DNA of 64,000 nucleotides, from positions 8,095,501-8,159,500 of the forward strand of contig NZ_CP108036.1 of NCBI RefSeq assembly GCF_036170895.1, in the 5' to 3' direction. The number at the start of each line of letters is the position of its first letter. The first letter of the stretch is position 1. Of the stretch, positions 1 through 64,000 are shown piece after piece. This DNA comes from Streptomyces erythrochromogenes. GTDB lineage: Bacteria > Actinomycetota > Actinomycetes > Streptomycetales > Streptomycetaceae. Under the pieces are notes generated by a model. The model searched no databases. It worked only from the letters and a program-made list of their open reading frames with translations, and was not told the origin of the DNA. The position numbers were made by a program, and so were the translations under genes.

Positions 1-2
1 AC

Positions 3-635
3 CTCAATCCGGCGGTGACCGTCGCGCTGGCCGCGTTCAAGGACTTCCCGTGGAAGAAGGTGGCCCCCTACGCGCTGGCCCAGGTGGCCGGCGCCTTCGT
101 GGCCGCGCTGATCGTCCGCTGGAACTACACCGAGGCGCTGGCCGCGGCCGACCCCGGCCACACCATCAAGACGCAGGGCGTCTTCTCCACCCTCCCGGCC
201 AACGGGAACACGAACCTGCCGGTGACCGAGTGGGGCGCACTGCGCGACCAGATCATCGGCACCGCCATCCTGCTCCTGCTGATCTTCGCCGTCACGGACC
301 TGCTGGGCACGCCTCCCGGCGCCAACCTCGCCCCGTTCATCGTCGGCCTGATCGTGGTGGCGATCGGCATGGCGTGGGGCACCAACGCCGGTTACGCGAT
401 CAACCCGGCCCGTGACCTCGGCCCCCGCCTGGCCAGCTACCTCACCGGATACGGCGGGGCGTGGCGAGACCAGTACGGGCAGCTCTACTTCTGGGTCCCG
501 ATCATCGGCCCCTTCATCGGCGGTGTGCTCGGAGCGGGCCTCTACAAGTTCCTCATCGGCCGGTTCCTGCCGGACGCCGGAGCGGAGCCCCCCGGACGGG
601 TGCCGGAACCCGAACCGGAACCGGAGAAGAGCTGA
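3..635 (+). CDS. glpF: Glycerol uptake facilitator (MIP family), 5' truncated by the window
   Basis: Membrane channel that lets glycerol diffuse into the cell for phosphorylation by the kinase encoded next. The frame is open from the first bases and the first Asn-Pro-Ala pore box lies at bases 6-14, so the start codon is upstream of the window; 210 residues are visible. A second pore box, NPARDLGPR, is near base 402. The Asp following that box is typical of aquaglyceroporins rather than water-only channels. Several hydrophobic helices are visible, and the C-terminus ends in a charged Pro-Glu-rich tail. The glycerol kinase gene follows after 81 bases, presumably in the same operon. The family assignment is firm; glycerol as substrate is inferred from the neighbour. 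Confidence 0.93.
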   Translation, partial: LNPAVTVALAAFKDFPWKKVAPYALAQVAGAFVAALIVRWNYTEALAAADPGHTIKTQGVFSTLPANGNTNLPVTEWGALRDQIIGTAILLLLIFAVTDLLGTPPGANLAPFIVGLIVVAIGMAWGTNAGYAINPARDLGPRLASYLTGYGGAWRDQYGQLYFWVPIIGPFIGGVLGAGLYKFLIGRFLPDAGAEPPGRVPEPEPEPEKS

Positions 636-716
636 CCGCGCACGGGACGGACCGGCCACGGCCGTCCGTCCCCGCCGGAACCCCACACGCGGTATCCCCC
701 AGAGGAGGCACACCCC

Positions 717-2234
717 ATGGCTGACTTCGTCGGCGCGGTGGACCAGGGCACCACGAGCACCCGTTTCATGATCTTCGACCATGCCGGCAACGAGGTGGCG
801 AAACACCAGCTGGAGCACTCCCAGATCCTCCCGCGCTCGGGATGGGTCGAACACGACCCGGTGGAGATCTGGGAACGCACCAACTCGGTGATCCAGAACG
901 CCCTCCGGCACGGCAACCTCGACGCCTCCGACCTCGCGGCCGTCGGCATCACCAACCAGCGCGAGACGACCGTCGTCTGGGACCCCCGCACCGGGCGCCC
1001 GTACTACAACGCCATCGTCTGGCAGGACACCCGTACCGACTCCATCGCCGCGGCGCTGGAGCGCGGCGGCCAGGGCGAGGTCATCCGCCGCAAGGCGGGG
1101 CTGCCCCCGGCCACCTACTTCTCCGGCGGCAAGATCCAGTGGATCCTGGAGAACGTCGACGGGGTGCGGGAGGCCGCCGAGAAGGGCCACGCCCTCTTCG
1201 GCAACACCGACTGCTGGGTGCTGTGGAACCTCACCGGAGGCCCCGACGGAGGCGTCCACGCCACCGACGTCACCAACGCCAGCCGCACCATGCTCATGGA
1301 CCTGGAAACCCTCGACTGGGACGACGAACTGCTCGGCTTCTTCGGCATCCCCCGGTCCATGCTGCCCACGATCAACCCGTCCTCCCACCCCGAGGCGTAC
1401 GGACGGACCCGCACCTCCCGGCCGTTGCGGGAGGCCATTCCCATCACGGGCGTGCTCGGCGACCAGCAGGCGGCCACCGTGGGCCAGGTCTGCTTCGCTC
1501 CCGGCGAGGCGAAGAACACGTACGGGACCGGCAACTTCCTGGTCCTCAACACCGGGACGGAACTCGTCCGCTCGCAGCACGGCCTCCTGACCACCGTGGC
1601 CTACCAGTTCGGCGACAGCCCCGCGGTCTACGCCCTCGAAGGCTCCATCGCGGTCACCGGCTCCGCCGTGCAGTGGCTGCGCGACCAGCTGAAGATCATC
1701 ACCGACGCCGGCGAGAGCGAACGCCTGGCCCGCACGGTCGAGGACAGCGGAGGGATCTACTTCGTCCCCGCCTTCTCCGGCCTGTTCGCCCCGTACTGGC
1801 GCTCCGACGCCCGCGGCGCCATCGTCGGCCTCGCCCGCTACCACGACAACGGCCACCTGGCGCGGGCCACTCTGGAGGCCATCTGCTACCAGAGCCGCGA
1901 CGTCGTGGAGGCCATGGAGCAGGACTCGGGCGTACACCTCGACGTGCTCAAGGTCGACGGCGGGGTCACCGCCAACGACCTGTGCATGCAGACGCAGTCC
2001 GACGTCCTCGGCGTACCGGTCAGCCGCCCCGTCGTGGCCGAGACCACCGCGCTCGGCGCCGCCTACGCGGCCGGCCTCGCCACCGGTTTCTGGCGGGACA
2101 CGGACGAACTGCGCACCCACTGGCAGGAGTCCAAGCGCTGGGAGCCCCAGTGGTCCGAGGAGCGGCGCGCCGAAGGGTACGAGGGCTGGAAGCGGGCGGT
2201 GGAGCGCACCCTGGACTGGGCCAAGGTCGAATAG
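717..2234 (+). CDS. glpK: Glycerol kinase
   Basis: Phosphorylates glycerol to sn-glycerol 3-phosphate with ATP in the cytoplasm. The 505 residues match the usual length of the FGGY carbohydrate kinase family. The N-terminal phosphate loop reads [26 protein letters not shown] and [11 protein letters not shown] lie in the middle, and the C-terminal ATPase region has [16 protein letters not shown]. An AGAGGAGG ribosome site precedes the ATG by about 7 bases. The gene follows the glycerol channel in the same direction. No glycerol-3-phosphate dehydrogenase gene follows, unlike many glp operons; the next gene is an unrelated ABC-F ATPase with its own promoter. Confidence 0.97.
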
Positions 2235-2259
2235 CTGCGGAGGCGGCGGCATAAATGAG

Positions 2260-2289
2260 TTGAGACGAGACGCATCGTCTTGCTATGGT
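2260..2289 (+). promoter_or_regulatory. Promoter with embedded inverted repeat upstream of the ABC-F gene
   Basis: A -35-like TTGAGA (2260-2265) and a -10-like TATGGT (2284-2289) are 18 bases apart. The spacer and -35 overlap a dyad, AGACGA-N6-TCGTCT (2263-2280). This is the geometry of a repressor operator within a promoter. No regulator gene is adjacent, so a TetR-type repressor encoded elsewhere is only a guess. Confidence 0.6.
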
Positions 2290-2295
2290 CGATGC

Positions 2296-2319
2296 ATGTC
2301 CTTCTACTGCTTCCCCTGA
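2296..2319 (+). CDS. Putative leaderless 7-codon leader ORF for the ABC-F gene
   Basis: An ATG lies 7 bases after the predicted -10 box, where transcription would be expected to start. It opens a 7-codon ORF reading Met-Ser-Phe-Tyr-Cys-Phe-Pro-stop. A GC-rich stem-loop (2323-2355) follows at once, then the ABC-F start at 2386. Short hydrophobic leader peptides that stall ribosomes are known upstream of antibiotic-resistance ABC-F genes such as msrD. Function here is inferred from position and size only. Confidence 0.4.
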   Translation: MSFYCFP

Positions 2320-2322
2320 GTC

Positions 2323-2355
2323 CGGGCACGGCGGCCCCGCCGCCTCCGCCGCCCG
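2323..2355 (+). terminator. GC-rich stem-loop between leader ORF and ABC-F gene
   Basis: CGGG (2323-2326) pairs with CCCG (2352-2355) and CGGCGG (2329-2334) with CCGCCG (2346-2351), with a two-base bulge and an 11-base loop. Alternative pairings of the GCC repeats are possible, as expected for an attenuator. There is no U-tract. Confidence 0.4.
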
Positions 2356-2385
2356 TCGACCCTTCACGTCACCAGGGAAAGCACC

Positions 2386-4035
2386 ATGCGCGAACGCGCC
2401 CACACCGCCGTGCCCGCTGCCGTGGCACAGCTGTCCGTCAAGGACGTCACCAAGTCCTACGGCACCCGCACCGTCCTCGACCAGGTCTCCTTCACCGTCC
2501 GCCCCGGCGAGAAGGCCGCAGTCATCGGCGAGAACGGATCCGGCAAGTCCACCCTGCTGCGGCTCCTCGCCGCGGCCGAGCCGCCCGACACCGGCGAGAT
2601 CACCGTCAGCTTCCCCGGCGGCACCGGACACCTCGCACAGACCCTCGACCTCGACCCCGGCCACACCGTGCGGGACGCCGTCGACCTCGCCCTCGCGGAC
2701 CTGCGCGACATGGAGCGACGGCTGCGTGCGGCGGAAGAGGGCCTCGCCGACGCGTCCCCCGCCGAACTCGACGCCTACGGCGAGCTGCTGACCGCGTACG
2801 AGGAACGCGGCGGCTACGAGGCGGACGCCCGCGTCGACGCCGCCCTGCACGGCCTCGGGCTCGCCGGGACCACCCGCGACCGCCCGCTCGGCTCGCTCTC
2901 CGGCGGCGAGCAGTCCCGGCTCGCGCTCGCCTGCGTGCTGGCCGCCGCCCCCGAGCTGCTGCTCCTCGACGAGCCGACCAACCACCTCGACGCCGCGGCC
3001 GTGCACTGGCTCGAAGAGCACCTGCGCGCCCACCGGGGCACCGTCGTCGCCGTCACCCACGACCGGGGCTTCCTGGAGCGCATCGCCACCACCGTCCTCG
3101 AGGTCGACCGGGGTGCGCGCACCGTGCACCGGTACGGCGACGGCTGGCCGGGCTACCGCGCCGCGAAGGCGGCCGCCCGCCGGCGCGCGGAGCAGGAGCA
3201 CGCGGACTGGCTCGCGGAACTCACCCGGACCGAGGACCTGCTCGGAGCCGCCGCGAAACGCCTGGCCACCACCGGCAAGGACCCGCGGCAGGGCTTCGGC
3301 AAACACCGCCGGTCGCACGAGGCCAAGCTCGGCGGACAGGTCCGGGCCGTCCGGGAGCGGCTGGCCCACCTGCGGCGCAACCCGGTGGCGGCGCCGCCGG
3401 AACCCCTGAGGTTCACGGCGGCGCTGCCCGCGGCGGGCGGCGGGGACCGGAACGCCGCCGCCCCGCTCGCCGAGCTCGAGGGCGTGGCCGTCGGGGACCG
3501 GCTGCGCCTCGACGGCCTGCTGGCCGTCGGGCCGGGGGAGCGGCTGCTGATCACGGGCGAGAACGGGGCCGGCAAGACCACCCTGCTGCGCGTCCTGGCG
3601 GGCGACCTGGAGCCCGACGCGGGGACCGTACGCCGCCCGGCCCGGATCGGGTACCTCGCGCAGGAGCTGCCCGCCCGCTCCAGCCGGCTGCCGCTGCTCG
3701 CCGCCTTCGCGGCCGGCAGGCCCGGGCTGCCGGAGGAGTACGCCCGGCCGCTGCTGGCGCTGGGCCTGTTCCGCGAGGAGGACCTGCACGTCCCGGTCGC
3801 GGCCCTGTCCGCGGGCCAGCAGCGGCGGCTGCAGATCGCAAACCTGGTGACCCGCCCGGCGGACCTCCTGGTCCTGGACGAGCCGACGAACCACATCGCC
3901 CTCGACCTCGTCGAGGACCTTGAGGCGGCCCTCGCCGCGTACCCGGGAGCGGTGGTCGCGGTCTCGCACGACCGCGGATTCCGCCGGCGGTTCCCGGGAG
4001 GGCAGCTGGAGCTGCGCGCCCGCCGAAGGCACTGA
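2386..4035 (+). CDS. ABC-F family ATP-binding protein (ribosome-protection type)
   Basis: A 549-residue soluble protein with two ABC ATPase domains and no membrane segments. Domain 1 has Walker A GENGSGKST near residue 47, the signature LSGGEQ near 168 and Walker B LLLLDEPTNHLD. Domain 2 has GENGAGKTT near residue 390, the variant signature LSAGQQ and LLVLDEPTNHI. The charged linker between them is the region that reaches the ribosomal peptidyl-transferase centre in ABC-F proteins. The family displaces ribosome-bound antibiotics (OleB, TlrC type) or assists translation; which applies here cannot be read from sequence. An AGGGAAAG ribosome site precedes the ATG. A dyad-containing promoter and a 7-codon leader ORF lie upstream. 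Confidence 0.93.
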   Translation: MRERAHTAVPAAVAQLSVKDVTKSYGTRTVLDQVSFTVRPGEKAAVIGENGSGKSTLLRLLAAAEPPDTGEITVSFPGGTGHLAQTLDLDPGHTVRDAVDLALADLRDMERRLRAAEEGLADASPAELDAYGELLTAYEERGGYEADARVDAALHGLGLAGTTRDRPLGSLSGGEQSRLALACVLAAAPELLLLDEPTNHLDAAAVHWLEEHLRAHRGTVVAVTHDRGFLERIATTVLEVDRGARTVHRYGDGWPGYRAAKAAARRRAEQEHADWLAELTRTEDLLGAAAKRLATTGKDPRQGFGKHRRSHEAKLGGQVRAVRERLAHLRRNPVAAPPEPLRFTAALPAAGGGDRNAAAPLAELEGVAVGDRLRLDGLLAVGPGERLLITGENGAGKTTLLRVLAGDLEPDAGTVRRPARIGYLAQELPARSSRLPLLAAFAAGRPGLPEEYARPLLALGLFREEDLHVPVAALSAGQQRRLQIANLVTRPADLLVLDEPTNHIALDLVEDLEAALAAYPGAVVAVSHDRGFRRRFPGGQLELRARRRH

Positions 4036-4211
4036 CCGCGGTCCCGTCCGCGGGCCCTGCGTCGTCCGCGCGGGCGGCGGGCCCGGGGGGCGGGGAGGGA
4101 GGTCACAGGCCTCGCCCCTTATGGACTTCTTGCTCCGTATGTCACCCTGGCCCTCAACCGGGTCACCCACCTGCCGCTCGACCCGGGCGACCGACCCCCA
4201 CGGATGCGCCC

Positions 4212-4970
4212 ATGCCCCTGACGTTCCCGTCCCGAGCCGTACCCGTCGTGCTCGCCGGCGCCGTGACCGCCCTGCTGGCGGCCTGCGGGCCCTCGGCCGC
4301 CGCGGGCCCCGCGGCGGCGCCCCGGACGGCCGAGGCGCCCGCAGCCTCCGCTTCCGCCCCCGCCACCGGCCCGGCGTCCGCCCGGCCCGCCCTGCCCGCG
4401 GCCTCCGCCGCGCACGCACCCGCGGCCACGCCGGCTCAGGACCCCGTCGACGTCCGCACCCGGGAGTCGACCCTGTCCATACCCTCCGCGGGCATATCCG
4501 GGCTGCGCGTGGTGCCGTACGAGGGCACCACCGACGACGCGCCCGGGACCCGCATCCAGGACCGCGGACACGCGGCCAGCCCGTACGGGAAGCAGGGCGG
4601 GGTCGGACCCGGCCAGGTGGGGAACTTCCTGGTCACCGCGCACCGCCTGTCGGCCGGCGGCCCGCTGCGGGACCTGCCCGCCGTCGACGAGGGCGACACG
4701 GTGACCGTGACGGTGGGCGGGGTGGAGTACACCTACGAGATCACCGCGACCCGCAAGACGTCCTTCCGGTCGCAGCGCTCCCTCGACGAACAGCGGGCGG
4801 CGGTCCCCGGTTCACCCGGGGCGACCCCCACCCAGGCCATGATCACCATCTCGACCTGCGCCACACCGGAGGACCACGCCGAGGGCAACTTCTGGAGCGA
4901 CGCCCAGGGCAACCCCGAGCACCGCATCGACAAGGTCGGCGTCCTGCGCAAGACCACTACGGTCCCCTAG
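4212..4970 (+). CDS. Class E/F-type sortase with lipoprotein signal
   Basis: A 252-residue exported transpeptidase-like protein. The N-terminus is a signal peptide ending in the lipobox-like LLAAC, followed by an Ala/Pro-rich spacer to about residue 85. The sortase barrel starts near LSIPSAGISGLRVVPYEG. The catalytic triad candidates are visible: His in TAHR, Cys in ITISTC and Arg in HRID. Sortases of this class anchor surface proteins in actinomycetes and are often lone genes. A lipid anchor in place of a transmembrane anchor is unusual. The gene converges on the phosphatase gene with a 4-base overlap of coding ends. No sorting-signal substrate is encoded nearby. Confidence 0.85.
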   Translation: MPLTFPSRAVPVVLAGAVTALLAACGPSAAAGPAAAPRTAEAPAASASAPATGPASARPALPAASAAHAPAATPAQDPVDVRTRESTLSIPSAGISGLRVVPYEGTTDDAPGTRIQDRGHAASPYGKQGGVGPGQVGNFLVTAHRLSAGGPLRDLPAVDEGDTVTVTVGGVEYTYEITATRKTSFRSQRSLDEQRAAVPGSPGATPTQAMITISTCATPEDHAEGNFWSDAQGNPEHRIDKVGVLRKTTTVP

Positions 4971-7039
4971 GATGCGGCGCGGCGGATCCGGGCCAGGACC
5001 AGGACCGTGTCGTCGGTCGCCTCGTCGGGCAGCAGGTTCGCGATGATCCGGTCGGCGGCCTCCTCCAGCGGCCCGGTCACCGTGCGCAGCTGTTCCCGCA
5101 GCGCGTCCAGACCGGTTCCGATGTCCTGGCCCCGCGCCTCGATGAGGCCGTCGGTGTAGAGGGCGAGGACCGCGCCCTCGGGCAGGTCGATCGCCGACGA
5201 CCGGTAGGGGACGCCGCCCACCCCCAGCGGGATCCCCAGGCCCTCGCCGATGGTCTGGACGGTGCCGTCCGGGTGGCGCAGCAGGGGCGGCGGATGGCCG
5301 GCGTTCGCGATGCGGGCGCGGCCGGAGTGGGGGTCGTAGACGAGGTAGAGGCAGGTGGCCAGCTGGATGCCGGCCTCCTGCGCGCACGTGTCGAGTTCGG
5401 TGAGCAGCGCCTCGGGGGTGCGGCTGTGGGCGGCAACGGCCTTGGCCGTGATGCGCAGCCGCCCCATCGAGGCGGCGGCCGGTACGCCGTGCCCCATGAC
5501 GTCCCCGACGACGAGCGCGACCCGGTCCCCGGGCAGGTTGATCACGTCGTACCAGTCGCCCCCGACCTCCGTGATCCGGCTGCCCGGGAGGTAGCGGTGG
5601 GCGACGCTCACGTGGGCGCCGGATGCCACGGCGCTGGGCAACAGGGCGCGCTGGAGGGTCAGCGCGATGTCCTGGACGCGGCCGTACAGGCGCGCGTTGT
5701 CCAGGCACAGGGCGGCGCGGGAGGCCAGCTCGCCGGCGAGGGTGACGTCCTGTTCGGTGAAGGCCGGGCGGTCGGCGGATCGGCCGAACATGGCGATGCC
5801 CTGGACCGTGCCCCGCGCGATGAGCGGGGCGAGGACGATGCCGCCCAGACCGCTGTCGAGCAGCAGGCGGGCCCGGTCCTGGTGGGCGGCCGTACGGGTC
5901 GCGAAGGCCTCGTCGACGACGACGGAGAGAGGGCGTCCGCTGCTCAGCATCTGGTGGATGCCGGAGCCCGGCGGGTACGTGACCCGCTCCAGGCCGCCGA
6001 CCAGCTCGGGGGCGGGCGGCGGGAGGACCGTGTCGGCGGCGATCCGGCGGGTGGTCAGCGGCAGCGCGGGGTCGAACCGTTCGTCCTCGTACATCCACTC
6101 GACCATCTCCACGACGGCGCCGTCGCAGAAGTCGGGCATGACGGCGTCGATCAGCTCGCGGGCGGTGACCTCCAGGTCCAAGGTGGTGCCGACCTGGGCC
6201 GATGCGCGGTCCAGGAGATCCAGCCGCTGCCGGGCGGCCGTCGCTTCGAGCAGGGCCTGCTCCCGGTCGGTCACGTCGACGAGCAGCCCGCCCACACCCG
6301 GCCGCGTGTCCCCCGCGCCGCTCAGCGGGAAGAAGCTCACGGAGCGGACCTGGTCCCGGTCGGGCCGGCCGGGTGTGCGCAGTCCGACCAGCGCGCCGAC
6401 CAGGGGGTGGCCCTTCTCGGCCACGGCCCGGAGCATGCGTTCGTACTCGCCCCCGTCGGACGTGATCATGATGTCGGTCATGCGCCGCCCCAGGTGCTCC
6501 AGGACGGGGAGTCCGTCCATGTCGGCCAGCACCTGGTTGAGGTGGACGTAGCGCAGCTCCTCGTCGAGCATGACCAGGCCGATCGGGCAGGTCTCGAAGA
6601 GGGCGTCGAGGAAGACGAGGTTCGTCTTGACCCGGTCGAGCTCGTCGCCCCTGCTGGCCAGGGCCATGACCACGGAGTCGCCCGCGGTCCCGGTCACCGG
6701 GAACACCCGGAAGCCGCAGTCGAAGACCCCGGCTTCGCGGTGCCGGGCGGGCATGCGGACCCGCCAGTAGCCGAGGCTCCGCCCGCGCTCCACCAGCTGC
6801 GCGGCCCCGCCGGGGGCTCCCGGTGCCGGGTCGGGGAAGAGGACGGAGGCCGGCCGGGAGAGCACCTCTTCGGCCGTGTGTCCGAACAGGTTCCGTGCGC
6901 CCGGGCCCCAGTAGCGGATCCGCTCCTCGTCGTCCATGGCGAACACGGCGACCGACACGTGCTCCAGCAGGGACCCCGGCTCGGACCGGATCGGACCAGG
7001 GGTGTCGTCGTCCGCACCCCCTGGCCGGTCCGATGGCAT
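4967..7039 (-). CDS. PAS-PAS-GAF-SpoIIE protein serine phosphatase
   Basis: A 690-residue sensor phosphatase of the PP2C/SpoIIE type, which in actinomycetes dephosphorylates anti-anti-sigma (STAS) proteins. The order from the N-terminus is a PAS domain (about 25-145), a second PAS (about 150-280, around DEELRYVHLNQVLADMDG), a GAF domain (about 295-450) and the phosphatase (about 460-690). Metal-ligand motifs are present: GGDWYD, VVGDVMGHG, ALYTDGLIEAR and DDTVL. No membrane segment is seen, so it is probably cytosolic. No HATPase kinase domain or partner anti-sigma gene is adjacent. A second phosphatase of the same type lies at 24.4 kb. Confidence 0.93.
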   Translation of the reverse strand: MPSDRPGGADDDTPGPIRSEPGSLLEHVSVAVFAMDDEERIRYWGPGARNLFGHTAEEVLSRPASVLFPDPAPGAPGGAAQLVERGRSLGYWRVRMPARHREAGVFDCGFRVFPVTGTAGDSVVMALASRGDELDRVKTNLVFLDALFETCPIGLVMLDEELRYVHLNQVLADMDGLPVLEHLGRRMTDIMITSDGGEYERMLRAVAEKGHPLVGALVGLRTPGRPDRDQVRSVSFFPLSGAGDTRPGVGGLLVDVTDREQALLEATAARQRLDLLDRASAQVGTTLDLEVTARELIDAVMPDFCDGAVVEMVEWMYEDERFDPALPLTTRRIAADTVLPPPAPELVGGLERVTYPPGSGIHQMLSSGRPLSVVVDEAFATRTAAHQDRARLLLDSGLGGIVLAPLIARGTVQGIAMFGRSADRPAFTEQDVTLAGELASRAALCLDNARLYGRVQDIALTLQRALLPSAVASGAHVSVAHRYLPGSRITEVGGDWYDVINLPGDRVALVVGDVMGHGVPAAASMGRLRITAKAVAAHSRTPEALLTELDTCAQEAGIQLATCLYLVYDPHSGRARIANAGHPPPLLRHPDGTVQTIGEGLGIPLGVGGVPYRSSAIDLPEGAVLALYTDGLIEARGQDIGTGLDALREQLRTVTGPLEEAADRIIANLLPDEATDDTVLVLARIRRAAS

Positions 7040-7287
7040 CGGAGGTCCCCCTTCGATCGAGGTCTCTCCTCATTGTGCCCGTCATCCGGGAGGCGGACCC
7101 GGCGGCGCGCCCCGCGGCGGCCGCCATGTCGTACCGACCGGTAATTCAAGCCAAATATTGCCATGCACCTGACAGGCTCCTGACACTTCAAGGTGGCTGT
7201 GGGACGCTCCCGGCACGCACTCCGCACCCCCTGAGAGGCCCAGCGCCTCGCCCACCCCCACCAGTACGTGGCATGGAGGAGCGACCC

Positions 7288-7827
7288 ATGAGGCACACCA
7301 CGCCCATCTCCCGCACCACACGACTCGCCCGCGTCGCCGGGATCGCGACACTCGTCGTCGCGGCGGGCTTGGCCGGTACCGGCACCGCCCTCGCGTACGG
7401 CTCCGCCGCCCCGGCCGCCGACCAGAAGGTCGACGGCGTGATGGTCGTCGCCGGCAACAGCTGTAGTTGGACGAACGGGAGCACCAGCGCCGCCGCCCCG
7501 AACGCCCTCACCGTCGACCGCACCACGATCAACACGCCGGGAGGCAACCTCGCCTGCGGTGGCGGCATCGCCGCCACCCTCAACAACAACCCCGCCTTCA
7601 CGTTCGACGACGCGGCCGGCACGGCCCGGACCGATCTCATCGACATCACCGGGAGGCAGAGCTTCATCTCCTGCCGCTACAAGGCGACGAACATCGTGTG
7701 GGACCGCGACGGCACGAGCCGGAAGTACATCAACCGGGCCTTCACCGCGACCAAGGCCTCGGGCAGTTTCCTGTGCCCGGGCTCGGTGACCACCCCGGCC
7801 GGGGACGCGTCCATGCTGTTCCGCTGA
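7288..7827 (+). CDS. Secreted protein of unknown function
   Basis: A 179-residue protein. The start is chosen at the ATG preceded by GGAGGAG 7 bases upstream, which gives a clean signal peptide: a basic N-terminus (RHTTPISRTTRLAR), a hydrophobic core and a cleavage site near ALAYGSA. The frame extends further upstream, but without a ribosome site. The mature part is rich in Thr, Asn and Gly and contains four cysteines, so extracytoplasmic disulfides are likely. No family recognised. The gene is followed by a very stable hairpin shared with the convergent acetyltransferase gene. Confidence 0.75.
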   Translation: MRHTTPISRTTRLARVAGIATLVVAAGLAGTGTALAYGSAAPAADQKVDGVMVVAGNSCSWTNGSTSAAAPNALTVDRTTINTPGGNLACGGGIAATLNNNPAFTFDDAAGTARTDLIDITGRQSFISCRYKATNIVWDRDGTSRKYINRAFTATKASGSFLCPGSVTTPAGDASMLFR

Positions 7828-7852
7828 GCGCACAGAGCCACCCGTCCCACGC

Positions 7853-7891
7853 CCGGTCCGCCTCCCGGTCCCGTACCGGGAGGCGGACCGG
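7853..7891. terminator. Bidirectional hairpin terminator
   Basis: A perfect 17-bp stem (7853-7869 with 7875-7891) closes a 5-base loop between the convergent genes ending at 7827 and 7892. Arms begin CCGGTCCGCC and end GGCGGACCGG. It is well placed to stop transcription from both sides. Confidence 0.85.
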
Positions 7892-8437
7892 TCAGAGGGC
7901 ATCGAGGAGCATCAGGACCTCGTCCCGGGTGTCGTCGGGTGCGAGGCGCAGGGCTCCGGGCCAGCGGCCGACCTCGCGCCATCCGAGCCGGCCGTAGAAG
8001 TCCTCCAGTCCCTCCCCTCCCCGGGCCGCGAGATGGAGCTGTTCCAGGCCCAGTTCGTCGCGGGCGACCTCCCGCAGTTCCCGCATCAGGGCGGATCCGA
8101 CCCCGCGGCCACGGAGCCCGGGGCGGGTCTGGAGGTGGTGGACCGTGCCCCAGTGCTCCACGAGCCGGTGGGGATCACGGCGCAGGACGACCCATCCGGC
8201 GAGGACGCCGCCGAACGCGGCGGTGACGAGCCGGCTCCGCCGCGGATCGAGGCTGCCGAGGAGTTCGTCCACGACCGGTGCCACCTGTTCGTGGTCCACG
8301 GGCGGGAAGGGGAACCCTGCGGCGCCGCCGGAGTTGGTGACCTCCGTCCAGCAGTCGGTCAACTGGTCCCGGAGAGCGGGACGCACTTCGTGGACGTCGG
8401 AGATCCGGGCGAGTTCGGGCAGGCTGTCATCCGTCAT
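7892..8437 (-). CDS. GNAT family N-acetyltransferase
   Basis: A 181-residue acetyl-CoA-dependent acyltransferase. The acetyl-CoA loop reads LRGRGVGSALMRELREVA near residue 120, and the C-terminal half has the usual LEDFYGRLGWREVG strand-helix. The substrate is unknown; GNAT proteins acetylate antibiotics, amino acids or protein N-termini. No good ribosome site is seen at 8437 or at the alternative ATG at 8449. The gene converges on the secreted-protein gene and diverges from the next one. Confidence 0.87.
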   Translation of the reverse strand: MTDDSLPELARISDVHEVRPALRDQLTDCWTEVTNSGGAAGFPFPPVDHEQVAPVVDELLGSLDPRRSRLVTAAFGGVLAGWVVLRRDPHRLVEHWGTVHHLQTRPGLRGRGVGSALMRELREVARDELGLEQLHLAARGGEGLEDFYGRLGWREVGRWPGALRLAPDDTRDEVLMLLDAL

Positions 8438-8542
8438 GGGAAGGAGCATGTCAGCCGGTACGGACGGCGAAACCGCCTCCGAGGGGGGTGGCGGACTCGG
8501 CCCGGCCGGGGCTTCCCCGCGGCCGGCTTCTAGACTACGCCG

Positions 8543-9664
8543 ATGATCACACCCGACACAGCGGTCCGCTCCGCCGTGGAGTCCTTCGACGCCGCGATCG
8601 CGCAGCACAGCATCTCGCGCCTGGAAGCGGCTTACGAATCTCTCGCCACCCTGCCCGAGGAGACGCTGGCCGAGCATTCCCGGGAGCTGGGACCGCACCT
8701 GGCCGCGCAGCTGGGCGGGATGCCGCAGTGGCACGCCGCCGTCTACAGCGTGTTCGTGGGCGCGCTGGTCGAGTGGAACGCGGACGCCGTGGCCTGTGCG
8801 CGCCCCCTCCTGGCGGGGCTGCGGGCGAGCATGGAGCAGGCCCTTGAGTTCGCCCGGCTCTGGCAGGAGCACTACGGCGAGGAGGAGGAGCTTCCGGACC
8901 CGTCGGGCATGCCCAGTCCGGAACAGCAGAAGGCCTTCGGCGCCGACTACGCACAGGTGTGGCACGCCCCGTACTTCGGCTGGCTCTCGGTGGAACAGTG
9001 GGAGCGGGCCGCCGTGGCCGTCCTCGCCGACCCCCGGGTCCGGGCGAGCCTGACCGCCCCCGACGCGCCCGCCGACCGCGACGCGCTGGTGGAACTCACC
9101 CGCAGGCTCGAACCGCACATAGGCGACCTGCAGTGCGCACAGCGGGCGCTCCTGCTCCTCGACGACGAACCGCTCCTGGTCCTGGACCGCGCCTCCGGAC
9201 GGGCCTTCCGCATGCGGATGAGCGGGATCGCCGACAACTACCAGCTCCAGACCCTGCTGGCCGGGGTGCTGATCGGCGGCGGACACCTTCCGGGGCACCT
9301 CCCCGCAGACGTCCCGAGCGCCGAAGCGGTCGCACTGAGCACCTCCGCCCCGATCGACATGGACCGCCCGGGCGACCTGCCGAGGACCATGGAGTGCTTC
9401 AACTTTGCCGAGCCGTCAGGCCGTTGGATCTGGAGCGCCACGACTCCCGACCGGATTCCCGTGGTCGACGGAGTGCGCCGCCTCGTCCTGGACCCGCCGG
9501 TTTTCCGCCACCAGTACCAGGCCGTCCGCTTCCTGCCCCGCGTGCCCGGCAGCCTCACGCTCGAAGCCGTGCTCGAACCCGCCGAGGCGGCGCCGTACTT
9601 CACCGGCGTACGGGAGCTGATGTCCTGGCAGGAAGCGGGTCGCTTGGCGGCGGACGGCTACTGA
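8543..9664 (+). CDS. Conserved hypothetical protein, 373 residues
   Basis: I do not recognise a family. The protein is acidic and soluble, with no signal peptide or membrane helix. The first 130 residues look helical, with a Glu-rich stretch (HYGEEEELPD); the C-terminal 200 residues look mixed alpha/beta. A TAGACT box ends 6 bases before the ATG, so a leaderless transcript is likely. Third-position GC is high throughout, supporting real coding. It stands alone between divergent and unrelated genes. Confidence 0.75.
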   Translation: MITPDTAVRSAVESFDAAIAQHSISRLEAAYESLATLPEETLAEHSRELGPHLAAQLGGMPQWHAAVYSVFVGALVEWNADAVACARPLLAGLRASMEQALEFARLWQEHYGEEEELPDPSGMPSPEQQKAFGADYAQVWHAPYFGWLSVEQWERAAVAVLADPRVRASLTAPDAPADRDALVELTRRLEPHIGDLQCAQRALLLLDDEPLLVLDRASGRAFRMRMSGIADNYQLQTLLAGVLIGGGHLPGHLPADVPSAEAVALSTSAPIDMDRPGDLPRTMECFNFAEPSGRWIWSATTPDRIPVVDGVRRLVLDPPVFRHQYQAVRFLPRVPGSLTLEAVLEPAEAAPYFTGVRELMSWQEAGRLAADGY

Positions 9665-10143
9665 CTGCCCCCTCCGCGGCGTCGGTGACGTCGGGATGGT
9701 GGTCGGCGAGGCGGGCCGCCGCCGGCGCGTCGTCCAGGAGCGGCGTGCCGGCGGTGCGTTCCGCCGCGCGCAGGTAGGTACCTCGACGCCGTGGACACGG
9801 GGGGCCGGTGAGCCCGCGGCGGACTCCCGGGGCCGTTCCTCGACTGGATGCGGCCGAGATCCGCTGGGAGGCTGAGAGCCGCGGTCGTCAGCCGGTCCGC
9901 GCCCGTGGACAGCGACGGCATTGCGTGGATCGACCGCACCGTCCGCGTGACCGACGCCCTCAAAGGGCCCTTGGCCAGGGCGTCGAAGCGGTCATCCGGC
10001 AGGAGGCCGACGACGGCCCGGACGGCACGGTCGTCGCCTACCCCGCAGACCCGTTCCTGACGGAGGTGCCGCGGACATCTTCCGGGCCGCCGCGGCGCCG
10101 GTGCCGAAAGGGCCGTTCGCCGCATGACCCTAAGGTTGGCCCC
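9665..10143. other. 479-base stretch without an intact gene; possible gene remnants
   Basis: No ORF here has both a plausible start and an intact family match. On the minus strand around 9664-9780 a frame with strong third-position GC reads YLRAAERTAGTPLLDD followed by AAARLADHHPDV. On the plus strand around 9985-10070 a frame reads QGVEAVIRQEADDGPDGTVV. Both look like pieces of real genes, but I cannot assign them. The 3' end holds the P450 promoter, with a TAAGGT box at 10131-10136. Confidence 0.35.
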
Positions 10144-11367
10144 ATGGATCTTCAGGGCGAACTGATCGAGCACCCCCACTCCGTCTACGACCGGCTGCGC
10201 GACACCGCACCCGTGTGCCGCATCACCGGCACCGACGGCACCCCGGCATGGCTGGTCACGCGGTACGACGACGTACGCGCCGCCCTCGCCGACCCCCGGC
10301 TCTCCCTGGACAAGTCCCGTGCAACCGAAGGAGGTTACCGGGGGCTTTCGCTGCCGCCGGCCCTGGACGCCAACCTGCTCAACATGGACCCCCCTGACCA
10401 CACCCGCATCCGCAGGCTCGTGAGCCGCGCCTTCACCCCGCGCCGCACCGAGCAGCTCCGCACGCCCATCCGCGCGACCGCGGACCGCCTCCTCGACGCC
10501 CTCGGCCCGGCCGGAACCGCCGACTTGGTGGCCGCCTACGCCGCCCCGCTGCCGATCGTCGTCATCTGCGACCTGCTGGGCGTGCCGGAGGACCGCCGCC
10601 TCGACTTCCGCACCTGGACGGACGCGCTCATCACCCCGGACCCCAGCCGGCCCCGCGCCGCGAAGGAAGCGGTGGTGGCAATGCTCGGCTTCTTCACCGA
10701 GCTCATGGCGCACAAGCGCAGCCGGCCCGGCGACGACCTGCTGTCCGACCTGATAGCCGTCCGGGACGGCGGCGGCAGCGACGGGGACGGCGGCGGCGAC
10801 AGCGGCGGCGACCGGCTCAGCGAGGACGAGTTGATGTCGCTCGCCTTCCTCATCCTCTTCGCCGGGTACGAGAACACCGTCCAGCTCATCGGCAACGCGA
10901 TCCACACGCTCCTGGAGCACCCCGAGGAACTCGCGCGCCTGCGCAAGGACCCGTCCGGCCTCCCGGCCGCCGTCGAGGAACTCGCACGGTACGAGGGCCC
11001 GGCACCCCTCGCCATCCGCCGCTTCCCGACCGAGGACATCACCATCGCGGGGGTCACCGTCCCGGCGGGGGAGACGGTCCTGCTCTCGCTCTCCTCGGCC
11101 AACCGCGACCCGGCCCGCTTCCCCCGCCCCGGTCTCCTCGACCTGGACCGAGACACCTCGGGCCACCTCGCGCTCGGCCACGGCATCCACTACTGCCTCG
11201 GCGCCCCCCTGGCCCGCGCCGAGACCGAGATCGCCCTGGCCGCGCTCCTGGAGCGCTACCCCGTCCTCGAACCCGCGAGCCCCGCTCCCCGCTGGCGGCC
11301 CTCCCTGCGCGCCCGCGGCCTGACGGAGCTCCCGGTCCGCTACGAGACGGCGCGCTCGACGCACTGA
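10144..11367 (+). CDS. Cytochrome P450 (CYP107-like)
   Basis: A 407-residue soluble haem monooxygenase. The haem-binding loop is LGHGIHYCLGAPLAR with the axial Cys near residue 353. The I-helix reads FAGYENT, lacking the usual acid-Thr pair in its common AGxET form. A Glu-containing K-helix (AVEELARYEGP) precedes the conserved Arg in AIRRF. A Gly/Ser/Asp-rich insertion (DGGGSDGDGGGDSGGD) lies before the I-helix. The ATG is 7 bases after a TAAGGT box, suggesting a leaderless transcript. No ferredoxin or biosynthetic enzyme gene is adjacent, so the substrate and redox partner are unknown. Confidence 0.92.
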   Translation: MDLQGELIEHPHSVYDRLRDTAPVCRITGTDGTPAWLVTRYDDVRAALADPRLSLDKSRATEGGYRGLSLPPALDANLLNMDPPDHTRIRRLVSRAFTPRRTEQLRTPIRATADRLLDALGPAGTADLVAAYAAPLPIVVICDLLGVPEDRRLDFRTWTDALITPDPSRPRAAKEAVVAMLGFFTELMAHKRSRPGDDLLSDLIAVRDGGGSDGDGGGDSGGDRLSEDELMSLAFLILFAGYENTVQLIGNAIHTLLEHPEELARLRKDPSGLPAAVEELARYEGPAPLAIRRFPTEDITIAGVTVPAGETVLLSLSSANRDPARFPRPGLLDLDRDTSGHLALGHGIHYCLGAPLARAETEIALAALLERYPVLEPASPAPRWRPSLRARGLTELPVRYETARSTH

Positions 11368-11412
11368 GCCCCGCCGGGGCGCCGGCGCCGTGACCCGGAT
11401 CACCCCGAATCG

Positions 11413-11438
11413 AAAACCCGCAGGCCGAACCGGGCGTC
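11413..11438 (+). promoter_or_regulatory. Candidate ECF-type autoregulatory promoter
   Basis: AAAAC (11413-11417) and CGTC (11435-11438) are separated by 17 bases, matching the AAC / CGTC spacing of many ECF-recognised promoters. The GTG start at 11447 lies 9 bases after the -10, so the sigma-factor transcript may be leaderless. Confidence 0.45.
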
Positions 11439-11446
11439 TATCAGGC

Positions 11447-12010
11447 GTGAGATCAGTCAGGGCGGCGGCGCCGCACGAAGTGGACGAGGAACGTCTCGTC
11501 CGGCTCGTGGCGAGGGGCGACCGTGCCGCATTCGAGGAGTTGTACCGGCGCACGTCGCCGTGGCTGGCGGTGCGCTTGCGCCGCCGCTGCGCCGACGAGC
11601 AGATCGTCGCCGAAGTCATGCAGGAGACGTACCTGGCGGTGTGGCGGGCGGCCGGCGCGTTCGCCGGGAGCGCCGCGGGCGGGACCGCCGTCGGCTGGGT
11701 GTGGACGATAGCGGCGCGCCGCCTCGTCGACGCCTTCCGGCGCCGGGCCCACCACGCGCAGCCGCCACCCGCCGCGGCCCCGCAGCCGGTGGCGCCGGCG
11801 GCCGAGGAGGAGGCGCTCGCCGCGACCGTCGGCTCCGACGTCGGCGACGCGCTGCGGCGCCTCGCGCCCGAACTCAGACAGGTACTCCAGGCCATGGTCC
11901 TCGACGGGATGTCCGTCCGGGAGACCGCCGTTCTGCTCGGACTGCCCGAGGGCACGGTCAAGACCCGCGCCCGTAGGGCGCGGATCGCCATGAGGGAGGC
12001 GCTGTCATGA
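11447..12010 (+). CDS. ECF-family RNA polymerase sigma factor
   Basis: A 187-residue sigma-70-type factor. Region 2 covers LVRLVARGDRAAFEELYRRT through QETYLAVWRAAGAF, with the core-binding and -10-recognition helices. Region 4 is LRQVLQAMVLDGMSVRETAV with the helix-turn-helix LGLPEGTVKTRARRAR. The frame opens upstream at 11390; GTG at 11447 is preferred because it follows an ECF-like promoter. The stop overlaps the anti-sigma start (ATGA), so the two are translationally coupled. It probably drives its own operon, which adds an ABC exporter and two membrane proteins. Confidence 0.92.
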   Translation: MRSVRAAAPHEVDEERLVRLVARGDRAAFEELYRRTSPWLAVRLRRRCADEQIVAEVMQETYLAVWRAAGAFAGSAAGGTAVGWVWTIAARRLVDAFRRRAHHAQPPPAAAPQPVAPAAEEEALAATVGSDVGDALRRLAPELRQVLQAMVLDGMSVRETAVLLGLPEGTVKTRARRARIAMREALS

Positions 12011-12864
12011 GCGCGGAACACGCCGCGGCGCGGATCGTGGACGCCTATGCGCGCGGCGACGAGGACATCGCCGCCGACGAGTTGTGGGCACTGGAGGCCC
12101 ACCTGGAGGCCTGCCGGGTCTGCCGTGACCGGCTGGCGGCCGCCGTGGTGGAGCAGGCACCGGCCGTGACGGCGCTGGTCGACACGGTGTGGTCCGGCCT
12201 CGAAGCCGAGCTGTCCGCCGCCCCCGCCGTGCCGCACGCGCGACGCCGCCGGCCGGCCGGCCCGTCGGCCCGCCTGTCGCGGCGGCTGTCGAGATGGCTG
12301 ACGCCGGCGATGGTGCCCTGGCTGGCCATGACCGCGACCGTGACGGTGCTCGCCCTCGTACTCGACCTCGCGGGCCCGGGCACCGGCACGGACGCCGGCG
12401 AGGTGTCGCTCGTACTGCTGCTCGCCCCGGTCCTGCCCGTACTCGGCGTCGCGGCGTCCTGGTCGCGCGGCCTGGACCCCGCGTACGAACTGACGGCCTC
12501 CGCGCCCCGGGCGGGGCTGCCCCTGGTGCTGCGGCGCACCGCCGCCGTCCTCGCCGTGCTCCTCCCCGTCCTGCTCGTCGCCGGATGGGCCACCGGGGTC
12601 ATGTTCGCGCAATGGCTGCTGCCCTGCCTGGCCTTCACCTCCGCGACCCTGGCACTCGGCGGTGTCGTCGGCGTCACCCGCGCCGCCGTCGCCCTCGTGG
12701 CCGTGTGGGCCGCGGTGATCGTGGCACCGACCGTGGCCGCCGGCCGCGCCGCCTTCGCCCTCCAGAGCGCCGGACTGCCCGCATGGGGCCTGGCACTCGC
12801 CCTCGGCACCGCCGTCGTCATCACCCGCAGGGGCGCCTACTCCGTACTCGGAGCCCATCGATGA
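12007..12864 (+). CDS. Zinc-finger (zf-HC2) anti-sigma membrane protein
   Basis: A 285-residue predicted membrane anti-sigma factor. The N-terminal cytoplasmic zf-HC2 motif reads LEAHLEACRVCRDRL near residues 30-45 (His-x3-Cys-x2-Cys), the module that holds ECF sigma factors inactive. After a basic linker there are about six hydrophobic segments from residue 97 on, more than the usual one. The gene overlaps the sigma gene by 4 bases and the ABC ATPase gene by 4 bases. Anti-sigma function follows from family and position; the stimulus is unknown. Confidence 0.87.
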   Translation: MSAEHAAARIVDAYARGDEDIAADELWALEAHLEACRVCRDRLAAAVVEQAPAVTALVDTVWSGLEAELSAAPAVPHARRRRPAGPSARLSRRLSRWLTPAMVPWLAMTATVTVLALVLDLAGPGTGTDAGEVSLVLLLAPVLPVLGVAASWSRGLDPAYELTASAPRAGLPLVLRRTAAVLAVLLPVLLVAGWATGVMFAQWLLPCLAFTSATLALGGVVGVTRAAVALVAVWAAVIVAPTVAAGRAAFALQSAGLPAWGLALALGTAVVITRRGAYSVLGAHR

Positions 12865-13694
12865 CCAACAGGAAGGACCCCCACACCATGCGCGCGGTGA
12901 ACGCCGCCGACCTCGCACCCACCGCCTACGCCTGGGAGATCCAGGCCCGCGGACTCAAGGTCGCGGTCGGCAGGAACCGTACGGCCGTCGACGGGCTCGA
13001 CCTGTCGCTCGGCACCGGAGTGCACGGCCTGCTCGGCCCCAACGGGGCGGGCAAGACCACTCTCATCCGGGCGCTCGCCACCGTCCTGCGCCCCGCCGCC
13101 GGCACCCTGGAACTGCTCGGCGAGTCCGTCGGCGGCCGGGGCGGACACCGCGCACTGCGCCGCCGGATCGGCTACCTGCCGCAGGAGTTCGGCTACTACA
13201 AGCGCTTCACCGTGCGCGAGTTCGTCGAGTACATGGCCTGGCTGAAGGAGGTGCCGGAAGCGGACATCCCCGGCGCGGTGCAACGAGCCGTGGAACGGGT
13301 CGGCCTCGCGGACCGCGCCGACCACCGGATGAAGACCCTGTCGGGCGGGATGGTCCGCAGGGTGGGCATCGCCCAGGCCATCGTCAACGACCCGAAGGTC
13401 CTCCTCCTCGACGAACCGACCGTCGGCCTCGACCCGGCGCAGCGGCTGCGCCTGCGCCAACTGCTCCAGGAACTCGGCATGGACGCATGCGTGGTCGTCT
13501 CCACCCACCTGGTCGAGGACGTCGCCGCCGCGTGCACCGACGTCGTGCTCTTCGCCGAGGGCCGACTGGTCTTCCAGGGCACCCCCGACCAGCTCGCCGC
13601 CGCGGGCGGCCCCGAGCACGTCGGCGACAGCCCGCTGGAGCGAGGCTACTCGGCGCTCCTGCTCGATCCCGGCCAGCTGAGGGGGAAGTGGTGA
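12861..13694 (+). CDS. ABC transporter ATP-binding protein
   Basis: A 277-residue ATPase of the ABC-2 exporter type. Walker A is GPNGAGKTT near residue 57, the Q-loop LPQEFGYYKRFTV, the signature LSGGMVRR and Walker B VLLLDEPTVGLD, with the switch His in STHLVED. The start at 12861 overlaps the preceding stop (ATGA). An in-frame ATG at 12888 has a better ribosome site (AGGAAGGA), so the start is uncertain by 9 codons. The two membrane proteins that follow are the likely permease partners. Confidence 0.92.
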   Translation: MTNRKDPHTMRAVNAADLAPTAYAWEIQARGLKVAVGRNRTAVDGLDLSLGTGVHGLLGPNGAGKTTLIRALATVLRPAAGTLELLGESVGGRGGHRALRRRIGYLPQEFGYYKRFTVREFVEYMAWLKEVPEADIPGAVQRAVERVGLADRADHRMKTLSGGMVRRVGIAQAIVNDPKVLLLDEPTVGLDPAQRLRLRQLLQELGMDACVVVSTHLVEDVAAACTDVVLFAEGRLVFQGTPDQLAAAGGPEHVGDSPLERGYSALLLDPGQLRGKW

Positions 13695-15073
13695 ACTCCC
13701 GCGTCCTGCGCACCGAACTGCGGCGTTCCGTCGCCCCCTGGGCCGCTCTCGTGCTCCTCGCGGCACCGCTGGCGCTCCTCTACCTGATCCCCGGACTGTG
13801 GTGGACCGGCACCGCGCGCTGGACGGCCCAGTGGACCTCCATGGCCCTGTGGACCCGTTCCCTGCTGATCCTGCTGTGGCCGGTCGCCGTGGGGCTGGGG
13901 GCGCTCCAGGGACTGCGCGACCACCGCTCCGGGACGGGCGAACTGCTGGCGAGCACGCCGAGGCCCGCCCGCCACCGCGCCGCCGCGCTCGCCGGGGCCA
14001 CGGCCTTGACGCTCACCTGCGCCTTCGCGCTCGTCGTCCTCGTCGGAGCCGTCCAGGTGCTCGCCGGCACCGGTTACCCGCACTTCGGCTGGCTGCCGAT
14101 CTCGCTGGTGGGAGCGCTCTCCCTGGCGGCGGGGGCTGTCCTGGGCATGGGGATCGGGCGGGCCCTGCCCTCGGTGCTGACCCCGCCCGTACTGGCCGTG
14201 GGCGCACTGGTGTTCACCAACGTCCTACGCGTCTCGGACGAGACGGCGGTGCCGCAGGCCGCCGTCCCCAACCGCCTCTCGCTGCTCTCACCGGCGGTGG
14301 CACAGGTACGCGAGGTGCTGTTCACCCTGTCCGCCTCCGTGCACGTGGGACAGACGCTCTGGCTCCTGGGCGTGGCCGCGACCGGCTTCGCGCTGCTGGC
14401 CGCGGCGACGCCGCGCGCCCGGCTGCTGGCCCTGGCACCCGTACTGGCGGGCGCGGTGCTCGCCCTGCTCGTCCTGCCCTCCGACCCGCGCCGGACGTAC
14501 GTCGTCGACGAGGCGGCCGCCCGCCAGGTGTGCGACGGCCCGGTGTGCGTGACGAAGACGCACCGGGCGCGGCTCGCCGACCTCACGGGCCCCGGCCGGA
14601 AGGCCCTGCGCCTGCTGCACCAGGCGCTGGGTGACGGGGCGCCGGTCGTCATCCAGGAGGGCACCACCCCGCGGGAACTCGGCGCCGTCCCGGAACGCTA
14701 CGACGGCGTCCTCGTGGTCGACTTCGACGACGGGACGATCGCCGGAGCGCGCGGCGACGCCCTGGTCAGGGCCCTGGTCGCCCAGGGCATGGCCCCGGTC
14801 TGCCGCCCCCGCAGCGACCGCGAGGGCGGTCCGGCCGTGGAGACCGCCGCGCAGAGCATCGCGGCGGGCTGGGTCCTCGGCGACCTCCTGCCCCTCGACG
14901 GCAACGGCCACTCCCGGGCCGAACAGCTCACCCTCGCCGAACCGGTGTGGCGGGAGCTCAAAGCACTGCCGCGGGAAGAACAGCTCGCACGGATCAACGC
15001 CATGCGCGCCGCCGCGGTCGGCTGCGAGGGCGACCCGCTCGGCGCACTCGCCGGAGAGGGTGAGTCGCCGTGA
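13691..15073 (+). CDS. ABC-2-type membrane protein
   Basis: A 460-residue integral membrane protein starting at a GTG that overlaps the stop of the ATPase gene (GTGA). About six hydrophobic helices fill residues 13-265. The C-terminal 190 residues are hydrophilic and contain a Cys pair (RQVCDGPVCVTKTH) plus two more cysteines, suggesting an extracytoplasmic domain. No close family is recognised from sequence alone. By position it is the membrane partner of the adjacent ABC ATPase. The next membrane gene overlaps its stop by 4 bases. Confidence 0.8.
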   Translation: MNSRVLRTELRRSVAPWAALVLLAAPLALLYLIPGLWWTGTARWTAQWTSMALWTRSLLILLWPVAVGLGALQGLRDHRSGTGELLASTPRPARHRAAALAGATALTLTCAFALVVLVGAVQVLAGTGYPHFGWLPISLVGALSLAAGAVLGMGIGRALPSVLTPPVLAVGALVFTNVLRVSDETAVPQAAVPNRLSLLSPAVAQVREVLFTLSASVHVGQTLWLLGVAATGFALLAAATPRARLLALAPVLAGAVLALLVLPSDPRRTYVVDEAAARQVCDGPVCVTKTHRARLADLTGPGRKALRLLHQALGDGAPVVIQEGTTPRELGAVPERYDGVLVVDFDDGTIAGARGDALVRALVAQGMAPVCRPRSDREGGPAVETAAQSIAAGWVLGDLLPLDGNGHSRAEQLTLAEPVWRELKALPREEQLARINAMRAAAVGCEGDPLGALAGEGESP

Positions 15074-15792
15074 GATGGCTGGTGCTGTACGCGCGTTCGC
15101 GGCAGGTGCCCGCGGCGCTCGCCGCAGCGGTGACCGGAGCGCTGGCGGTGTGGGCCCTGGCCCGGGACGGCGCCGCCGCCCCCGGCGATCCGCGGCCGGC
15201 CGCCCTCTTCCTCGCCATCGTGGCCGCCGCCGCTTCGACCGGACTCGGCGGACAGGACCTCGCGCTGGACCGGACGGCCGCGATCCGCTGGTGGACCCGC
15301 AGGACGGCGCACGTGCTGCTCGCGGGCACGGCCGCCTGCGCGATGGTCCTCGGGCTCCGGGCCGTGGGCGAGGACCTGGCGGCCACCGCGTTCGTCGTCC
15401 GGGACGCCGCCGGGCTGATGGGACTCGCCGCCCTCGGGGCGGCGGTGTGCGGTGCTGCGTACGCCTGGACCCTGCCCGTCGGGTGGCTGGCCCTCTCGTC
15501 GTTCTCCCCGCCCCTCACCGGCGTGCCGATGGAGGTCGTGACCTGGATGCTGCAACCGCCCGGTACGGCAGCGAGCACCTGGACCGCGCTGACGATCACG
15601 GCTGCCGGTACCGCCGCCTACGCGGTGACCGGGCCGAGACGGCGACCGCGCCGCGGCCGCCCCGGGCGTTGTCAGCGGCTCCCAGTAGGTTGGTGGGGCC
15701 CGCTCGGTGAGGTGCGGGCGCCGATGCACCACGGGGGTACGACGCCATGGATCCGACCACTGCATGGAGGGCTGCCGGGGACCACGAGCTGA
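15070..15792 (+). CDS. Membrane protein of the ECF/ABC operon
   Basis: A 240-residue protein with about five hydrophobic segments in residues 1-195 and a basic C-terminal tail. GTG start, coupled by GTGA overlap to the previous gene. It is the last of five genes in a tight operon: sigma factor, anti-sigma, ABC ATPase and two membrane proteins. No family assigned; a second ABC permease subunit is the simplest reading. Its last 46 bases overlap the next gene, and the promoter of that gene lies within its coding region. Confidence 0.75.
   Translation: MRWLVLYARSRQVPAALAAAVTGALAVWALARDGAAAPGDPRPAALFLAIVAAAASTGLGGQDLALDRTAAIRWWTRRTAHVLLAGTAACAMVLGLRAVGEDLAATAFVVRDAAGLMGLAALGAAVCGAAYAWTLPVGWLALSSFSPPLTGVPMEVVTWMLQPPGTAASTWTALTITAAGTAAYAVTGPRRRPRRGRPGRCQRLPVGWWGPLGEVRAPMHHGGTTPWIRPLHGGLPGTTS
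15670..15691 (+). promoter_or_regulatory. RecA-NDp / PafBC-type DNA-damage promoter (one mismatch)
   Basis: TGTCAGCG (15670-15677), 8 bases, then TAGGTT (15686-15691). The published actinobacterial RecA-independent damage promoter is TGTCRGTG-N8-TANNNT; here one base of the first box differs. It lies 55 bases upstream of the DUF4132-like gene. The 14-mer CCGGGCGTTGTCAG covering its 5' half (15662-15675) recurs upstream of the other DUF4132 gene. Confidence 0.6.
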
Positions 15793-18700
15793 CGCTCGAT
15801 GTCCGGAGCGGGCCGAAGCCCGTGCTCCGCTGCCGCACGGCGGCGGGGCGCGAGCTGAAGAAGGTACCGCCCGCCCTCAAGGCCGAGCCGCTGGTGCAGG
15901 AACTGACGGCGCTGGCCGCATGGATCGGCGACCACGCCGACCTGACGCTGGCGAGCGTCGAGCGATGGATGACCCAATCCCTGCCGGTGTCCGCGGCGTT
16001 GATACGTCAGGTGTGGCCCGACCCGTACTGGCAGCGGGCCCTGCGCCACGCGGTGATCGCGCCGTACGGCGGGGCGGAGGGCCCGGACGTACGGCGTGCC
16101 GGGGTGCTCACGGGCATCGCGGCGGGCCCGGCCGGTCCGCTGCTGGTGACGGGACTCGACGGGGAACGCGAGCTGCACGACACCCTCGTCGTGATCCCGC
16201 ACCCGGTGCTCCTCGACCCGCGCGGCACCGGCCTGCTCGGACGCTGGCACGGGCTCCTGGACGCCCTGGGCGGTGAGCAGGGCATCGAGCAACTGCACCG
16301 CGCGGTGTACGTACGCCCGGACTGCTCCCCGGCGCCGGCAACGGACACGGGAGGAACGCGGAACACCCGCGACGGCATCACCGTCTTCCACGGCGCCGCG
16401 TACGCGTCCGGCGCCCGGTTCGAGCGGCTGGTCGCGCGGTTCGGCGGACGCATCGGCGGGGAGCGCGCCGGCTTCACGTTCCCGCACCGGGGGAGCGCCT
16501 ACGGCATGGTGGCCGATCTGCGCCACCAGGGCCCGGCGGCGCCGGTGAGCCTGCACGACTTCCGGTTCACCGATGCCCGGGGGCGGCAGGGGCCGGGGAC
16601 GTACGACGCGGTGCCCCGGCCCGTCTGGTCCGAGGGGATCAGAGCGATCGCCACCCTCTTCGACGAGCGGGACCCCGGCGAGGGGCGCCCGGCCGCCGCC
16701 CTGCCGGCCGACTCGTCCGCCGGCTACCAGTCCTTCCTCGTCGAGTGCGCCGCGTACGCCGCGGCCGGGGCATCGCAGGCCGATGCCCCGAAACCGCGCC
16801 CCTCCGCCGACGCACGCCAACTCCTCGACGCGGGCGCGGTGCTGGCCGGCGAACCCGCCGGCCCGGGCGAGGAGCCGCTGACCGCGCGCCGCTACGGATC
16901 GCCGCTCCTGGAGGAGGGCGGTTGGTTCGTACGGCTCGTCGTGGCGCGGGCGGTCGGGGCGCACGACGCGGTGGCGCGGACGCTGGGCCTGGAGCCGGAT
17001 GCCGGCGGGGCCACGCCTGTGGGCAGGGCGTCGGTACGGCCCCTGGACTTCCTGTCCCGGGTCTGCCGGGTGCACCCCGGGCTGGCACGACAGGCGATGG
17101 CGCTGCTCGCGCCGCTGCGCACCTGCGCGACGACGGCCGAGACGAAGCCGGGCCGGGCGGCGGCCCAACTCCGCGCGAGCCTGAAGAAGCTGACCGCTGA
17201 TCACCCCGCGCTCCTGCCGCACGCCCTGGACGAGGGCGCGCGGATCGTGGTCGCGGCGGGCAGCGTCGCGATGGCACGACCGCTCTACGCGGAGGCACGG
17301 GCCGCCGAGAAGCAGTTGGGCGGGATCGACGAGTCCGCGCTGCGGGAAACCGTCTCGGAGTTCGGCGTGCTCGGCGTCGTCGACGGGAAGCTGCTCGGGC
17401 AGCACCGGGACGACATCGCCGCGCGCACGTCGGCGAGCGAGGCGTACGAGGAGCACCGCAGGCTCGTGCTGGACTGGTGCCGCAAGGAGAGCGGCATTCC
17501 CACGTCCTTCGTCCGGGACGGGGTGACCCGCTCCCGGCCGCGCGGCATCCCCGCGTCGTTCGCGGTCGAGCTGGCCGAGGGAGCGGGCAGCGGTCCCCTG
17601 GCCGCCGACGACACCAACACGGAGATCTTCCACCTGCTGCTGCGGGGCGGAGGACTGGAGAAGGCCGCGGCATCCGTGTGGGAGGCATGGGCGGCGCCGC
17701 TGGAGCGGGACCTGGCGGAGCACCCCGACACGGCCGGACACCTGCGGACCCACCTGCCGGAGCCCCGTGGCTCCTCGGCCGCGGCGAAGACCGCGGCCGC
17801 CGGGGCATGGCTGGCGCTGCTGGCACGCACGGGCCTGCTGGAGCCGTTCACGGGCGGGACGCCAGCGGCCTCCGCCGAGTCGGCGAAGGCCGCGAACGCC
17901 TGGCTGACGCTGTTCCTCCGGCGGTACGCCGGACTACGACTGCCCGTCGCCGGCCTGGAGCCGGTGGTGGCCTCGATCGCGGCCCGGATGCGCGAGGCGG
18001 GCGAGAGGCGTGAGCCCCTGCTCGGGCTGCAGAGCGAAACGCTGGGAGGCGACTTCCGGTCCGTCGGTGTGGACCTCGGGCTGCTCGCCCTCATGAAGCG
18101 GGTCGGCATGCCGTTGGACGAGCCGGCCGAAGGCGGGCGCGTCTGGGCGCTCCAGTGGATTCAGCGGCGGGGGACCGACGGTGTCGAACCGGTACTGGCC
18201 GACCCGGCCTTCCGGGAGCCGATCCGCGGTGAACTGACCGCCCCCGTACGGGGAAGCCTCGGGTACACCGTCACCCGGCACCACCTCACGCCGTTCCCGA
18301 AGGTCACGAAGAAGGTGGCCGCGCTGGAACCGCTGCGGGAGTTGATGGCCGGGATCCTCGACGAGCGTGCGCTGCGCCTGCGGACCGGCGGCGAGGACCG
18401 GCTGTTCGCCCTCCAGGACCTGCTGCTCCATGTGGAACCGTTCGTCGTCGCCGGGGCGGCGAGTCACTTCGACGCCCACGTCCGGCTGGCGCTGGCCGTC
18501 GAACCGGCCGCCCTGCTGGCGGACACCCTGCGCGCCGGCTGCCTCGCCCACGGGCACGACGGCGACCGGACGGCCCCGTGCGGGGTGCGGGAGGCCACCG
18601 CCGACCACGCGCGGGAACTGCTGGAGTCGGCGGACGCCGCCGTACGCCACCGGCATGCGCAGATGTTCGCCGTCGAGCCCGCCACCCGCCGGAGCCGGTA

Positions 18701-18869
18701 CCTCGATTTCCGCGAGGGGACCCCGTTCGCGCAGGACCTGCTGCCCGTCATCGAGAAGACCCTGCCGCACATCGCGGACGACTCCTGCCGGTCGCGGGCC
18801 CTGGGGCTCCTACAGGGCGTGCTGTGGTGCGAGACGTGGCAGGCGACGCTCCGCCGGTTCGTCCGGTGA
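15747..18869 (+). CDS. Large DUF4132-like protein, 1040 residues
   Basis: A cytosolic protein with no membrane segment. The N-terminal region (RELKKVPPALKAEPLVQELT, then SVERWMTQSLPVS) aligns in pattern with the core of the DUF4132 protein encoded at 22 kb (GKPVKSPPAAVRRDHADALR, then QVERLDRQFLARRTWS). It is followed by RGSAYGMVADLRHQ and APVSLHDFRFTDARG, similar to the DUF4132 C-terminal region. The remaining 650 residues look like helical repeats with no recognised catalytic motif. Relatives such as E. coli YehI have no settled biochemical function. The ATG overlaps the preceding gene by 46 bases, and a DNA-damage-type promoter lies upstream. Confidence 0.7.
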   Translation: MDPTTAWRAAGDHELTLDVRSGPKPVLRCRTAAGRELKKVPPALKAEPLVQELTALAAWIGDHADLTLASVERWMTQSLPVSAALIRQVWPDPYWQRALRHAVIAPYGGAEGPDVRRAGVLTGIAAGPAGPLLVTGLDGERELHDTLVVIPHPVLLDPRGTGLLGRWHGLLDALGGEQGIEQLHRAVYVRPDCSPAPATDTGGTRNTRDGITVFHGAAYASGARFERLVARFGGRIGGERAGFTFPHRGSAYGMVADLRHQGPAAPVSLHDFRFTDARGRQGPGTYDAVPRPVWSEGIRAIATLFDERDPGEGRPAAALPADSSAGYQSFLVECAAYAAAGASQADAPKPRPSADARQLLDAGAVLAGEPAGPGEEPLTARRYGSPLLEEGGWFVRLVVARAVGAHDAVARTLGLEPDAGGATPVGRASVRPLDFLSRVCRVHPGLARQAMALLAPLRTCATTAETKPGRAAAQLRASLKKLTADHPALLPHALDEGARIVVAAGSVAMARPLYAEARAAEKQLGGIDESALRETVSEFGVLGVVDGKLLGQHRDDIAARTSASEAYEEHRRLVLDWCRKESGIPTSFVRDGVTRSRPRGIPASFAVELAEGAGSGPLAADDTNTEIFHLLLRGGGLEKAAASVWEAWAAPLERDLAEHPDTAGHLRTHLPEPRGSSAAAKTAAAGAWLALLARTGLLEPFTGGTPAASAESAKAANAWLTLFLRRYAGLRLPVAGLEPVVASIAARMREAGERREPLLGLQSETLGGDFRSVGVDLGLLALMKRVGMPLDEPAEGGRVWALQWIQRRGTDGVEPVLADPAFREPIRGELTAPVRGSLGYTVTRHHLTPFPKVTKKVAALEPLRELMAGILDERALRLRTGGEDRLFALQDLLLHVEPFVVAGAASHFDAHVRLALAVEPAALLADTLRAGCLAHGHDGDRTAPCGVREATADHARELLESADAAVRHRHAQMFAVEPATRRSRYLDFREGTPFAQDLLPVIEKTLPHIADDSCRSRALGLLQGVLWCETWQATLRRFVR

Positions 18870-18918
18870 ACGGGGCTGCCGTCCGCCGCGGGACGCGTGT
18901 CTGGAAGGATCCGGTGGC

Positions 18919-19614
18919 ATGATCGCGAAACCTTCCGACGACCTGGCCGCCGCCTTCGCACGCCTGGGCGGCGAAGACGACGGACAGGTGTGGAGCGACC
19001 TGTGGGACGACCTGTGCCACCTGAACTGCGTCGACGACGACAGCTTCCTCGCCCTCCCGTACCTGGCCGCCGTCTCGGCCGGCCGCGCCCCCGGGGCCCC
19101 GCACGAGGCCGTCTCGATGGCGGGCCTGATCGTCTCGGCGGCGGACGAGGCACAGGCCGCGCGCTACGCGGAGGAGATCGCCGTCTTCCTTCGGACGGCC
19201 GGCCGCCTGCTCGGCGAGGCGGGCGACGACGCCGCGGCCTTCGTCTACCTCCTGCAAGGCATCCTGGCCTTCGAGGGCGAGCGGGTGTGGAGCCCGGGCC
19301 GTCTGGAAGGCCTGTTCACGAAGGAGTACGAAGTCGACTGCCCGGCGTGCTCGTCGACGCTGTTCGTCGCCTTCGGCGAGTACGGAACCTTCGCCTCGGC
19401 AGGTGACTACGTGACGTCCGATCCGGTCAGGGCGGCACTGCTGCCCGCGGACCCGGCCGCCCTCGACTCGCTGCCGGCCCGCCTGCACCGCATGGCGACG
19501 GAGGCGGGTCAGGCGAAGGTCGCGCACGGTCTGACGTACCTCTTCGGCCGGGCGACCTGCCCGGACTGCGAGGAAGTCTTCGCCGTGTCGGACCAGGTCC
19601 TGGAGACGTACTAG
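18919..19614 (+). CDS. Zinc-ribbon-like protein of unknown function
   Basis: A 231-residue soluble acidic protein. Two Cys-x2-Cys knuckles are visible, CPACSSTLF near residue 142 and CPDCEEVF near residue 214. They could together bind one zinc ion. The N-terminal half looks like a helical repeat (EEIAVFLRTAGRLLGEAGDD). No family recognised. It lies 49 bases after the large DUF4132-like gene on the same strand, with an AAGGA ribosome site, and is likely co-transcribed with it. Confidence 0.75.
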   Translation: MIAKPSDDLAAAFARLGGEDDGQVWSDLWDDLCHLNCVDDDSFLALPYLAAVSAGRAPGAPHEAVSMAGLIVSAADEAQAARYAEEIAVFLRTAGRLLGEAGDDAAAFVYLLQGILAFEGERVWSPGRLEGLFTKEYEVDCPACSSTLFVAFGEYGTFASAGDYVTSDPVRAALLPADPAALDSLPARLHRMATEAGQAKVAHGLTYLFGRATCPDCEEVFAVSDQVLETY

Positions 19615-19644
19615 AAGGTGCGCGAACCGAACGGAGAGGTGTCC

Positions 19645-20856
19645 ATGCAGAGACGTCACGCGGTGGTGGCCGGGGCCGGGATCGGCGGCCTCACCGCCGC
19701 CGTCGCACTGCACCGCCGCGGCTGGCGGGTCACCGTCTGCGAACGCGCCCCCGAGCCCCCCACCACCGGTGCCGGCATCGGACTCGCCCCCAACGCCCTG
19801 CGCGCCCTCGACAGCATCGGCGTCGACGCGGCCCGGGCCGCCGGCAGCGCCGTACCCGCCACGATGGGCGTACGCCGCTCCGACGGCCGGTGGCTCACCC
19901 GCGCCGAGACCTCGTACATGGCGGCCCGCTACGGCATGCCGCCGATCGCCGTACCGCGCCCGGCCTTCACCGCGGCCCTGGCCGCCGCCCTGCCGCCGGA
20001 AGCCCTCCGCTACGGCACCACCGTGACCGGCGTGGTCGACGCCGCCGGCCGCCCGACCGTGCGTACGGCCGAGGGCCCGGACCTTCCCGCCGATCTGGTC
20101 GTCGCCGCCGACGGGATCCACAGCCCCCTGCGCCGCGCCTGCTTCCCCGAACACCCCGGCCTGCACTACATCGGCGAGACGGCCTGGCGGACCCTCGTCG
20201 ACGCCCCGGACCTGCGGATACCGTCCATGAGCGAGACGTGGGGGCGGGGGGAGCGCTTCGGCGTGACACCGCTCGCCGACGGCCGGTACTACCTCTACGC
20301 CACCGCGGTCGTCCCGGCCGGCACCCGGCCGGCCGACCCCCGCGCGGAACTGAGCCGCCGCTTCGGCTCGTGGCACGACCCGATCCCGGCCCTGCTGGAC
20401 CGCGTCGGGGGCTTCGACCCCGCCGACGTCCTCCAGAACGACCTGTACGACCTGGCCGCCCCGCTGCCCCGCCTGCACCACGGCCGGATCGCCTGGCTCG
20501 GCGACGCCGCCCACGCCATGGCCCCCAACCTCGGCCAGGGCGGCTGCCAGGCCATCGAGGACGCGGTGGTCCTCGCGCACCTGCTCCCGGCCGGAGACAC
20601 CGGCGACAGCGCCGACTCCGGCGACACCGTACCGGCCGCCCTCGCCGCGTACACCGCGGCCCGCCGCGACCGTACCGACGCCGTTCGCCTCCGTGCCCGC
20701 CGCGTCGGCCGCCTGGGCGCCCTGCGCAACCCGTTCGCGGCGACGGCCCGGGACCTGGCGGTCCGCGCGATTCCGACGCGCCTGGCCCTGCGGGGCATGG
20801 ACGACCTCTTCAACGGCTTCCGCCTCCCCGGTGCGACGCGGGTCACGCCAGGGTGA
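19645..20856 (+). CDS. FAD-dependent monooxygenase (salicylate-hydroxylase type)
   Basis: A 403-residue class A flavoprotein monooxygenase. The N-terminal dinucleotide fold is VVAGAGIGGLTAAVALHRRG, the mid-protein motif VVAADGIHSPLRR holds the conserved Asp-Gly, and the second FAD motif is IAWLGDAAHAMAPNLGQGG. The enzyme uses NAD(P)H and O2 to hydroxylate an aromatic or related substrate, which is unknown. The start at 19645 has GGAGAGG 6 bases upstream; an in-frame GTG at 19618 is less likely. The end overlaps the convergent barstar-domain gene by 14 bases. Confidence 0.92.
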   Translation: MQRRHAVVAGAGIGGLTAAVALHRRGWRVTVCERAPEPPTTGAGIGLAPNALRALDSIGVDAARAAGSAVPATMGVRRSDGRWLTRAETSYMAARYGMPPIAVPRPAFTAALAAALPPEALRYGTTVTGVVDAAGRPTVRTAEGPDLPADLVVAADGIHSPLRRACFPEHPGLHYIGETAWRTLVDAPDLRIPSMSETWGRGERFGVTPLADGRYYLYATAVVPAGTRPADPRAELSRRFGSWHDPIPALLDRVGGFDPADVLQNDLYDLAAPLPRLHHGRIAWLGDAAHAMAPNLGQGGCQAIEDAVVLAHLLPAGDTGDSADSGDTVPAALAAYTAARRDRTDAVRLRARRVGRLGALRNPFAATARDLAVRAIPTRLALRGMDDLFNGFRLPGATRVTPG

Positions 20857-22003
20857 CCCGCATCCTGCGCTCGGCCAGGACGTCGAGAACACAGGCGAAC
20901 AGGTCGTAGGGCCGGCCGTCCGGCGTCAGGGCATGGGACAGGTGCTCGCGCGCCACGGCGGAGTCCCGCCAGAGCAGCGTTTCCGGGCCGGAGCAGCCGA
21001 AGCCGCCGCCCAGACAGTCGGCAAGGGCATGCAGATTGGCGCCGAGGTAGCCGCCCGGACCGTTGACCGCCTCACCGAGCGCGAGGTAGAGCCCCGGCAC
21101 GTCCGTGACGTGCCGGCCGTCCAGCTCGTAGGCGTGGCCCGGAGGCCGGGCGATGTCCGCGTGCGGGCGGGGCCTTCGCAGGACGTGGTCCAACCAGGCC
21201 CACCGCTGCCGCGTATCGAGGCCGGCCCAGGTGCCGGTCGTCCGCGGCACCCCGGCGAGCCAGCGCTCCCACAGCGGCCGGGCCGACTCCGGAACGGGCT
21301 CGGAGAGCTTGCCCTCCAGCTCCAGGTCGATCAGATCCGCGCCGGGCGCGGACGGGCGCCAGCCGCTGACGGTGGCCCACAGCAGCAGTTCCGCGAACGG
21401 CTCGCCGCGGTCGTCCCGTACCTCCAGGGCCGCTTCACCCAGGTCCAGTGTCGACCGGGTGGCCGTCTCCAGGGCCCGCCGCAGCTCCTCACCCGGGGCG
21501 AGCCCGCGCAGGACGATCGGAGGATCCGGGCGCCTGGGCGGCAGGGCGCGGGCGAACCCGCGGCAGGAGCCCAGCCGGCGCCGCCCGTCGTGCAGGAGGA
21601 CAGGGCCGTGGTGGTCCTCGGGCGGTCCCGGACGGCCGTCGAGGCCGGTCAGGACGAGACCGTCCGCCCCGGGGTGCGGTCCGAGGCTCTCGGCATCCTC
21701 CAGCAGCCAGGCGTCGAACGCCCCGTCCTCGGGAACGAACCACACTTCACGGCCGATCCAGCCGCGCACCCCGGGCCCCTCGGGCTCCCCGGGCCCCTCG
21801 GGCTCCCCGGGCCCCTCGGGAGTCCAGCCGAACAGTTCGTACGTCTCGCGCCCGGTCTCCCCGAACAGCCCCTCCACCTCGGCGCAGGTGCCCCAGGCGT
21901 GGCCCCGTTCCGTGTCGGTGAGGGTGTACCGCGCTCGCCCGCGACGGGCCTCGTTCTCATGCACGACGGGAATCTTGCCCCGTCCCACCCCACCGCCGTG
22001 CAC
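20843..22003 (-). CDS. Protein with C-terminal barstar (ribonuclease-inhibitor) domain
   Basis: Up to 386 residues. The last 95 residues match the barstar fold: YELDGRHVTDVPGLYLALGE, then a Gly-rich turn before NLHALADCLGGGFG, then LLWRDSAVAREHL and FACVLDVLAERRMRV. Barstar proteins neutralise barnase-type RNases and serve as immunity proteins. The N-terminal 290 residues are unrecognised and include a tandem Gly-Pro-Gly-Glu-Pro-Glu repeat near residue 65. No barnase gene is seen in the window. The start is uncertain: GTG 22003 or GTG 21964. The 5' end abuts the damage-type promoter of the divergent DUF4132 gene. Confidence 0.8.
   Translation of the reverse strand: MHGGGVGRGKIPVVHENEARRGRARYTLTDTERGHAWGTCAEVEGLFGETGRETYELFGWTPEGPGEPEGPGEPEGPGVRGWIGREVWFVPEDGAFDAWLLEDAESLGPHPGADGLVLTGLDGRPGPPEDHHGPVLLHDGRRRLGSCRGFARALPPRRPDPPIVLRGLAPGEELRRALETATRSTLDLGEAALEVRDDRGEPFAELLLWATVSGWRPSAPGADLIDLELEGKLSEPVPESARPLWERWLAGVPRTTGTWAGLDTRQRWAWLDHVLRRPRPHADIARPPGHAYELDGRHVTDVPGLYLALGEAVNGPGGYLGANLHALADCLGGGFGCSGPETLLWRDSAVAREHLSHALTPDGRPYDLFACVLDVLAERRMRVTLA
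21768..21822. repeat. Tandem 18-base repeat inside the barstar-domain gene
   Basis: About three copies of an 18-base unit containing CGGGCCCCTCGGGCTCCC encode a Gly-Pro-Gly-Glu-Pro-Glu repeat. A low-complexity linker prone to length change. Confidence 0.8.
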
Positions 22004-22010
22004 CGGGCGT

Positions 22011-22032
22011 TGTCAGTGCCGGGGCCTACTCT
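22011..22032 (+). promoter_or_regulatory. RecA-NDp / PafBC-type DNA-damage promoter (exact match)
   Basis: TGTCAGTG (22011-22018), N8, TACTCT (22027-22032): an exact fit to the published TGTCRGTG-N8-TANNNT motif. The -10 box ends 7 bases before the ATG at 22040, so the transcript is probably leaderless. Confidence 0.8.
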
Positions 22033-22039
22033 CGGCCCC

Positions 22040-24247
22040 ATGCACAACGCGACGACGACCGATGGGGAAGCGGCGAACCGGACCGCTGACTTCCTGCACC
22101 TGGGAAGCACCTTCCACACGTACTACGAGGGCTGGTCCGCCCGCGTACAGGCCGAACTGGCCGCCGGCCGCAGCATCCCGCCGGCCGCGGTCGCCACCCT
22201 CAGGCGCAGCGCGCTCGTCTCGTACGCCGTCGCAGACCTGTCCGCGGCCCTCGGCCAACTGGACTGCCCCGCCCTCAACACGGGCGAGCCCTGGGCGGAC
22301 GAGGCGACGGCCGACGGACGATGGGAGCCGCTGCTCGCCCATGCCGTCACCGCCACCGCGGCCCGGCCCACCGCCAAGTGGGAGAAGACCGCCCGCGCCC
22401 TCCTGGCGGAGACGGCCGCCGACCCCGACGAGCTGCGCCGGTCGGTGCTCCGCTGGTTCGGCCTCGTCGGCCGCCCCCGTACGCTGGAACTCACGGACTC
22501 CTGGTACGAGAAGCAGCTCGACCCGCACAACGCCAACGCCCTGCGCGGACTGGCGTGGTTCCTGCCGCTCCTGCCCGCACACCCCGATACGCCGCGCGCG
22601 CTCGGCGTCCTCGTGGAGACGTGCCTGCGCAAGGTGCCGGGACACGGACCGCTCAACCCGAAGGTGGCCAACGCCGGGGTCACGGCCCTGGCCCGGGCGG
22701 AGGGCGAGGCGGCGCTCGCAGAGCTGGCACGGCTGGCCTCCCGCGTGACCTTCAAGGGCACCCTCAAGATCATCGAGGCGGCCCTGGAGGCACGTGCCCG
22801 AGACCTCGGCATGAGCCGTGAGGAGGTCGAGGAGCTGGCCGTCCCCGCCTTCGGCCTGAGCGGATCCGCAGCCGCGGTCGGCCACGGCACGTTCGCCTTC
22901 GGGGAGAGCACCGCCCTGGTGGAGATCCGCGGTTCCAAGGCGGTCCTGACGTGGCGCACTTCGGCCGGGAAGCCGGTCAAGTCCCCGCCCGCGGCGGTGC
23001 GGCGGGACCACGCCGACGCGCTCAGGGAGCTCAAGGCCACCGTCAAGGACATCGACAAGACGCTCTCCGCCCAGGTGGAGCGGCTCGACCGGCAGTTCCT
23101 CGCCCGCCGTACGTGGTCGTTCGGGCCGTGGCGGGAGCGCTTTGCGGACCATCCCCTCGTCGGCACCCTCGCCCGTCGCCTGATCTGGACCGTCGCCGGC
23201 ATCCCCGCCCTCTTCGACGGAGGGGACATGCGCGATCTCGCGGGCGACCCGGTCCGCGCCCGCCCCGACGCCGAGGTCGGGCTCTGGCACCCGGTCGGCA
23301 GGGACCGGGAAGAGATCGCCGCCTGGCGCGAGCGGCTCGAAGCGTGCGGCGTGACCCAGCCCTTCAAGCAGGCCCACCGCGAGGTGTACCCCCTCACCGA
23401 CGCGGAGCGCACCACCGCCACGTACTCCAACCGCTTCGCCGGCCATGTCCTGCGCCAGCACCAGTTCCATGCGCTGGCCGCCGTACGGGGCTGGCGCAAC
23501 AAGCTGCGCCTGAGCGTGGACGACAGCCTCCCGCCCGCCGTCCGGGAACTGCCGCAGTGGGGGCTGCGCGCCGAGTACTGGATCGAGGCCGACGACACCG
23601 GCGACCACTACGGCGACACCACCGGCTCCGGCAGCTACCTCCGCCTGCGCACCGACCAGGTGCGCTTCTATCCGATCGACGCCCCGCCGAACCACGCGCA
23701 CTGCACCGGCGGCGCCTACACGATGCTGCGGCGCAGGGGTCAGCACCACGTCGATCCGCTGCCGCTCGCCGGGATACCGGAGCTGGTGCTGAGCGAGGTG
23801 ATGCGCGACGTGGACCTGTTCGTGGGCGTGGCCAGCGTCGGCAACGACCCCACCTGGGCCGACGGCGGGCCGCAGGGCCGCTTCCGGGACTACTGGACCT
23901 CCTACGGCTTCGGCGAGCTGGGCGCGAGCGCCGAGACCAGGCGGGCGCTGCTGGAGCGGCTGGTGCCGAGGCTGGCCGTCGCGGACCGCTGCACGGTCGA
24001 GGGCCGGTTCCTGCACGTGCGGGGCGAGCTGCACACGTACAAGATCCACCTCGGCTCGGGGAACATCCTGATGTCGCCGAACGACCAGTACCTGTGCATC
24101 GTCCCGAAGGCGGAAGCCGCCCCGGACACGGGCTATCTCCCCTACGAGGGCGACCGGACCCTCGCGGTCATCCTGAGCAAGGCCCTGCTGCTGGCCGACG
24201 ACACGTCGATCACGGACCCGACCATCACCAGCCAGATACGCGGCTGA
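22040..24247 (+). CDS. DUF4132 domain-containing protein
   Basis: A 735-residue cytosolic protein. The DUF4132 domain spans roughly residue 315 to the end: KSPPAAVRRDHADALRELK, then WSFGPWRERFADHPLVGTLA, then ADAEVGLWHPVGRDREEIAA and TQPFKQAHREVYPLTDAER. The C-terminus reads YKIHLGSGNILMSPNDQYLC. The N-terminal 300 residues are helical (HEAT-like by eye). The family is tied by genome context in other bacteria to MoxR ATPase / vWA modules (E. coli yeh cluster), but no such partners lie here. The ATG follows a DNA-damage-type promoter at leaderless distance. Confidence 0.88.
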   Translation: MHNATTTDGEAANRTADFLHLGSTFHTYYEGWSARVQAELAAGRSIPPAAVATLRRSALVSYAVADLSAALGQLDCPALNTGEPWADEATADGRWEPLLAHAVTATAARPTAKWEKTARALLAETAADPDELRRSVLRWFGLVGRPRTLELTDSWYEKQLDPHNANALRGLAWFLPLLPAHPDTPRALGVLVETCLRKVPGHGPLNPKVANAGVTALARAEGEAALAELARLASRVTFKGTLKIIEAALEARARDLGMSREEVEELAVPAFGLSGSAAAVGHGTFAFGESTALVEIRGSKAVLTWRTSAGKPVKSPPAAVRRDHADALRELKATVKDIDKTLSAQVERLDRQFLARRTWSFGPWRERFADHPLVGTLARRLIWTVAGIPALFDGGDMRDLAGDPVRARPDAEVGLWHPVGRDREEIAAWRERLEACGVTQPFKQAHREVYPLTDAERTTATYSNRFAGHVLRQHQFHALAAVRGWRNKLRLSVDDSLPPAVRELPQWGLRAEYWIEADDTGDHYGDTTGSGSYLRLRTDQVRFYPIDAPPNHAHCTGGAYTMLRRRGQHHVDPLPLAGIPELVLSEVMRDVDLFVGVASVGNDPTWADGGPQGRFRDYWTSYGFGELGASAETRRALLERLVPRLAVADRCTVEGRFLHVRGELHTYKIHLGSGNILMSPNDQYLCIVPKAEAAPDTGYLPYEGDRTLAVILSKALLLADDTSITDPTITSQIRG

Positions 24248-24421
24248 CGCCCCCGAGAGACACCCCCACCCGCGGCGATGCAGTAGCCGGAGGGTGGCAC
24301 ACGGTTACTGCTGGGCCGTCCGGCGGGGGCGCGGCGTGCACGCGTGTCGCGCAGAGAGGGACGATGAGATGGCTGGGAGGGTAGGGCCCCAGCCTGCGGC
24401 GGCCGGAAGGAGAGCCCGGAG

Positions 24422-25927
24422 ATGGGAGCGATCGAGCCCTCGCACGGCGATCCCGGAACGGCGCGCCCCGCCGCGTCCGGGCCGGGCGGCCTGCTCGACG
24501 TGCTGCGCGTGGCCGCCATCCTCCTCGACGCCGAGGGCAGGATCGATCTGTGGAGTCCCCAGGCCGAGGAACTGTTCGGTTACACCGCAGAGGAGGCGCT
24601 CGGGGAGTACGCGGGCCACCTGCTGCTCCACGAGGAGCACCTCCCGGCCGTGCTGGACATGTTCGCCGAGGTCATGGAGGTCGGGGTCAGCTGGGTCGGC
24701 GTCTTCCCCGTCCGGCACAAGGACGGCAGCACGCGCATGGTCGAGTTCCGCAACATGCGGCTGCTGGACTCCCAGCAGGAGTACTACGCCCTGGGCCTGG
24801 CAGCCGACCAGGCGACGGTACGGCAGCTCGAACGGGACCTGGCGCTGTCCGCCCGGCTCGTGGACCAGTCGCCGGTCGGCCTCGGCGTCCTCGACACCGA
24901 CCTCCGCTACGTCTCGGTCAACCCGGCGGAGGAACGCCTCAACGGGGTGTCCGCCGCCGAGCACATCGGCCGGCACGTCCACGAGGTGCTGCCGGCCGTG
25001 GACCCGTCCTTCGAGGCCGCGATGCGCGAGGTGCTGGCCACCGGTGTCCCCATCGTGGACCAGTACACCGTCGGCCGTACCCCGGCCGACCCGGACCACG
25101 ACCATGCCTGGTCGATCTCGTTCTACCGGCTCGAAGCCCCCAACGGGACCGTGCTGGGCGTGGCCACCGCCAGCGTGGACGTCACCGAGCGGCACCGGGC
25201 GGTCGAGGAACAACGCCACACCGCACTCACCCTCCAGCGCAGCCTGCTGCCGCACACGCCGCCGCGGCGGCCGGGCCTGGAGGTCGCCACCCGCTACCGC
25301 CCCGCCCAGGCCACGATGGAGATCGGCGGCGACTGGTTCGACGTGATCCCGCTGAGCGGCGACAAGACCGCCCTCGTCGTCGGCGACGTCATGGGCAGCG
25401 GAGTCGGGGCAGCGGCCAGCATGGGCCAGCTCCGCACCGCCACCCGGACCCTGGCCGATCTCGACCTCGATCCCGCGCAGGTCCTGCACCACCTCGACCA
25501 CGTCACCGAGGGCCTGGAAACCATCGCGACCTGCGTCTACGCCGTCTACGACCCGCACGCGGCCCAGTGGCACCTCTCCCTGGCCGGGCACCTGCCTCCG
25601 GTCCTCCTGCGCCAGGACGGCACGCGCCGGCTCCTCGACCTGCCCACCGGCGCTCCGCTCGGCGGCGTCGGTGTCGCCTTCCACACCGTCAGCATCCCCG
25701 TCGAGGCGGGCGACCAGCTCGTCCTCTACACCGACGGCCTGGTCGAGACCCGCGACGATCCGATCGACAAACGCCTCGACGTCCTCATCGACGCCCTCGA
25801 CGACCCCCGCCGCCCGCTGGACGAGACCTGCGACCTGCTGCTGGACACCATGCGCCACCCGGGAGTCCACGACGACGTGGCCCTCCTGATCGCCCGCGCC
25901 ACCCCGACCCCCGAACAACCCGCCTGA
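24422..25927 (+). CDS. PAS-PAS-SpoIIE protein serine phosphatase
   Basis: A 501-residue PP2C/SpoIIE-type phosphatase. There are two PAS domains at about residues 22-135 (LFGYTAEEALGEYAGHLL) and 145-260 (LGVLDTDLRYVSVNPAEERL). The phosphatase covers about 275-495, with GGDWFD, VVGDVMGSG, VLYTDGLVETR and HDDVALL as metal-site motifs. Unlike the 690-residue paralogue at 5-7 kb it lacks a GAF domain. An AAGGAGAG ribosome site precedes the ATG. It stands alone; the signal sensed and the STAS substrate are unknown. Confidence 0.93.
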   Translation: MGAIEPSHGDPGTARPAASGPGGLLDVLRVAAILLDAEGRIDLWSPQAEELFGYTAEEALGEYAGHLLLHEEHLPAVLDMFAEVMEVGVSWVGVFPVRHKDGSTRMVEFRNMRLLDSQQEYYALGLAADQATVRQLERDLALSARLVDQSPVGLGVLDTDLRYVSVNPAEERLNGVSAAEHIGRHVHEVLPAVDPSFEAAMREVLATGVPIVDQYTVGRTPADPDHDHAWSISFYRLEAPNGTVLGVATASVDVTERHRAVEEQRHTALTLQRSLLPHTPPRRPGLEVATRYRPAQATMEIGGDWFDVIPLSGDKTALVVGDVMGSGVGAAASMGQLRTATRTLADLDLDPAQVLHHLDHVTEGLETIATCVYAVYDPHAAQWHLSLAGHLPPVLLRQDGTRRLLDLPTGAPLGGVGVAFHTVSIPVEAGDQLVLYTDGLVETRDDPIDKRLDVLIDALDDPRRPLDETCDLLLDTMRHPGVHDDVALLIARATPTPEQPA

Positions 25928-25976
25928 GCCCGGCCCCCGTTGCACCGAGCGACACCGGACCGAGGGGACGGCGCGC

Positions 25977-27782
25977 TCATGCCATCTCGGCCCCTGCGGT
26001 GGTGGCCAGGCGCAGGGCGGCCACCAGTTCGCGGTAGAGCGGGTCCGTCTCCAGCAGCTCCTCGTGGGTGCCGCGGGCGCGGATCCGGCCCGCCTCCATG
26101 ACCACGATCAGGTCGGCGTCGACCACCGTCGAAAGCCGGTGCGCGACCGTCACCACGGCACCCGTCGCCGCCCGGCTCCGGATACAGTCCTGCACCGCGG
26201 CCTCCGTCAGCCCGTCCAGCTGCGCGGTCGCCTCGTCCAGCAGCAGGACCTCCGGAGTACGCAGCAGGGCGCGAGCGAGCGCGATGCGCTGGCGTTCGCC
26301 GCCCGACACGTGTGCCGACGACAGTGGACTGTCCAGACCCGCTTCGAGCGCGTCGACCTTCTCCGCCAGCCGTACGTCCCGCAGCACGCGGCGGAGTTCC
26401 TCGTCGGTGGCGTCCGGCCGGGCGAGCAGCAGGTTGTCGCGGAGGGTGCCGGGCACGACGGGGGTGTCCTGCTCGACGTACGCCAGCCGCGCCCGTACCT
26501 CGGAGTGGCTGTAGTCGCGGTACGGCCTTCCGTTCAGGAGCAGTTCGCCGTCTACCGGTTCCAGGAACCGCAGGACGAGCGAGAACAGGGTGGTCTTGCC
26601 CGCGCCCGACGGCCCGACGATCGCGGTGTGACCGCGCCGGGGAACGGCCAGCCGTACGTCGGTGACGGCGTGCGCGGCCTCGGGGCCGTACGCGGCGCTG
26701 ACACCGCGCAGTTCGAGCACGGGCACCTCCGCCGGTGCGCCGGAGTCCGCCGTGCGTGCGGTCCTCTCGTCGGCCTGCCGCGGCACGGTGTCGTCACCTT
26801 CCGCCGTCAAGTCGGCGGTCTGCCGGATGCGTTCGGCCGCGGCCATGCCGGCCTGGAGGGAGGTCACGTTCTGGCTGAGCGTGCTGACCGGCTCCATCAG
26901 CGTGAACGCGTACAACAGGAAGGCGATCAGGCTGGAGACCTCCAGGCTCCCCTCGCCGACCCGCCAGGCTCCGACGCCCAGGATCGCGATGATGGCCAGC
27001 TGGATGCCGGATCCGGCCACCGTCCAGGCCAGGGCCTCCTGGCGGACCGCCCGGATGCCGTAGTCCGCCGCGGCCCGGGCGTCGGCCACGATCCGTTCGG
27101 CGGCCCGCTCCTCGGCGCGGCTCACCTTCACCGTGCGGATCGCGCGCAGCGTGCCCTCCAGGAGGCCGCCGAGTCGGCCGATGTGCTCCTGGGAGCGTTG
27201 CTGCGCCTGGCCGATGCCCGGCATGAGCAGCGCGAAGAGCGCAGCGGTCACGGCCACGGCGGCCATGGTCGTGCCGAGCAGCACCAGGTCGAGCACGCCC
27301 ATCAGGACCAGGCTTCCCACGAGCATGACGGAGCCGTTGACCAGGCCGACGAACGACTGGGCGGTGGCCTCGCGGAGCAGGACGGTGTCCGAGGTCACGC
27401 GGGTGACGAGCTCACCGGTCGGGCGCCGGGTGAGGGCGGGCACGGTGGCGTGCAGGAACCGCCGCACCATCGACTCGCGCGCCTCCAGTACGACGCGTTC
27501 GCCCACTGTCCCGAGCATGCACCACTGCCGGTACGACACGGCGGCGCCGACGACGAGGAGCACGAACAGCGCGGTCACGGGTCCGGTGAGCGAGGTGGCG
27601 TCGTTCAGGGCGTCCAGCACCCACTTGGTGATCATGGGCGTGGCCAGGCCGAGGGCGGAGCCGGCCAGTGCCAGGACCAGCCCCATGGCCAGCGTGCGGC
27701 GGTGCGGGCGGGCGAAGGACCACAGGACGCGCAGCCGGGGCGCGTCGAAGGCGGCACGGGGCGCGGGTGTCGAGTCAGCCAT
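25977..27782 (-). CDS. ABC exporter, fused membrane and ATPase domains
   Basis: A 601-residue half-transporter of the multidrug/lipid exporter type. Six membrane helices lie within residues 25-310. The ATPase has Walker A GPSGAGKTT near residue 390, the signature SGGERQRIALARAL and Walker B VLLLDEATAQLD with the switch His in VAHRLSTV. It would act as a homodimer. ATG at 27782 is preferred over the in-frame start further upstream because the latter lies within the operator. A divergent TetR gene and a perfect palindrome over its promoter indicate TetR repression, typical of drug-efflux pumps. Confidence 0.93.
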   Translation of the reverse strand: MADSTPAPRAAFDAPRLRVLWSFARPHRRTLAMGLVLALAGSALGLATPMITKWVLDALNDATSLTGPVTALFVLLVVGAAVSYRQWCMLGTVGERVVLEARESMVRRFLHATVPALTRRPTGELVTRVTSDTVLLREATAQSFVGLVNGSVMLVGSLVLMGVLDLVLLGTTMAAVAVTAALFALLMPGIGQAQQRSQEHIGRLGGLLEGTLRAIRTVKVSRAEERAAERIVADARAAADYGIRAVRQEALAWTVAGSGIQLAIIAILGVGAWRVGEGSLEVSSLIAFLLYAFTLMEPVSTLSQNVTSLQAGMAAAERIRQTADLTAEGDDTVPRQADERTARTADSGAPAEVPVLELRGVSAAYGPEAAHAVTDVRLAVPRRGHTAIVGPSGAGKTTLFSLVLRFLEPVDGELLLNGRPYRDYSHSEVRARLAYVEQDTPVVPGTLRDNLLLARPDATDEELRRVLRDVRLAEKVDALEAGLDSPLSSAHVSGGERQRIALARALLRTPEVLLLDEATAQLDGLTEAAVQDCIRSRAATGAVVTVAHRLSTVVDADLIVVMEAGRIRARGTHEELLETDPLYRELVAALRLATTAGAEMA

Positions 27783-27788
27783 GCCGAA

Positions 27789-27818
27789 AATGGAACATCG
27801 ATGTTCCATTAAGGTCAA
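27789..27818 (-). promoter_or_regulatory. TetR operator: perfect 22-bp palindrome in the exporter promoter
   Basis: AATGGAACATC (27789-27799) is followed directly by its exact reverse complement (27800-27810). On the minus strand a TTGACC -35 box (27818-27813) sits just upstream, so bound repressor would block the exporter promoter. The divergent tetR gene starts 43 bases away. Confidence 0.85.
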
Positions 27819-27852
27819 GTGAGTTTCATTGCGGGCGCGCTACCGTACGCCC

Positions 27853-28437
27853 ATGGAGCATGACCACATCGCGACGGCGACCACCGAGACCGCCACCCGC
27901 GCCCGCACGCGGCGGGCGATCCTCGACGCCGCCGTCACCGTCCTGTCGGCCCATCACGGGGCGTCGCTCGCGGACGTGGCCGAGGCCGCCGGCGTCGGAC
28001 GCACGACCGTCCACCGCTACTTCGCCGAACGCTCGGACCTGGTGGCGGCGCTCGGGGCGGACGTGCGGGAGCGGCTGCAGGAGGCGACCGTACGCGCGCG
28101 GGTGGAGGACGGCCCGGCCCCGAAGGCGCTGGAACGGCTCTGCCTGGAGTACTTCGAGCTGGGGGACCGCCTCATGCTGCTGTTCGACGTGCCGCAGTTC
28201 CTGAGCTGGGCGGGCTTCGAGGAGGAGACCGACTCCGACCGCGTCCTGGTCCGCCTCATCGAACGAGGCCAGGCCGAGGGCACGGTGGACGCCGAGGCGG
28301 ACGCCGAGTGGCTGCAGAACGTGCTGTGGTCCCTGCTGTACGCGGCCTGGATGCAGGCGCGCGACTACGGCACGCCCCGCCACACGGCCCTCTCGTCGTG
28401 CCTCCACACCTTGCGGAAGGCCATGGCGGCCTCCTGA
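27853..28437 (+). CDS. TetR family transcriptional regulator
   Basis: A 194-residue repressor. The N-terminal helix-turn-helix reads RRAILDAAVTVLSAHHGASL then DVAEAAGVGRTTVHRYFAER, typical of TetR. The C-terminal ligand-binding half is helical and Trp-rich. It is divergent from the ABC exporter gene, with a 22-bp palindrome between them, and is the likely repressor of the exporter and perhaps of itself. The ATG at 27853 is preferred; an upstream TTG in frame is possible. The ligand is unknown. Confidence 0.92.
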   Translation: MEHDHIATATTETATRARTRRAILDAAVTVLSAHHGASLADVAEAAGVGRTTVHRYFAERSDLVAALGADVRERLQEATVRARVEDGPAPKALERLCLEYFELGDRLMLLFDVPQFLSWAGFEEETDSDRVLVRLIERGQAEGTVDAEADAEWLQNVLWSLLYAAWMQARDYGTPRHTALSSCLHTLRKAMAAS

Positions 28438-28440
28438 ATC

Positions 28441-28766
28441 AGCGGGCGCGCCGGCGAGGACCAGCCGGCGCCGCTCCCGGTCGGTCTCCGTGGGCGACGA
28501 CCGTGAGGCCGTCCCGACCTGGACGACCTCCTCGGGAGCCCGCACCGGTTCCGGGGCGAGGTCCCGCACGTGAGCCAGACCCTCGATCCCCGGGCGACCT
28601 CGACGAAAGCGTCGAAGGGGACCAGTTCGGTGACCCGCCCCGCCGGGGCCCGGCCCACCGCGGTGCCGTCGGCGAAAGCCCGGAAGGGATCGGGCAGGGT
28701 TGCGCGCGAGGAGAGCCTCGCCTCACCGTTCCGCATGGCGGTGGCGGAGCCGTCCTGGTCGGTCAC
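28441..28766 (-). pseudogene. Frameshifted S1 RNA-binding-domain gene remnant
   Basis: Three frames together spell one S1 domain. The first frame has GRVTELVPFDAFVEVARG (to about 28590). The second has IEGLAHVRDLAPEPVRAPEE and VVQVG (to about 28520). A short piece DGLTVVA follows in the third, and then TETDRERRRLVLAG returns to the second. Intact proteins of this kind carry these segments in a single frame, so at least two indels have occurred. A GTG at 28766 could be the old start. It lies tail-to-tail with tetR. Single-base sequencing errors would be an alternative explanation. Confidence 0.7.
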
Positions 28767-28890
28767 ATCAGCTGAGGCGGGGGCGTGCGCCGCAAGGGCG
28801 GTGATGCCGCGCCGGGTCCGCAGCCGCAGCCGAAGGCGGGGCGCCGGGATCCCGGATTCCCCCGCCTGGTATCGCCCGACGGCTGACCGG

Positions 28891-29787
28891 CTACGGAGTG
28901 GTGCGCGCCGGGAACGTGAAGTGGTAGCCCTGTGCGGTGAGCCAGGGCAGGTACTGCTTGAGCGCCGCGACGGTCTCGCTGCGGTCGCCGCCGCCGTCGT
29001 GGAAGAGGACGGTCGGCTGCTGGGGAAGCTTGCCCTCTAGGGCGGTGATGATCGCGGGCAGGCCCGGACGGCTCCAGTCCTTGGGGTCCACGCTCCAGCC
29101 CAGCGGCCGCATCCCGCTCTCCGCCGCGATCGCCCGGCTGTCGGGGGTGAAGGCGCCGCCCGGTGCGCGGTAGTAGCCCACCGGGACCCCCGGAGCGGCC
29201 TTCTCGATCATGGCCTTGGCCTCGAGGATCTGCTGCTTCTGGTAGGCGACGGGCTTGTGGTCCATGGTCACGTCGTGGTCGACGGAGTGGTTGCACAGGC
29301 GGTGCCCGTCGGCGGCGACCGAGCGGACGAGCTCCGGGTACTTCTGCGCCTTGGTCCCGATCATGCAGAAGGTGGCCTTGACGTGGTTCTTCCGCAGCAC
29401 CTCCAGGACCTGGGGCGTCCAGCGGGGGTCCGGGCCGTCGTCGATGGTGATCGCGACGTCCCGGCCCGGGCCCTGGGCCAGCCGGGAGATCGCCAGGGGT
29501 ATCCCCGCGGCGCTGCGTGCGGATCCCGCGTTTCCGGCCGAAGCGGCCGAACCGGAGGGCTTCCCCGCCGCGGGCTTCTGGGCCGAGCCGGCCGGGACCT
29601 TCTCCGCCGGCTTCTTCGCCGAGCCTGCCGCGGGCTTGTCCGCCGAGCCTGCCGCCGGCTTGTCCGCGGAGCCGTCCGTGGCGGCGATGGCCGGGGTGCC
29701 GGAAACGGCCAGGACGCCGAGGACGGCCGCCGTGGCGGCGGATCCCGCCCGCCGGACGCGGCGGGCGGAACTGCTGGTGATGCCCAT
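28891..29787 (-). CDS. Secreted polysaccharide deacetylase (NodB domain)
   Basis: A 298-residue exported carbohydrate esterase family 4 enzyme, removing acetyl groups from peptidoglycan, chitin or other glycans. The signal peptide ends near GTPAIAA. A low-complexity Gly-Ser-Ala-Lys-Pro repeat spacer (about 45-105) follows, then the NodB domain: motif 1 TIDDGPD, metal site NHSVDHD, RAPGG and the C-terminal VLFHDGGG. The first motif has Ile in place of Phe (TFDDGP). ATG 29787 is chosen for the AAAGGAAG site upstream. The substrate is unknown. Confidence 0.92.
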   Translation of the reverse strand: MGITSSSARRVRRAGSAATAAVLGVLAVSGTPAIAATDGSADKPAAGSADKPAAGSAKKPAEKVPAGSAQKPAAGKPSGSAASAGNAGSARSAAGIPLAISRLAQGPGRDVAITIDDGPDPRWTPQVLEVLRKNHVKATFCMIGTKAQKYPELVRSVAADGHRLCNHSVDHDVTMDHKPVAYQKQQILEAKAMIEKAAPGVPVGYYRAPGGAFTPDSRAIAAESGMRPLGWSVDPKDWSRPGLPAIITALEGKLPQQPTVLFHDGGGDRSETVAALKQYLPWLTAQGYHFTFPARTTP

Positions 29788-29867
29788 GGAGGCGCTCTTC
29801 CTTTGCGCTCGGCCCCCCGAAATCGCGTTGCCGATCCAGGCTAGGTCATCCGTCCGGGAGCCCTCCT

Positions 29868-29881
29868 CGGCCGATCGGCCG
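29868..29881. repeat. GGCCGATCGGCC palindrome, copy 1
   Basis: Palindrome CGGCCGATCGGCCG in the space between the deacetylase and DUF2809 genes. The same 12-base core recurs near 30467-30478, 50214 and 59397-59408. Confidence 0.7.
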
Positions 29882-29936
29882 GTTCCAGGCCCTGAACACC
29901 AGGCCGAACGGGACATTCCGGGCTCATGCCGTTCCG

Positions 29937-30407
29937 TCACGTGTGAGGAGTCTCACCGGCCGGCAGGGCCCCGGCCGCGACCCGGCGGCGCCGGCTCATC
30001 GCAGTGTGCAGCAGCCAGCCACCTGCCGCACCGGCCGCGTACCAGAGCAGGTCCGGCGCGTTGAAGGTCGAGCCGAGGACGAGGCGGGCGGCCACGCTGT
30101 CACGGGACAGGTCCGCCGGTACGGAGCTGAGCTGGAAGAGCTCGACGGCCCAACTGGCCGCCAGTGCGGTCCCGGCGGCCCGCAGCGGCGTCCACCGGGG
30201 CGCGATCAGCACGACGAGCGTCAGCAGCAGCACGGTGTACAGGGCGTCCCCGCCGTACTTGGCCACGCTCCCCGCCGCCACTGCCCGCAGCCCGAGCCCC
30301 GCGCCGACCGTCAGCACGGCCGCCCCCGCCGCCACCAGACGGATCCGTACGAGGCCGGGGTCGTCGGCGGCGTCGGCACGGTCACCGGTTCCGGGTGCGA
30401 GGGTCAC
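29937..30407 (-). CDS. DUF2809 family membrane protein
   Basis: A 156-residue protein with four hydrophobic helices. Family-typical segments are visible: AGSVAKYGGDALYTVLL, ASWAVELFQLSSVPADL and VLGSTFNAPDLLWYAAGAA. The function of the family is unknown; the fold resembles VanZ-like proteins. GTG start at 30407 with GCAGGA about 8 bases upstream; the frame is open further upstream without support. The gene is flanked on both sides by GGCCGATCGGCC palindromes. Confidence 0.85.
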   Translation of the reverse strand: MTLAPGTGDRADAADDPGLVRIRLVAAGAAVLTVGAGLGLRAVAAGSVAKYGGDALYTVLLLTLVVLIAPRWTPLRAAGTALAASWAVELFQLSSVPADLSRDSVAARLVLGSTFNAPDLLWYAAGAAGGWLLHTAMSRRRRVAAGALPAGETPHT

Positions 30408-30465
30408 CGGGCCATCCTGCCGGAGCCGCCCGCCCGCCCCAGGCCCGGGGCCCGTGCCGTGTCTA

Positions 30466-30479
30466 TGGCCGATCGGCCA
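30466..30479. repeat. GGCCGATCGGCC palindrome, copy 2
   Basis: Palindrome TGGCCGATCGGCCA upstream of the DUF2809 gene start. Confidence 0.7.
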
Positions 30480-30591
30480 ACGCGGCCCGCCGAGCACGGG
30501 AGCCTGCTCCGTTGGCCTGATCCTTTCGGGCTTACAGGATCCGTGCGGCGCCCCGATGTCCGGGCGCACGGCTCCCTGAGGAGCACGGACG

Positions 30592-31101
30592 ATGCCTACG
30601 TTCACGAGAGCGGTCATGCGCCGCAAACCACTCGACCACCTGGTGCGAGAGGCGGACGAGGAGGACGGTCGGGGCGGTCTCCGGCGCACGATGGGGCTGG
30701 GCCGGCTGACCATGCTCGGGATCAGTTCCGCCGTCGGAACGGGGATCTTCTTCGTCCTCGGATCGACCGTGCCCAAGGCGGGGCCCGCCGTCGTGCCCGC
30801 CTTCGCGCTGGCCGCCGTCGTCGCAGGCCTGGGCCCCTCTGTTACGCCGAGCTGGCGGGCGCGGTCCCGGTCTCGGGCAGCACCTACTCCTACGCGTACG
30901 CCTCGCTGGGCGAGGGGGCCGCGTACCTGGTCGCCTGGTGCCTGATCCTGGAGTACGGCGTGGCCGTCGCCACGGTCGCGGTGAGCTGGGGCCAGTACCT
31001 GGGCGAGGTCACGGACGCCGACCCGAACGAGCAGGGCAACAGCCGCCGTTGGATCATCCGCGAGGTGGAGAACAGCCTGCGCCGGCTCGGGACCGACCAC
31101 C
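30592..31101 (+). pseudogene. Chimeric remnant: amino-acid permease 5' part joined to aldo/keto reductase fragment
   Basis: From ATG 30592 (GAGGAG upstream) the frame encodes the start of an APC-family amino-acid transporter: GLRRTMGLGRLTMLGISSAV and GTGIFFVLGSTVPKAGPAVV. A frameshift near 30830 moves the continuation to the next frame: LCYAELAGAVPVSGSTYSYA, then ASLGEGAAYLVAWCLILEYG and VAVSWGQYL. At about 31010 the sequence switches to DPNEQGNSRRWIIREVENSL and RRLGTDH. That is an internal piece of an aldo/keto reductase, found in those enzymes and not in permeases. So a deletion has joined two broken genes. Confidence 0.8.
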
Positions 31102-31192
31102 GCCGGCCCTGTCCGACCCGCTGCTGCGCCGCCGCCCGCGTGCCTGAACAAACGCGTGGAGACGGCGAAGGACCCGTCCCTATGATGGCGTG

Positions 31193-31627
31193 ATGGCGCC
31201 GATCAAGAAGTTCCAGCTCACCTTCGACTGCGCACAGCCCGAGCGAGTCGCCCGTTTCTGGTGCGAGGCGCTCGGGTACGTCGTGCCGCCGCCACCGGAG
31301 GGGTTCGCGGACTGGGGCGCATTCGATCGCGCCCTGCCGCCCGAGCGCCAGGGTTCGGCGTTCGCGTGCGTCGACCCCTCGGGTGTGGGCCCGCGACTGT
31401 TCTTCCAGCGCGTCCCCGAAGGCAAGGTCGTTAAGAACCGCCTCCACATCGACGTCCGCGTCGGAACCGGTCTCGTCGGTGAGGAGCGCGTGGCGGCCCT
31501 GGAAGCCGAATGCACCCGCCTGGTCGCGCTCGGCGCGACACGCGTACACCTGCTCGTCGCCGACGAGGCGAACGAGTCCTGCCTCGTGATGCAGGACGTG
31601 GAGGGCAACGAGTTCTGCCTCGACTGA
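31193..31627 (+). CDS. VOC-superfamily (glyoxalase-like) protein
   Basis: A 144-residue protein of the vicinal-oxygen-chelate fold. The beta-alpha-beta repeats are visible: KFQLTFDCAQPERVARFWCE in the first half, and LHIDVRVG followed by LVMQDVEGNEFCLD at the end. The subfamily lacks an assigned reaction. ATG 31193 is preferred because the conserved N-terminus begins MAPIKKF and a TATGAT box lies 6 bases upstream, suggesting a leaderless message; a GTG at 31190 is in frame. Confidence 0.87.
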   Translation: MAPIKKFQLTFDCAQPERVARFWCEALGYVVPPPPEGFADWGAFDRALPPERQGSAFACVDPSGVGPRLFFQRVPEGKVVKNRLHIDVRVGTGLVGEERVAALEAECTRLVALGATRVHLLVADEANESCLVMQDVEGNEFCLD

Positions 31628-31660
31628 GCACCGTGCTCCTGCCGGCCGGGGGACCGGCAG
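31626..31660. terminator. Tandem hairpins between convergent genes
   Basis: A 13-base palindrome GAGCAC-C-GTGCTC (31626-31638) is followed by CTGCCGG / CCGGCAG (31639-31645 with 31654-31660). They sit between the VOC gene and the convergent acetyltransferase gene. Confidence 0.6.
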
Positions 31661-31687
31661 CAGCAGGGTAGGCCCGGGACGCCGACC

Positions 31688-32176
31688 CTAGGCGAGCTCC
31701 TTGCGCATCAACGTGCACATCGTTTCGTAGCGTCGCAGCGATCCGTCGGGGGCCTGCTCGTCCCACACGTCCCGTCGGCGGTCGTAGGCGGCATAGCCCA
31801 GTCGCTCGTACAGCGCACGCGCCCTCGGGTTGCCCTCCTCCACGCCCAGCTCGGCACGCCGCAGCCCGCGGCTCCTGGTCCGCAGTTCTGCGGACTCGAC
31901 GAGGAACGTGCCGATGCCGTACGACTGCAGCGCGGGATGCACGGCCAGCTGCCACAGGGTGCCGACACCCTCCTTGACCCGGTAGTCGACGCCTCCCTTC
32001 GCCACCGGGATGTCCGTTGCGGGGCAGACTGCCAGGTAGTCGACCTCACCGGTCCGCGCACGTTCCAACTGCCGTGCCACGCCGGCCAGGTGGTGATCGG
32101 AACCCGCCCACCCGCAGAACGCCAGGTCCGCATGCGTCAAGTCGCGGGCTGACAGCTTCAGTACGACCTCGGTCAT
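31688..32176 (-). CDS. GNAT family N-acetyltransferase
   Basis: A 162-residue acetyltransferase. The acetyl-CoA loop region reads LAVHPALQSYGIGTFLVESA, and the C-terminal motif is GNPRARALYERLGYAAYDRR. ATG 32176 is chosen because GGAGG lies 7 bases upstream, giving the N-terminus MTEVVLKLSARDL; the frame is open 10 codons further. The substrate is unknown. It converges on the VOC gene. Confidence 0.9.
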   Translation of the reverse strand: MTEVVLKLSARDLTHADLAFCGWAGSDHHLAGVARQLERARTGEVDYLAVCPATDIPVAKGGVDYRVKEGVGTLWQLAVHPALQSYGIGTFLVESAELRTRSRGLRRAELGVEEGNPRARALYERLGYAAYDRRRDVWDEQAPDGSLRRYETMCTLMRKELA

Positions 32177-32272
32177 CACCAGTACCTCCGGCGAGTCAGC
32201 ATCCACGTCCGCCGCGCGGGGTGCAAAGCCGTTTCCTCGGTCCGCGCTCCCGGCTCACCGCCGCGACGGGGC

Positions 32273-32842
32273 CTAGGCGTTCGCGATCACCAGGAGGGTG
32301 CGGGCGGGGGTGGGGCCCGACAGGCGGCAGCGGTGGGGGACTTCGCCGCGGTGGTGGGCGCTCTGGCCGGCGCGCAGGGTCAGGGGCTCCTCGCCCTCGA
32401 CCTCCAGGACCACCTCGCCCTCCAGCACGTAGAGGAAGTCCTCGCCGGGGTGCTCGAACCAGCCGCGCTCGCCCTGGCCGGGCTCGAAGTGGTGCTCGTA
32501 CGCCTCCATCAGCGCGCTGCGCCCGCCGGGGATGAGCACCTGCGCGACCTGCCCCGCTGACTCCTCCACCCGGATCACCTGCGGGTCGCTCTCGTGGCTG
32601 ACCGCACCCGGGCGCGCGGGCGGCCTCAGGAAGGCGCCCGGGCTCACCTCCAGGGCCTCCGCGATCCGGTAGATCGAGCTGAGGCTGGGTGTGGTGAGGC
32701 CCCGTTCGAGCTGGCTGAGGAACGGCTGGGAGAGGCCTGAGCGGGCGGCGAGGACGGCCATGGAGACGCCGCTTCGCTTGCGGCAGCTCCGGATCACCCG
32801 TCCGACCTCGATCGCCTCGGGCGTGGGTTCGGGTCGAGACAC
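32273..32842 (-). CDS. XRE-family regulator with C-terminal cupin domain
   Basis: A 189-residue regulator. The N-terminal helix-turn-helix covers MAVLAARSGLSQPFLSQLER and LTTPSLSSIYRIAEAL. The C-terminal half is a small-molecule-binding cupin (EHPGEDFLYVLEGEVVLEVE, then AHHRGEVPHRCRL). GTG start. It is divergent from a sulfonate-type ABC operon and an arylsulfotransferase, with a dyad between them, so it probably controls that operon in response to a sulfur or aromatic effector. The ligand is inferred only from context. Confidence 0.9.
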   Translation of the reverse strand: MSRPEPTPEAIEVGRVIRSCRKRSGVSMAVLAARSGLSQPFLSQLERGLTTPSLSSIYRIAEALEVSPGAFLRPPARPGAVSHESDPQVIRVEESAGQVAQVLIPGGRSALMEAYEHHFEPGQGERGWFEHPGEDFLYVLEGEVVLEVEGEEPLTLRAGQSAHHRGEVPHRCRLSGPTPARTLLVIANA

Positions 32843-32920
32843 GCTGGTGAACGTACCTCATCTCCGATCAAGGGCTTCAGGCCCCGAAGAGGTTTCGCAC
32901 TGCTGCAACACTCCCGTCAT

Positions 32921-32947
32921 AAGCGTGGTCAATTATTGACCTCACTT
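32921..32947. promoter_or_regulatory. Operator-like dyad between XRE-cupin gene and ABC operon
   Basis: GGTCAA-TTA-TTGACC (32927-32941) is perfect and extends outward to AAG / CTT with two mismatched pairs. The AT-rich centre stands out from its surroundings. Likely binding site of the divergent XRE-cupin regulator. Confidence 0.65.
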
Positions 32948-32970
32948 ATCGACCACCGAGGAGACGCTCC

Positions 32971-33750
32971 GTGCACGCCACCCCTTCACCGCCCGGCCGG
33001 GCCCTCGGCCGACTGGGCCCGGCCCTGGGCGCGGCTGCCGCCGTGCTCGCGCTCTGGTACCTGCTCGCCCGGTCCGCAGTGGTGGCCCCGGCGCTCCTGC
33101 CCACCCCCGCCGAGACCCTGGCCGCCCTCGCCGACAGCGCACGCAGCGGCATCCTGGCCGCCGACCTCGGTGCCAGCCTGACCCGCGCCGGACAGGGCTT
33201 CGCACTGGGAGCCGTCGTCGGCAGCGCCCTCGGCTTCGCCACCGGCTACCTGCCGAAGCTCTCCGCCGCCGTCACCCCCGTCGTCTCCTTCCTTCGCCCG
33301 ATACCGGCCATCGCCCTGGTACCGCTCGCGACCGCCTGGTTCGGCATCGGGGAGACCGCCAAACGCCTCCTCATCGCCTACGCCGTCCTGCTCGCCGTCT
33401 GGCTCTACGTCCACGACGGCGTGTCCCGCGTCCCGGTCTCCCACCTGCGGGCGGCCCGGACCCTGGGCGCCCCGCTGCACCGCCGGTTCGTCGAGGTGCT
33501 GCTGCCCGCCGCCGCGCCCGCCGTCCTCGCGGCCCTGCGGTACGGGGCCTCGGTGGCGCTGCTCGCCCTGGTGGCCGCCGAACTGGGCGGAGCGGACAGC
33601 GGCCTGGCGTACCGGCTCCAGGTGGACGGCCAGTTCCTGCGCGTGGACCGGATGTTCGCGGGGCTGCTCGTGCTCGGGCTGCTCGGCGTGGCCGTGGACC
33701 TCGTACTGGCCGCGATCGGCCGCCGGTTCGTGCACTGGAGCACCTCATGA
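32971..33750 (+). CDS. ABC transporter permease, sulfonate/nitrate/taurine type
   Basis: A 259-residue integral membrane subunit with about six helices. The permease loop that contacts the ATPase reads RAARTLGAPLHRRFVEVLLP AAA, the typical EAA-type motif of the SsuC/TauC family. GTG start with GAGGAG 7 bases upstream. The stop overlaps the start of the ATPase gene by 4 bases (ATGA). Together with the next two genes it forms a complete importer; an arylsulfotransferase gene follows, pointing to organosulfur substrates. Confidence 0.92.
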   Translation: MHATPSPPGRALGRLGPALGAAAAVLALWYLLARSAVVAPALLPTPAETLAALADSARSGILAADLGASLTRAGQGFALGAVVGSALGFATGYLPKLSAAVTPVVSFLRPIPAIALVPLATAWFGIGETAKRLLIAYAVLLAVWLYVHDGVSRVPVSHLRAARTLGAPLHRRFVEVLLPAAAPAVLAALRYGASVALLALVAAELGGADSGLAYRLQVDGQFLRVDRMFAGLLVLGLLGVAVDLVLAAIGRRFVHWSTS

Positions 33751-34463
33751 GCCTCGCGGTACGACTGGAGGGGCTGTCCGTACGCTACGGAGCCGCCCCC
33801 GTCCTGCAGAACACGGACCTGGAACTCCCCGCCGGGTCGTTCACCGCCCTGCTCGGGCCCAGCGGATGCGGCAAGTCGACGGTCCTCGGCGCCGTCGCCG
33901 GCTTCGTACCGCCCGCCACGGGTCAGGTGACGGCGGGCTCCCGGCCCGTGCACGGACCCGGCCCGGACCGGGGCGTCGTCTTCCAGCACTACGCGCTCTT
34001 CCCCTGGCGCACGGCACGCGGCAACGTCGAGTTCGCGCTCAAACGGCACGGCCTGCCGCGCGCGGAACGCCGCCGGCGCGCCCTGGAGGCCCTCGCCGAG
34101 GTCGGCCTGGCCGACGGCACCGACAAGTACCCGGCACAACTGTCCGGCGGCATGCAGCAACGCGTCGCCCTGGCCCGCGCCCTGGCCGCCGAGCCCGAAG
34201 TGCTCCTCATGGACGAGCCGTTCGGCGCCCTCGACACCCTGACCCGCACCCGCATGCAGCGCCTCCTGCGGGAGCTGTGGCAACGCCGCGGCACCACCGT
34301 CCTGTTCGTCACCCACGACATCGACGAGGCGCTGGCCCTCGCCCAGCGGGTCGTCGTCCTCGGCGGCACCCCCGGCCGGGTGCTCGCCGACCACGCCGTC
34401 CCGGACGGACCCCCCGACCCGGACCTGCGCTCGCTCATCGCCCGCCACCTCGGCTCCGACTGA
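33747..34463 (+). CDS. ABC transporter ATP-binding protein, sulfonate/nitrate/taurine type
   Basis: A 238-residue ATPase of the SsuB/TauB type. Walker A GPSGCGKST near residue 36, Q-loop FQHYALFPWRTARGN, signature LSGGMQQRVALARAL and Walker B VLLMDEPFGALD, with the switch His in VTHDIDEA. It energises uptake through the preceding permease, with which it is translationally coupled. It ends 57 bases before the binding-protein gene. Confidence 0.94.
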   Translation: MSLAVRLEGLSVRYGAAPVLQNTDLELPAGSFTALLGPSGCGKSTVLGAVAGFVPPATGQVTAGSRPVHGPGPDRGVVFQHYALFPWRTARGNVEFALKRHGLPRAERRRRALEALAEVGLADGTDKYPAQLSGGMQQRVALARALAAEPEVLLMDEPFGALDTLTRTRMQRLLRELWQRRGTTVLFVTHDIDEALALAQRVVVLGGTPGRVLADHAVPDGPPDPDLRSLIARHLGSD

Positions 34464-34520
34464 ACCCCCGCTCTCCCCCCTCGTCCGCCTGCCCCTCCCC
34501 ATCCACGCAAGGACCCTCCG

Positions 34521-35528
34521 ATGCTCAGACCCCGCGCGGCAGCCGCCCTGCTCATGGCGGCCCTGCTCACCACGTTCGCCTCGGCCTGCGCCGACGGCTC
34601 CGACCCCGCGAACGCCGACGGGAGCGGCGGCCGCCCGGCCGTCTCCGTCGTCGGCAGCGACCACCTCGGCGGAGCACCCGTCCACGTCGCCCAGGAGCAC
34701 GGACTCTGGTCCGCCGAAGGCATCGACGTCACCGTCACCACCCGGCCCAGCGGCCGCGACGCCCTCAACGCCGTCCTCGGCGGCCAGGCGCAGCTCGGCG
34801 TCGTCGGAGACCTGCCCGCCGTGACGGCGGCGCTCGGCGGACGCGACCTGCGGATCGTCGCCGACCTGTCCCGCTTCTCCGACTGGCGCCTCCTCACCCG
34901 CACCGACCGGGCCGTCACCGGCTTCGCCGCGCTCAAGGGCCGCAAGGTCGGAGTCCCGCAGGGCACGAACGTCGAGTACGCCCTCTCGCGGATGCTCGCC
35001 TCCGCACGGCTGACGGCCGCGGACGTGACCGTCGTCAACCTCGCCCCGAACCAGGTGACTCCGGCGCTCGCCCGCGGCGACATCGACGCCGGCGTCACCT
35101 TCCCCAGCTTCTACGAGGCCGCCCGCACGGCGCTCGGCGAGCGCTACGCCGAGCTCCCCTTCACCGGATACACCGCACGGACCCTGCTGGTCGCGGGTGC
35201 GAAGACGAGCGACGAGACCACCGCCGCCGTACTGCGCACCGTCCTGCGCGCCCAGCGCGAGATCGGAGCGGACCCGGCCCGCGCACGGCAGGCCGTCGTG
35301 GCCCAGTCCAAGGGCGCGCTCCAGACCGGCTACGTCGACGCCTACCAGTCCCGCTACACCTACGGCGCGACCCTCTCGACCGAGCTGCTGACCCAGTTGG
35401 AGGAGGAGGCCGCCTGGGCCAAGGCCGCCCAGGGCCTGCCCGGATCCGCCGACCGCGCCGCACTCCAGCGGTACCTGAACCCCGGACCCCTGACCGCCGT
35501 CGACCGGGCCGCCGTCACCGTCCGCTGA
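34521..35528 (+). CDS. ABC transporter substrate-binding lipoprotein, sulfonate type
   Basis: A 335-residue extracytoplasmic receptor. The signal peptide ends in the lipobox FASAC, so the mature protein is lipid-anchored. The fold segments match the SsuA/TauA/NMT1-like family: VAQEHGLWSAEGIDVTVTTR, LNAVLGGQAQLGVVGDLPA, LKGRKVGVPQGTNVEYALSR and ARGDIDAGVTFPSFYEAAR. It captures the substrate for the permease/ATPase pair encoded upstream. The exact ligand is unknown; the neighbouring arylsulfotransferase suggests an aryl sulfate or sulfonate. Confidence 0.92.
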   Translation: MLRPRAAAALLMAALLTTFASACADGSDPANADGSGGRPAVSVVGSDHLGGAPVHVAQEHGLWSAEGIDVTVTTRPSGRDALNAVLGGQAQLGVVGDLPAVTAALGGRDLRIVADLSRFSDWRLLTRTDRAVTGFAALKGRKVGVPQGTNVEYALSRMLASARLTAADVTVVNLAPNQVTPALARGDIDAGVTFPSFYEAARTALGERYAELPFTGYTARTLLVAGAKTSDETTAAVLRTVLRAQREIGADPARARQAVVAQSKGALQTGYVDAYQSRYTYGATLSTELLTQLEEEAAWAKAAQGLPGSADRAALQRYLNPGPLTAVDRAAVTVR

Positions 35529-35560
35529 ACCACACCCCCACCACGAGGAGACACATCGCC

Positions 35561-36682
35561 ATGACCGTCGACCAGAACACCCTGCGCCGCCGCGGCGTCG
35601 GCCTGATCGCCCACGACCCCGAGCGCAGCCACGGCGGCTACACCCTCTACACCCCGATCACCAGCGCCGGCGAGATCCACCTCGTCGACATCGAAGGCCG
35701 GACCGCGCACACCTGGAACTCCCCGCACCCGCCCGGCCGCCAGGCGCAGCTCCTGCCGAACGGCAACCTCTTCTACGCCGCCAAGGACACCGACAGCCCG
35801 ACCCTCTTCCCCATCTGGGACGTCTACCACGGCGGCATCTTCCAGGAACTGGCCCCCGACTCCACGGTCGTCCGCGAGGTCCGCCACCCCTTCCACCACC
35901 ACGACGCCTCGCTGCTGCGCAACGGCAACCTCGTCATCACCGTCGTCGAACCGCTCGCCCCGGCCGACGCGGCCCGCATCCGCGGCGGCATCCCCGGCTC
36001 CGAGGCCCCGGGCGGCGTCATCTACGGCGACGTCGTGTACGAACTGGCCTGGGACGGCCGGGAAGTGTGGCGCTGGGCCGCCATCGACCACCTCGACCCC
36101 GAGGACTTCCCGCTCAACCCGCACTTCGCCCGAGAGCACTGGCCCATGGCCAACACCGTCAACGAGAGTGCCGACGGCTCCATCGTCCTGGGCTTCCGCA
36201 GCGCCTCCTGCGCCGTGGCCGTCGACCGCGCGGACGGGTCCGTCCTGTGGCACATCGGCCCCGACGTCCTGGCCCAGCAGCACCATCCGCACGAGCTGCC
36301 GAACGGCAACATCCTCGTCTTCGACAACGGCACCTACCGCGACACCACCTCCGTGCCGTACTCGCGGGTCCTGGAGCTGGACCCGCGCACCGGCAAGGAG
36401 GTGTGGTCCTACCAGGACAACCCGCCGCAGAACTTCTACAGCCCGTACATGTCCAGCGCCCAGCGCCTGCCCAACGGCAACACCTTCATCGCCGAGGGCT
36501 CCTTCGGGCGGCTCTTCGAGGTCACCCCCGAAGGCCACGTGGTGTGGGAGTTCGTGGTGCCGCAGTTCCGCGCGTTCGGTGACGGCGTGGGCCTGGAGTC
36601 CTCGGCCGGCGCCCAGAACTCCGTCTTCCGCGCCCACCGCTACTCCGCCGACCAGATCCCCTGGCTGGGTACGACGGCCTGA
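35561..36682 (+). CDS. Arylsulfotransferase-type protein
   Basis: A 373-residue beta-propeller protein of the arylsulfotransferase class, which moves sulfate from aryl sulfates to phenolic acceptors without PAPS. Repeated blades with Leu-Pro-Asn-Gly-Asn signatures are visible (AQLLPNGNLFYA, HELPNGNILVFDNG, QRLPNGNTFIAEGS). His residues in HHHDASLLRNGN and QQHHPHELPNGN are candidates for the catalytic His. There is no signal peptide, unlike the periplasmic enterobacterial enzyme, so cytosolic action is likely. GAGGAG precedes the ATG by 10 bases, and it is probably the last gene of the ABC operon. Confidence 0.87.
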   Translation: MTVDQNTLRRRGVGLIAHDPERSHGGYTLYTPITSAGEIHLVDIEGRTAHTWNSPHPPGRQAQLLPNGNLFYAAKDTDSPTLFPIWDVYHGGIFQELAPDSTVVREVRHPFHHHDASLLRNGNLVITVVEPLAPADAARIRGGIPGSEAPGGVIYGDVVYELAWDGREVWRWAAIDHLDPEDFPLNPHFAREHWPMANTVNESADGSIVLGFRSASCAVAVDRADGSVLWHIGPDVLAQQHHPHELPNGNILVFDNGTYRDTTSVPYSRVLELDPRTGKEVWSYQDNPPQNFYSPYMSSAQRLPNGNTFIAEGSFGRLFEVTPEGHVVWEFVVPQFRAFGDGVGLESSAGAQNSVFRAHRYSADQIPWLGTTA

Positions 36683-36736
36683 CCTCCGACCGACACTCCC
36701 TCGGGCATCCGCGCAAACCTGACCGACGAGGGCCGT

Positions 36737-36758
36737 CACACGTTGTTCATACCGTGTG
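36737..36758. promoter_or_regulatory. Inverted repeat upstream of the sulfatase remnant
   Basis: CACACG (36737-36742) and CGTGTG (36753-36758) flank a 10-base AT-richer spacer containing TTGTTC. It could be an operator or promoter of the decayed sulfatase gene. Confidence 0.35.
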
Positions 36759-36825
36759 CATGGCCGCCGGGCCGGTGCCCTCCGCATGATCGGACTCCGT
36801 ACGCGAGAGCCAAGGAGTCCACCTG

Positions 36826-37519
36826 ATGCCCACCCGTCGCCACTTCCTCGCCGGTTCCGCGGCCGCCATCGGCCTCGCCCCGCTCTCCGCCGCACCGGAG
36901 GCCCGGGCGACGGCGGCAGCCCCTGCCCCGGCCTCGGCGACCTCCGGCACGGTCGGCCCGAACCTCGTCGTGATCCTCGCCGACGACCTCGGCTACGGCG
37001 ACCTCGGCGCGTACGGCCAGCAGCTGATCACCACACCGCGCATCGACCGGCTCGCCGCCGAGGGCCTGAGGTTCACCGACGCCTACTCCACGGCCGCCGT
37101 CTGCGCCCCCTCCCGCTGCTCCCTGCTGACCGGCCTGCACACCGGCCACTCCGCCGTCCGGGCCAACCCGGGCGGTGTCGCGGGCTCGCTGAAGGCCGGG
37201 GACACCACCTTCGCCGAAGTCCTGCGCGCCCGCGGCTACCGCACCGCGGTGATCGGGAAGTGGGGCTTCGGCCCGGAGGACGGCGACCAGCCCAGCCACC
37301 CCAACTCCCGCGGCTTCGAGGAGTTCTACGGGTACATCGACCACGGCCACGCCCACGAGTACTACCCGCAGTACCTGTGGCACAACGGCGCGAAGGAGAC
37401 CGTCGCCGCCAACGCCAACGGCGCGAAGGGCGCCTACGCGCGCTCGGCACCGCAGAGAACACCGTCGTCCTGATCACCAGCGACAACGGCCCGCACGAGG
37501 AGGGCGGGGTCGACCCCGG
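36826..37519 (+). pseudogene. Sulfatase remnant with internal and C-terminal deletions
   Basis: From ATG 36826 the frame encodes a Tat-type signal (TRRHFLAG), the metal-site segment VILADDLGYGDLGAYG and the formylglycine motif CAPSRCSLLTG near residue 90. It runs on to GYIDHGHAHEYYPQYLWHNG. After GAKGAYA (about 37440) the reading shifts one frame to LGTAENTVVLITSDNGPHEE. In intact sulfatases that segment lies about 100 residues further on, so an internal block is missing. Everything after GGVDP is gone and replaced by sequence from another gene. In-frame translation stops at 37473. Not expected to be active. Confidence 0.85.
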
Positions 37520-38071
37520 GCACGCAGTGGCCGCTGACCGTCGAAGGCACCGCGCAGACCCCCACCGGGCCGGTGCGCTACTCCGCCCGGGAACGGGTCT
37601 CCACGGTGCCGCCGGCGCCCGCCTCCGACGCCTACCTGAGCGATCTCGACTGGGTGTCGGCCACCAACGGCTGGGGCCCGGTGGAACGTGACCGCTCCAA
37701 CGGCCGGCAAGGCGGCCGGGGACGGCACCCCCATCTCCTTCGGCGGAGTGACCTACGGCAAGGACCTCGGCGTCCACGCACCCTCCGAGGTCGTCTACCA
37801 CCTCGGCGGCACCGCGGACCGCTTCACCGCCCTCGTCGGCATCGACGACTTCTCCACGAACCAGGGCGCCACCGGCGCGACGAAGGCCTCGGTGCGGGGC
37901 GACGGCAAGGTCCTCTTCACCAGCGGCAAGCTGACCGGAGCGGGCGGCCCGGTGCAGGTGGACCTCGACGTGCGCGGAGTGAAGCTGCTGCACCTGGTCG
38001 TCGAGGAGGCCAACGCCAACACGGCCCTGGACCACACCTCCTGGGCCCTCGCCCGGGTGACCGTCCGCTGA
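37515..38071 (+). pseudogene. NPCBM-domain fragment of a lost glycoside hydrolase
   Basis: Directly after the sulfatase remnant the sequence reads GTQWPLTVEGTAQTPTGPVR, then SDAYLSDLDWVSATNGWGPV. A frameshift near 37705 follows, then GGVTYGKDLGVHAPSEVVYH, FTALVGIDDFSTN and LDHTSWALARVTVR. These are the linker and NPCBM carbohydrate-binding domain that end secreted alpha-galactosidase-type enzymes. The catalytic domain is absent. ATG 37688 gives a 127-residue ORF for the rest of the domain, but it has no ribosome site or signal peptide. Confidence 0.8.
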
Positions 38072-38086
38072 GCCGGAGCCCCGCAG

Positions 38087-38998
38087 TCAGCTCCCGGTCG
38101 TCTTCACGACCGCGCCGGTGCCGGTAGCGGCGCCGGTACCGGCGTCCGTGTCGGTGCTCGCGGCGCATCGCGTCCAGTCCACGATCCGTACCGCCGCGCC
38201 GGCGGCCTCCTGGCCCCGGCAGTGGGCGTGGTGCCGGCGTGCGATTCCGTCCAGGTCGAGGTGCGGCCCGAAAGCGGGATGGGCCGCCAGCCGCCGCGCG
38301 TACGACCAGAGACGGGGGTGGTCGGTGATCCGGTACACCGCCGCGGCGTCCAGGTGCCAGCGGTGCACCGTGTCCAGCTGCACCAACGTCACCCACAACT
38401 GCACGTCGGCGGCGGTGAGGTGCTCGCCCAGCAGGTAGTCGGCCGAGGCCAGCCGCCGCTCCAGCACACCCAGCCCGCGCAGCAGCGCGGCCAGCGCGAC
38501 GTCGCGGGCCGCCGCGTCGGCACCGTACTGGCCGGCGCGCTGCGCCGCCGCGTTGACGCCCTGCTCGCAGAGCCGGCCGATCTCCTCGATGCGTGCGTCG
38601 GCGCCGTCCGGGTACAGGCGGGGTCCGGAGACCCCGAACCGCCGCGTCAGGTCCTGCACGATGTCGGGGGCGTGGGTGCTGACGATCCGTCCGGTCCAGC
38701 CGTCGCTGAGGACCGGCGCCAGGGCCGGTCCGGGATACAGGTGCGAACTGGCCTCGTACAGCGGGCGCAACGCCAGGTACCCGCCGTCGGACGCGTCCGG
38801 TACGGCGGGCAGCGATGTCACCGGGAGTACGTCCCGCAGGCCCAGCAGGCTGTGCGTGACGGCGATCCGCAGGCAGCTCGGACAGGACGGCGTCAGGTGG
38901 AGCCGGTAGCGGTGCGGAACGGCGGGGAAGCCGCTGCGCGCGTCACGCCCGATCCTGCTCTGGAAGGACGGCACGGCTTTCGGGTACGTGGCTGACAT
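38087..38998 (-). CDS. GST-like (glutathionyl-hydroquinone-reductase-type) protein
   Basis: A 303-residue thioredoxin-fold protein with a helical GST C-terminal domain. The N-terminal active-site region is YRLHLTPSCPSCLRIAVTHS. It has a Cys-Pro-Ser-Cys motif where the hydroquinone reductases have Cys-Pro-Trp-Ala. Also visible are GWTGRIVSTHAPDIVQDLTR and YLLGEHLTAADVQLWVTLVQ. Actinomycetes use mycothiol rather than glutathione, so the thiol cofactor is uncertain. The C-terminal 25 residues are low-complexity (Thr/Gly/Ala). AGGGAGA precedes the ATG. A leader peptide with an Arg-Arg-His-Ile-Asp-Leu core lies upstream, linking it to sulfur control. Confidence 0.85.
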   Translation of the reverse strand: MSATYPKAVPSFQSRIGRDARSGFPAVPHRYRLHLTPSCPSCLRIAVTHSLLGLRDVLPVTSLPAVPDASDGGYLALRPLYEASSHLYPGPALAPVLSDGWTGRIVSTHAPDIVQDLTRRFGVSGPRLYPDGADARIEEIGRLCEQGVNAAAQRAGQYGADAAARDVALAALLRGLGVLERRLASADYLLGEHLTAADVQLWVTLVQLDTVHRWHLDAAAVYRITDHPRLWSYARRLAAHPAFGPHLDLDGIARRHHAHCRGQEAAGAAVRIVDWTRCAASTDTDAGTGAATGTGAVVKTTGS

Positions 38999-39121
38999 GC
39001 GTCTCCCTGGGATTGCTCGGGCACGGACATACGGCGACGGCCCGCGACGGCTTCGGCGCGGGGGGACCCGGTGGGTGAGTGCGCGGTGGATGCGTGCGCG
39101 CTGGGGTGTGTGCGCGACGGG

Positions 39122-39280
39122 TCAGGAGCGGGCGGGCACGGGGCCGCCGTGGTGCAGGGGACTCGCCGCACTGCACACGCGGAGCAGGTCGATGTGGCGG
39201 CGGGAGGTCAGCAGCGGCAGCGGCAGGGAGGCGACGGCACGCACGCCGTCGGTCCCGCGGCCCAGCGCTGAACGCCCCAT
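39122..39280 (-). CDS. Putative leader peptide (RRHIDLLR type) upstream of the GST-like gene
   Basis: A 52-residue ORF whose core reads LLTSRRHIDLLRVCSAASP. Short actinobacterial peptides with an Arg-Arg-His-Ile-Asp-Leu core and a nearby Cys recur upstream of sulfur-assimilation genes and are regarded as cis-acting leaders. ATG at 39280 follows GGTAGGGA. It ends 123 bases before the GST-like start. A similar peptide lies at 43003-43110. A Cys-sensing attenuation role is inferred. Confidence 0.7.
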   Translation of the reverse strand: MGRSALGRGTDGVRAVASLPLPLLTSRRHIDLLRVCSAASPLHHGGPVPARS

Positions 39281-39285
39281 GATTC

Positions 39286-39302
39286 CCTACCAGTTCACCA
39301 GG
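39286..39302 (-). promoter_or_regulatory. Degenerate copy of the CCTAYC-N5-GRTAGG dyad
   Basis: On the minus strand it reads CCTGGT-N5-GGTAGG, with the right half-site intact. It is immediately upstream of the leader peptide start at 39280. Overlapping it is a second inverted repeat, CCAGTTC-N13-GAACTGG (39290-39316). Confidence 0.4.
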
Positions 39303-39341
39303 ATTCGCCGAACTGGAGTGTCGATCCGCGCCTGGGTGCTG

Positions 39342-39852
39342 TCAAGAGGGCCTGCTGCCGTCCGCGGCCACGCGGAAGCCGATGTTGCCGGTGGAACTGT
39401 CGGGCGTGTTGGAGCTGCGGGCCGCGACGCGGTAGCGGTCACGTCACCGGAGCCGTGCCTTCCCAACCGTCCTCCGCGGTGTTGAGGGCCGGGAAGTCGC
39501 CCTGCCAGATGTTGCACATGTGGCGGCCGGGGGAGCCGCCGAAGACGAAGGAGAACCCGAACTCCTCGGCCTCGGTGACATGGCCGGTGGCCTTGACGAA
39601 GGTGGCGAACTGGGCGTTCGTCACCGTCGTGGCGGCGAGGCGGAACGGACTGGCGGTCACCTCCCGCACCGGCCCCTCGCCGTCGGCGGGGAACCCGTCC
39701 GGGTCGTCGGTGCCCATGAGGAGTCGCCCGCCCGCCAGGTCGACCAGCCGGCGAGCGGCCCGCCGGGCGGCTTCGGTACGCGGCCCCGGCAGCGCAGGTG
39801 AGAGCACGACGGCGCCGGCGTCACCGTGTCCGGGCGTGCAGCATGAAGGCAT
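39342..39852 (-). pseudogene. Formylglycine-generating enzyme (FGE) remnant with internal deletions
   Basis: FGE converts the active-site Cys of sulfatases to formylglycine. From ATG 39852 the N-terminus is intact: MPSCCTPGHGDAGA, GGRLLMGTDDPDGFPADGEG and AATTVTNAQFATFVKATGHV, to FGFSFVFGG. It then jumps to GRHMCNIWQGDFPALNTAED, which in intact enzymes lies over 100 residues later. It stops at 39439, and a second jump and frameshift lead to RYRVAARSSNTPDSSTGNIG and FRVAADGSRPS-stop. The catalytic Cys region near the C-terminus is missing. It is the last gene of the sulfonate ABC operon. Confidence 0.87.
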
Positions 39853-39867
39853 GGCGGTTCAGCCCGT

Positions 39868-40752
39868 TCAGCTCGTGACCAGGAGGCCGCGGCTGCGCAG
39901 GACGTACCGTTCGAGGGGGCTGAAGATCAGCAGGTCGATGGCGATGCCGACGACGAGGATCAGGATGATCGCGAGGAACACGCCGGGCAGGTCGATGTTG
40001 TTGCGGCCGTTCTCCAGGAGCTGGCCCAGGCCCAGGCCCAGGTCGGGGGAGGAGGCGATGATCTCGGCGGCCATCAGTGAGCGCCAGGAGAAGGCCCAGC
40101 CCTGCTTGAGGCCGGCGACGTAGCCGGGCAGCGCGGCCGGAACGACGACGTGCCACACCCCCTTGATGCCGGTGGCGCCGAGCGTGCGGCCGGCCCGCAG
40201 GTACAAGGGCGGGACCTGGTCGATGCCGGAGACAAGCCCGTTGGCGATCGAGGGGACGGCGCCGAGCAGGATCACCGTGAACATCATGGCGTCGTTGAGG
40301 CCGAACCAGAGCACGGCCGGCGGCACCCACGCCACCGACGGCAGGGACTGCAGGCCCTGGAGGATCGGGCCGATCGCGGCGCGCACGAACTTCACCCGGG
40401 CGACCAGCAGACCGAGCGGGGTGCCGATGGCCAGGGCCAGCAGGAAGCCGAGCAGACCGCGGGAGACGGAGGTCCAGATGACCTCCACGAGCGTGCCCTT
40501 GACCCACATGTCGGACAGGCTGTCCCACACTGCGGTCAGCGGAGGCAGCTTGTTCTCCTCGGTGACCCCCGCGGAGACGAGGAGCTGCCAGACGGCGAGC
40601 ACCAGGGCGACGGCCAGGACCGGCGGAAGGGTCTTCTTGACCAGGATCTCCCTGACGGGGGAGCGGCGGACGTCGACGGCGTCCAGGGCGTCGAGGCCGG
40701 CCTCCAGTCCCGCGAGGTCGTCCCTGGTCGCCTTCGTTTCAGTGCTGGCCAT
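39868..40752 (-). CDS. ABC transporter permease, sulfonate type
   Basis: A 294-residue membrane subunit of the SsuC family with a 40-residue charged N-terminus and about six helices. The ATPase-contact loop reads LRAGRTLGATGIKGVWHVVV. ATG 40752 gives the N-terminus MASTETKATRDD and overlaps the end of the ATPase gene by 14 bases. Third of the three transporter genes in the operon. It is followed by the FGE remnant. Confidence 0.93.
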   Translation of the reverse strand: MASTETKATRDDLAGLEAGLDALDAVDVRRSPVREILVKKTLPPVLAVALVLAVWQLLVSAGVTEENKLPPLTAVWDSLSDMWVKGTLVEVIWTSVSRGLLGFLLALAIGTPLGLLVARVKFVRAAIGPILQGLQSLPSVAWVPPAVLWFGLNDAMMFTVILLGAVPSIANGLVSGIDQVPPLYLRAGRTLGATGIKGVWHVVVPAALPGYVAGLKQGWAFSWRSLMAAEIIASSPDLGLGLGQLLENGRNNIDLPGVFLAIILILVVGIAIDLLIFSPLERYVLRSRGLLVTS

Positions 40753-41533
40753 GGCGGCGGATCTCCCCACGCAGGTGTTCGGTGATCTCGAGGGACAGTT
40801 CCGCGACGTCCGCGTCCTCGATGCGGCGCGGCTGCGGGATGTCCACGGTCCATTCCTTGGCGACCCGTCCGGGGCGGGAGGAGAGCAGGACCACGCGCTG
40901 GGCGAGGCGGACGGCCTCGCGCACGTTGTGGGTGACGAACAGGACCGAGAGGCCCGTCTCTTCCCAGATGCGGGTGAGTTCGCCGTGGAGGACGTCGCGG
41001 GTGATGGCGTCGAGGGCCGCGAAGGGTTCGTCCATGAGCAGCAGGCGGCTGTCCTGGGCGAGGGCGCGGGCCAGGGCGACGCGCTGGCGCATGCCGCCGG
41101 AGAGTTCGTGGACGCGCTTGCCGTGGGCGCCGCCGAGGCGGACGAGGTCCAGCAGGCGTTCGGCCTCGGGCTTGCGGTCGGCCTTGGCGACCCCGCGCAG
41201 GCGCAGGGCGAGTTCGATGTTCTTGCCGGCGGTCAGCCAGGGGAAGAGGGCGTGTTCCTGGAACATGAGCGCGGGGCGGCCGCCGGGGGTCTCGACGGAT
41301 CCCGCGGTCGGCTTGTCGAGGCCGGCGACCAGGTTGAGCAGGGTGGACTTTCCGCAGCCGGAGGCCCCCAGGATGGTGACGAACTCTCCGGGAGCGACAT
41401 CGAGGCTGATGTCGTCCAGGACGAGCTGCGATCCGGCCGGGCCGGAGAAGGACTTCGAGACGTGCTCGATACGGGCGGCGTGCGCCGCCGTGTGAGCGGC
41501 GCCTTCGGCAGCCTTGGCGAGAGTGGTGGCCAT
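40739..41533 (-). CDS. ABC transporter ATP-binding protein, sulfonate type
   Basis: A 264-residue SsuB/TauB-type ATPase. Walker A GASGCGKST near residue 57, Q-loop FQEHALFPWLTAGKN, signature LSGGMRQRVALARAL, Walker B LLLMDEPFAALD and the switch His in VTHNVREA. A strong AGGAGG site precedes ATG 41533; an in-frame GTG at 41542 overlaps that site and is less likely. It drives uptake with the permease and binding protein of the same operon. Confidence 0.94.
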   Translation of the reverse strand: MATTLAKAAEGAAHTAAHAARIEHVSKSFSGPAGSQLVLDDISLDVAPGEFVTILGASGCGKSTLLNLVAGLDKPTAGSVETPGGRPALMFQEHALFPWLTAGKNIELALRLRGVAKADRKPEAERLLDLVRLGGAHGKRVHELSGGMRQRVALARALAQDSRLLLMDEPFAALDAITRDVLHGELTRIWEETGLSVLFVTHNVREAVRLAQRVVLLSSRPGRVAKEWTVDIPQPRRIEDADVAELSLEITEHLRGEIRRHGQH

Positions 41534-41570
41534 GGTCGTCACCTCCTGGGGAACTGAAGCGCTCGTACGC

Positions 41571-42680
41571 TTACTTGGCGCCGAGGCCGGCGTCGGAGAC
41601 CTCGGGCTTGCCGGCGGCCTTCAGGACCTTGTTCAGGAGCGTCAGGTCGTAGATGCCGGCCAGGTCGGGCTGCTCGATGAGCTTGGCCTTGACCGCCCAG
41701 TCCGACTGGGTCTTCAGCGTCGAGGCCAGCGGGTCGTCGGTGATCTGGATGCTCGGCCACGCCGGGTCGATGACGGCGTTCTCGAGTTCCTTGCCGTTCA
41801 GGGCCTTGAGCGCCGCGTTGGCGGAGGCCTTGGCCTTGTCCTGGTTGGCGTGGATCCACTCGTTCGTCTTCACCGTGCCCTTGAGCACGGCCTCGACGAC
41901 GTCCGGGTGCTCCTTGAGGAACTTCTGCGACACGATGATGTTCGTGATCACGAACTTCTTTTCGGGCCACAGGGCGGTCTCGTCGAGGAGGACGGAACCG
42001 CCGTCGGAGACGAGCTTGGAAGCCGTCGGCTCCGGCACCCAGGCGCCGTCGATGGAACCCTGCTTGAAGGCGTCCGGGGTGACCTTGTTGTCGGTGCGGA
42101 CGACGGAGACGTCACCCTTGCCGGACTCCGGGTCGACCGTCCAGCCCTTCTCGGAGATCCAGTTGAGGAACGCGACGTCCTGCGTGTTCCCCTTCTGCGG
42201 GGTGGCGATCTTCTTGCCCTTGAGGTCGTCCAGGGTCTTGATCTTGTCCGGGTTCACCACCAGCTTCACGCCGCCCGAGGCGGAGCCGGAGATGATCCGC
42301 AGGTTGGAGCCCTTGGACTTCACATAGCCGTTGATCGACGGCGAGGGGCCGATGAAACCGATGTCGAGCGAACCGCCGTTGAGCGCCTCGATCTCCGACG
42401 GACCGGCGTTGAAGGTCTGCGGCTTGATCTTGGTGCCGTTCAGCTCCTTCTCGATCAGGCCCTCCTGGATGCCGACCAGGGCGGTGGCGTGGGTCAGGTT
42501 GGGGAAGTACCCGATACGGACCTCGGACGCCGACAGCTTCCTGCCGTCGGTGGCCGCGACGTTGGCCTTGTCGTCTTCCTTCTTCGCCTCGGAACCGTAG
42601 CCGCAGGCCGTCAGGAGGAGGGGGAGCGTGGCGGTGACGGCGATGGCGCGCAGGGTGGTGAGCGGTCTGGCGGCAGACAC
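41571..42680 (-). CDS. ABC transporter substrate-binding lipoprotein, sulfonate type
   Basis: A 369-residue receptor of the SsuA family. The signal peptide ends in the lipobox LLLTAC. Family segments include VRIGYFPNLTHATALVGIQE, LNGGSLDIGFIGPSPSINGY and LKGKKIATPQKGNTQDVAFL. It is unusually Lys-rich for this genome, as secreted receptors often are. GTG start preceded by GAAAGGA. It is the first structural gene of the operon. Upstream lie a 322-base leader with hairpins, a leader peptide and a dyad. Confidence 0.93.
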   Translation of the reverse strand: MSAARPLTTLRAIAVTATLPLLLTACGYGSEAKKEDDKANVAATDGRKLSASEVRIGYFPNLTHATALVGIQEGLIEKELNGTKIKPQTFNAGPSEIEALNGGSLDIGFIGPSPSINGYVKSKGSNLRIISGSASGGVKLVVNPDKIKTLDDLKGKKIATPQKGNTQDVAFLNWISEKGWTVDPESGKGDVSVVRTDNKVTPDAFKQGSIDGAWVPEPTASKLVSDGGSVLLDETALWPEKKFVITNIIVSQKFLKEHPDVVEAVLKGTVKTNEWIHANQDKAKASANAALKALNGKELENAVIDPAWPSIQITDDPLASTLKTQSDWAVKAKLIEQPDLAGIYDLTLLNKVLKAAGKPEVSDAGLGAK

Positions 42681-42713
42681 GGAGGTGTCCTTTCACGGGG
42701 AGGGTCTTCGGGA

Positions 42714-42741
42714 AGCTGTGGAGATGCGGAGCTGTGGAGAT
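42714..42741. repeat. Direct repeat in the leader of the sulfonate ABC operon
   Basis: The 12-mer AGCTGTGGAGAT occurs at 42714-42725 and again at 42730-42741, a 16-base period, just upstream of the binding-protein start. Confidence 0.6.
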
Positions 42742-42959
42742 ACGCGGAAACGGAGGTGTGCCGTGCGAGGTCGTCGGCACGCGCGGCGCCCACTGCCGGT
42801 GGTGGACCGCCGTCGGGGGCGGGGGGCCGAAGGTGTCGCGAATGCCGACGGGGCGGATGTCGAGCCGCCGTACATCGCACGCCGCGCTCGAAGGTGCTGC
42901 GGGCGGCGAGGTCGGCCCAGAGGTTCCATCCGGCCGACTGGGAGCGGGACGGTGCAGCG

Positions 42960-42998
42960 CAGAGCGGTGCTCTGTGCGCGGAGCGGGGCTCCGCGCAC
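42960..42998 (-). terminator. Attenuator-like hairpins directly after the second leader peptide
   Basis: A perfect 10-bp stem, GTGCGCGGAG / CTCCGCGCAC (42974-42983 with 42989-42998), has a 5-base loop and begins 4 bases after the leader stop. A smaller stem, CAGAGC / GCTCTG (42960-42965 with 42969-42974), shares its edge and is mutually exclusive at one base. This arrangement fits translation-coupled attenuation. The rest of the 42681-43002 leader has no gene. Confidence 0.55.
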
Positions 42999-43002
42999 GG
43001 TG

Positions 43003-43110
43003 TCAGGCAGGCTGACAGATGGCGCTGGAGGTACGGACCAGATCGATGTGCCGGCGGGTGGTGAGACGGGGCAGCAGAAGGCCTGCGTGATGCAGCGTGC
43101 GCACGGTCAC
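43003..43110 (-). CDS. Putative leader peptide (RRHIDLVR type) upstream of the sulfonate ABC operon
   Basis: A 35-residue ORF from GTG 43110. Its core is LPRLTTRRHIDLVRTSSAIC, ending Gln-Pro-Ala-stop, with the only Cys four codons from the end. It shares the Arg-Arg-His-Ile-Asp-Leu core with the peptide at 39122-39280. A strong hairpin starts 4 bases after the stop. The gene is far too short to have been predicted on coding statistics; the repeated motif is the evidence. Likely a Cys- or sulfur-responsive cis-acting leader. Confidence 0.75.
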   Translation of the reverse strand: MTVRTLHHAGLLLPRLTTRRHIDLVRTSSAICQPA

Positions 43111-43133
43111 CTCACCCCCGAATCCCTAGTTTT

Positions 43134-43150
43134 CCTACCTGGCTGGTAGG
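43134..43150 (-). promoter_or_regulatory. Dyad CCTACC-N5-GGTAGG in the sulfonate operon promoter
   Basis: CCTACC (43134-43139) and GGTAGG (43145-43150), a perfect inverted repeat with a 5-base spacer. On the minus strand it directly follows an AATATG -10-like box (43156-43151), with TTGGGG at -35 (43180-43175) and an 18-base spacer. It resembles the dyad at 45306-45326. Proposed site for the Rrf2 regulator encoded next to it. Confidence 0.7.
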
Positions 43151-43259
43151 CATATTGGCAGACGGCGCCACACACCCCAAGGGGTTGCCCATATAGTGGA
43201 CGAGCTTGTCTCGATCTGCGAGAACGTGCAGGTGAGCGGCCTGGCTGGAGGGCCCTGAC

Positions 43260-43718
43260 TCAGGGATTGGTCCAGGCATCGGGTACGTCGGTCAGCGCGG
43301 AGACGTCGGCCGGCAGGTCGGAAGCCGCCACGTCGGCGAGGGACACGCCCTCGAGGATCTCGCGCACGTTGGACCGCAGTGCGATCCACAGGGGGAGCAG
43401 CGATTCGGCGGGGCCGGTGTAGGACAGGTCCGGCGGGCGGACGCCGCGCACCGAGACCAGGGGGCCGTCCACGACGCGGATGACGTCCGCGATGCTGATC
43501 GCCCCGGCGGGCTTGGCCAGCCGGTAGCCGCCGTTGCCGCCCCGCTGGCTGAGGACGAGACCGCCCCGGCGCATGTCGTTCAGGATGCCCTCGAGGAACT
43601 TGTGCGGGATGTCCTGGGCGTCTGCGATGGCTTCGGCCTTCAGGGGCCCGTCGTCCTGTGACACCGCGAGCTGCAGTGCGGCACGTACCGCGTAGTCCGC
43701 CCTGGCTGAGATCCGCAT
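43260..43718 (-). CDS. Rrf2-family transcriptional regulator
   Basis: A 152-residue winged-helix regulator. The N-terminus is MRISARADYAVRAALQLAVS, followed by AIADAQDIPHKFLEGILNDM and LVLSQRGGNGGYRLAKP, typical of Rrf2. It contains no cysteine, so it cannot bind an Fe-S cluster as IscR or NsrR do; it is closer in type to CymR-like regulators of cysteine metabolism. A GATAAT -10 box (43730-43725) ends 6 bases before the ATG, so the message is probably leaderless. It lies between the sulfonate transporter operon and the SfnB-type gene, both of which carry a shared dyad. Confidence 0.9.
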   Translation of the reverse strand: MRISARADYAVRAALQLAVSQDDGPLKAEAIADAQDIPHKFLEGILNDMRRGGLVLSQRGGNGGYRLAKPAGAISIADVIRVVDGPLVSVRGVRPPDLSYTGPAESLLPLWIALRSNVREILEGVSLADVAASDLPADVSALTDVPDAWTNP

Positions 43719-43724
43719 GCGCAC

Positions 43725-43730
43725 ATTATC
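43725..43730 (-). promoter_or_regulatory. -10 box of the Rrf2 gene
   Basis: GATAAT on the minus strand, 6 bases before the ATG at 43718, implying a leaderless transcript. I found no convincing -35 box and no copy of the shared dyad here. Confidence 0.6.
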
Positions 43731-43756
43731 CCGTACGGCTCCGGTCCACGTCCTGC

Positions 43757-43789
43757 GGGTGGGCGGCGGCGGTCCGCCGCCGCCCACCC
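43757..43789 (-). terminator. Hairpin terminator after the SfnB-type gene
   Basis: A 16-bp near-continuous stem, GGGTGGGCGGCGG and complement, centred on T43773. It begins 4 bases after the stop of the upstream gene and ends before the Rrf2 promoter, separating the two transcripts. Confidence 0.8.
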
Positions 43790-43793
43790 CGCG

Positions 43794-45005
43794 TCAGTGG
43801 AAGGCCGCCGCCACCGCGCGGTGCGAGCCGTTGAGGTAGTGCTCGCCGATGGAGCGCAGGCGGTGCGCGGCCGGGCGGTGGGCGGTCAGGACGCGGGCGT
43901 TGCGCCAGAACCGGTCCAGGCCGGGCGCGTCGGCGAGCTCCAGCACCCGCGTGGTGACGTGCAGGGCGGCCCGCGACGTCACGGTCTCGGCCGTGGCCAC
44001 GAGGGCGGCGACGCCCGCGGGCTCTTCGGCGTCGAGGTGCGTACCCGCGTCGAGGGCCCGCGCCATCGCCTCGGTCGCCCGATCGACCACGGCGGTGGCG
44101 GTGTGGGCGGCGGAGGCGAGCTCCCCGTACGTCAGCAGGAGGTCGGGGTCCTCGCCGGGCAGCCGGTGTGCGCGGCCGCCCCTGCTGAGGTCGCGCGCTT
44201 CGGTGAGCGCGCCCTCGACGATGCCGAGGACGACGTGGCACAGGGCGAGCCGGAGCGCCGGCTCCGCCAGCGCGGTGAAGGGCGCGGTCGACTCCTCGTC
44301 GTCCGGGCGGCGGCCCAGCACCTGGCCCGGTGCGACGGTGACCCGGTCGAGGACGACCTCGCCCGCGCCGGCGACGCGCTGCCCGAGGCGGTCGTGCGCG
44401 GCCTCGACGGTCACGCCCCGCGTGCGCGGCGAGACCCGTACGACCAGGACGTCACCGGTCACGGCGCAGACGGCGTCCAGCACGATCTGGTCGGCTACGG
44501 CCACCGCCGTGTCGACGGACCGGCGCCCGTTCAGCACGTAGCCGGTGTTGCGGGGCCTCAGCGTGAGGTCCGGCCCGTCGCCGCCGTCCTCGTCGGGTAC
44601 GGGCGCGCGCACCGCCCCGGTCCACAGCCACTGTTCGCGCACCGACGCCTCCTCAAGGGTGGCCGCGTGGTGGTGACTCGCGTAGAACCGGCCGCTCCAG
44701 GTGTGCACGTAGTGGCGCGCGAGCACGTCGCCGACGGAGCTGTCCGCCGCGGCGACCTCCCGTATGACGGTGCATCCGGTACGCCAGTCCGTGCCGCGGC
44801 CGGGCGCGGGCGGGGTGAGGGCGGCGAGCAGCCCGGCCTCGCGCAGCCGGGTCCTCTCGTCCGTCGGCGGCCGGCCCGCCCGCTCGCGGGCGATGGCGTC
44901 CGCGGCGAGGTCGTCCGCCACGTCGCGGGCGGTACGCATCAGCGCACGCTGCTCGTCGCCCGGCCGGGCGACGGCCGTGCTCGGTGTCGTCGCCACGGAC
45001 TTCAC
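43794..45005 (-). CDS. SfnB-type sulfur-acquisition flavin oxidoreductase (acyl-CoA dehydrogenase fold)
   Basis: About 403 residues with the acyl-CoA dehydrogenase fold used by flavin-dependent desulfurisation monooxygenases (DszC, SfnB). Visible segments are RERAGRPPTDERTRLREAGL, GRFYASHHHAATLEEASVRE, LTLRPRNTGYVLNGRRSVDT and the C-terminal GLDRFWRNARVLTAHRPAAH. A Trp-rich strand (WLWTGAV) lies at the flavin pocket. The start is uncertain: GTG 45005 overlaps the stop of a 25-codon upstream ORF; GTG 44996 is also possible. The dyad at 45306-45326 and the neighbours indicate a role in obtaining sulfur from organosulfur compounds. Confidence 0.82.
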   Translation of the reverse strand: MKSVATTPSTAVARPGDEQRALMRTARDVADDLAADAIARERAGRPPTDERTRLREAGLLAALTPPAPGRGTDWRTGCTVIREVAAADSSVGDVLARHYVHTWSGRFYASHHHAATLEEASVREQWLWTGAVRAPVPDEDGGDGPDLTLRPRNTGYVLNGRRSVDTAVAVADQIVLDAVCAVTGDVLVVRVSPRTRGVTVEAAHDRLGQRVAGAGEVVLDRVTVAPGQVLGRRPDDEESTAPFTALAEPALRLALCHVVLGIVEGALTEARDLSRGGRAHRLPGEDPDLLLTYGELASAAHTATAVVDRATEAMARALDAGTHLDAEEPAGVAALVATAETVTSRAALHVTTRVLELADAPGLDRFWRNARVLTAHRPAAHRLRSIGEHYLNGSHRAVAAAFH

Positions 45006-45079
45006 CGACAGGCCGGGGTGCCGTGGCGGGGCGCGGGGACTGGGCGGACGGCGGGGCCATGCGGAACGGCGGTGGGCAT
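45002..45079 (-). CDS. Short upstream ORF coupled to the SfnB-type gene
   Basis: ATG 45079 with GGAG 8 bases upstream opens a 25-codon ORF ending Pro-Ala-Cys-Arg-stop. Its stop overlaps the GTG start of the oxidoreductase (GTGA). It may serve translational coupling, or be a leader that senses Cys supply. It has no relative that I recognise. Confidence 0.4.
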   Translation of the reverse strand: MPTAVPHGPAVRPVPAPRHGTPACR

Positions 45080-45423
45080 GGGGGCTACTCCGGAACGTTG
45101 TCGGACGGCCGCGGCCTGGTGCCGGGCGGTGTGTGGAGCACGGGAACGGGGGGACCGGGGGAGGGGGAGGCGATGCGGTGGCACGCGTGCGGGCGACGAG
45201 CCCGCCCGGCCGGGAGCGGCAAGCCAGGAGCGGCGCTGGGAGTTCGGCGAGCGCCGACAGCAACAGCGTCGTGGCAGGAAACCGCGCGGCAACTCAATCC
45301 CACCTTCCCTATCGGATTGATAGGGATACTCGCGGAAGGCGGCCCCCTCAGCAAGACCGCGCCCGCATCGTGGACAGATCCGTCTTGGGAAAAGAGACGC
45401 ACTGGCCTGGGGCTGCCGCGAGG
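45080..45423. other. 344-base stretch without a firm gene; holds the SfnB-type promoter
   Basis: It contains the dyad at 45306-45326. About 40 bases downstream on the minus strand is a run of three Cys codons in one frame (45265-45257) that lacks a clear start. Long antisense frames here are GC-rich shadows. Distance from the dyad to the coding start implies a leader of over 200 bases. Confidence 0.5.
45306..45326 (-). promoter_or_regulatory. Dyad TCCCTATC-N5-GATAGGGA upstream of the SfnB-type gene
   Basis: A perfect 8-bp inverted repeat with a 5-base spacer. Its inner part, CCTATC-N5-GATAGG, matches the dyad in the sulfonate operon promoter in spacing and at 10 of 12 arm positions. On the minus strand it abuts a -10-like AGTATC, as the other copy abuts AATATG. 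Proposed binding site of the Rrf2 regulator. Confidence 0.7.
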
Positions 45424-45765
45424 TCAGTCCAGCGACTGTTCCACCGTGCTGGTGCCGCTGCCCTCTTGGGATTCCCAGGTCCAGTTCTCCTCCAAGCGCA
45501 CTCGGCCGTCGGGGAGTTCGGTCACGAGCGAGGTGCAGTGCCCGGACGCGGTCGTGCCGTCGATGCGGAGCTGGACGTAGCGGAAGTCGACGGTGTCGGC
45601 CGCCCGGGTACCGATCAGGTGCCCCTTGACCACGTCTCCGCCCGCGTAGTCGGCCCAGACGAGACCGTCGCGTTCGTGGTACTCGAACCGGGTCCGGCGG
45701 CCGACCTGGCCTGGGGCCTGGTCGGCAGCCGGGACGAAGACGAGGCCGTCGAGCGAGCGTGCCAT
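45424..45765 (-). CDS. Small conserved protein, possible beta-barrel
   Basis: A 113-residue soluble protein with alternating polar/hydrophobic strands: RTRFEYHERDGLVWADYAGG, DTVDFRYVQLRID, SLVTELPDGRVRLEENWTWE. The pattern suggests a small beta-barrel. Similar proteins in actinomycetes carry an N-acetylglutamate synthase label that I consider unsupported. ATG 45765 is chosen for AGGAG 6 bases upstream. It sits next to the sulfur regulon but shows no dyad. Confidence 0.75.
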   Translation of the reverse strand: MARSLDGLVFVPAADQAPGQVGRRTRFEYHERDGLVWADYAGGDVVKGHLIGTRAADTVDFRYVQLRIDGTTASGHCTSLVTELPDGRVRLEENWTWESQEGSGTSTVEQSLD

Positions 45766-45890
45766 GCATGACTCCTGGAGGAGGGTGGCCGGGTCGGCCC
45801 GGACCACCTTGAGATGAAACGGGCCGCCGCGGGTAGTCGGATGGTGAGCGAGGGGCCGTCAACGGGCCCGTGACGGAAGGCGAACCATCC

Positions 45891-46199
45891 ATGCCCCAGG
45901 ACGCCGCGACCGCGACGAACGAACCGCACGAGCCGACCCCCGAGGAGCGCGCGGCCCGCGACAGGGTACGCCGACGGGCCACGGGCATGACGCACCACCA
46001 GACCGCGGACGCGCTGGAGGCCGCCGAGGAATCCGCGGGCGACCTGGACGAGGCGGACAGCCGAACCCGTGCGGAAGTGGCCGAATGGCGACGCATCACC
46101 GACGTGCTCTTCGACCACGGCGGCCCCTACGCACCGGAGACCGACGCCTACGTCCAGGGACAGCTCACCGCCCGCAGGAACCGGCGGGCGGCCTCCTAG
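45891..46199 (+). CDS. Small charged hypothetical protein
   Basis: A 102-residue hydrophilic protein rich in Glu, Ala and Arg, predicted mostly helical (EERAARDRVRRRATGMTHHQ, TRAEVAEWRRITDVLFD). No signal peptide or membrane segment and no recognised family. ATG 45891 has GGAAGG upstream; GTG 45870 is an in-frame alternative. It converges on the amidohydrolase gene. Confidence 0.65.
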   Translation: MPQDAATATNEPHEPTPEERAARDRVRRRATGMTHHQTADALEAAEESAGDLDEADSRTRAEVAEWRRITDVLFDHGGPYAPETDAYVQGQLTARRNRRAAS

Positions 46200-46238
46200 G
46201 GAGTGCGGTCCACCAGGGAGCGGGGCCCGGCCCTCGTG

Positions 46239-47669
46239 CTATCCGGCCGCCCGGAGGCGGGTGGCGGCCGCCTCCGCCTCGCGGACGACACGGCCCGTGT
46301 CGATGTCGACCAGCCGGCCGTCGAACTTCAGCGCCCGTCCGTCCACGAACACCGCTTCTATGTTCTCGGGCCGCCCGTTGAAGACGATCTGGCCGACCCA
46401 GTCGAAGCGCGGTGCGAAGTTCAGGGCGGCCGGGTCGATGACGACGACGTCGGCCCGCTTGCCCGGCGTCAGCGAGCCCACCCGGTCGGCGATGCCGAGC
46501 GCTTCGGCGCCGCCCAGCGTGGCCATCCGTAAGACGTCCTGCACCTGCGGGAACACCCCGGCGTCCGTGGCCCGGGCGCGCTGCAGGCCGACGGCCGTCT
46601 TCATCAGCGCGTGGAAGTCCGAACTGTCGTTGGTCCCGCCGTCCAGGCCGAGCCCGACCTTCACACCACGACGTCCGAATTCGGCCAGCCGCATGATGCC
46701 GGAGGCCAGCCGCATGTTGCTCAGGGGGCAGTGGGCCGCCCGTACGTCGTGTTCGGCGACGGCGGCGATCTCGGCGTCGGTCAGGTGGACGGCGTGGTTG
46801 ATCAGGAGCCGCGGGCCCAGCGCGCCGATGTCGCCGAGGACCCCGATGGGGTCGTCCGCGCGCTGCTCGGGGCGTTCCAGCACATGGGAGTTGAGCATGA
46901 CGCCCAGCTCCTGGGCGGCCTCCCAGTGCGCCCGGTTGAGGTCCTGGACGGCCCGCGCCGCGTGCGTGGCCACCTGGAAGGAACCCAGTGGCACCGGATC
47001 GACGAGTTCCTTCTTCACCTTCGAGACCAGCACCGCGTCCGGCTTGGGCGGGAACATCGCGTAGGTGAAGCGGACCCCGGTGCCGGCCAGGGCGCGTACG
47101 TAACTCTCCACGAGGTCGTAGGCGAAGATGTCGACCCAGTCCACCAGCGTGGTGACGCCCGACTGGACGGCGTCGAGGGCGGCGAGCCGCACGAAGCTGT
47201 GGAGGGCCGCGGGGGTGAGCCGTCCGCGCTGGGGGTCGGTACACCCCGCGAACCAGCCGAACAGGTCGCGGTCGGTACAGCCGCCGCGGATCACCGCCTG
47301 CCAGAGGTGCGTGTGGGTGTCGACGAACCCCGGCATGACCAGCTTGCCCGAGGCCTCCACCACCCGGGCTCCGGGCGGCCGTTGGAGAGCCGTGCCGACG
47401 GCGGCGATGGCGCCGCCCCGCATCAGGACGTCGGCGTTCTCAAGGGCCCCGAGAGGCCCGCTGCCGACGGCGGGGTCCATGGTGAGGACGAGGGACGCCC
47501 CACGCAGCAGGACCGTCCCGCCGGCCGGCGCGGGCCGGCCGGGCAGGGGGTCCGGGGCCGTGCGGCGGGCGGTGACACCGAGGAGGAGCGGCGCGGCAGC
47601 GGCCAGGCCGAGGCCGGTGAGGAGATCGCGCCGGCTGGGGGGCGCGGGCGGGGTGGGGGTGGAATGCAT
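46239..47669 (-). CDS. Amidohydrolase of the AtzA/TrzA (chlorohydrolase/deaminase) type with Tat-like signal
   Basis: A 476-residue metal-dependent hydrolase. The N-terminus carries SRRDLLTGLGLAAAAPLLLG, a twin-arginine-like signal, unusual for a family that is mostly cytosolic. The TIM-barrel metal ligands are visible: FVDTHTHLW, the His in LNSHVLE, LINHAVHL and the Asp in GLGLDGGTNDSS. Family members deaminate or dehalogenate purines, adenosine-type nucleosides or s-triazines. The substrate is unknown. It is a single-gene unit followed by the YihY-type gene on the same strand. Confidence 0.9.
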   Translation of the reverse strand: MHSTPTPPAPPSRRDLLTGLGLAAAAPLLLGVTARRTAPDPLPGRPAPAGGTVLLRGASLVLTMDPAVGSGPLGALENADVLMRGGAIAAVGTALQRPPGARVVEASGKLVMPGFVDTHTHLWQAVIRGGCTDRDLFGWFAGCTDPQRGRLTPAALHSFVRLAALDAVQSGVTTLVDWVDIFAYDLVESYVRALAGTGVRFTYAMFPPKPDAVLVSKVKKELVDPVPLGSFQVATHAARAVQDLNRAHWEAAQELGVMLNSHVLERPEQRADDPIGVLGDIGALGPRLLINHAVHLTDAEIAAVAEHDVRAAHCPLSNMRLASGIMRLAEFGRRGVKVGLGLDGGTNDSSDFHALMKTAVGLQRARATDAGVFPQVQDVLRMATLGGAEALGIADRVGSLTPGKRADVVVIDPAALNFAPRFDWVGQIVFNGRPENIEAVFVDGRALKFDGRLVDIDTGRVVREAEAAATRLRAAG

Positions 47670-47852
47670 GACGTGTTACCTCCCGAGGGCGCAGAACGGA
47701 AGGCCCGCCCCGGCGACGCTCGGACGGGGCGTCGGGCAGGGGCGGGAGATCACACGCAGCATTCCCAGCGAACGGCCATTCGATGGGCGTCGGCGGAAAA
47801 CTTTTTCCGTTTCCGTCGTCCGCCAGACATGAACCGGCCATGTTGCCGTGCC

Positions 47853-48656
47853 TCACCCGTCCGGCGGGGTCCGGCGCAGCAGCTCGTCGTGGACCAGCCG
47901 GCCCGCGAGCGCCCCGCCGAAGACGACGACTCCCACGCCGACGAGCCAGCTCTGGATGACGAGGACGGTGCCGAAGGGACCGTACGTGACGGCGCTGGAC
48001 GCGATCAGCGGGGAGAAGACGAAACGGGAGAAGACCCGCAGGCCCAGCAGCCCGAGCATGGTGGCCACGGCCCCGGGCAGGAGCGCGGTCCACGCGACCC
48101 GCCCGCCCAGCAGCAGCCGCTGCGACCACCAGAAGAACAGCGTGCCGATCGCCACCGTGACGACGCCGCGGGCGGAGGACTCCCGCCACGGCGGGGTGAT
48201 GGCCGACAGGTACAGGAAGCCGACCAGCGCGGCGAGCCACACCACGTGCCGCCACTTGGCCCACCAGCGGGTCGGCGGCAGGTCCCAGATCTTCTCGTAC
48301 CCGGCCTGCAGCATGGTGCCGAAGGACAGCCCGAACACGGCGAGCAGAGCGAGGCCGAAGGCCGTCGTGGTACGCCATGCCTGTCCCGGCAGAGCGAAGA
48401 GGTCGGCGATCTGAGCCCGGGCGGCCGGCGACACGCCGAGCCCGTCGCCCAGCCATTGGGCGAATTCCTCCCCGCCGGCCGTGTTCGCCGCGGACACGAC
48501 GACCAGCAGCGGTACCAGCGTCAGGAATCCGAGCGCGGCGAACCCCAGCGAACGCTGCCACAGCTCGGCCTCACGGACGCGCACCCAGCGGCGCCCGGCC
48601 CGGGCCCGGCGGTAGGTACTGCGTATGCGCCCGAAGGGCGACGGCCGGCTCGGCAC
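47853..48656 (-). CDS. YihY/BrkB-family membrane protein
   Basis: About 267 residues with six hydrophobic segments. Characteristic segments include RSLGFAALGFLTLVPLLVVV, EKIWDLPPTRWWAKWRHVVW and YGPFGTVLVIQSWLVGVGVV. The function of the family is unknown; it is not RNase BN despite older labels. GTG 48656 is the most plausible start because the known N-terminal region begins shortly after; the frame is open well upstream. Terminator-like sequence lies between its 5' end and the CsbD gene. Confidence 0.85.
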   Translation of the reverse strand: MPSRPSPFGRIRSTYRRARAGRRWVRVREAELWQRSLGFAALGFLTLVPLLVVVSAANTAGGEEFAQWLGDGLGVSPAARAQIADLFALPGQAWRTTTAFGLALLAVFGLSFGTMLQAGYEKIWDLPPTRWWAKWRHVVWLAALVGFLYLSAITPPWRESSARGVVTVAIGTLFFWWSQRLLLGGRVAWTALLPGAVATMLGLLGLRVFSRFVFSPLIASSAVTYGPFGTVLVIQSWLVGVGVVVFGGALAGRLVHDELLRRTPPDG

Positions 48657-48778
48657 GGCAACCCCGTCATGTCGAGCGGGCGGGTTCGGGCGAGGGCGAT
48701 GTGGCGAGCATGGCCGCTCCAGCTGTTGCTCCCACGCTAGGACTCCGGTGCCCCGGAATCCACCGTCGGGGTGACAGG

Positions 48779-48820
48779 GGAGGGGGCCGGGCCCGTCGGG
48801 ACGACGGCCCGGCCCCCTCC
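48779..48820 (-). terminator. Hairpin terminator after the CsbD gene
   Basis: A 15-bp perfect stem (48779-48793 with 48806-48820) around a 12-base loop, just downstream of the CsbD stop. Confidence 0.8.
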
Positions 48821-48847
48821 TCGGTCTGTCGTGCGGAGGTGCGCCGG

Positions 48848-49027
48848 TCAGGACTTGCGCATGCCCTTCTTGGTCCTGTCCGCGGCCTCCGAGGCCATCT
48901 CCTCCGCCTTGCCGGTCATCCGCTCGGCGCTGCCTTCCGCCTGCATGCGCTTGTCGTCCATCGCGTCGCCCGCGGTCTCCTTGAGCTTGCCCTTGATCTG
49001 CTTGGTCTTGCCCTTTGCCTTGCTCAT
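48848..49027 (-). CDS. CsbD-family stress protein
   Basis: A 59-residue, highly charged protein reading MSKAKGKTKQIKGKLKETAG, then DDKRMQAEGSAERMTGKAEE and ending in KGMRKS. This is the CsbD pattern of small helical proteins induced in general stress (sigma-B regulon in Bacillus). AAGGAG precedes the ATG by 9 bases. Its role in the cell is unknown. A terminator follows. Confidence 0.87.
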   Translation of the reverse strand: MSKAKGKTKQIKGKLKETAGDAMDDKRMQAEGSAERMTGKAEEMASEAADRTKKGMRKS

Positions 49028-49123
49028 GACGAGGTGCTCCTTGAGTGAAGGGGGAATGCACTGCCCACCATGCGTCCGCAGGGAGTGCCCCGCAACGCGC
49101 GGTGGACCGTCCGGCTCGCCGTC

Positions 49124-49303
49124 CTAGTCGGGCGGCTCGGCGGCCGCCGGCCGCTCGCTGGGAGACGGCTGGGCGGGAGCGGGACGCGGCTCGCCCGGCC
49201 GAGGGCCGCGTTGCGCGTGCGCGGGGTCCCGGGGAGTCGGGTCGGGCTTCCGGGGCGTCGGCCCGGAGCCTTCGGATTCTGTTTCGGACGCCTTCCGGTC
49301 CAT
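49124..49303 (-). CDS. Small Pro/Glu-rich protein
   Basis: A 59-residue ORF beginning MDRKASETESEGSGPTPRKP and rich in Pro, Arg and Glu, so probably disordered. GAGGTGA lies 7 bases before the ATG, which is the main evidence. No family recognised. It precedes the CsbD gene on the same strand. Confidence 0.5.
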   Translation of the reverse strand: MDRKASETESEGSGPTPRKPDPTPRDPAHAQRGPRPGEPRPAPAQPSPSERPAAAEPPD

Positions 49304-49510
49304 ACGGTTCACCTCGGTCTCTTTCGCCCTCGAGGGTGGTCGTGCGCCGTACGCGCGCTTCTGCGTCTGCCCGGCCGGACGCGTTCCAATCAGTCGCGGC
49401 GGATCGGGAGGGGCACGGATACGCGCGGTTTTCGAGGGCAGACGGCGTCTGAAGCGCCACGGCGGTTCCGACCGTTCCGCCGACATTTCCAACGCGAGAA
49501 TGAGGTACTC

Positions 49511-49666
49511 ATGATTGCCGTCGGGTTGATCCTCCTGCTCATCGGATTCCTGACCGGGGTCTCCTTCCTGTGGACCCTCGGGGTCATCCTGCTCGTGGTG
49601 GGCGCGGCGCTGTGGATCCTGGGCTCGGTCGGGCACGCGGTCGGCGGCCGACGCCATTATTGGTAG
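49511..49666 (+). CDS. DUF6131-type small membrane protein
   Basis: A 51-residue protein with two hydrophobic helices (LILLLIGFLTGVSFLW and LGVILLVVGAALWILGSVG) and the C-terminus GGRRHYW, characteristic of this small actinobacterial family. GAGGT lies 7 bases upstream of the ATG. Function unknown. Confidence 0.8.
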   Translation: MIAVGLILLLIGFLTGVSFLWTLGVILLVVGAALWILGSVGHAVGGRRHYW

Positions 49667-49816
49667 ACCACGAGGTGGCCGAATCGGGCCTGTCCGGTCG
49701 ATCATGACCGGGCAGGCCTCGGTACGTTGGGCCGCATGACCTTCCGCCGAGCACGGCACCGACGCGGTGATGGCGAAGATCGTCTTCGCCACAGCGCCGG
49801 CTCTGCGCGACACCGG

Positions 49817-49939
49817 CTACCGGCTGTCCCTCGCCAGGTTGTAGACCAGGATGAGGATCGCCGCCGCCATCACGGCCAGGTGGACCCAGACCGGGGCGTC
49901 CACGACACTCGCACTCGCAGTCGTACTCACAGTCGTCAT
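49817..49939 (-). CDS. Small single-helix membrane protein
   Basis: A 40-residue ORF with a Ser/Thr-rich start (MTTVSTTASASVVDAP) and one hydrophobic segment (VHLAVMAAAILILVYNLA), ending ARDSR. Plausible as a small membrane protein but without a family match; no strong ribosome site. Confidence 0.45.
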   Translation of the reverse strand: MTTVSTTASASVVDAPVWVHLAVMAAAILILVYNLARDSR

Positions 49940-50012
49940 GTCCCGCGCCTGCCCGCGCTGCGCCGGACAACGCCTTGCGGGCGACGAATTCGGGCGGGCC
50001 CGGTCGTCACCT

Positions 50013-51038
50013 TCAGGGGATGCGCGTGCCGTCGAGGGGCAGCGCGGCGCCGACCTCGTACACGGCGGCGAAGGGCGTGCGGTGCAACTCGTCGGAGGTG
50101 AGGAGGGACCCGCCCCCTTCGACGAGACCGCCGGCGACTTCGCGGGCGAGCTCGCCGACCAGGCGGGCGTGGACGACGGCGGGGTCGGGCACGTACAGGT
50201 AGCGGCCGATCGGCCGCACGTCCGGCGCCGACAGGTTGCGGCGCTCCATGAGCGACGCACCGGAGGGCAGCACGGTGGCCCTGCGCACCGGGACGGGCGA
50301 GGGCGTCCGCTGCACGTCAAGGCCGAACCACACCACCGCTTCCTGGATCCGTCCCTCATGGGAGATCCACTCCACCTCGTCGGCCCCTGCGAGGCCGGTC
50401 GGCGGGACCTGGCCCGGAAGATCCGGCGCGAGCCTGACCCAGCCGTAACCGGTCGTCCGCACCCGGTCCAACGCCCAGGACAGCGGCGGATCGTAGGTTT
50501 CGGCATCCGGTACCCCGTCCGGCCCGTCCCGCCGCATCAGGTCGATGAACACGGCTTCGCCCCGGCTGTCGAACTCCGTGACGTCCTCGCAGGTCGGGTA
50601 GAGGTTCGCGTCGTGCATTCCCGGCAGGTTCGCCCTGGCGATCTCGACGGTCAGCGGGTCCGCGTCGACGGCGTCGGTGTGGTGCGACCAGCCCAGTACG
50701 AGGGCGTCGGCGCCGCTGCCGAGGCACATCGCGTCGATCAGCACGACGCCGACCTCGTGCAGGACGCGGTCCAGCTTGTACTCGGACACGGCGAGGTGGG
50801 ACGACAGCTCGACGCTGTCGGGGGTGAAGTACAGGCGGGCCGCGTACTCCCCGTACTTCGCCGCGGCCCGCCGACGCAACCGGACCTGCTCCCGGGCGGC
50901 GGACACCAGTGCGGCAGGATGTTCGCGCAGCAGGCCGGCCACCGTCGCGGCCTCCCCGACCGGGTCGTCGGCCTGCAGGGCGGCCAGCACCTGCTGGCCT
51001 TCATCGGCCAGCAGGGCCCGGAGCGTCTCAAGATCCAT
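50013..51038 (-). CDS. Class I methyltransferase-like protein with THUMP-like C-terminus
   Basis: A 341-residue protein matching actinobacterial proteins with a SAM-methyltransferase core and THUMP-like C-terminal domain. N-terminal segment: EQVRLRRRAAAKYGEYAARL YFT. Core: VLIDAMCLGSGADALVLGWS, then AVDADPLTVEIARAN and EAVFIDLMRRDG. C-terminus: RPIGRYLYVPDPAVVHARLV. The SAM loop has Ala-Met-Cys-Leu-Gly-Ser where relatives have Asp-Leu-Gly-Cys-Gly, so activity is uncertain. The RNA or other substrate is unknown. ATG 51038 is the natural start of the N-terminal helix. Confidence 0.8.
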   Translation of the reverse strand: MDLETLRALLADEGQQVLAALQADDPVGEAATVAGLLREHPAALVSAAREQVRLRRRAAAKYGEYAARLYFTPDSVELSSHLAVSEYKLDRVLHEVGVVLIDAMCLGSGADALVLGWSHHTDAVDADPLTVEIARANLPGMHDANLYPTCEDVTEFDSRGEAVFIDLMRRDGPDGVPDAETYDPPLSWALDRVRTTGYGWVRLAPDLPGQVPPTGLAGADEVEWISHEGRIQEAVVWFGLDVQRTPSPVPVRRATVLPSGASLMERRNLSAPDVRPIGRYLYVPDPAVVHARLVGELAREVAGGLVEGGGSLLTSDELHRTPFAAVYEVGAALPLDGTRIP

Positions 51039-51059
51039 CCGGTCATTCAAGCAGGCCAA

Positions 51060-51097
51060 GAGGGGGTGGGCGCGGCCGCGGCCGCGCCCACCCCCTC
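51060..51097 (-). terminator. Perfect 38-bp palindrome, terminator of the secreted-protein gene
   Basis: A continuous 19-base arm (51060-51078, GAGGGGGTGGGCGCGGCCG) is followed directly by its exact complement. It begins 28 bases after the stop at 51125 and lies just upstream of the next start on the same strand. Confidence 0.75.
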
Positions 51098-51124
51098 GCG
51101 GTGGCAAGATCCGAAAGAGACGGC

Positions 51125-51559
51125 CTAGAAGGCCGCGCGGCAGTTCACGAGCTTCGTGGTGCCCACCTTGCGGTCGCAGGCGTACGCCTTCACGTCCTTC
51201 TTGTTCTTGAAGGTCCAGCTCTTCGAGCCGTTGACCACCGCCACCTTGTTCTTCACCGGCACCCAGGCACCGCCCACCCAGTCCTGGTAGGACAGGGCGA
51301 GCACGGCCTCGTACCCGTCGCCCGCCACCTTGTCCTTGGCGTAGGCGCCCTGGAACGACCCGGCGTAGAGCTTCTCCTGCGAACCGGGGATCGAGCCCGC
51401 CACGTGGTACTCGTACGTGCCGCCGACCTCGGCCTTACCGCTGGTGGAGGTCTTGTTGAAGCCGATGGTGGCGGCGCTGGCCGTGCCGGCCAGCCCGACG
51501 ACGAGGGCGGAGGCAAGGGCTGAGGCTCCGAAGAGCGCGCGCTTCACGACGATGGTCAT
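51125..51559 (-). CDS. Secreted protein of unknown function
   Basis: A 144-residue exported protein. The signal peptide has a basic start (MTIVVKR), a hydrophobic core and a cleavage site near TASAAT. The mature 115 residues are Lys/Gly/Tyr-rich with beta-strand-like patterns (GGTYEYHVAGSIPG, GSKSWTFKNKKDVKAYA) and two cysteines near the end that may form a disulfide. No family recognised. GGGAGA precedes the ATG. It has its own strong terminator. Confidence 0.8.
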   Translation of the reverse strand: MTIVVKRALFGASALASALVVGLAGTASAATIGFNKTSTSGKAEVGGTYEYHVAGSIPGSQEKLYAGSFQGAYAKDKVAGDGYEAVLALSYQDWVGGAWVPVKNKVAVVNGSKSWTFKNKKDVKAYACDRKVGTTKLVNCRAAF

Positions 51560-51821
51560 GGCTGTGTCTCCCTTTCCGGGGGATGCAGAGGATCGATTGA
51601 GGTGCCGCCGCCGTGTGTTCCTGCGGCCCGGCGAGACAGAAAACTAGGCTGGTTGCGGGCCGCCGCGCGGCACGCACCGGGATGATCCGGATCTCCACCC
51701 GGTGCGGGTGGCGGCCGCCGGGCCTGCAACTCCCGCGGTAGCAGGGGCATGCGGACGCGGTAGAGCCCGTCGTGCCCGGGGCCCATGGCCCAGGCCGGGC
51801 CACGACCCGTAGGCTGCGCCG

Positions 51822-53198
51822 ATGCACGCTGGATTGGGGTTGCGCGACAGGCTCGCGGAAGGCCACAGACATCGGTTCCCGTTCCCGTTCCCGTTTCCGG
51901 TCCGGTACCGGTCCCTGGCCATCGACTCGGCGCTCGCGCTGGGCTATGCCGGCGCGGGACTTCTGCTGGGCCGGGAGCAACCGCCGGTGGGATGGCAGCC
52001 GTTGGACGAGCTGGGCGCGGTCCTGACCGTTCTGGTGGGTCTGGTGCTGCTCGCCCGTCGGATCGCGCCCGTCGCGGCATTCGCCGCCAGCAGCGCGCTG
52101 TGGGTCGTGTTCATCACCTGCGGGTACTGGCCCGTGGTCAATTCGATGCCACCGCTCCTGGGCCTGTACACGGTGGCGGCGACCCGCACCCTGCGTACGT
52201 CCGTCGCGTGCGCGGCGGTCGTGACCGGTACCTGGGTGTACGCCGGGCTGGCCAACGCGGAGAACAGCTCCATGCCCACCGTCCTCGCCCAGGCCGTCCT
52301 GTTCCCGGCGGTGGTGTTCGTCGTCGGTCGCGGCTCGGGCCGACTCGCCGAACGCAACCGGCAGTTCGCCGAGCTCACCTTCCAACTGCGCCGGCAGCAG
52401 GAGGAGAACGCCCGCCGGGCCCTCACCGAGGAACGGGTACGCATAGCGCGCGAACTCCACGACGTGGTCGCGCACCACATGTCCGTGATCTCGTTGCAGG
52501 CCGGGATGGCCTCGTACGTGTTCCCCACCGACCCGGCGTCCAGCCGGCAGGCCCTCGACACCATCGCCGGCACCAGCAGGGAAGCGCTGGAGGAGATGCG
52601 CCGCATGCTCTTCCTGCTGCGTGTCGGCCAGGAGGACCAGTCGGAAGGGCGGGCGGATCCGGACGACCCCGGAGCGTTGGAGCCCGGGGGCGGCGCCTAT
52701 GCCCCCGCCCCCGGGCTGGACCTGCTCGACAGACTCCTCGACCGGGTGCGGGGCGCGGGGGTCCAGGTCACCATGGAGGTCGTCGGTTCCCCCGTGCGCC
52801 TCCCGCAGGGCATGGCACTCTGCGTCTACCGGGTGATCCAGGAGGCACTGACCAACGTGCTCAAGCACGCGGGGCCCACCAGCGCCGCCGTCATCATCCG
52901 CTACGAGAGCCGCACCGTCGTCGTGACCGTCACCGACGAGGGAAGCGCCGACGAGGGTAGCGCCGACGAAGGAAGCGGCGACGAAGGAAGCGGCGCGTTC
53001 CGGCCAAAAACCGTGATCACAGCTGGTCACGGCTTGATCGGGATGCGGGAACGCGCGAAGATCTACGGCGGGTCGGTCACCGCCGGCCGCCGCGCCCCCG
53101 GTGGATTCGAGGTGCGACTCGTCCTTCCGGCACCCACCGCCGGTGACCGGCCGGACGGTCGCCCGGCCCCGGGTTCCGGGGACGCCCGTTCCCGATGA
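51822..53198 (+). CDS. Two-component sensor histidine kinase (HisKA_3 type)
   Basis: A 458-residue membrane kinase. The N-terminus has Phe-Pro dipeptide repeats (HRFPFPFPFPV), then about five membrane helices to residue 170. A coiled-coil follows (RLAERNRQFAELTFQLRRQQ), then the dimerisation/phosphoacceptor helix RIARELHDVVAHHMSV with its His, and the ATPase with ALTNVLKHAG and HGLIGMRERA. A four-fold Asp-Glu-Gly-Ser repeat is inserted in the ATPase between those boxes. A TAGGCT box ends 6 bases before the ATG (leaderless). It phosphorylates the response regulator encoded next. Confidence 0.93.
   Translation: MHAGLGLRDRLAEGHRHRFPFPFPFPVRYRSLAIDSALALGYAGAGLLLGREQPPVGWQPLDELGAVLTVLVGLVLLARRIAPVAAFAASSALWVVFITCGYWPVVNSMPPLLGLYTVAATRTLRTSVACAAVVTGTWVYAGLANAENSSMPTVLAQAVLFPAVVFVVGRGSGRLAERNRQFAELTFQLRRQQEENARRALTEERVRIARELHDVVAHHMSVISLQAGMASYVFPTDPASSRQALDTIAGTSREALEEMRRMLFLLRVGQEDQSEGRADPDDPGALEPGGGAYAPAPGLDLLDRLLDRVRGAGVQVTMEVVGSPVRLPQGMALCVYRVIQEALTNVLKHAGPTSAAVIIRYESRTVVVTVTDEGSADEGSADEGSGDEGSGAFRPKTVITAGHGLIGMRERAKIYGGSVTAGRRAPGGFEVRLVLPAPTAGDRPDGRPAPGSGDARSR
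52935..52994 (+). repeat. Four 15-base tandem repeats in the histidine kinase gene
   Basis: Four copies of a GACGAGGGAAGCGCC-like unit encode Asp-Glu-Gly-Ser-Ala/Gly four times, in frame, inside the ATPase domain at the lid region. The last two copies are identical. Confidence 0.9.
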
Positions 53199-53208
53199 GG
53201 ATTTCCCG

Positions 53209-53892
53209 ATGCCCACGGTACTGGTGGTCGACGATCAGGTACTGATCCGCGCCGGACTCGTCTCCCTGCTCAACGCCGCGCCCGGCCTGACCGTGGTCGG
53301 CGAGGCGTGCGACGGGGACGAAGCCGTCCGACTGGCCGAGACCACCGCACCCGACGTCATCCTCATGGACCTGCGGATGCCGGGTACCGACGGCATCACC
53401 GCGATGGAACACATCCTCGGCAGGGCCGCGGCGGGTGACAGTGCTCCGAGGATCCTCGTCCTGACCACCTTCGACCTGGACGAATACGTCTACAACGCCC
53501 TGCGCGCGGGCGCCTGCGGGTTCCTCCTCAAGGAGACGCCCCCGGAGCGGCTGGTCGCCGCCATCCACACCGTAGCCTCGGGCGACATGCTCTTCGCGCC
53601 GACCGTCACCAGGCGCCTGATCGAGGCGTACCACCCGGGACCGGCGTCGCCGAGGACGATCGCCCCGGAATGGGACACCGTCACCAGCCGTGAACGCGAC
53701 GTGCTGCGGCTCGTGGCCACGGGAGCGACCAACACGGACGTCGCCCAGCAGCTCTTCATCAGCGAAGCCACCGTGAAGACCCACCTCAACCGCGCGATGG
53801 CCAAGCTCGGCCTCTCCAGCCGTGCCCAGGTCGTCGTCTTCGCGTACGAGACCGCCCTCGTGACCCCGGGCGGCCCGACCGCGCTGCCCTGA
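53209..53892 (+). CDS. LuxR-family response regulator (NarL type)
   Basis: A 227-residue regulator. The receiver domain begins VLVVDDQVLIRAGLVSLLNA and has the phospho-acceptor Asp in VILMDLRMPGTDG near residue 54, and a Lys in FLLKETPPERL. The C-terminal helix-turn-helix is TSRERDVLRLVATGATNTDV followed by ISEATVKTHLNRAMAKLGL. ATG 53209 has GAGGA 7 bases upstream and lies 10 bases after the kinase stop, so they form one operon. The downstream MFS exporter is on the opposite strand; target genes are unknown. Confidence 0.95.
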   Translation: MPTVLVVDDQVLIRAGLVSLLNAAPGLTVVGEACDGDEAVRLAETTAPDVILMDLRMPGTDGITAMEHILGRAAAGDSAPRILVLTTFDLDEYVYNALRAGACGFLLKETPPERLVAAIHTVASGDMLFAPTVTRRLIEAYHPGPASPRTIAPEWDTVTSRERDVLRLVATGATNTDVAQQLFISEATVKTHLNRAMAKLGLSSRAQVVVFAYETALVTPGGPTALP

Positions 53893-53924
53893 CCGAGCCC
53901 GGCCCTGACAGCCCGGCCCCTGAC

Positions 53925-53946
53925 GGCGGCCCGGCTCAGGGCCGCC
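53925..53946. terminator. Hairpin between convergent genes
   Basis: GGCGGCCC (53925-53932) and GGGCCGCC (53939-53946) around a 6-base loop, overlapping the stop of the MFS gene. It can serve both directions. Confidence 0.6.
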
Positions 53947-55378
53947 GGTCCTCCTCGTGGCGCGGTCGCGGTCCGTCACCGACCCGCATCGACAGCGGTG
54001 GCACCTTGCCCAGTGCCACGAGCCGGTGGCGTACGACCATGACGACCGCCGCCGCCGCGACGACGACCACCCCGCCCAGGCGCAGGATCGCGTCGTAGGC
54101 CTCCTCGGGCGGCCGCTGCGGGGTCATGGCCGAGATCGCCGCAGCCGCCCCCGCCAGGGCAATCGCGCCCAGCGTGACCAGGAACGTCAGCAGGACGCCC
54201 GACGCCTCGCCCGCCCTGGCCGGTGCGACGACCTGCTGCGTCGCCACGCTGGAGTAGGTCCAGCCCAGCCCCAGGCCCAGGCCGCACCACGCGAACACCG
54301 GCACGTAAAGCCACCACGCGCCGACCCCGGCCAGCGCGTACATTCCCGTCCCCGCTACGGCCCCCGCCAGTGCCATCACCGCGGTCGCCCGCATGTGCCG
54401 GCCCAGCCGCACACCGAGCGGCCCGCTGAGCGCCACCAGCAGGGCCGGGGCCAGGAACACCGTGCCCGCCACGAGCGGCGAGAGCCCGCGTACGCCCTGG
54501 AGGTAGAGCGTGGCGAGGAAGACGGTGACGCCGTAGCCCATGTTCGTGAGCGATCCCATCGCCGTGACCAGCACGTACGGGATGTTGCGGAACAGCCGCA
54601 GATCGACCAGCGGGTGCCGGGCGCGCCGCTCCCGTACGACGAACAGCCCGCCGGCCGCCACGGCCACGGCGAAGAAGGCGAGGGTGCGGGCGCTCTCCCA
54701 GCCCCAGGCGTCACCGCGCTCCACGGCCAGCGTCAGGGCCGCCAGCGAGCACACGATCAGGGCGCAGCCGAGGAGGTCGAGCTGGCGCGGCGCCGACGCG
54801 TCGCGCGAGTCCGGTACGCAGACGAGGGCGATCAGCAGCGAGAGCGCGCTCAGCGGCGCCATCAGCCAGAAGATCCATCGCCAGCCGGGACCCTCGGTGA
54901 GGCCCCCACCCACGAAGGGCCCGAGCGCGGTCCCTATGTTGGCGACTCCGAACACCGCGCCCAGGGCCTTGGCCCGGGTCTCCTCCGGAAAGGTGTTGGT
55001 GATCACGGCCACGGACACGGGGAAGACGAAGGCCGCGCCCACCCCCTGCGCGACCCGGGCCGCCACCAGCGGCCCGAGGCCGGGAGCCAGCGCGCAGCCG
55101 ACGGAACCGGCCGCGAACAGGGCCGTCCCGGCCAGCAGAGTGCCGCGCCGGCCGAAGACGTCCCCCACCCGGCCGCCGACGATGAAGAAGCAGCCGATGG
55201 CGAGCATGTACGCGGACAGGGTCCACTGCGCGGCCGAGACCGTGATGCCGAGCTCCGCCGAGATGCCGGGAATGGCGAGGTTGAGCGCGAAGAAGTCGAG
55301 CTGGATGCAGAACAGGGCGAGGGCGACCGCGACGAAGGCCCCCTTCCTCCGCGCGGTCGGCGAAGACTCAGCGCGCAT
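53936..55378 (-). CDS. MFS drug-efflux-type transporter (14-helix DHA2 type)
   Basis: A 480-residue membrane protein with about 14 helices. MFS motifs are visible: IVGGRVGDVFGRRGTLLAG (motif A) and GVANIGTALGPFVGGGL (motif C, typical of antiporters). The N-terminal helix has the FCIQLDFFALNLAIPGISAEL start of the EmrB/QacA group. ATG 55378 gives MRAESSPTARRKG; the frame is open upstream without support. The substrate is unknown. No regulator is adjacent on its 5' side. Confidence 0.92.
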   Translation of the reverse strand: MRAESSPTARRKGAFVAVALALFCIQLDFFALNLAIPGISAELGITVSAAQWTLSAYMLAIGCFFIVGGRVGDVFGRRGTLLAGTALFAAGSVGCALAPGLGPLVAARVAQGVGAAFVFPVSVAVITNTFPEETRAKALGAVFGVANIGTALGPFVGGGLTEGPGWRWIFWLMAPLSALSLLIALVCVPDSRDASAPRQLDLLGCALIVCSLAALTLAVERGDAWGWESARTLAFFAVAVAAGGLFVVRERRARHPLVDLRLFRNIPYVLVTAMGSLTNMGYGVTVFLATLYLQGVRGLSPLVAGTVFLAPALLVALSGPLGVRLGRHMRATAVMALAGAVAGTGMYALAGVGAWWLYVPVFAWCGLGLGLGWTYSSVATQQVVAPARAGEASGVLLTFLVTLGAIALAGAAAAISAMTPQRPPEEAYDAILRLGGVVVVAAAAVVMVVRHRLVALGKVPPLSMRVGDGPRPRHEEDRRP

Positions 55379-55806
55379 GAGGGCGTTCCTCTCGGCCGAC
55401 GCGGTCGCGGCGGCACGGCCGACGGCCGCACGCGCGCCCTCGTCCCATTGTGGAGGCGCCCGCGACGGTCCGCAGTTCCACGCGGCGCGCCGCGTCGCGC
55501 GTGATCGCGGTTTCCCGGGTTCGGCGGCCCGCCGGCGCTCGGAGGTTGCGGTGCGGTGCGATGCGACACGCATGCGGTCAGCGTGCTCCCGGCACAGAGA
55601 GGCGGTTTCCATGCCCGGACGGATGGACCTGGCGTGCACCACGGCCGGCGGTGCCGTCGGCGCCACCGCTGCGAGGTGCCTAAAGATTCGCTCAAACGTC
55701 GTCCCAACTCACTCGGAATTGTGATCAGTTGATGTCAAGATCGGTCCTTCGCGTCCGGAACGCGCCGTCGTTGCGCGCCATTGCTCGGGGAGAGGACGTA
55801 CATCGC

Positions 55807-56373
55807 ATGTCTGCCGGTCCGTCGCCGTTCGTACCGCCCGCACAGTCCAGCCAGCCTGCTCCGCCCGCGAGGGGCAACCGACTGGCCGGCGCCGTGCTGA
55901 CCGTCGCCACGGTCCTGGTGGGCCTGATGGCCGGGCTGTTCTTCGCGTTCGACGTCTCCGTGATGCCCGGGCTCGCGGCGGGGGACGAGCAGACGTACGT
56001 CACGGCGATGCGTGCCTTCAACAAGGCCATCGACGGCAACCCGCTCTTCGGGATGGTGTTCCTGCTGGCGCTGGTGGCCGCCGTGCTGTCGGCGGTCCTG
56101 GAGTTCCGCGGCGGGCGGCGGGCGGCCGCCCTGTGGGTGGGCGCGGCCGCCGCGGCCTACCTCGTCGTCCTGCTGGTCACCTTCACCGTGAACATCCCCC
56201 TCAACAACGAGCTCGCGGACGCCGGCGACGTCGCCGGGATGAAGGACTTCGAGATCGTCGAGCGGTTCAGGACGACCTGGGTGACCACCAACATCATCCG
56301 CACGCTGCTGTGCACCACCGCCCTGGCCGCCCTCGCCCGCGCCCTGCTCCTCCACGGCCGCACCACCCGCTGA
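55807..56373 (+). CDS. DUF1772 (anthrone-oxygenase-like) membrane protein
   Basis: A 188-residue protein with four membrane helices. Family hallmarks are GLFFAFDVSVMPGL in the first helix, NIPLNNELADAGD in the middle and RFRTTWVTTNIIRTLL at the end. The family includes anthrone oxygenases and many proteins of unknown role. ATG 55807 is preferred; an in-frame ATG at 55729 would add 26 residues. It lies tail-to-tail with a paralogue 43 bases away. Confidence 0.87.
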   Translation: MSAGPSPFVPPAQSSQPAPPARGNRLAGAVLTVATVLVGLMAGLFFAFDVSVMPGLAAGDEQTYVTAMRAFNKAIDGNPLFGMVFLLALVAAVLSAVLEFRGGRRAAALWVGAAAAAYLVVLLVTFTVNIPLNNELADAGDVAGMKDFEIVERFRTTWVTTNIIRTLLCTTALAALARALLLHGRTTR

Positions 56374-56416
56374 ACGCCCGCCCGGCCCGGCCGGCCCCGG
56401 CACCCTCCCCGGCGCG

Positions 56417-56905
56417 TCAGTGCAGGACCAGCGCCCAGGCGAGGAGGCCGAGGGCGATCGTGCACAGCACGGCCCGCCACACGTTGGCGCGTACCCACGG
56501 CCCTTCGAAGGCGCGGCGGACCGCCGGGGGGTCGCCGATGCGGTCGACCGGGCCGGCCTGTTCCAGGGCGTTGTTCAGCGGGATGTTGATCCTGGCCGTC
56601 ACGACCATCGCCGCGAGGTACGCGACGAGTGCGCCGATCAGCGGCCCCAGCGCGTCCCGACCGCCGCTGCCGACGGCGTGGAGCACCACCGCGGCCGCGC
56701 TGAAGACGAGCGCGCCGACGTAACCCAGCAGGAACCAGCCGTTGAGGATCGCCACGTTGATCCGCTGCATGGTCTCGATGACGGTGCGGTCGCCGGCCAC
56801 CCGGAGCCCCGGCATCACGGATACGGAGAAGCCGTAGAAGAGGCCGCTCATCCAGCCGATGGTGATCGTCGCGGCGATCATCGTCGCCAACCGTGCCGTT
56901 TCCAC
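56417..56905 (-). CDS. DUF1772 membrane protein, paralogue of its convergent neighbour
   Basis: A 162-residue four-helix protein with the same landmarks as the opposite gene: GLFYGFSVSVMPGLRVAGD, ARINIPLNNALEQAG and FEGPWVRANVWRAVLC. GTG 56905 has GGGGGAG 7 bases upstream. The two genes are about as long and face each other, suggesting an inverted duplication followed by divergence. Function unknown. Confidence 0.87.
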   Translation of the reverse strand: METARLATMIAATITIGWMSGLFYGFSVSVMPGLRVAGDRTVIETMQRINVAILNGWFLLGYVGALVFSAAAVVLHAVGSGGRDALGPLIGALVAYLAAMVVTARINIPLNNALEQAGPVDRIGDPPAVRRAFEGPWVRANVWRAVLCTIALGLLAWALVLH

Positions 56906-57093
56906 GTGGGGCTCCCCCGGATCGAGAATCAGGTCGAGAACTGGTCTTCGAACGGTCAAGTCCCGCCGATCATAGGGTGCGGGGGACCGGTTCGAGCCCG
57001 CGTAGGCTGGCCCGGCCTTCGCGTCACCTCCCAGCGCCTCGACCTCCCAGCACTCCCAGCACCCCACACCACCGCCGAACGGAGCCGCCCGCC

Positions 57094-58461
57094 ATGCTGA
57101 CCGCCCTCACCGGTGTCCACGGGGACCGCGCGGACGCCGTCACCGTCGCCGGCCGTACCGCCTCCTACGAGGAACTCCTGGCGGCCGCCCGCCAGGTGGC
57201 CGCCGATCTCGCCGCATCGGGGGTCCCCGCGTTCGCGGTGACCGCGACGGCCTCCCTGGAGACGGTGGCCGCCGTGGTCGGCGCGCTGCTCGCCGGCGTG
57301 CCGTGCGTTCCGCTGCCGCCCGACGCGGGTCCGGCCGAGCTCGGCCACATCCTGCGCGACTCCGGGGCCCGCACCATCGAGGTCGACTTCGCCCGCCGCT
57401 CGGACAGGACCCCCGCCCCCGCCGCCGTGCGCACCCCCGACGATCCCGCGCTGATCCTCTACACCTCCGGTACCACCGGCGCCCCCAAGGGCGTGGTCCT
57501 CAGCAGCGCCGCGATCACCGCCGACCTGGACGCCCTCGCCGAGGCCTGGCAGTGGACCGCCGACGACACCCTGGTCCACGGACTCCCGCTGTTCCACGTC
57601 CACGGTCTCGTCCTCGGAGTCCTCGGCGCCCTGCGCACCGGCAGCCGCCTCGTGCACACCGGCCGGCCGACGCCCGAGGCGTACGCGGCCGCGGGCGGGA
57701 GCCTGTACTTCGGCGTGCCGACCGTGTGGTCCCGTATCGCCCGCGAGCCGCACGCCGCTGCCGCCCTGTCGGGGGCCCGGCTCCTGGTGTCGGGCAGTGC
57801 GGCGCTGCCCGCGCCGGTCTTCCGGGACATCGAGGGCGCGAGCGGACACCGCATCGTCGAGCGGTACGGGATGACGGAGACGCTGATCACCGTCAGCGGC
57901 CGGGCCGGCGGCGACCTCCACCCGGGTACCGTCGGCACCCCGCTGCCGGGCATCGCCACCCGCATCGCGGCCGAGGACGGTGCGGAGATCGGCGAACTCC
58001 AGCTGACCGGACCCACCTTGTTCTCCGGCTACCTCGGCCGGCCCGAGGCGACCGCCGCCGCGTACACCGAGGACGGCTGGTTCCGTACGGGCGACATCGC
58101 GGCCGTCGACGAGAAGGACGGCGTCCACCGGATCGTGGGCCGCGCCTCCACCGACATGATCAAGTCGGGCGGCTACCGGATCGGCGCGGGCGAGATCGAG
58201 AACGCCCTCCTGGACCACCCCCGGGTGCGGGAGGCGGCCGTGGTCGGTGTCCCCGACGCGGACCTCGGCCAGCGGATCGTCGCGTTCGTCGTCGCCGAGG
58301 GCGTCACGGGAGCCGAGCTCACCGACTTCGTCGCCGCCCACCTGTCGGTCCACAAACGCCCCCGCGAGGTCCGCTTCGTCGGGGCGATCCCGCGCAACGC
58401 CATGGGCAAGCCCCAGAAGCGCCTGCTCCTGGACCCTCCCGCGCCCGGCGACCGCGCCTGA
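57094..58461 (+). CDS. Malonyl-CoA-synthetase-like acyl-CoA ligase (MatB type)
   Basis: A 455-residue adenylate-forming enzyme that activates a carboxylate with ATP and ligates it to CoA. The P-loop is LILYTSGTTGAPKGVVL. Other segments are WTADDTLVHGLPLFHVHGLV, VERYGMTETLITVSGRAGGD, DGWFRTGDIA and STDMIKSGGYRIGAGEIENA, with the catalytic Lys in PRNAMGKPQKRLL. The order and sequence follow Streptomyces MatB closely, which makes malonyl-CoA and methylmalonyl-CoA. No malonate transporter or decarboxylase gene is adjacent, so the acid used is inferred from similarity. Confidence 0.85.
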   Translation: MLTALTGVHGDRADAVTVAGRTASYEELLAAARQVAADLAASGVPAFAVTATASLETVAAVVGALLAGVPCVPLPPDAGPAELGHILRDSGARTIEVDFARRSDRTPAPAAVRTPDDPALILYTSGTTGAPKGVVLSSAAITADLDALAEAWQWTADDTLVHGLPLFHVHGLVLGVLGALRTGSRLVHTGRPTPEAYAAAGGSLYFGVPTVWSRIAREPHAAAALSGARLLVSGSAALPAPVFRDIEGASGHRIVERYGMTETLITVSGRAGGDLHPGTVGTPLPGIATRIAAEDGAEIGELQLTGPTLFSGYLGRPEATAAAYTEDGWFRTGDIAAVDEKDGVHRIVGRASTDMIKSGGYRIGAGEIENALLDHPRVREAAVVGVPDADLGQRIVAFVVAEGVTGAELTDFVAAHLSVHKRPREVRFVGAIPRNAMGKPQKRLLLDPPAPGDRA

Positions 58462-58755
58462 GCCCCCGTGCCCCGCGGTGCCCCCCGCAGGAGGCGGAGC
58501 CGGCCCCGGCAACGGCCCTCGGCCCGCCGCCTACGTGCGGCGACCCCGCCGGCAGCGGATGCCCCACTCGCCAGTGGGCGAGAAGGTCTCGCCGCTCTTG
58601 GAGCCGGCTCATGGATCGTCGCCGACCGCTTCGGTCACGAGCAGGCTCCGATCCGCAGGCAGAACGGACGTCGGGTCGAAGCAGCGCGCCGGACGCCAGC
58701 CCGGACCTCCGGTCGAACCGCCGAGCGGCGTTCCGGATGCCGGAGATCCGAGAGG

Positions 58756-59348
58756 TCAGATCCGGGTGCGGGTCCACACCGTGCCGCGGGCCTCGTACTC
58801 CAGCATGGCCTCGATGCCGGTCGCCGCGTCGGCGCCGAGTTCGCGGCGCACGAGCCACAGTGCGAGCTCCAGGCCGGAGGTGATGCCTCCGGCCGTCACC
58901 AGATCGCCGTCGTCCACCACGCGCGCGTTCTTCAGCACGCCGCCCTCCCGCTCCAGGTCCGGGCGCGCCGTGTGGTGGGTGGTGCAGGGGCGGCCCCGGG
59001 TCAGCCCGGCGGCCGCCAGCAGCATCACGCCCGTGCACAGCGCGGCGACGGTGAGGCCGCAGCGTGGCGCCGCAACCAGCGCGCGCGGAAGGGTGCCCCG
59101 CCGGATCTCCGCCCACACCCCGGGGTTCTCGCGGCGGGCGTAGCCGCCGCCCGGTACGACGACGACGTCGGCCTCCTGCGGGGCCCAGCCGTGTTCGACG
59201 CCGACCCGCGTCCCGTACGACGCCCGCACGAAGCGGGGGCGGGAGGTGGTGACGTACCGGACCTCGACCGCCCGGTCCGTGGGGTCGGGACGGCGGCCGA
59301 CCGGTGTCCCGCGTCTCCCACAGGGGGTCGAAGGGACCGACGCCCGAG
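58756..59348 (-). pseudogene. DJ-1/PfpI-family gene with 5' frameshift
   Basis: The larger part is in one frame: VEVRYVTTSRPRFVRASYGT, ADVVVVPGGGYARRENP and the nucleophile loop VAALCTGVMLLAAAGLTRGR with the family Cys, then TAGGITSGLELALWLVRREL. The N-terminal strand-helix is absent from this frame. The expected glutamate-loop region appears one frame away as GVGPFDPLWETRDTGRP (about 59348-59298). So the 5' end is frameshifted and possibly truncated. A 206-residue ORF from GTG 59376 exists but would begin with unrelated sequence. The 294 bases between its end and the acyl-CoA ligase gene hold no gene I can support. Confidence 0.65.
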
Positions 59349-59385
59349 TTCCCCGCGCACCGTGTGGTGCGCCCACAACCCCGTG

Positions 59386-59408
59386 CGCCGATCGGCGGCC
59401 GATCGGCC
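59386..59408. repeat. Two overlapping GATCGG palindromes
   Basis: CGCCGATCGGCG (59386-59397) overlaps GGCCGATCGGCC (59397-59408) by one base. It lies upstream of the broken DJ-1 gene and the divergent esterase. Confidence 0.7.
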
Positions 59409-59466
59409 CCGGACGTCAGACAGTTGACGGGTGATGTACCGGGCGGCGGCCGTGAGGATGGTCGTC

Positions 59467-60366
59467 ATGGATCCCGAACTCGAAGCCTTCGTCCCCTTCC
59501 TCCCCGAGACCGACTGGGCCGACCCGGCCGCCGCCCGCAAGATCTACGCCGGGCTGGCCGCCTCGCGCCCCGCCCCGGACCTCGCCGGCCTGGAGATCGA
59601 GGACCGCACGGTCCCCGGTGAACCCGCCGTGCCCGTACGGATCTACCGCCCGCACCGCGCCCGTGGCGGCGCCGTCGTATGGCTCCGCGGCGGCGGGCTC
59701 ATCATGGGCGACCTGGAGACCGAGCACCCGTGGGCCGCCCGGATCGCCGACAGCACGGACGCGGTGGTGATCTCGGTCGACTACCGCGCGGCTCCCGAGC
59801 ACCGCTTCCCGGCCGCCCTGGACGACGCGTACGCCGTATTGGCCTGGACGGCCGAGCACGCCGCCGAGCTCGGCATCGACCCCGAACGGATCGCGGTCGC
59901 AGGGCACAGCGCCGGCGCCGGGCTCGCGGCCGCGGCGGCCCTGCGGGCGCGCGACGAGCAGGGGCCGCCGATCCGCTTCCAGCTGCTCAACGAGGCCGGC
60001 CTCGACGACCGTCAGGAGACCTGGTCGGCCCGGCACTTCACCGACACCCCCTGGCTGGACCGCGGCAAGATCGCCCAGGCGTGGCGGCACTACCTCGGCC
60101 CGCGGCCCGCCACCCCGTACGCCGCCCCGGCCCGGGCCGCCGACCTGTCCGGCCTGCCGCCCGCCTACATCGCCACCTCGGAGTTCGACCCGAACCGCGA
60201 CGACGGCATCGCCTACGCGCTGCGGCTGCTCCAGGCCGGCGTACCGGTGGAACTGCACCAGTACCCCGGAACCTTCCACGGCTCGCAGGCGATCCTCTCC
60301 GCGGCCGTGTCCCAGCGCCAGAATGCCGACCTCACCGCGGCCCTGCGCCGCGCGCTCGCCGAGTGA
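59467..60366 (+). CDS. Alpha/beta hydrolase, HSL-type esterase/lipase
   Basis: A 299-residue cytosolic esterase of the hormone-sensitive-lipase family. The nucleophile elbow is GHSAGAG (usually GDSAGG) near residue 157, with VVISVDYRAAPEHRFPAALD before it. The acid is probably in TSEFDPNRDDG and the His in YPGTFHGSQ. The oxyanion motif reads Arg-Gly-Gly-Gly (WLRGGGLIMGD), where the family has His-Gly-Gly-Gly. ATG 59467 fits the family N-terminus; ATG 59458 is in frame. A serine hydrolase gene follows 32 bases later. Confidence 0.87.
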   Translation: MDPELEAFVPFLPETDWADPAAARKIYAGLAASRPAPDLAGLEIEDRTVPGEPAVPVRIYRPHRARGGAVVWLRGGGLIMGDLETEHPWAARIADSTDAVVISVDYRAAPEHRFPAALDDAYAVLAWTAEHAAELGIDPERIAVAGHSAGAGLAAAAALRARDEQGPPIRFQLLNEAGLDDRQETWSARHFTDTPWLDRGKIAQAWRHYLGPRPATPYAAPARAADLSGLPPAYIATSEFDPNRDDGIAYALRLLQAGVPVELHQYPGTFHGSQAILSAAVSQRQNADLTAALRRALAE

Positions 60367-60398
60367 GCACCCGCATCGATCACGAAGGGACGGACACC

Positions 60399-61628
60399 AT
60401 GAAGATCCGAACGGCACTGTGCGCGACCCTGGCCGTACTGACCGCCTGCGCGGGCACGCTGGCCGCAGCCCCCACCCCCTCGACCGGCCCCGACCGGGCG
60501 GCGCTGAAGTCCGCCATGGAAGGGGTCCGGCAGGCAGGGGTGCCGGGACTGTACGCAGAAGTACGCGCCTCCGGCGGCGGCGTCTTCGGCGGGGACACGG
60601 GCCGGACCTGGCGCGGCGCCTCCGGGGTCGCCGATCTCGACACCGGCCGCCCCGTACGGCCCGACATGCGCCACCGCGTCGGCAGCGTCACCAAGACCTT
60701 CACCGCCGTCGCCGTCATGCAGCAGGCCGAACAGGGCCGGATCCGGCTCGACGCCCCGATCGGCGACTACCTGCCGGCCCTCGTGCCGGGAGAGCGCGGC
60801 AGGAAGATCACAGTCCGGATGCTGCTCAACAACACCAGCGGCATTCCGGATTACATCCCCTACGCGTTCCCGTCCCTCCAGACGTTCCCCTCGCCTTCTT
60901 CGGCCAAGAGCCTCGACGACAACCGGTTCAGGCAGTTCCGCCCGGCCGAGCTCATCGCGCTCGGACTCGCGGCCCCTCCCGCCGGCGAACCGGGAGCCGC
61001 CACCGGGGTCTACTCCAACACCAACTACCTCCTCCTCGGCCAACTCCTCGAACACGCGACCGGAACCACGGCCGAGGAGTACATCACCCACCACGTCATC
61101 GAACGCGCCGGGCTACGGAACACCGAGTTCCCGTCCGGGACGCGCATCGACGGACCGCACTCACGGATGTACGAAGCCCTCTACGGCGTGCTCGACCCGC
61201 CGCGCGACTACAGCGTCTACGACATGTCCTGGACGGGCACGGGAGCCGCCCTCGTATCGACCATGGAGGACCTCAACCGCTTCTACGCCAAGCTGCTCGA
61301 CGGCAGGCTCGTCAACCAGCGGTCGCTGGCGGAGATGCAGCGCACGATCCCGGTCCGCGCCCTGGACGGATCGACCATCCAGTACGGCCTCGGCCTGCAC
61401 AAGGTCACCGTCCCGGGCTGCGGCACCTTCTGGGGCCACGACGGCACGGTGTGGGGAGCGCGGACGATGTCCCTGACCCGGGCCGACGGCAAGCGCCAGA
61501 TGTCCGTGGGCGTCAATCTGGAGAGGTGGAACAGGCCGGACTCTTCCGGCCGGCCGCAACACCACCCCATCGACGACGCACTCTCGACGCTGTACCGGAC
61601 GGCGATGTGCGCCGCCACCCCGGAATGA
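60399..61628 (+). CDS. Exported serine hydrolase, beta-lactamase / D-Ala-D-Ala-carboxypeptidase fold
   Basis: A 409-residue exported enzyme. The signal peptide ends near GTLAAA. The Ser-x-x-Lys motif is RVGSVTKTF near residue 97, the Tyr-x-Asn motif GVYSNTNYLLLG near residue 206 and the third motif FWGHDGTVWG near residue 348 (His-x-Gly class). This class-C-like fold covers D-amino-acid peptidases, esterases and beta-lactamases; the substrate cannot be told. AAGGGA precedes the ATG. It probably forms a two-gene unit with the esterase. Confidence 0.9.
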   Translation: MKIRTALCATLAVLTACAGTLAAAPTPSTGPDRAALKSAMEGVRQAGVPGLYAEVRASGGGVFGGDTGRTWRGASGVADLDTGRPVRPDMRHRVGSVTKTFTAVAVMQQAEQGRIRLDAPIGDYLPALVPGERGRKITVRMLLNNTSGIPDYIPYAFPSLQTFPSPSSAKSLDDNRFRQFRPAELIALGLAAPPAGEPGAATGVYSNTNYLLLGQLLEHATGTTAEEYITHHVIERAGLRNTEFPSGTRIDGPHSRMYEALYGVLDPPRDYSVYDMSWTGTGAALVSTMEDLNRFYAKLLDGRLVNQRSLAEMQRTIPVRALDGSTIQYGLGLHKVTVPGCGTFWGHDGTVWGARTMSLTRADGKRQMSVGVNLERWNRPDSSGRPQHHPIDDALSTLYRTAMCAATPE

Positions 61629-61822
61629 CCATGACCGCACACACGAACAGGTCGAGCCCGCGACCGGCCGGGTGACCCCGGCCGGTCCGACGGCCGCGTA
61701 CGGCGCCGCCGGGCACGCTCGCGGGCGAGGATGCACGAGCTCGTTCCTCTCGGCAGCGAGCCGACGCCGATACCCGCCGACCGCGCCGGCCGCCGACGCG
61801 GGGGAGAGGGAGGAGACCCACG

Positions 61823-62380
61823 ATGCCGTCGCAGGGAACCGCCAAGCAGCCCACGACCGAACTCGACGCCCGCTACAGCTCCGCGCTCAACCCGCGCCCG
61901 GGTGCCTCCGACGTCACCGCCACCGACTGGTCCGAGGCCGAGCGGCAGCTGGGCGCCGCCGAGATCTTCTGGCTGTCCACGGTACGGCCCGACGGCCGCC
62001 TCCACGTCACCCCCGTGATCGCCGCCTGGCACGACGGGGTCATGTACTTCTCCACCGGACCGGAGGAGCAGAAGGCGAAGAACCTGGCGCACGACGGCCA
62101 CTGCGCGCTGACCACCGGGGGGAACTCGCTCACCGAAGGCCTGGACCTCGTGGTCGAGGGCAGGGCGCAGCAGATCTCGGATCCTGCCCGGCTGGAGGAG
62201 GTGATCACGGCGTACGAGACGAAGTACGGTGCGCACATCACCTCCCCCGAGGGCACCTTCCACGGCATCGACGACGCGTTCCGGCAGGGAACCGCGGTGG
62301 TGTTCGCGGTGGCCCCGACCACGGCGTACGGGTTCGGCCGCGACGGCGGCGTCTACAGCCACACCCGGTGGACCTTCTGA
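61823..62380 (+). CDS. Pyridoxamine-5'-phosphate-oxidase-fold protein, probably F420- or FMN-dependent
   Basis: A 185-residue split-barrel flavoprotein. Visible segments are IFWLSTVRPDGRLHVTPVIA, MYFSTGPEEQKAKNLAHDGH and LVVEGRAQQI, with the C-terminal TAYGFGRDGGVYSHTRWTF. In actinomycetes many such proteins use the deazaflavin F420 to reduce small molecules. GGAGG precedes the ATG. It ends 18 bases before the convergent sigma-factor gene. Confidence 0.88.
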   Translation: MPSQGTAKQPTTELDARYSSALNPRPGASDVTATDWSEAERQLGAAEIFWLSTVRPDGRLHVTPVIAAWHDGVMYFSTGPEEQKAKNLAHDGHCALTTGGNSLTEGLDLVVEGRAQQISDPARLEEVITAYETKYGAHITSPEGTFHGIDDAFRQGTAVVFAVAPTTAYGFGRDGGVYSHTRWTF

Positions 62381-62398
62381 GCAAGCCCACCCCTCGAC

Positions 62399-63556
62399 TC
62401 ACCCGGACGGGCCGGCGTTCAGCCGGGCGTTGATCCGGGCGGCCTGACGCGTCAGATGGTCGCGTTCGGCGAGGTTCGGAGCCTTCAGGGCCGCTTCCGC
62501 GTACAGCCGCGCCGCCGTCGCCGGGTCACCGTCGCGCTCGTGGAGGTACGCAGCCACCGCGGTGTGGCGGGGCAGCGTGCCGTCCACCGCCGCGAGCGCC
62601 GCCAGGCCGGCCCGCGGCCCGTCGGCCTCGCCGACGGCCACCGCGCGGTTGAGCCGTACGACCGGGCTGTCGGTCAGGCGTGCGAGCTCGTCGTACCACT
62701 CGACGATCTGCGGCCAGTCGGTCTCCCCGGCGGTGGGCGCGTCCGCATGGAGCGCCGCGATGGCGGCCTGGGCCTGGAACTCACCCAGCCGGTCGCGGGC
62801 CAGCGCCCCCTGCAGCACCGCGACGCCCTCGGCGATCATCCTCGTGTCCCACCGGCCCCGGTCCTGCCCGGCGAGCGGCACCAGGCCGCCGTCGGCCGCG
62901 GTGCGAGCGGCCCGCCGGGCATGGTGGAGCAGCATGAGCGCGAGCAGCCCCGCCACCTCGGGATGGTCCACGCGGGCCGCCAGCTGCCGGGTGAGCCGGA
63001 TGGCCTCCGCAGCGAGGTCGACGTCGCCGGAGTAGCCCTCGTTGAACACCAGGTACAGGACGCGCAGCACGGTGGCGACGTCACCGGGCTGGTCGAACCG
63101 CACTCCGGAGACGGTGCGCTTGGCCCGGCTGATCCGCTGCGCCATGGTCGCCTCGGGCACCAGATAAGCCTGGGCGATCTGGCGGGTGCTGAGCCCGCCG
63201 ACGGCCCGCAGCGTGAGCGCGACCGCGGACGACGGCGTCAGCGACGGGTGCGCGCACAGGAAGTAGAGCTGGAGCGTGTCGTCCGCCGCGGGTGCGGGGC
63301 CGGGCGTCGGCTCCCGGTCGACGAGGTCCTCCCGCCGGCGGCGGGAGGCGTCCGCCCGGGTCGCGTCGAGGAACCGGCGCCACGCCACGGTGACCAGCCA
63401 GCCCTTCGCGTCCCGCGGCGGGTCGTCGGGCCAGACGCGGACCGCCTCGACCAGCGCGTCCTGGACGGCGGCGCCGGCCGCCGCGAAATCGGCTCCGCGG
63501 CGGACGAGGACGGCGAGCACGCCGGGCGTGAGGCTCCGCAGGAGGACCTCGTTCAT
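62399..63556 (-). CDS. ECF42-type RNA polymerase sigma factor with C-terminal extension (DUF6596)
   Basis: A 385-residue sigma factor, about twice the usual ECF length. Region 2 is short and includes KGWLVTVAWRRFLDATRADA. Region 4 includes RAVGGLSTRQIAQAYLVPEA and TMAQRISRAKRTV. The C-terminal 200 residues (VLRVLYLVFNEGYSGDVDLA onward) form the TPR-like DUF6596 domain needed for activity in this group. Such factors lack an anti-sigma protein and are encoded beside YciI (DGPF) proteins, as here. It starts 7 bases after the YciI stop. Confidence 0.93.
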   Translation of the reverse strand: MNEVLLRSLTPGVLAVLVRRGADFAAAGAAVQDALVEAVRVWPDDPPRDAKGWLVTVAWRRFLDATRADASRRRREDLVDREPTPGPAPAADDTLQLYFLCAHPSLTPSSAVALTLRAVGGLSTRQIAQAYLVPEATMAQRISRAKRTVSGVRFDQPGDVATVLRVLYLVFNEGYSGDVDLAAEAIRLTRQLAARVDHPEVAGLLALMLLHHARRAARTAADGGLVPLAGQDRGRWDTRMIAEGVAVLQGALARDRLGEFQAQAAIAALHADAPTAGETDWPQIVEWYDELARLTDSPVVRLNRAVAVGEADGPRAGLAALAAVDGTLPRHTAVAAYLHERDGDPATAARLYAEAALKAPNLAERDHLTRQAARINARLNAGPSG

Positions 63557-63563
63557 CCCGGGG

Positions 63564-63971
63564 TCACTCCGTGATGGTGGGCGGCGCGGACAGGAACGGG
63601 CGCACCTCGAGCCACTCGTGGATCGGCTTCCCGCCCGCCCCCGGAGCGGCCGACAGCTCCCCGGCCAGCTCTACGGCGCGCTCGTAGCCGTCGACGTCGA
63701 TCACCATCCAGCCGGCGATCAGGTCCTTGGTCTCGGCGAACGGCCCGTCGGTGACAGGCGGCCGCCCCTCACCGTCGTACCGGACCCACGCCCCCTCGGG
63801 CGCCAGCGCCTGTCCGTCGACGAACTCGCCGGTCTTCTCGAGCCGCGCCGCGAAGTCGTTCATGTACTGCACGTGGTCGGAGATCTCGTCCTGCGTCCAC
63901 CGGTCCATGGGCACGTCGTTGACCGCAGCGGGGGCGCCTCGGTAGTGCTTGAGCAGCAGGTACTTCGCCAT
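63564..63971 (-). CDS. YciI (DGPF-motif) protein, partner of the ECF42 sigma factor
   Basis: A 135-residue protein of the YciI-like fold. The DGPF motif is visible in PPVTDGPFAETKDLIAGWMV. Proteins of this type are nearly always encoded beside ECF42 sigma factors and may be their targets rather than regulators. AGGAGATG precedes the ATG. It is the first gene of the two-gene operon with the sigma factor and ends close to the window edge. Confidence 0.93.
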   Translation of the reverse strand: MAKYLLLKHYRGAPAAVNDVPMDRWTQDEISDHVQYMNDFAARLEKTGEFVDGQALAPEGAWVRYDGEGRPPVTDGPFAETKDLIAGWMVIDVDGYERAVELAGELSAAPGAGGKPIHEWLEVRPFLSAPPTITE

Positions 63972-64000
63972 GGTGCATCTCCTCGGTGCTGGTGCGACCC

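What the first reader, a model, noticed from the sequence alone, without database searches (positions are those of the whole stretch)
15662..22040. Both DUF4132 genes carry DNA-damage (RecA-NDp / PafBC-type) promoters
Seen: TGTCAGTG-N8-TACTCT ends 7 bases before the ATG at 22040 (exact match to TGTCRGTG-N8-TANNNT), and TGTCAGCG-N8-TAGGTT lies before the gene at 15747 (one mismatch). A 14-mer is shared between the two promoters. Established: this motif marks RecA-independent, PafBC-dependent damage genes in actinobacteria. Inference: these poorly understood proteins act in the damage response or in defence triggered by damage.
Basis: partly seen in the sequence, partly recalled or inferred. Interest (0 to 1): 0.75.

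Follow-up and report, generated by a model that had tools for sequence, protein, structure and literature searches.

The report
Damage-induced ubiquitin-like protein and its partner
A gene of unknown function in this soil bacterium sits behind a likely DNA-damage switch, and its relatives in distant bacteria are made together with a small ubiquitin-like protein, which points to an undescribed protein-tagging or sulphur-carrying step in the response to damaged DNA.

Summary
Exact TTGTCAGTG-N8-TACTCT ends 7 nt before the ATG at 22040; TTGTCAGCG-N8-TAGGTT lies 55 nt before 15747. All 3 DUF4132 genes of this genome carry the motif; exact sites also precede recA, ruvC and ung. Of 40 DUF4132 genes in other genomes of the genus, 25 have it exactly and 33 within one mismatch, against 0 of 745,121 other positions. 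pafB and pafC are present.

Relatives of gene 22040 (DUF4132 plus DUF7737) lie beside a gene for a ~130-residue protein that ends in Gly-Gly in every intact copy read, with a predicted MoaD/ubiquitin fold. The pair spans Actinobacteria, Pseudomonadota, Acidobacteria, Abditibacterium and Deinococcus. Here the small gene stands alone at 3.38 Mb behind its own exact motif. In Deinococcus radiodurans the pair is DRA0165-DRA0166, under DdrO, and DRA0166 is published as rising after mitomycin C. So one pair sits under two unrelated damage regulators. Two published statements on DR_A0165 are contradicted. Untested: induction in Streptomyces, PafBC dependence, Gly-Gly chemistry.

The parts
15669..15691 (+). 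Candidate PafBC/RecA-NDp promoter TTGTCAGCG-N8-TAGGTT before gene 15747
   Evidence: one mismatch to TTGTCAGTG; 55 nt before the ATG
15747..18869 (+). DUF4132 protein, 1040 aa, without DUF7737; named relatives in the listing are Streptomyces, one Kitasatospora
   Evidence: 51 rows including itself; 3 of 246 genomes including its own
15846..16313 (+). DUF4132 domain of gene 15747 (residues 34-189)
   Evidence: E 1.6e-11
22010..22032 (+). PafBC/RecA-NDp promoter TTGTCAGTG-N8-TACTCT, 7 nt before the ATG, so probably a leaderless transcript
22040..24247 (+). DUF4132-DUF7737 protein, 735 aa; large partner of the Gly-Gly small protein, whose gene lies outside the window at G000:C1:3384153-3384542 (-) in this genome
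22967..23494 (+). DUF4132 domain of gene 22040 (residues 310-485), holding invariant QPFKQAHRE and YSNRF
23930..24238 (+). DUF7737 domain of gene 22040 (residues 631-733), holding invariant IHLGS, YLCIV and EGD; found in the DUF4132 proteins that go with the small protein

Best explanation
Gene 22040, and with less support gene 15747, belongs to the PafBC DNA-damage regulon. After damage, activated PafBC lets RNA polymerase use the TTGTCAGTG/TANNNT promoter and the protein is made from a leaderless or short-leader message (motif shown; PafBC action inferred). The 22040 product is the large half of a two-protein system. Its small half is a ubiquitin/MoaD-like beta-grasp protein with an invariant free Gly-Gly end; here that gene lies apart from 22040 and carries its own copy of the same promoter (shown; the fold is predicted). 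I think the small protein docks through its Gly-Gly tail on the DUF4132-DUF7737 part of the large protein, as MoaD docks on MoaE, and that a housekeeping MoeB/MoeZ-type enzyme activates the tail, either for sulphur transfer or for attachment to targets held by the HEAT-like N-terminal part (inferred). DUF4132 proteins without DUF7737 work without the small protein (inferred).
Confidence: 0.72

Rival explanations
1. The small protein is a dedicated sulphur carrier: its tail becomes a thiocarboxylate, as in MoaD or ThiS, and DUF4132-DUF7737 is the enzyme that uses the sulphur, for example to repair or make a cofactor or nucleotide during damage. Nothing is tagged.
For: Best VIA-align match is the MoaD subunit MOCS2A; an independent published prediction for DR_A0165 also found MOCS2 and SAMP1 (PMC9650054, passages). 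No ligase or peptidase gene recognised beside the operon in 8 loci, by reading. DR_A0165 binds thioredoxin Trx1 (PMC9650054, passages).
Against: No molybdenum- or sulphur-pathway gene was seen as a constant neighbour; one Deinococcus locus has modA nearby. PMC8533742 notes that genes such as moeA and moeB were not differentially expressed on DdrO depletion (passage).
Confidence: 0.35
2. The Gly-Gly tail does no chemistry. The small protein is a structural or regulatory subunit that fits a groove of the large protein, and the pair acts as a scaffold at damaged DNA or RNA.
For: No activating enzyme recognised beside the operon. The predicted N-terminal part of 22040 is HEAT-like, typical of scaffolds. 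Interactors are shared by N- and C-tagged DR_A0165 (PMC9650054, passages).
Against: Invariance of two terminal glycines across phyla and gene orders is hard to explain by packing alone.
Confidence: 0.25
3. The motifs are chance or mark another promoter type, and the genes have no tie to DNA damage.
For: The motif before 15747 has one mismatch, lies inside an overlapping upstream frame, and recurs with one mismatch in only 1 of 2 relatives sampled. No expression data in Streptomyces.
Against: 33 of 40 relatives with at most 1 mismatch against 0 of 745,121 positions elsewhere and 0 for the reversed motif; 6-8 nt spacing in 31 of 32 operons; recA, ruvC and ung share the motif; DdrO control in Deinococcus.
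Confidence: 0.04
4. The genes form a damage-triggered anti-phage or suicide system.
For: Patchy distribution: DUF4132 in 30 of 61 genomes of the genus, matches to the small protein in 14 of 61, two of them fragments; remnants in G007, G040 and G046. Deleting DR_A0165 raises peroxide survival (PMC9650054, passages).
Against: No PADLOC family for 5 proteins; no phage record matches the one small protein used as query. Three Streptomyces loci (own L004, L069, L070) show the same antisense frame downstream, which suggests one fixed chromosomal place there rather than an island.
Confidence: 0.12

Closest known systems
DRA0165 (SEP068184)-DRA0166 operon of Deinococcus radiodurans
   Same: Homologous small protein (52.5 bits; E 2.1e-14 in a separate search of the record) ending in Gly-Gly, and a DUF4132-DUF7737 partner 2 nt downstream; published as DdrO-controlled and damage-induced (PMC8533742, passages) and as MoaD-like in predicted structure (PMC9650054, passages).
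   Different: DRA0166 also has DUF5724. The regulator is DdrO/IrrE, not PafBC. The passages that I read do not mention the Gly-Gly end or a pair conserved beyond Deinococcus.
RecA-NDp / PafBC regulon of mycobacteria, and SCO6735 of S. coelicolor
   Same: Same promoter architecture; RecA-NDp promoters are reported for Streptomyces recA and for the UV-inducible SCO6735 (PMC5087735, passages).
   Different: DUF4132 genes and the small protein are not named in the passages of the PafBC papers that I read.
E. coli yehF-yehH-yehI (molR region)
   Same: YehI is a DUF4132 protein. yehF, a WGR gene at the start of the region, has CTGG-N8-ACAG, one base off the LexA half-sites, just before its ATG; PMC8533742 says MolR was described as in the LexA regulon (passage).
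   Different: YehI shows no DUF7737 and no small Gly-Gly protein is found in the 21 kb fetched around it.
MoaD/ThiS sulphur carriers and bacterial ubiquitin-like conjugation operons (Iyer et al. 2006, PMC1779556, passages)
   Same: Beta-grasp fold (predicted here) and a conserved C-terminal glycine.
   Different: The conjugation operons in those passages carry E1-like, E2-like or JAB genes; here the only constant partner recognised is DUF4132-DUF7737.

Membership tests
PafBC (RecA-NDp) promoter | TTGTC[A/G]GTG box 8 bases before TANNNT | tested here: met
   Exact at 22010-22032; one mismatch at 15669-15691
PafBC (RecA-NDp) promoter | Kept before orthologues beyond chance | tested here: met
   25 of 40 exact, 33 of 40 with at most 1 mismatch, 0 of 745,121 control positions; 30 of 32 operons exact. 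For gene 15747 alone: 1 of 2 relatives
PafBC (RecA-NDp) promoter | Genome encodes PafB and PafC | tested here: met
   PF19187 at 99 bits, with six weaker matches elsewhere; two tandem 348-aa frames beside an FKBP-like frame, identified by position and reading
PafBC (RecA-NDp) promoter | Same motif at known repair genes of the genome | tested here: met
   Frames read as recA, ruvC and ung begin, as picked by the script, 7, 64 and 9 nt after exact sites
PafBC (RecA-NDp) promoter | Damage induction that needs PafBC | not testable with these tools
   Needs expression work
DUF4132 family (PF13569) | Score over Pfam's gathering cut-off | tested here: met
   44.9 and 185.7 bits against 27
Ubiquitin/MoaD-like beta-grasp protein (small partner) | Beta-grasp fold | tested here: met
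Ubiquitin/MoaD-like beta-grasp protein (small partner) | Free C-terminal Gly-Gly | tested here: met
   120 of 120 listed, 34 of 34, 12 of 12 across phyla
Bacterial ubiquitin-like conjugation system | E1-like, E2-like or JAB gene in the operon | tested here: inconclusive
   None recognised among flanking frames of 8 loci, but those frames were only read, not scanned with family models
Bacterial ubiquitin-like conjugation system | Covalent attachment to targets | not testable with these tools
   Needs mass spectrometry
Catalogued anti-phage defence system | Match to a PADLOC 2.0.0 model | tested here: not met
   0 families for 5 proteins

The most novel reading that the evidence does not exclude
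A previously unrecognised ubiquitin-like tagging system for the DNA-damage response: the small protein is activated by a shared E1-type enzyme and attached to targets by DUF4132-DUF7737, a ligase of a new type. Bacteria of separate phyla have independently wired it to whichever damage regulator they own (PafBC, DdrO).
Probability: 0.25. Interest if true: 0.93.

Novelty: new variant of a known kind. Interest (0 to 1): 0.8.

Why it matters
DUF4132 is named in only 3 of the held papers, and none of the passages I saw gives it a tested function. This work ties it to damage regulators in two phyla, gives one subfamily a near-constant ubiquitin/MoaD-like partner, and shows that the little-understood D. 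radiodurans pair DRA0165-DRA0166 belongs to a system found in several phyla. It also makes an open question directly testable: PMC9380542 (passage) left it unsettled whether Streptomyces has a PafBC-type response, and the motif TTGTCAGNG-N8-TANNNT is there in 61 of 61 Streptomyces genomes searched, far above the reversed control. S. venezuelae encodes a relative of gene 15747.

Tried and rejected
Rejected: chance motifs. A window-encoded small partner: none in six frames. YehK as an E. coli small partner: no match and no Gly-Gly. Gene overlap as the only cause of the Gly-Gly end: it is kept without overlap. The Acetobacter 132-aa upstream frame as a small partner: no match. LexA control in Pseudomonas: of 13 matching genomes out of 199 I examined 12 loci and left out L188, a partial match in a 463-aa frame; 1 of 12 has an exact box. 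A function from the fold of 22040: mostly helical-repeat matches to residues 85-265; the C-terminal half was barely tested. Sequence relatives in the PDB: none at E <= 1 for 22040; for the small protein only E 0.09 or worse, read as chance. Literature: searches (capped listings: 15 of 218 shown, 20 of 28, 15 of 40) brought up no paper describing a DUF4132-ubiquitin-like pair; most subscription papers and bioRxiv are not held.

Results that weaken parts: class labels A, A', B, C and D are mine, set by length, score and DUF7737. A' (2 genes; DUF7737 seen in one, contig end in the other) and 3 of 5 of D lack the motif within one mismatch. The Streptomyces genomes are related, so counts are not independent events. 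The Fisher test used classes set after seeing the data; G007 and G040, with N-terminal fragments of the small gene, were counted as lacking it; G041 was counted in the large-gene group by score although its DUF7737 is not seen; G046 keeps the small gene with a truncated DUF7737 frame. In the phylum draw only 15 of 296 genomes have DUF4132. In three genomes of other classes (G295, G317, G156) and in one divergent Streptomyces copy (G229) the pair occurs but no site within one mismatch was found on the gene's strand. Promoters of Nonomuraea and Novosphingobium were only looked at, not scored. L114 has the small gene without DUF4132 beside it. One of the 120 listed small proteins is called 'DUF3800 domain-containing' by one source; my Pfam scan of the own protein found nothing. 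Gene 18919-19614 (my reading of its start) was scanned by Pfam only in a wrong frame and stays unassigned. Class C loci of the phylum draw (L150, L157-L159) were fetched but not scored for the motif.
Full report
What was claimed and what is there. Two DUF4132 genes were said to carry RecA-NDp/PafBC promoters. The window holds exactly two matches with up to one mismatch, at the stated places, against 0.25 expected. Pfam confirms DUF4132 in both proteins; 22040 also has DUF7737, 15747 does not. At genome scale the longer pattern TTGTCAGTG-N8-TANNNT has 11 matches and its reversed control none. Reading the frames that follow these 11 sites gives recA (L003), ruvC (L008), ung (L009), a third DUF4132 gene (L001), gene 22040 (L011), a small protein (L004), a WGR/beta-propeller protein (L007), a vWA-like protein (L002), a HEAT-like protein (L010), an 83-aa and a 147-aa protein (six of these scanned with Pfam, where the vWA and HEAT matches are below Pfam's cut-offs). 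Allowing TTGTCAGNG gives 13 sites, among them the one before 15747. The genome has three DUF4132 genes, and all three have one of these sites. A PafC-type domain at 99 bits lies in the second of two tandem 348-aa frames beside an FKBP-like frame, which I read as pafB and pafC.

Orthologue test. In 61 genomes of the genus (60 drawn plus the own one) 30 have DUF4132, 43 domains in all. I fetched the 40 outside this genome and scanned from 400 bases before the open frame to the domain: 25 of 40 have the exact motif and 33 of 40 at most one mismatch. By my classes: DUF7737 type with the small gene in front 8 of 8 exact; long type without DUF7737 3 of 4 exact and 4 of 4 within one mismatch; short ~290-aa type 13 of 21 exact and 19 of 21 within one; two further copies grouped with the DUF7737 type 0 of 2; others 1 of 5 exact and 2 of 5 within one. 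The rest of the same loci, 745,121 positions, has no match even with one mismatch; reversed motif and opposite strand give none; over 300 letter-permuted motifs no exact match and at most one gene within one mismatch. The pattern TTGTCAGNG-N8-TANNNT occurs in all 61 genomes, 3 to 43 sites each, against 0 to 3 for the reversed pattern. This speaks against the remark in PMC9380542 (passage) that an initial search suggested that the M. smegmatis PafBC motif is not conserved in S. venezuelae, though S. venezuelae itself was not searched here, and agrees with RecA-NDp promoters reported for Streptomyces (PMC5087735, passages; PMC8223512, passages).

The unexpected partner. In the eight relatives with the motif and DUF7737, the site lies 6-7 nt before a 109-131-aa frame that is overlapped or closely followed by the DUF4132 frame. 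All eight of these small proteins end in Gly-Gly. The family has 1442 homologues at E <= 0.001 among 1512 candidates, no Pfam domain in the 120 rows listed, and 'hypothetical' or no name in nearly all of them; 120 of the 120 listed end in Gly-Gly. A scan of named genomes with one small protein as bait returned 38 loci: 32 Streptomyces, Nocardia alni, an Abditibacterium MAG, an Acidobacteria MAG and three Pseudomonas. In 37 of 38 the locus also holds DUF4132 and DUF7737. Of the 32 Streptomyces loci 30 have the exact promoter motif and 2 have one mismatch; it ends 6-8 nt before the ATG in 31. Nocardia has it with two mismatches at 6 nt; the five loci outside Actinobacteria have no site with fewer than 4 mismatches. 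In the 61 Streptomyces genomes, 11 with the high-scoring type (DUF7737 seen in 10) all have the small gene; 1 of the other 50 has it, next to a truncated DUF7737 frame. The pair recurs in three actinobacteria of other classes (G295, G317, G156) and as a divergent copy in another Streptomyces (G229), each with the Gly-Gly end but without a motif within one mismatch. One DUF7737-type copy (L147, G186) has no small gene beside it; the same genome has a full operon at L148.

The case of this window. Gene 22040 has no small neighbour: its small partner lies 4.7 Mb away at 3.384 Mb, apparently in the place where relatives keep the whole operon, judged by the antisense frame downstream that L004 shares with L069 and L070. 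Both halves carry the exact motif 7 nt before the ATG. Sharing the promoter while apart argues for joint regulation.

The large protein. The model of 22040 (pLDDT 79, pTM 0.63) has a helical-repeat N-terminal part (matches mostly to HEAT/ARM-like repeats over residues 85-265) and a mixed C-terminal half rich in invariant polar residues (QPFKQAHRE, YSNRF, RDxDLFVG, IHLGS, YLCIV, EGD), which the fold searches barely tested. That half looks enzymatic, but this is judgement, not a test.

A second damage regulator. tblastn of 22040 against plasmids found four Deinococcus records. In all four a 134-aa frame (annotated as 100 aa in one) precedes the DUF4132 gene by 2 nt, scores 44-53 bits with the small-protein model, ends in LTALAGG, and has TTATGCTATTTACATAA (3) or TTCTGCTATTTACAGAA (1) upstream. 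A separate search of the D. radiodurans record found only this place, E 2.1e-14. I identify these genes with DRA0165 and DRA0166 by the thioredoxin gene in front, the DUF4132 gene behind and the identical box sequence. PMC8533742 lists that box 83 bases before DRA0165 and reports DRA0166 rising with mitomycin C in wild type but not in delta-irrE (passages). PMC9650054 states that DR_A0165 has no such box and is not conserved outside Deinococcus (passages); both statements are contradicted. The same paper reports DR_A0165 rising after gamma rays and peroxide, binding to Trx1, and higher peroxide survival of the deletion.

E. coli. yehI (DUF4132, no DUF7737) lies downstream of the WGR gene yehF and pseudogene yehH; CTGG-N8-ACAG stands just before yehF. 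MolR is said to have been described in the LexA regulon (PMC8533742, passage). So DUF4132 genes are tied to damage regulators of three unrelated types, with the E. coli case the least tested here.

Limits. No expression data in Streptomyces, no test of PafBC, no complex model, no chemistry. Damage control is not shown everywhere: only 1 of 12 Pseudomonas small genes examined has an exact LexA-type box, although all 12 end in Gly-Gly. Papers were read as passages only. Recalled without a call: the role of MoeB/MoeZ as shared activators of sulphur carriers and the MoaD-MoaE docking mode.

Noticed in passing
G000:C1 sites in L002, L005, L006, L007, L010: Exact PafBC-type motifs also front a vWA-like, an 83-aa, a 147-aa, a WGR/beta-propeller and a HEAT-like protein: new candidate members of the Streptomyces damage regulon.
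   Followed up: partly
L001 and class C loci L078-L098: The short DUF4132 class has its motif 83-92 nt before the first in-frame start in 11 of 21 relatives (89 nt in the own genome), unlike the leaderless class; an RNA element may lie there.
   Followed up: no
L075 (G016:C3), minus strand: Reversed gene order: the DUF4132-DUF7737 gene comes first and is followed at once by the small gene, whose product still ends in Gly-Gly; no PafBC motif within one mismatch.
   Followed up: partly
L143 (G046), L145 (G007), L146 (G040): Decayed or truncated copies of the operon, with small-gene fragments or DUF7737 remnants behind a motif that is exact (L145, L146) or has one mismatch (L143).
   Followed up: no
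L180-L187 (Pseudomonas): A second, distant subfamily of the small protein, also ending in Gly-Gly; in the two loci examined a long frame follows but is cut off by the end of the locus, so its domains are unknown.
   Followed up: no
window 20843-22003 (-): Divergent neighbour of gene 22040 with a barstar domain near its C-terminus.
   Followed up: no
L172 (D. radiodurans) upstream of DRA0165: A DdrO-type box is plainly present although PMC9650054 reports none; the annotation of the small gene is short in Deinococcus sp. D7000.
   Followed up: yes
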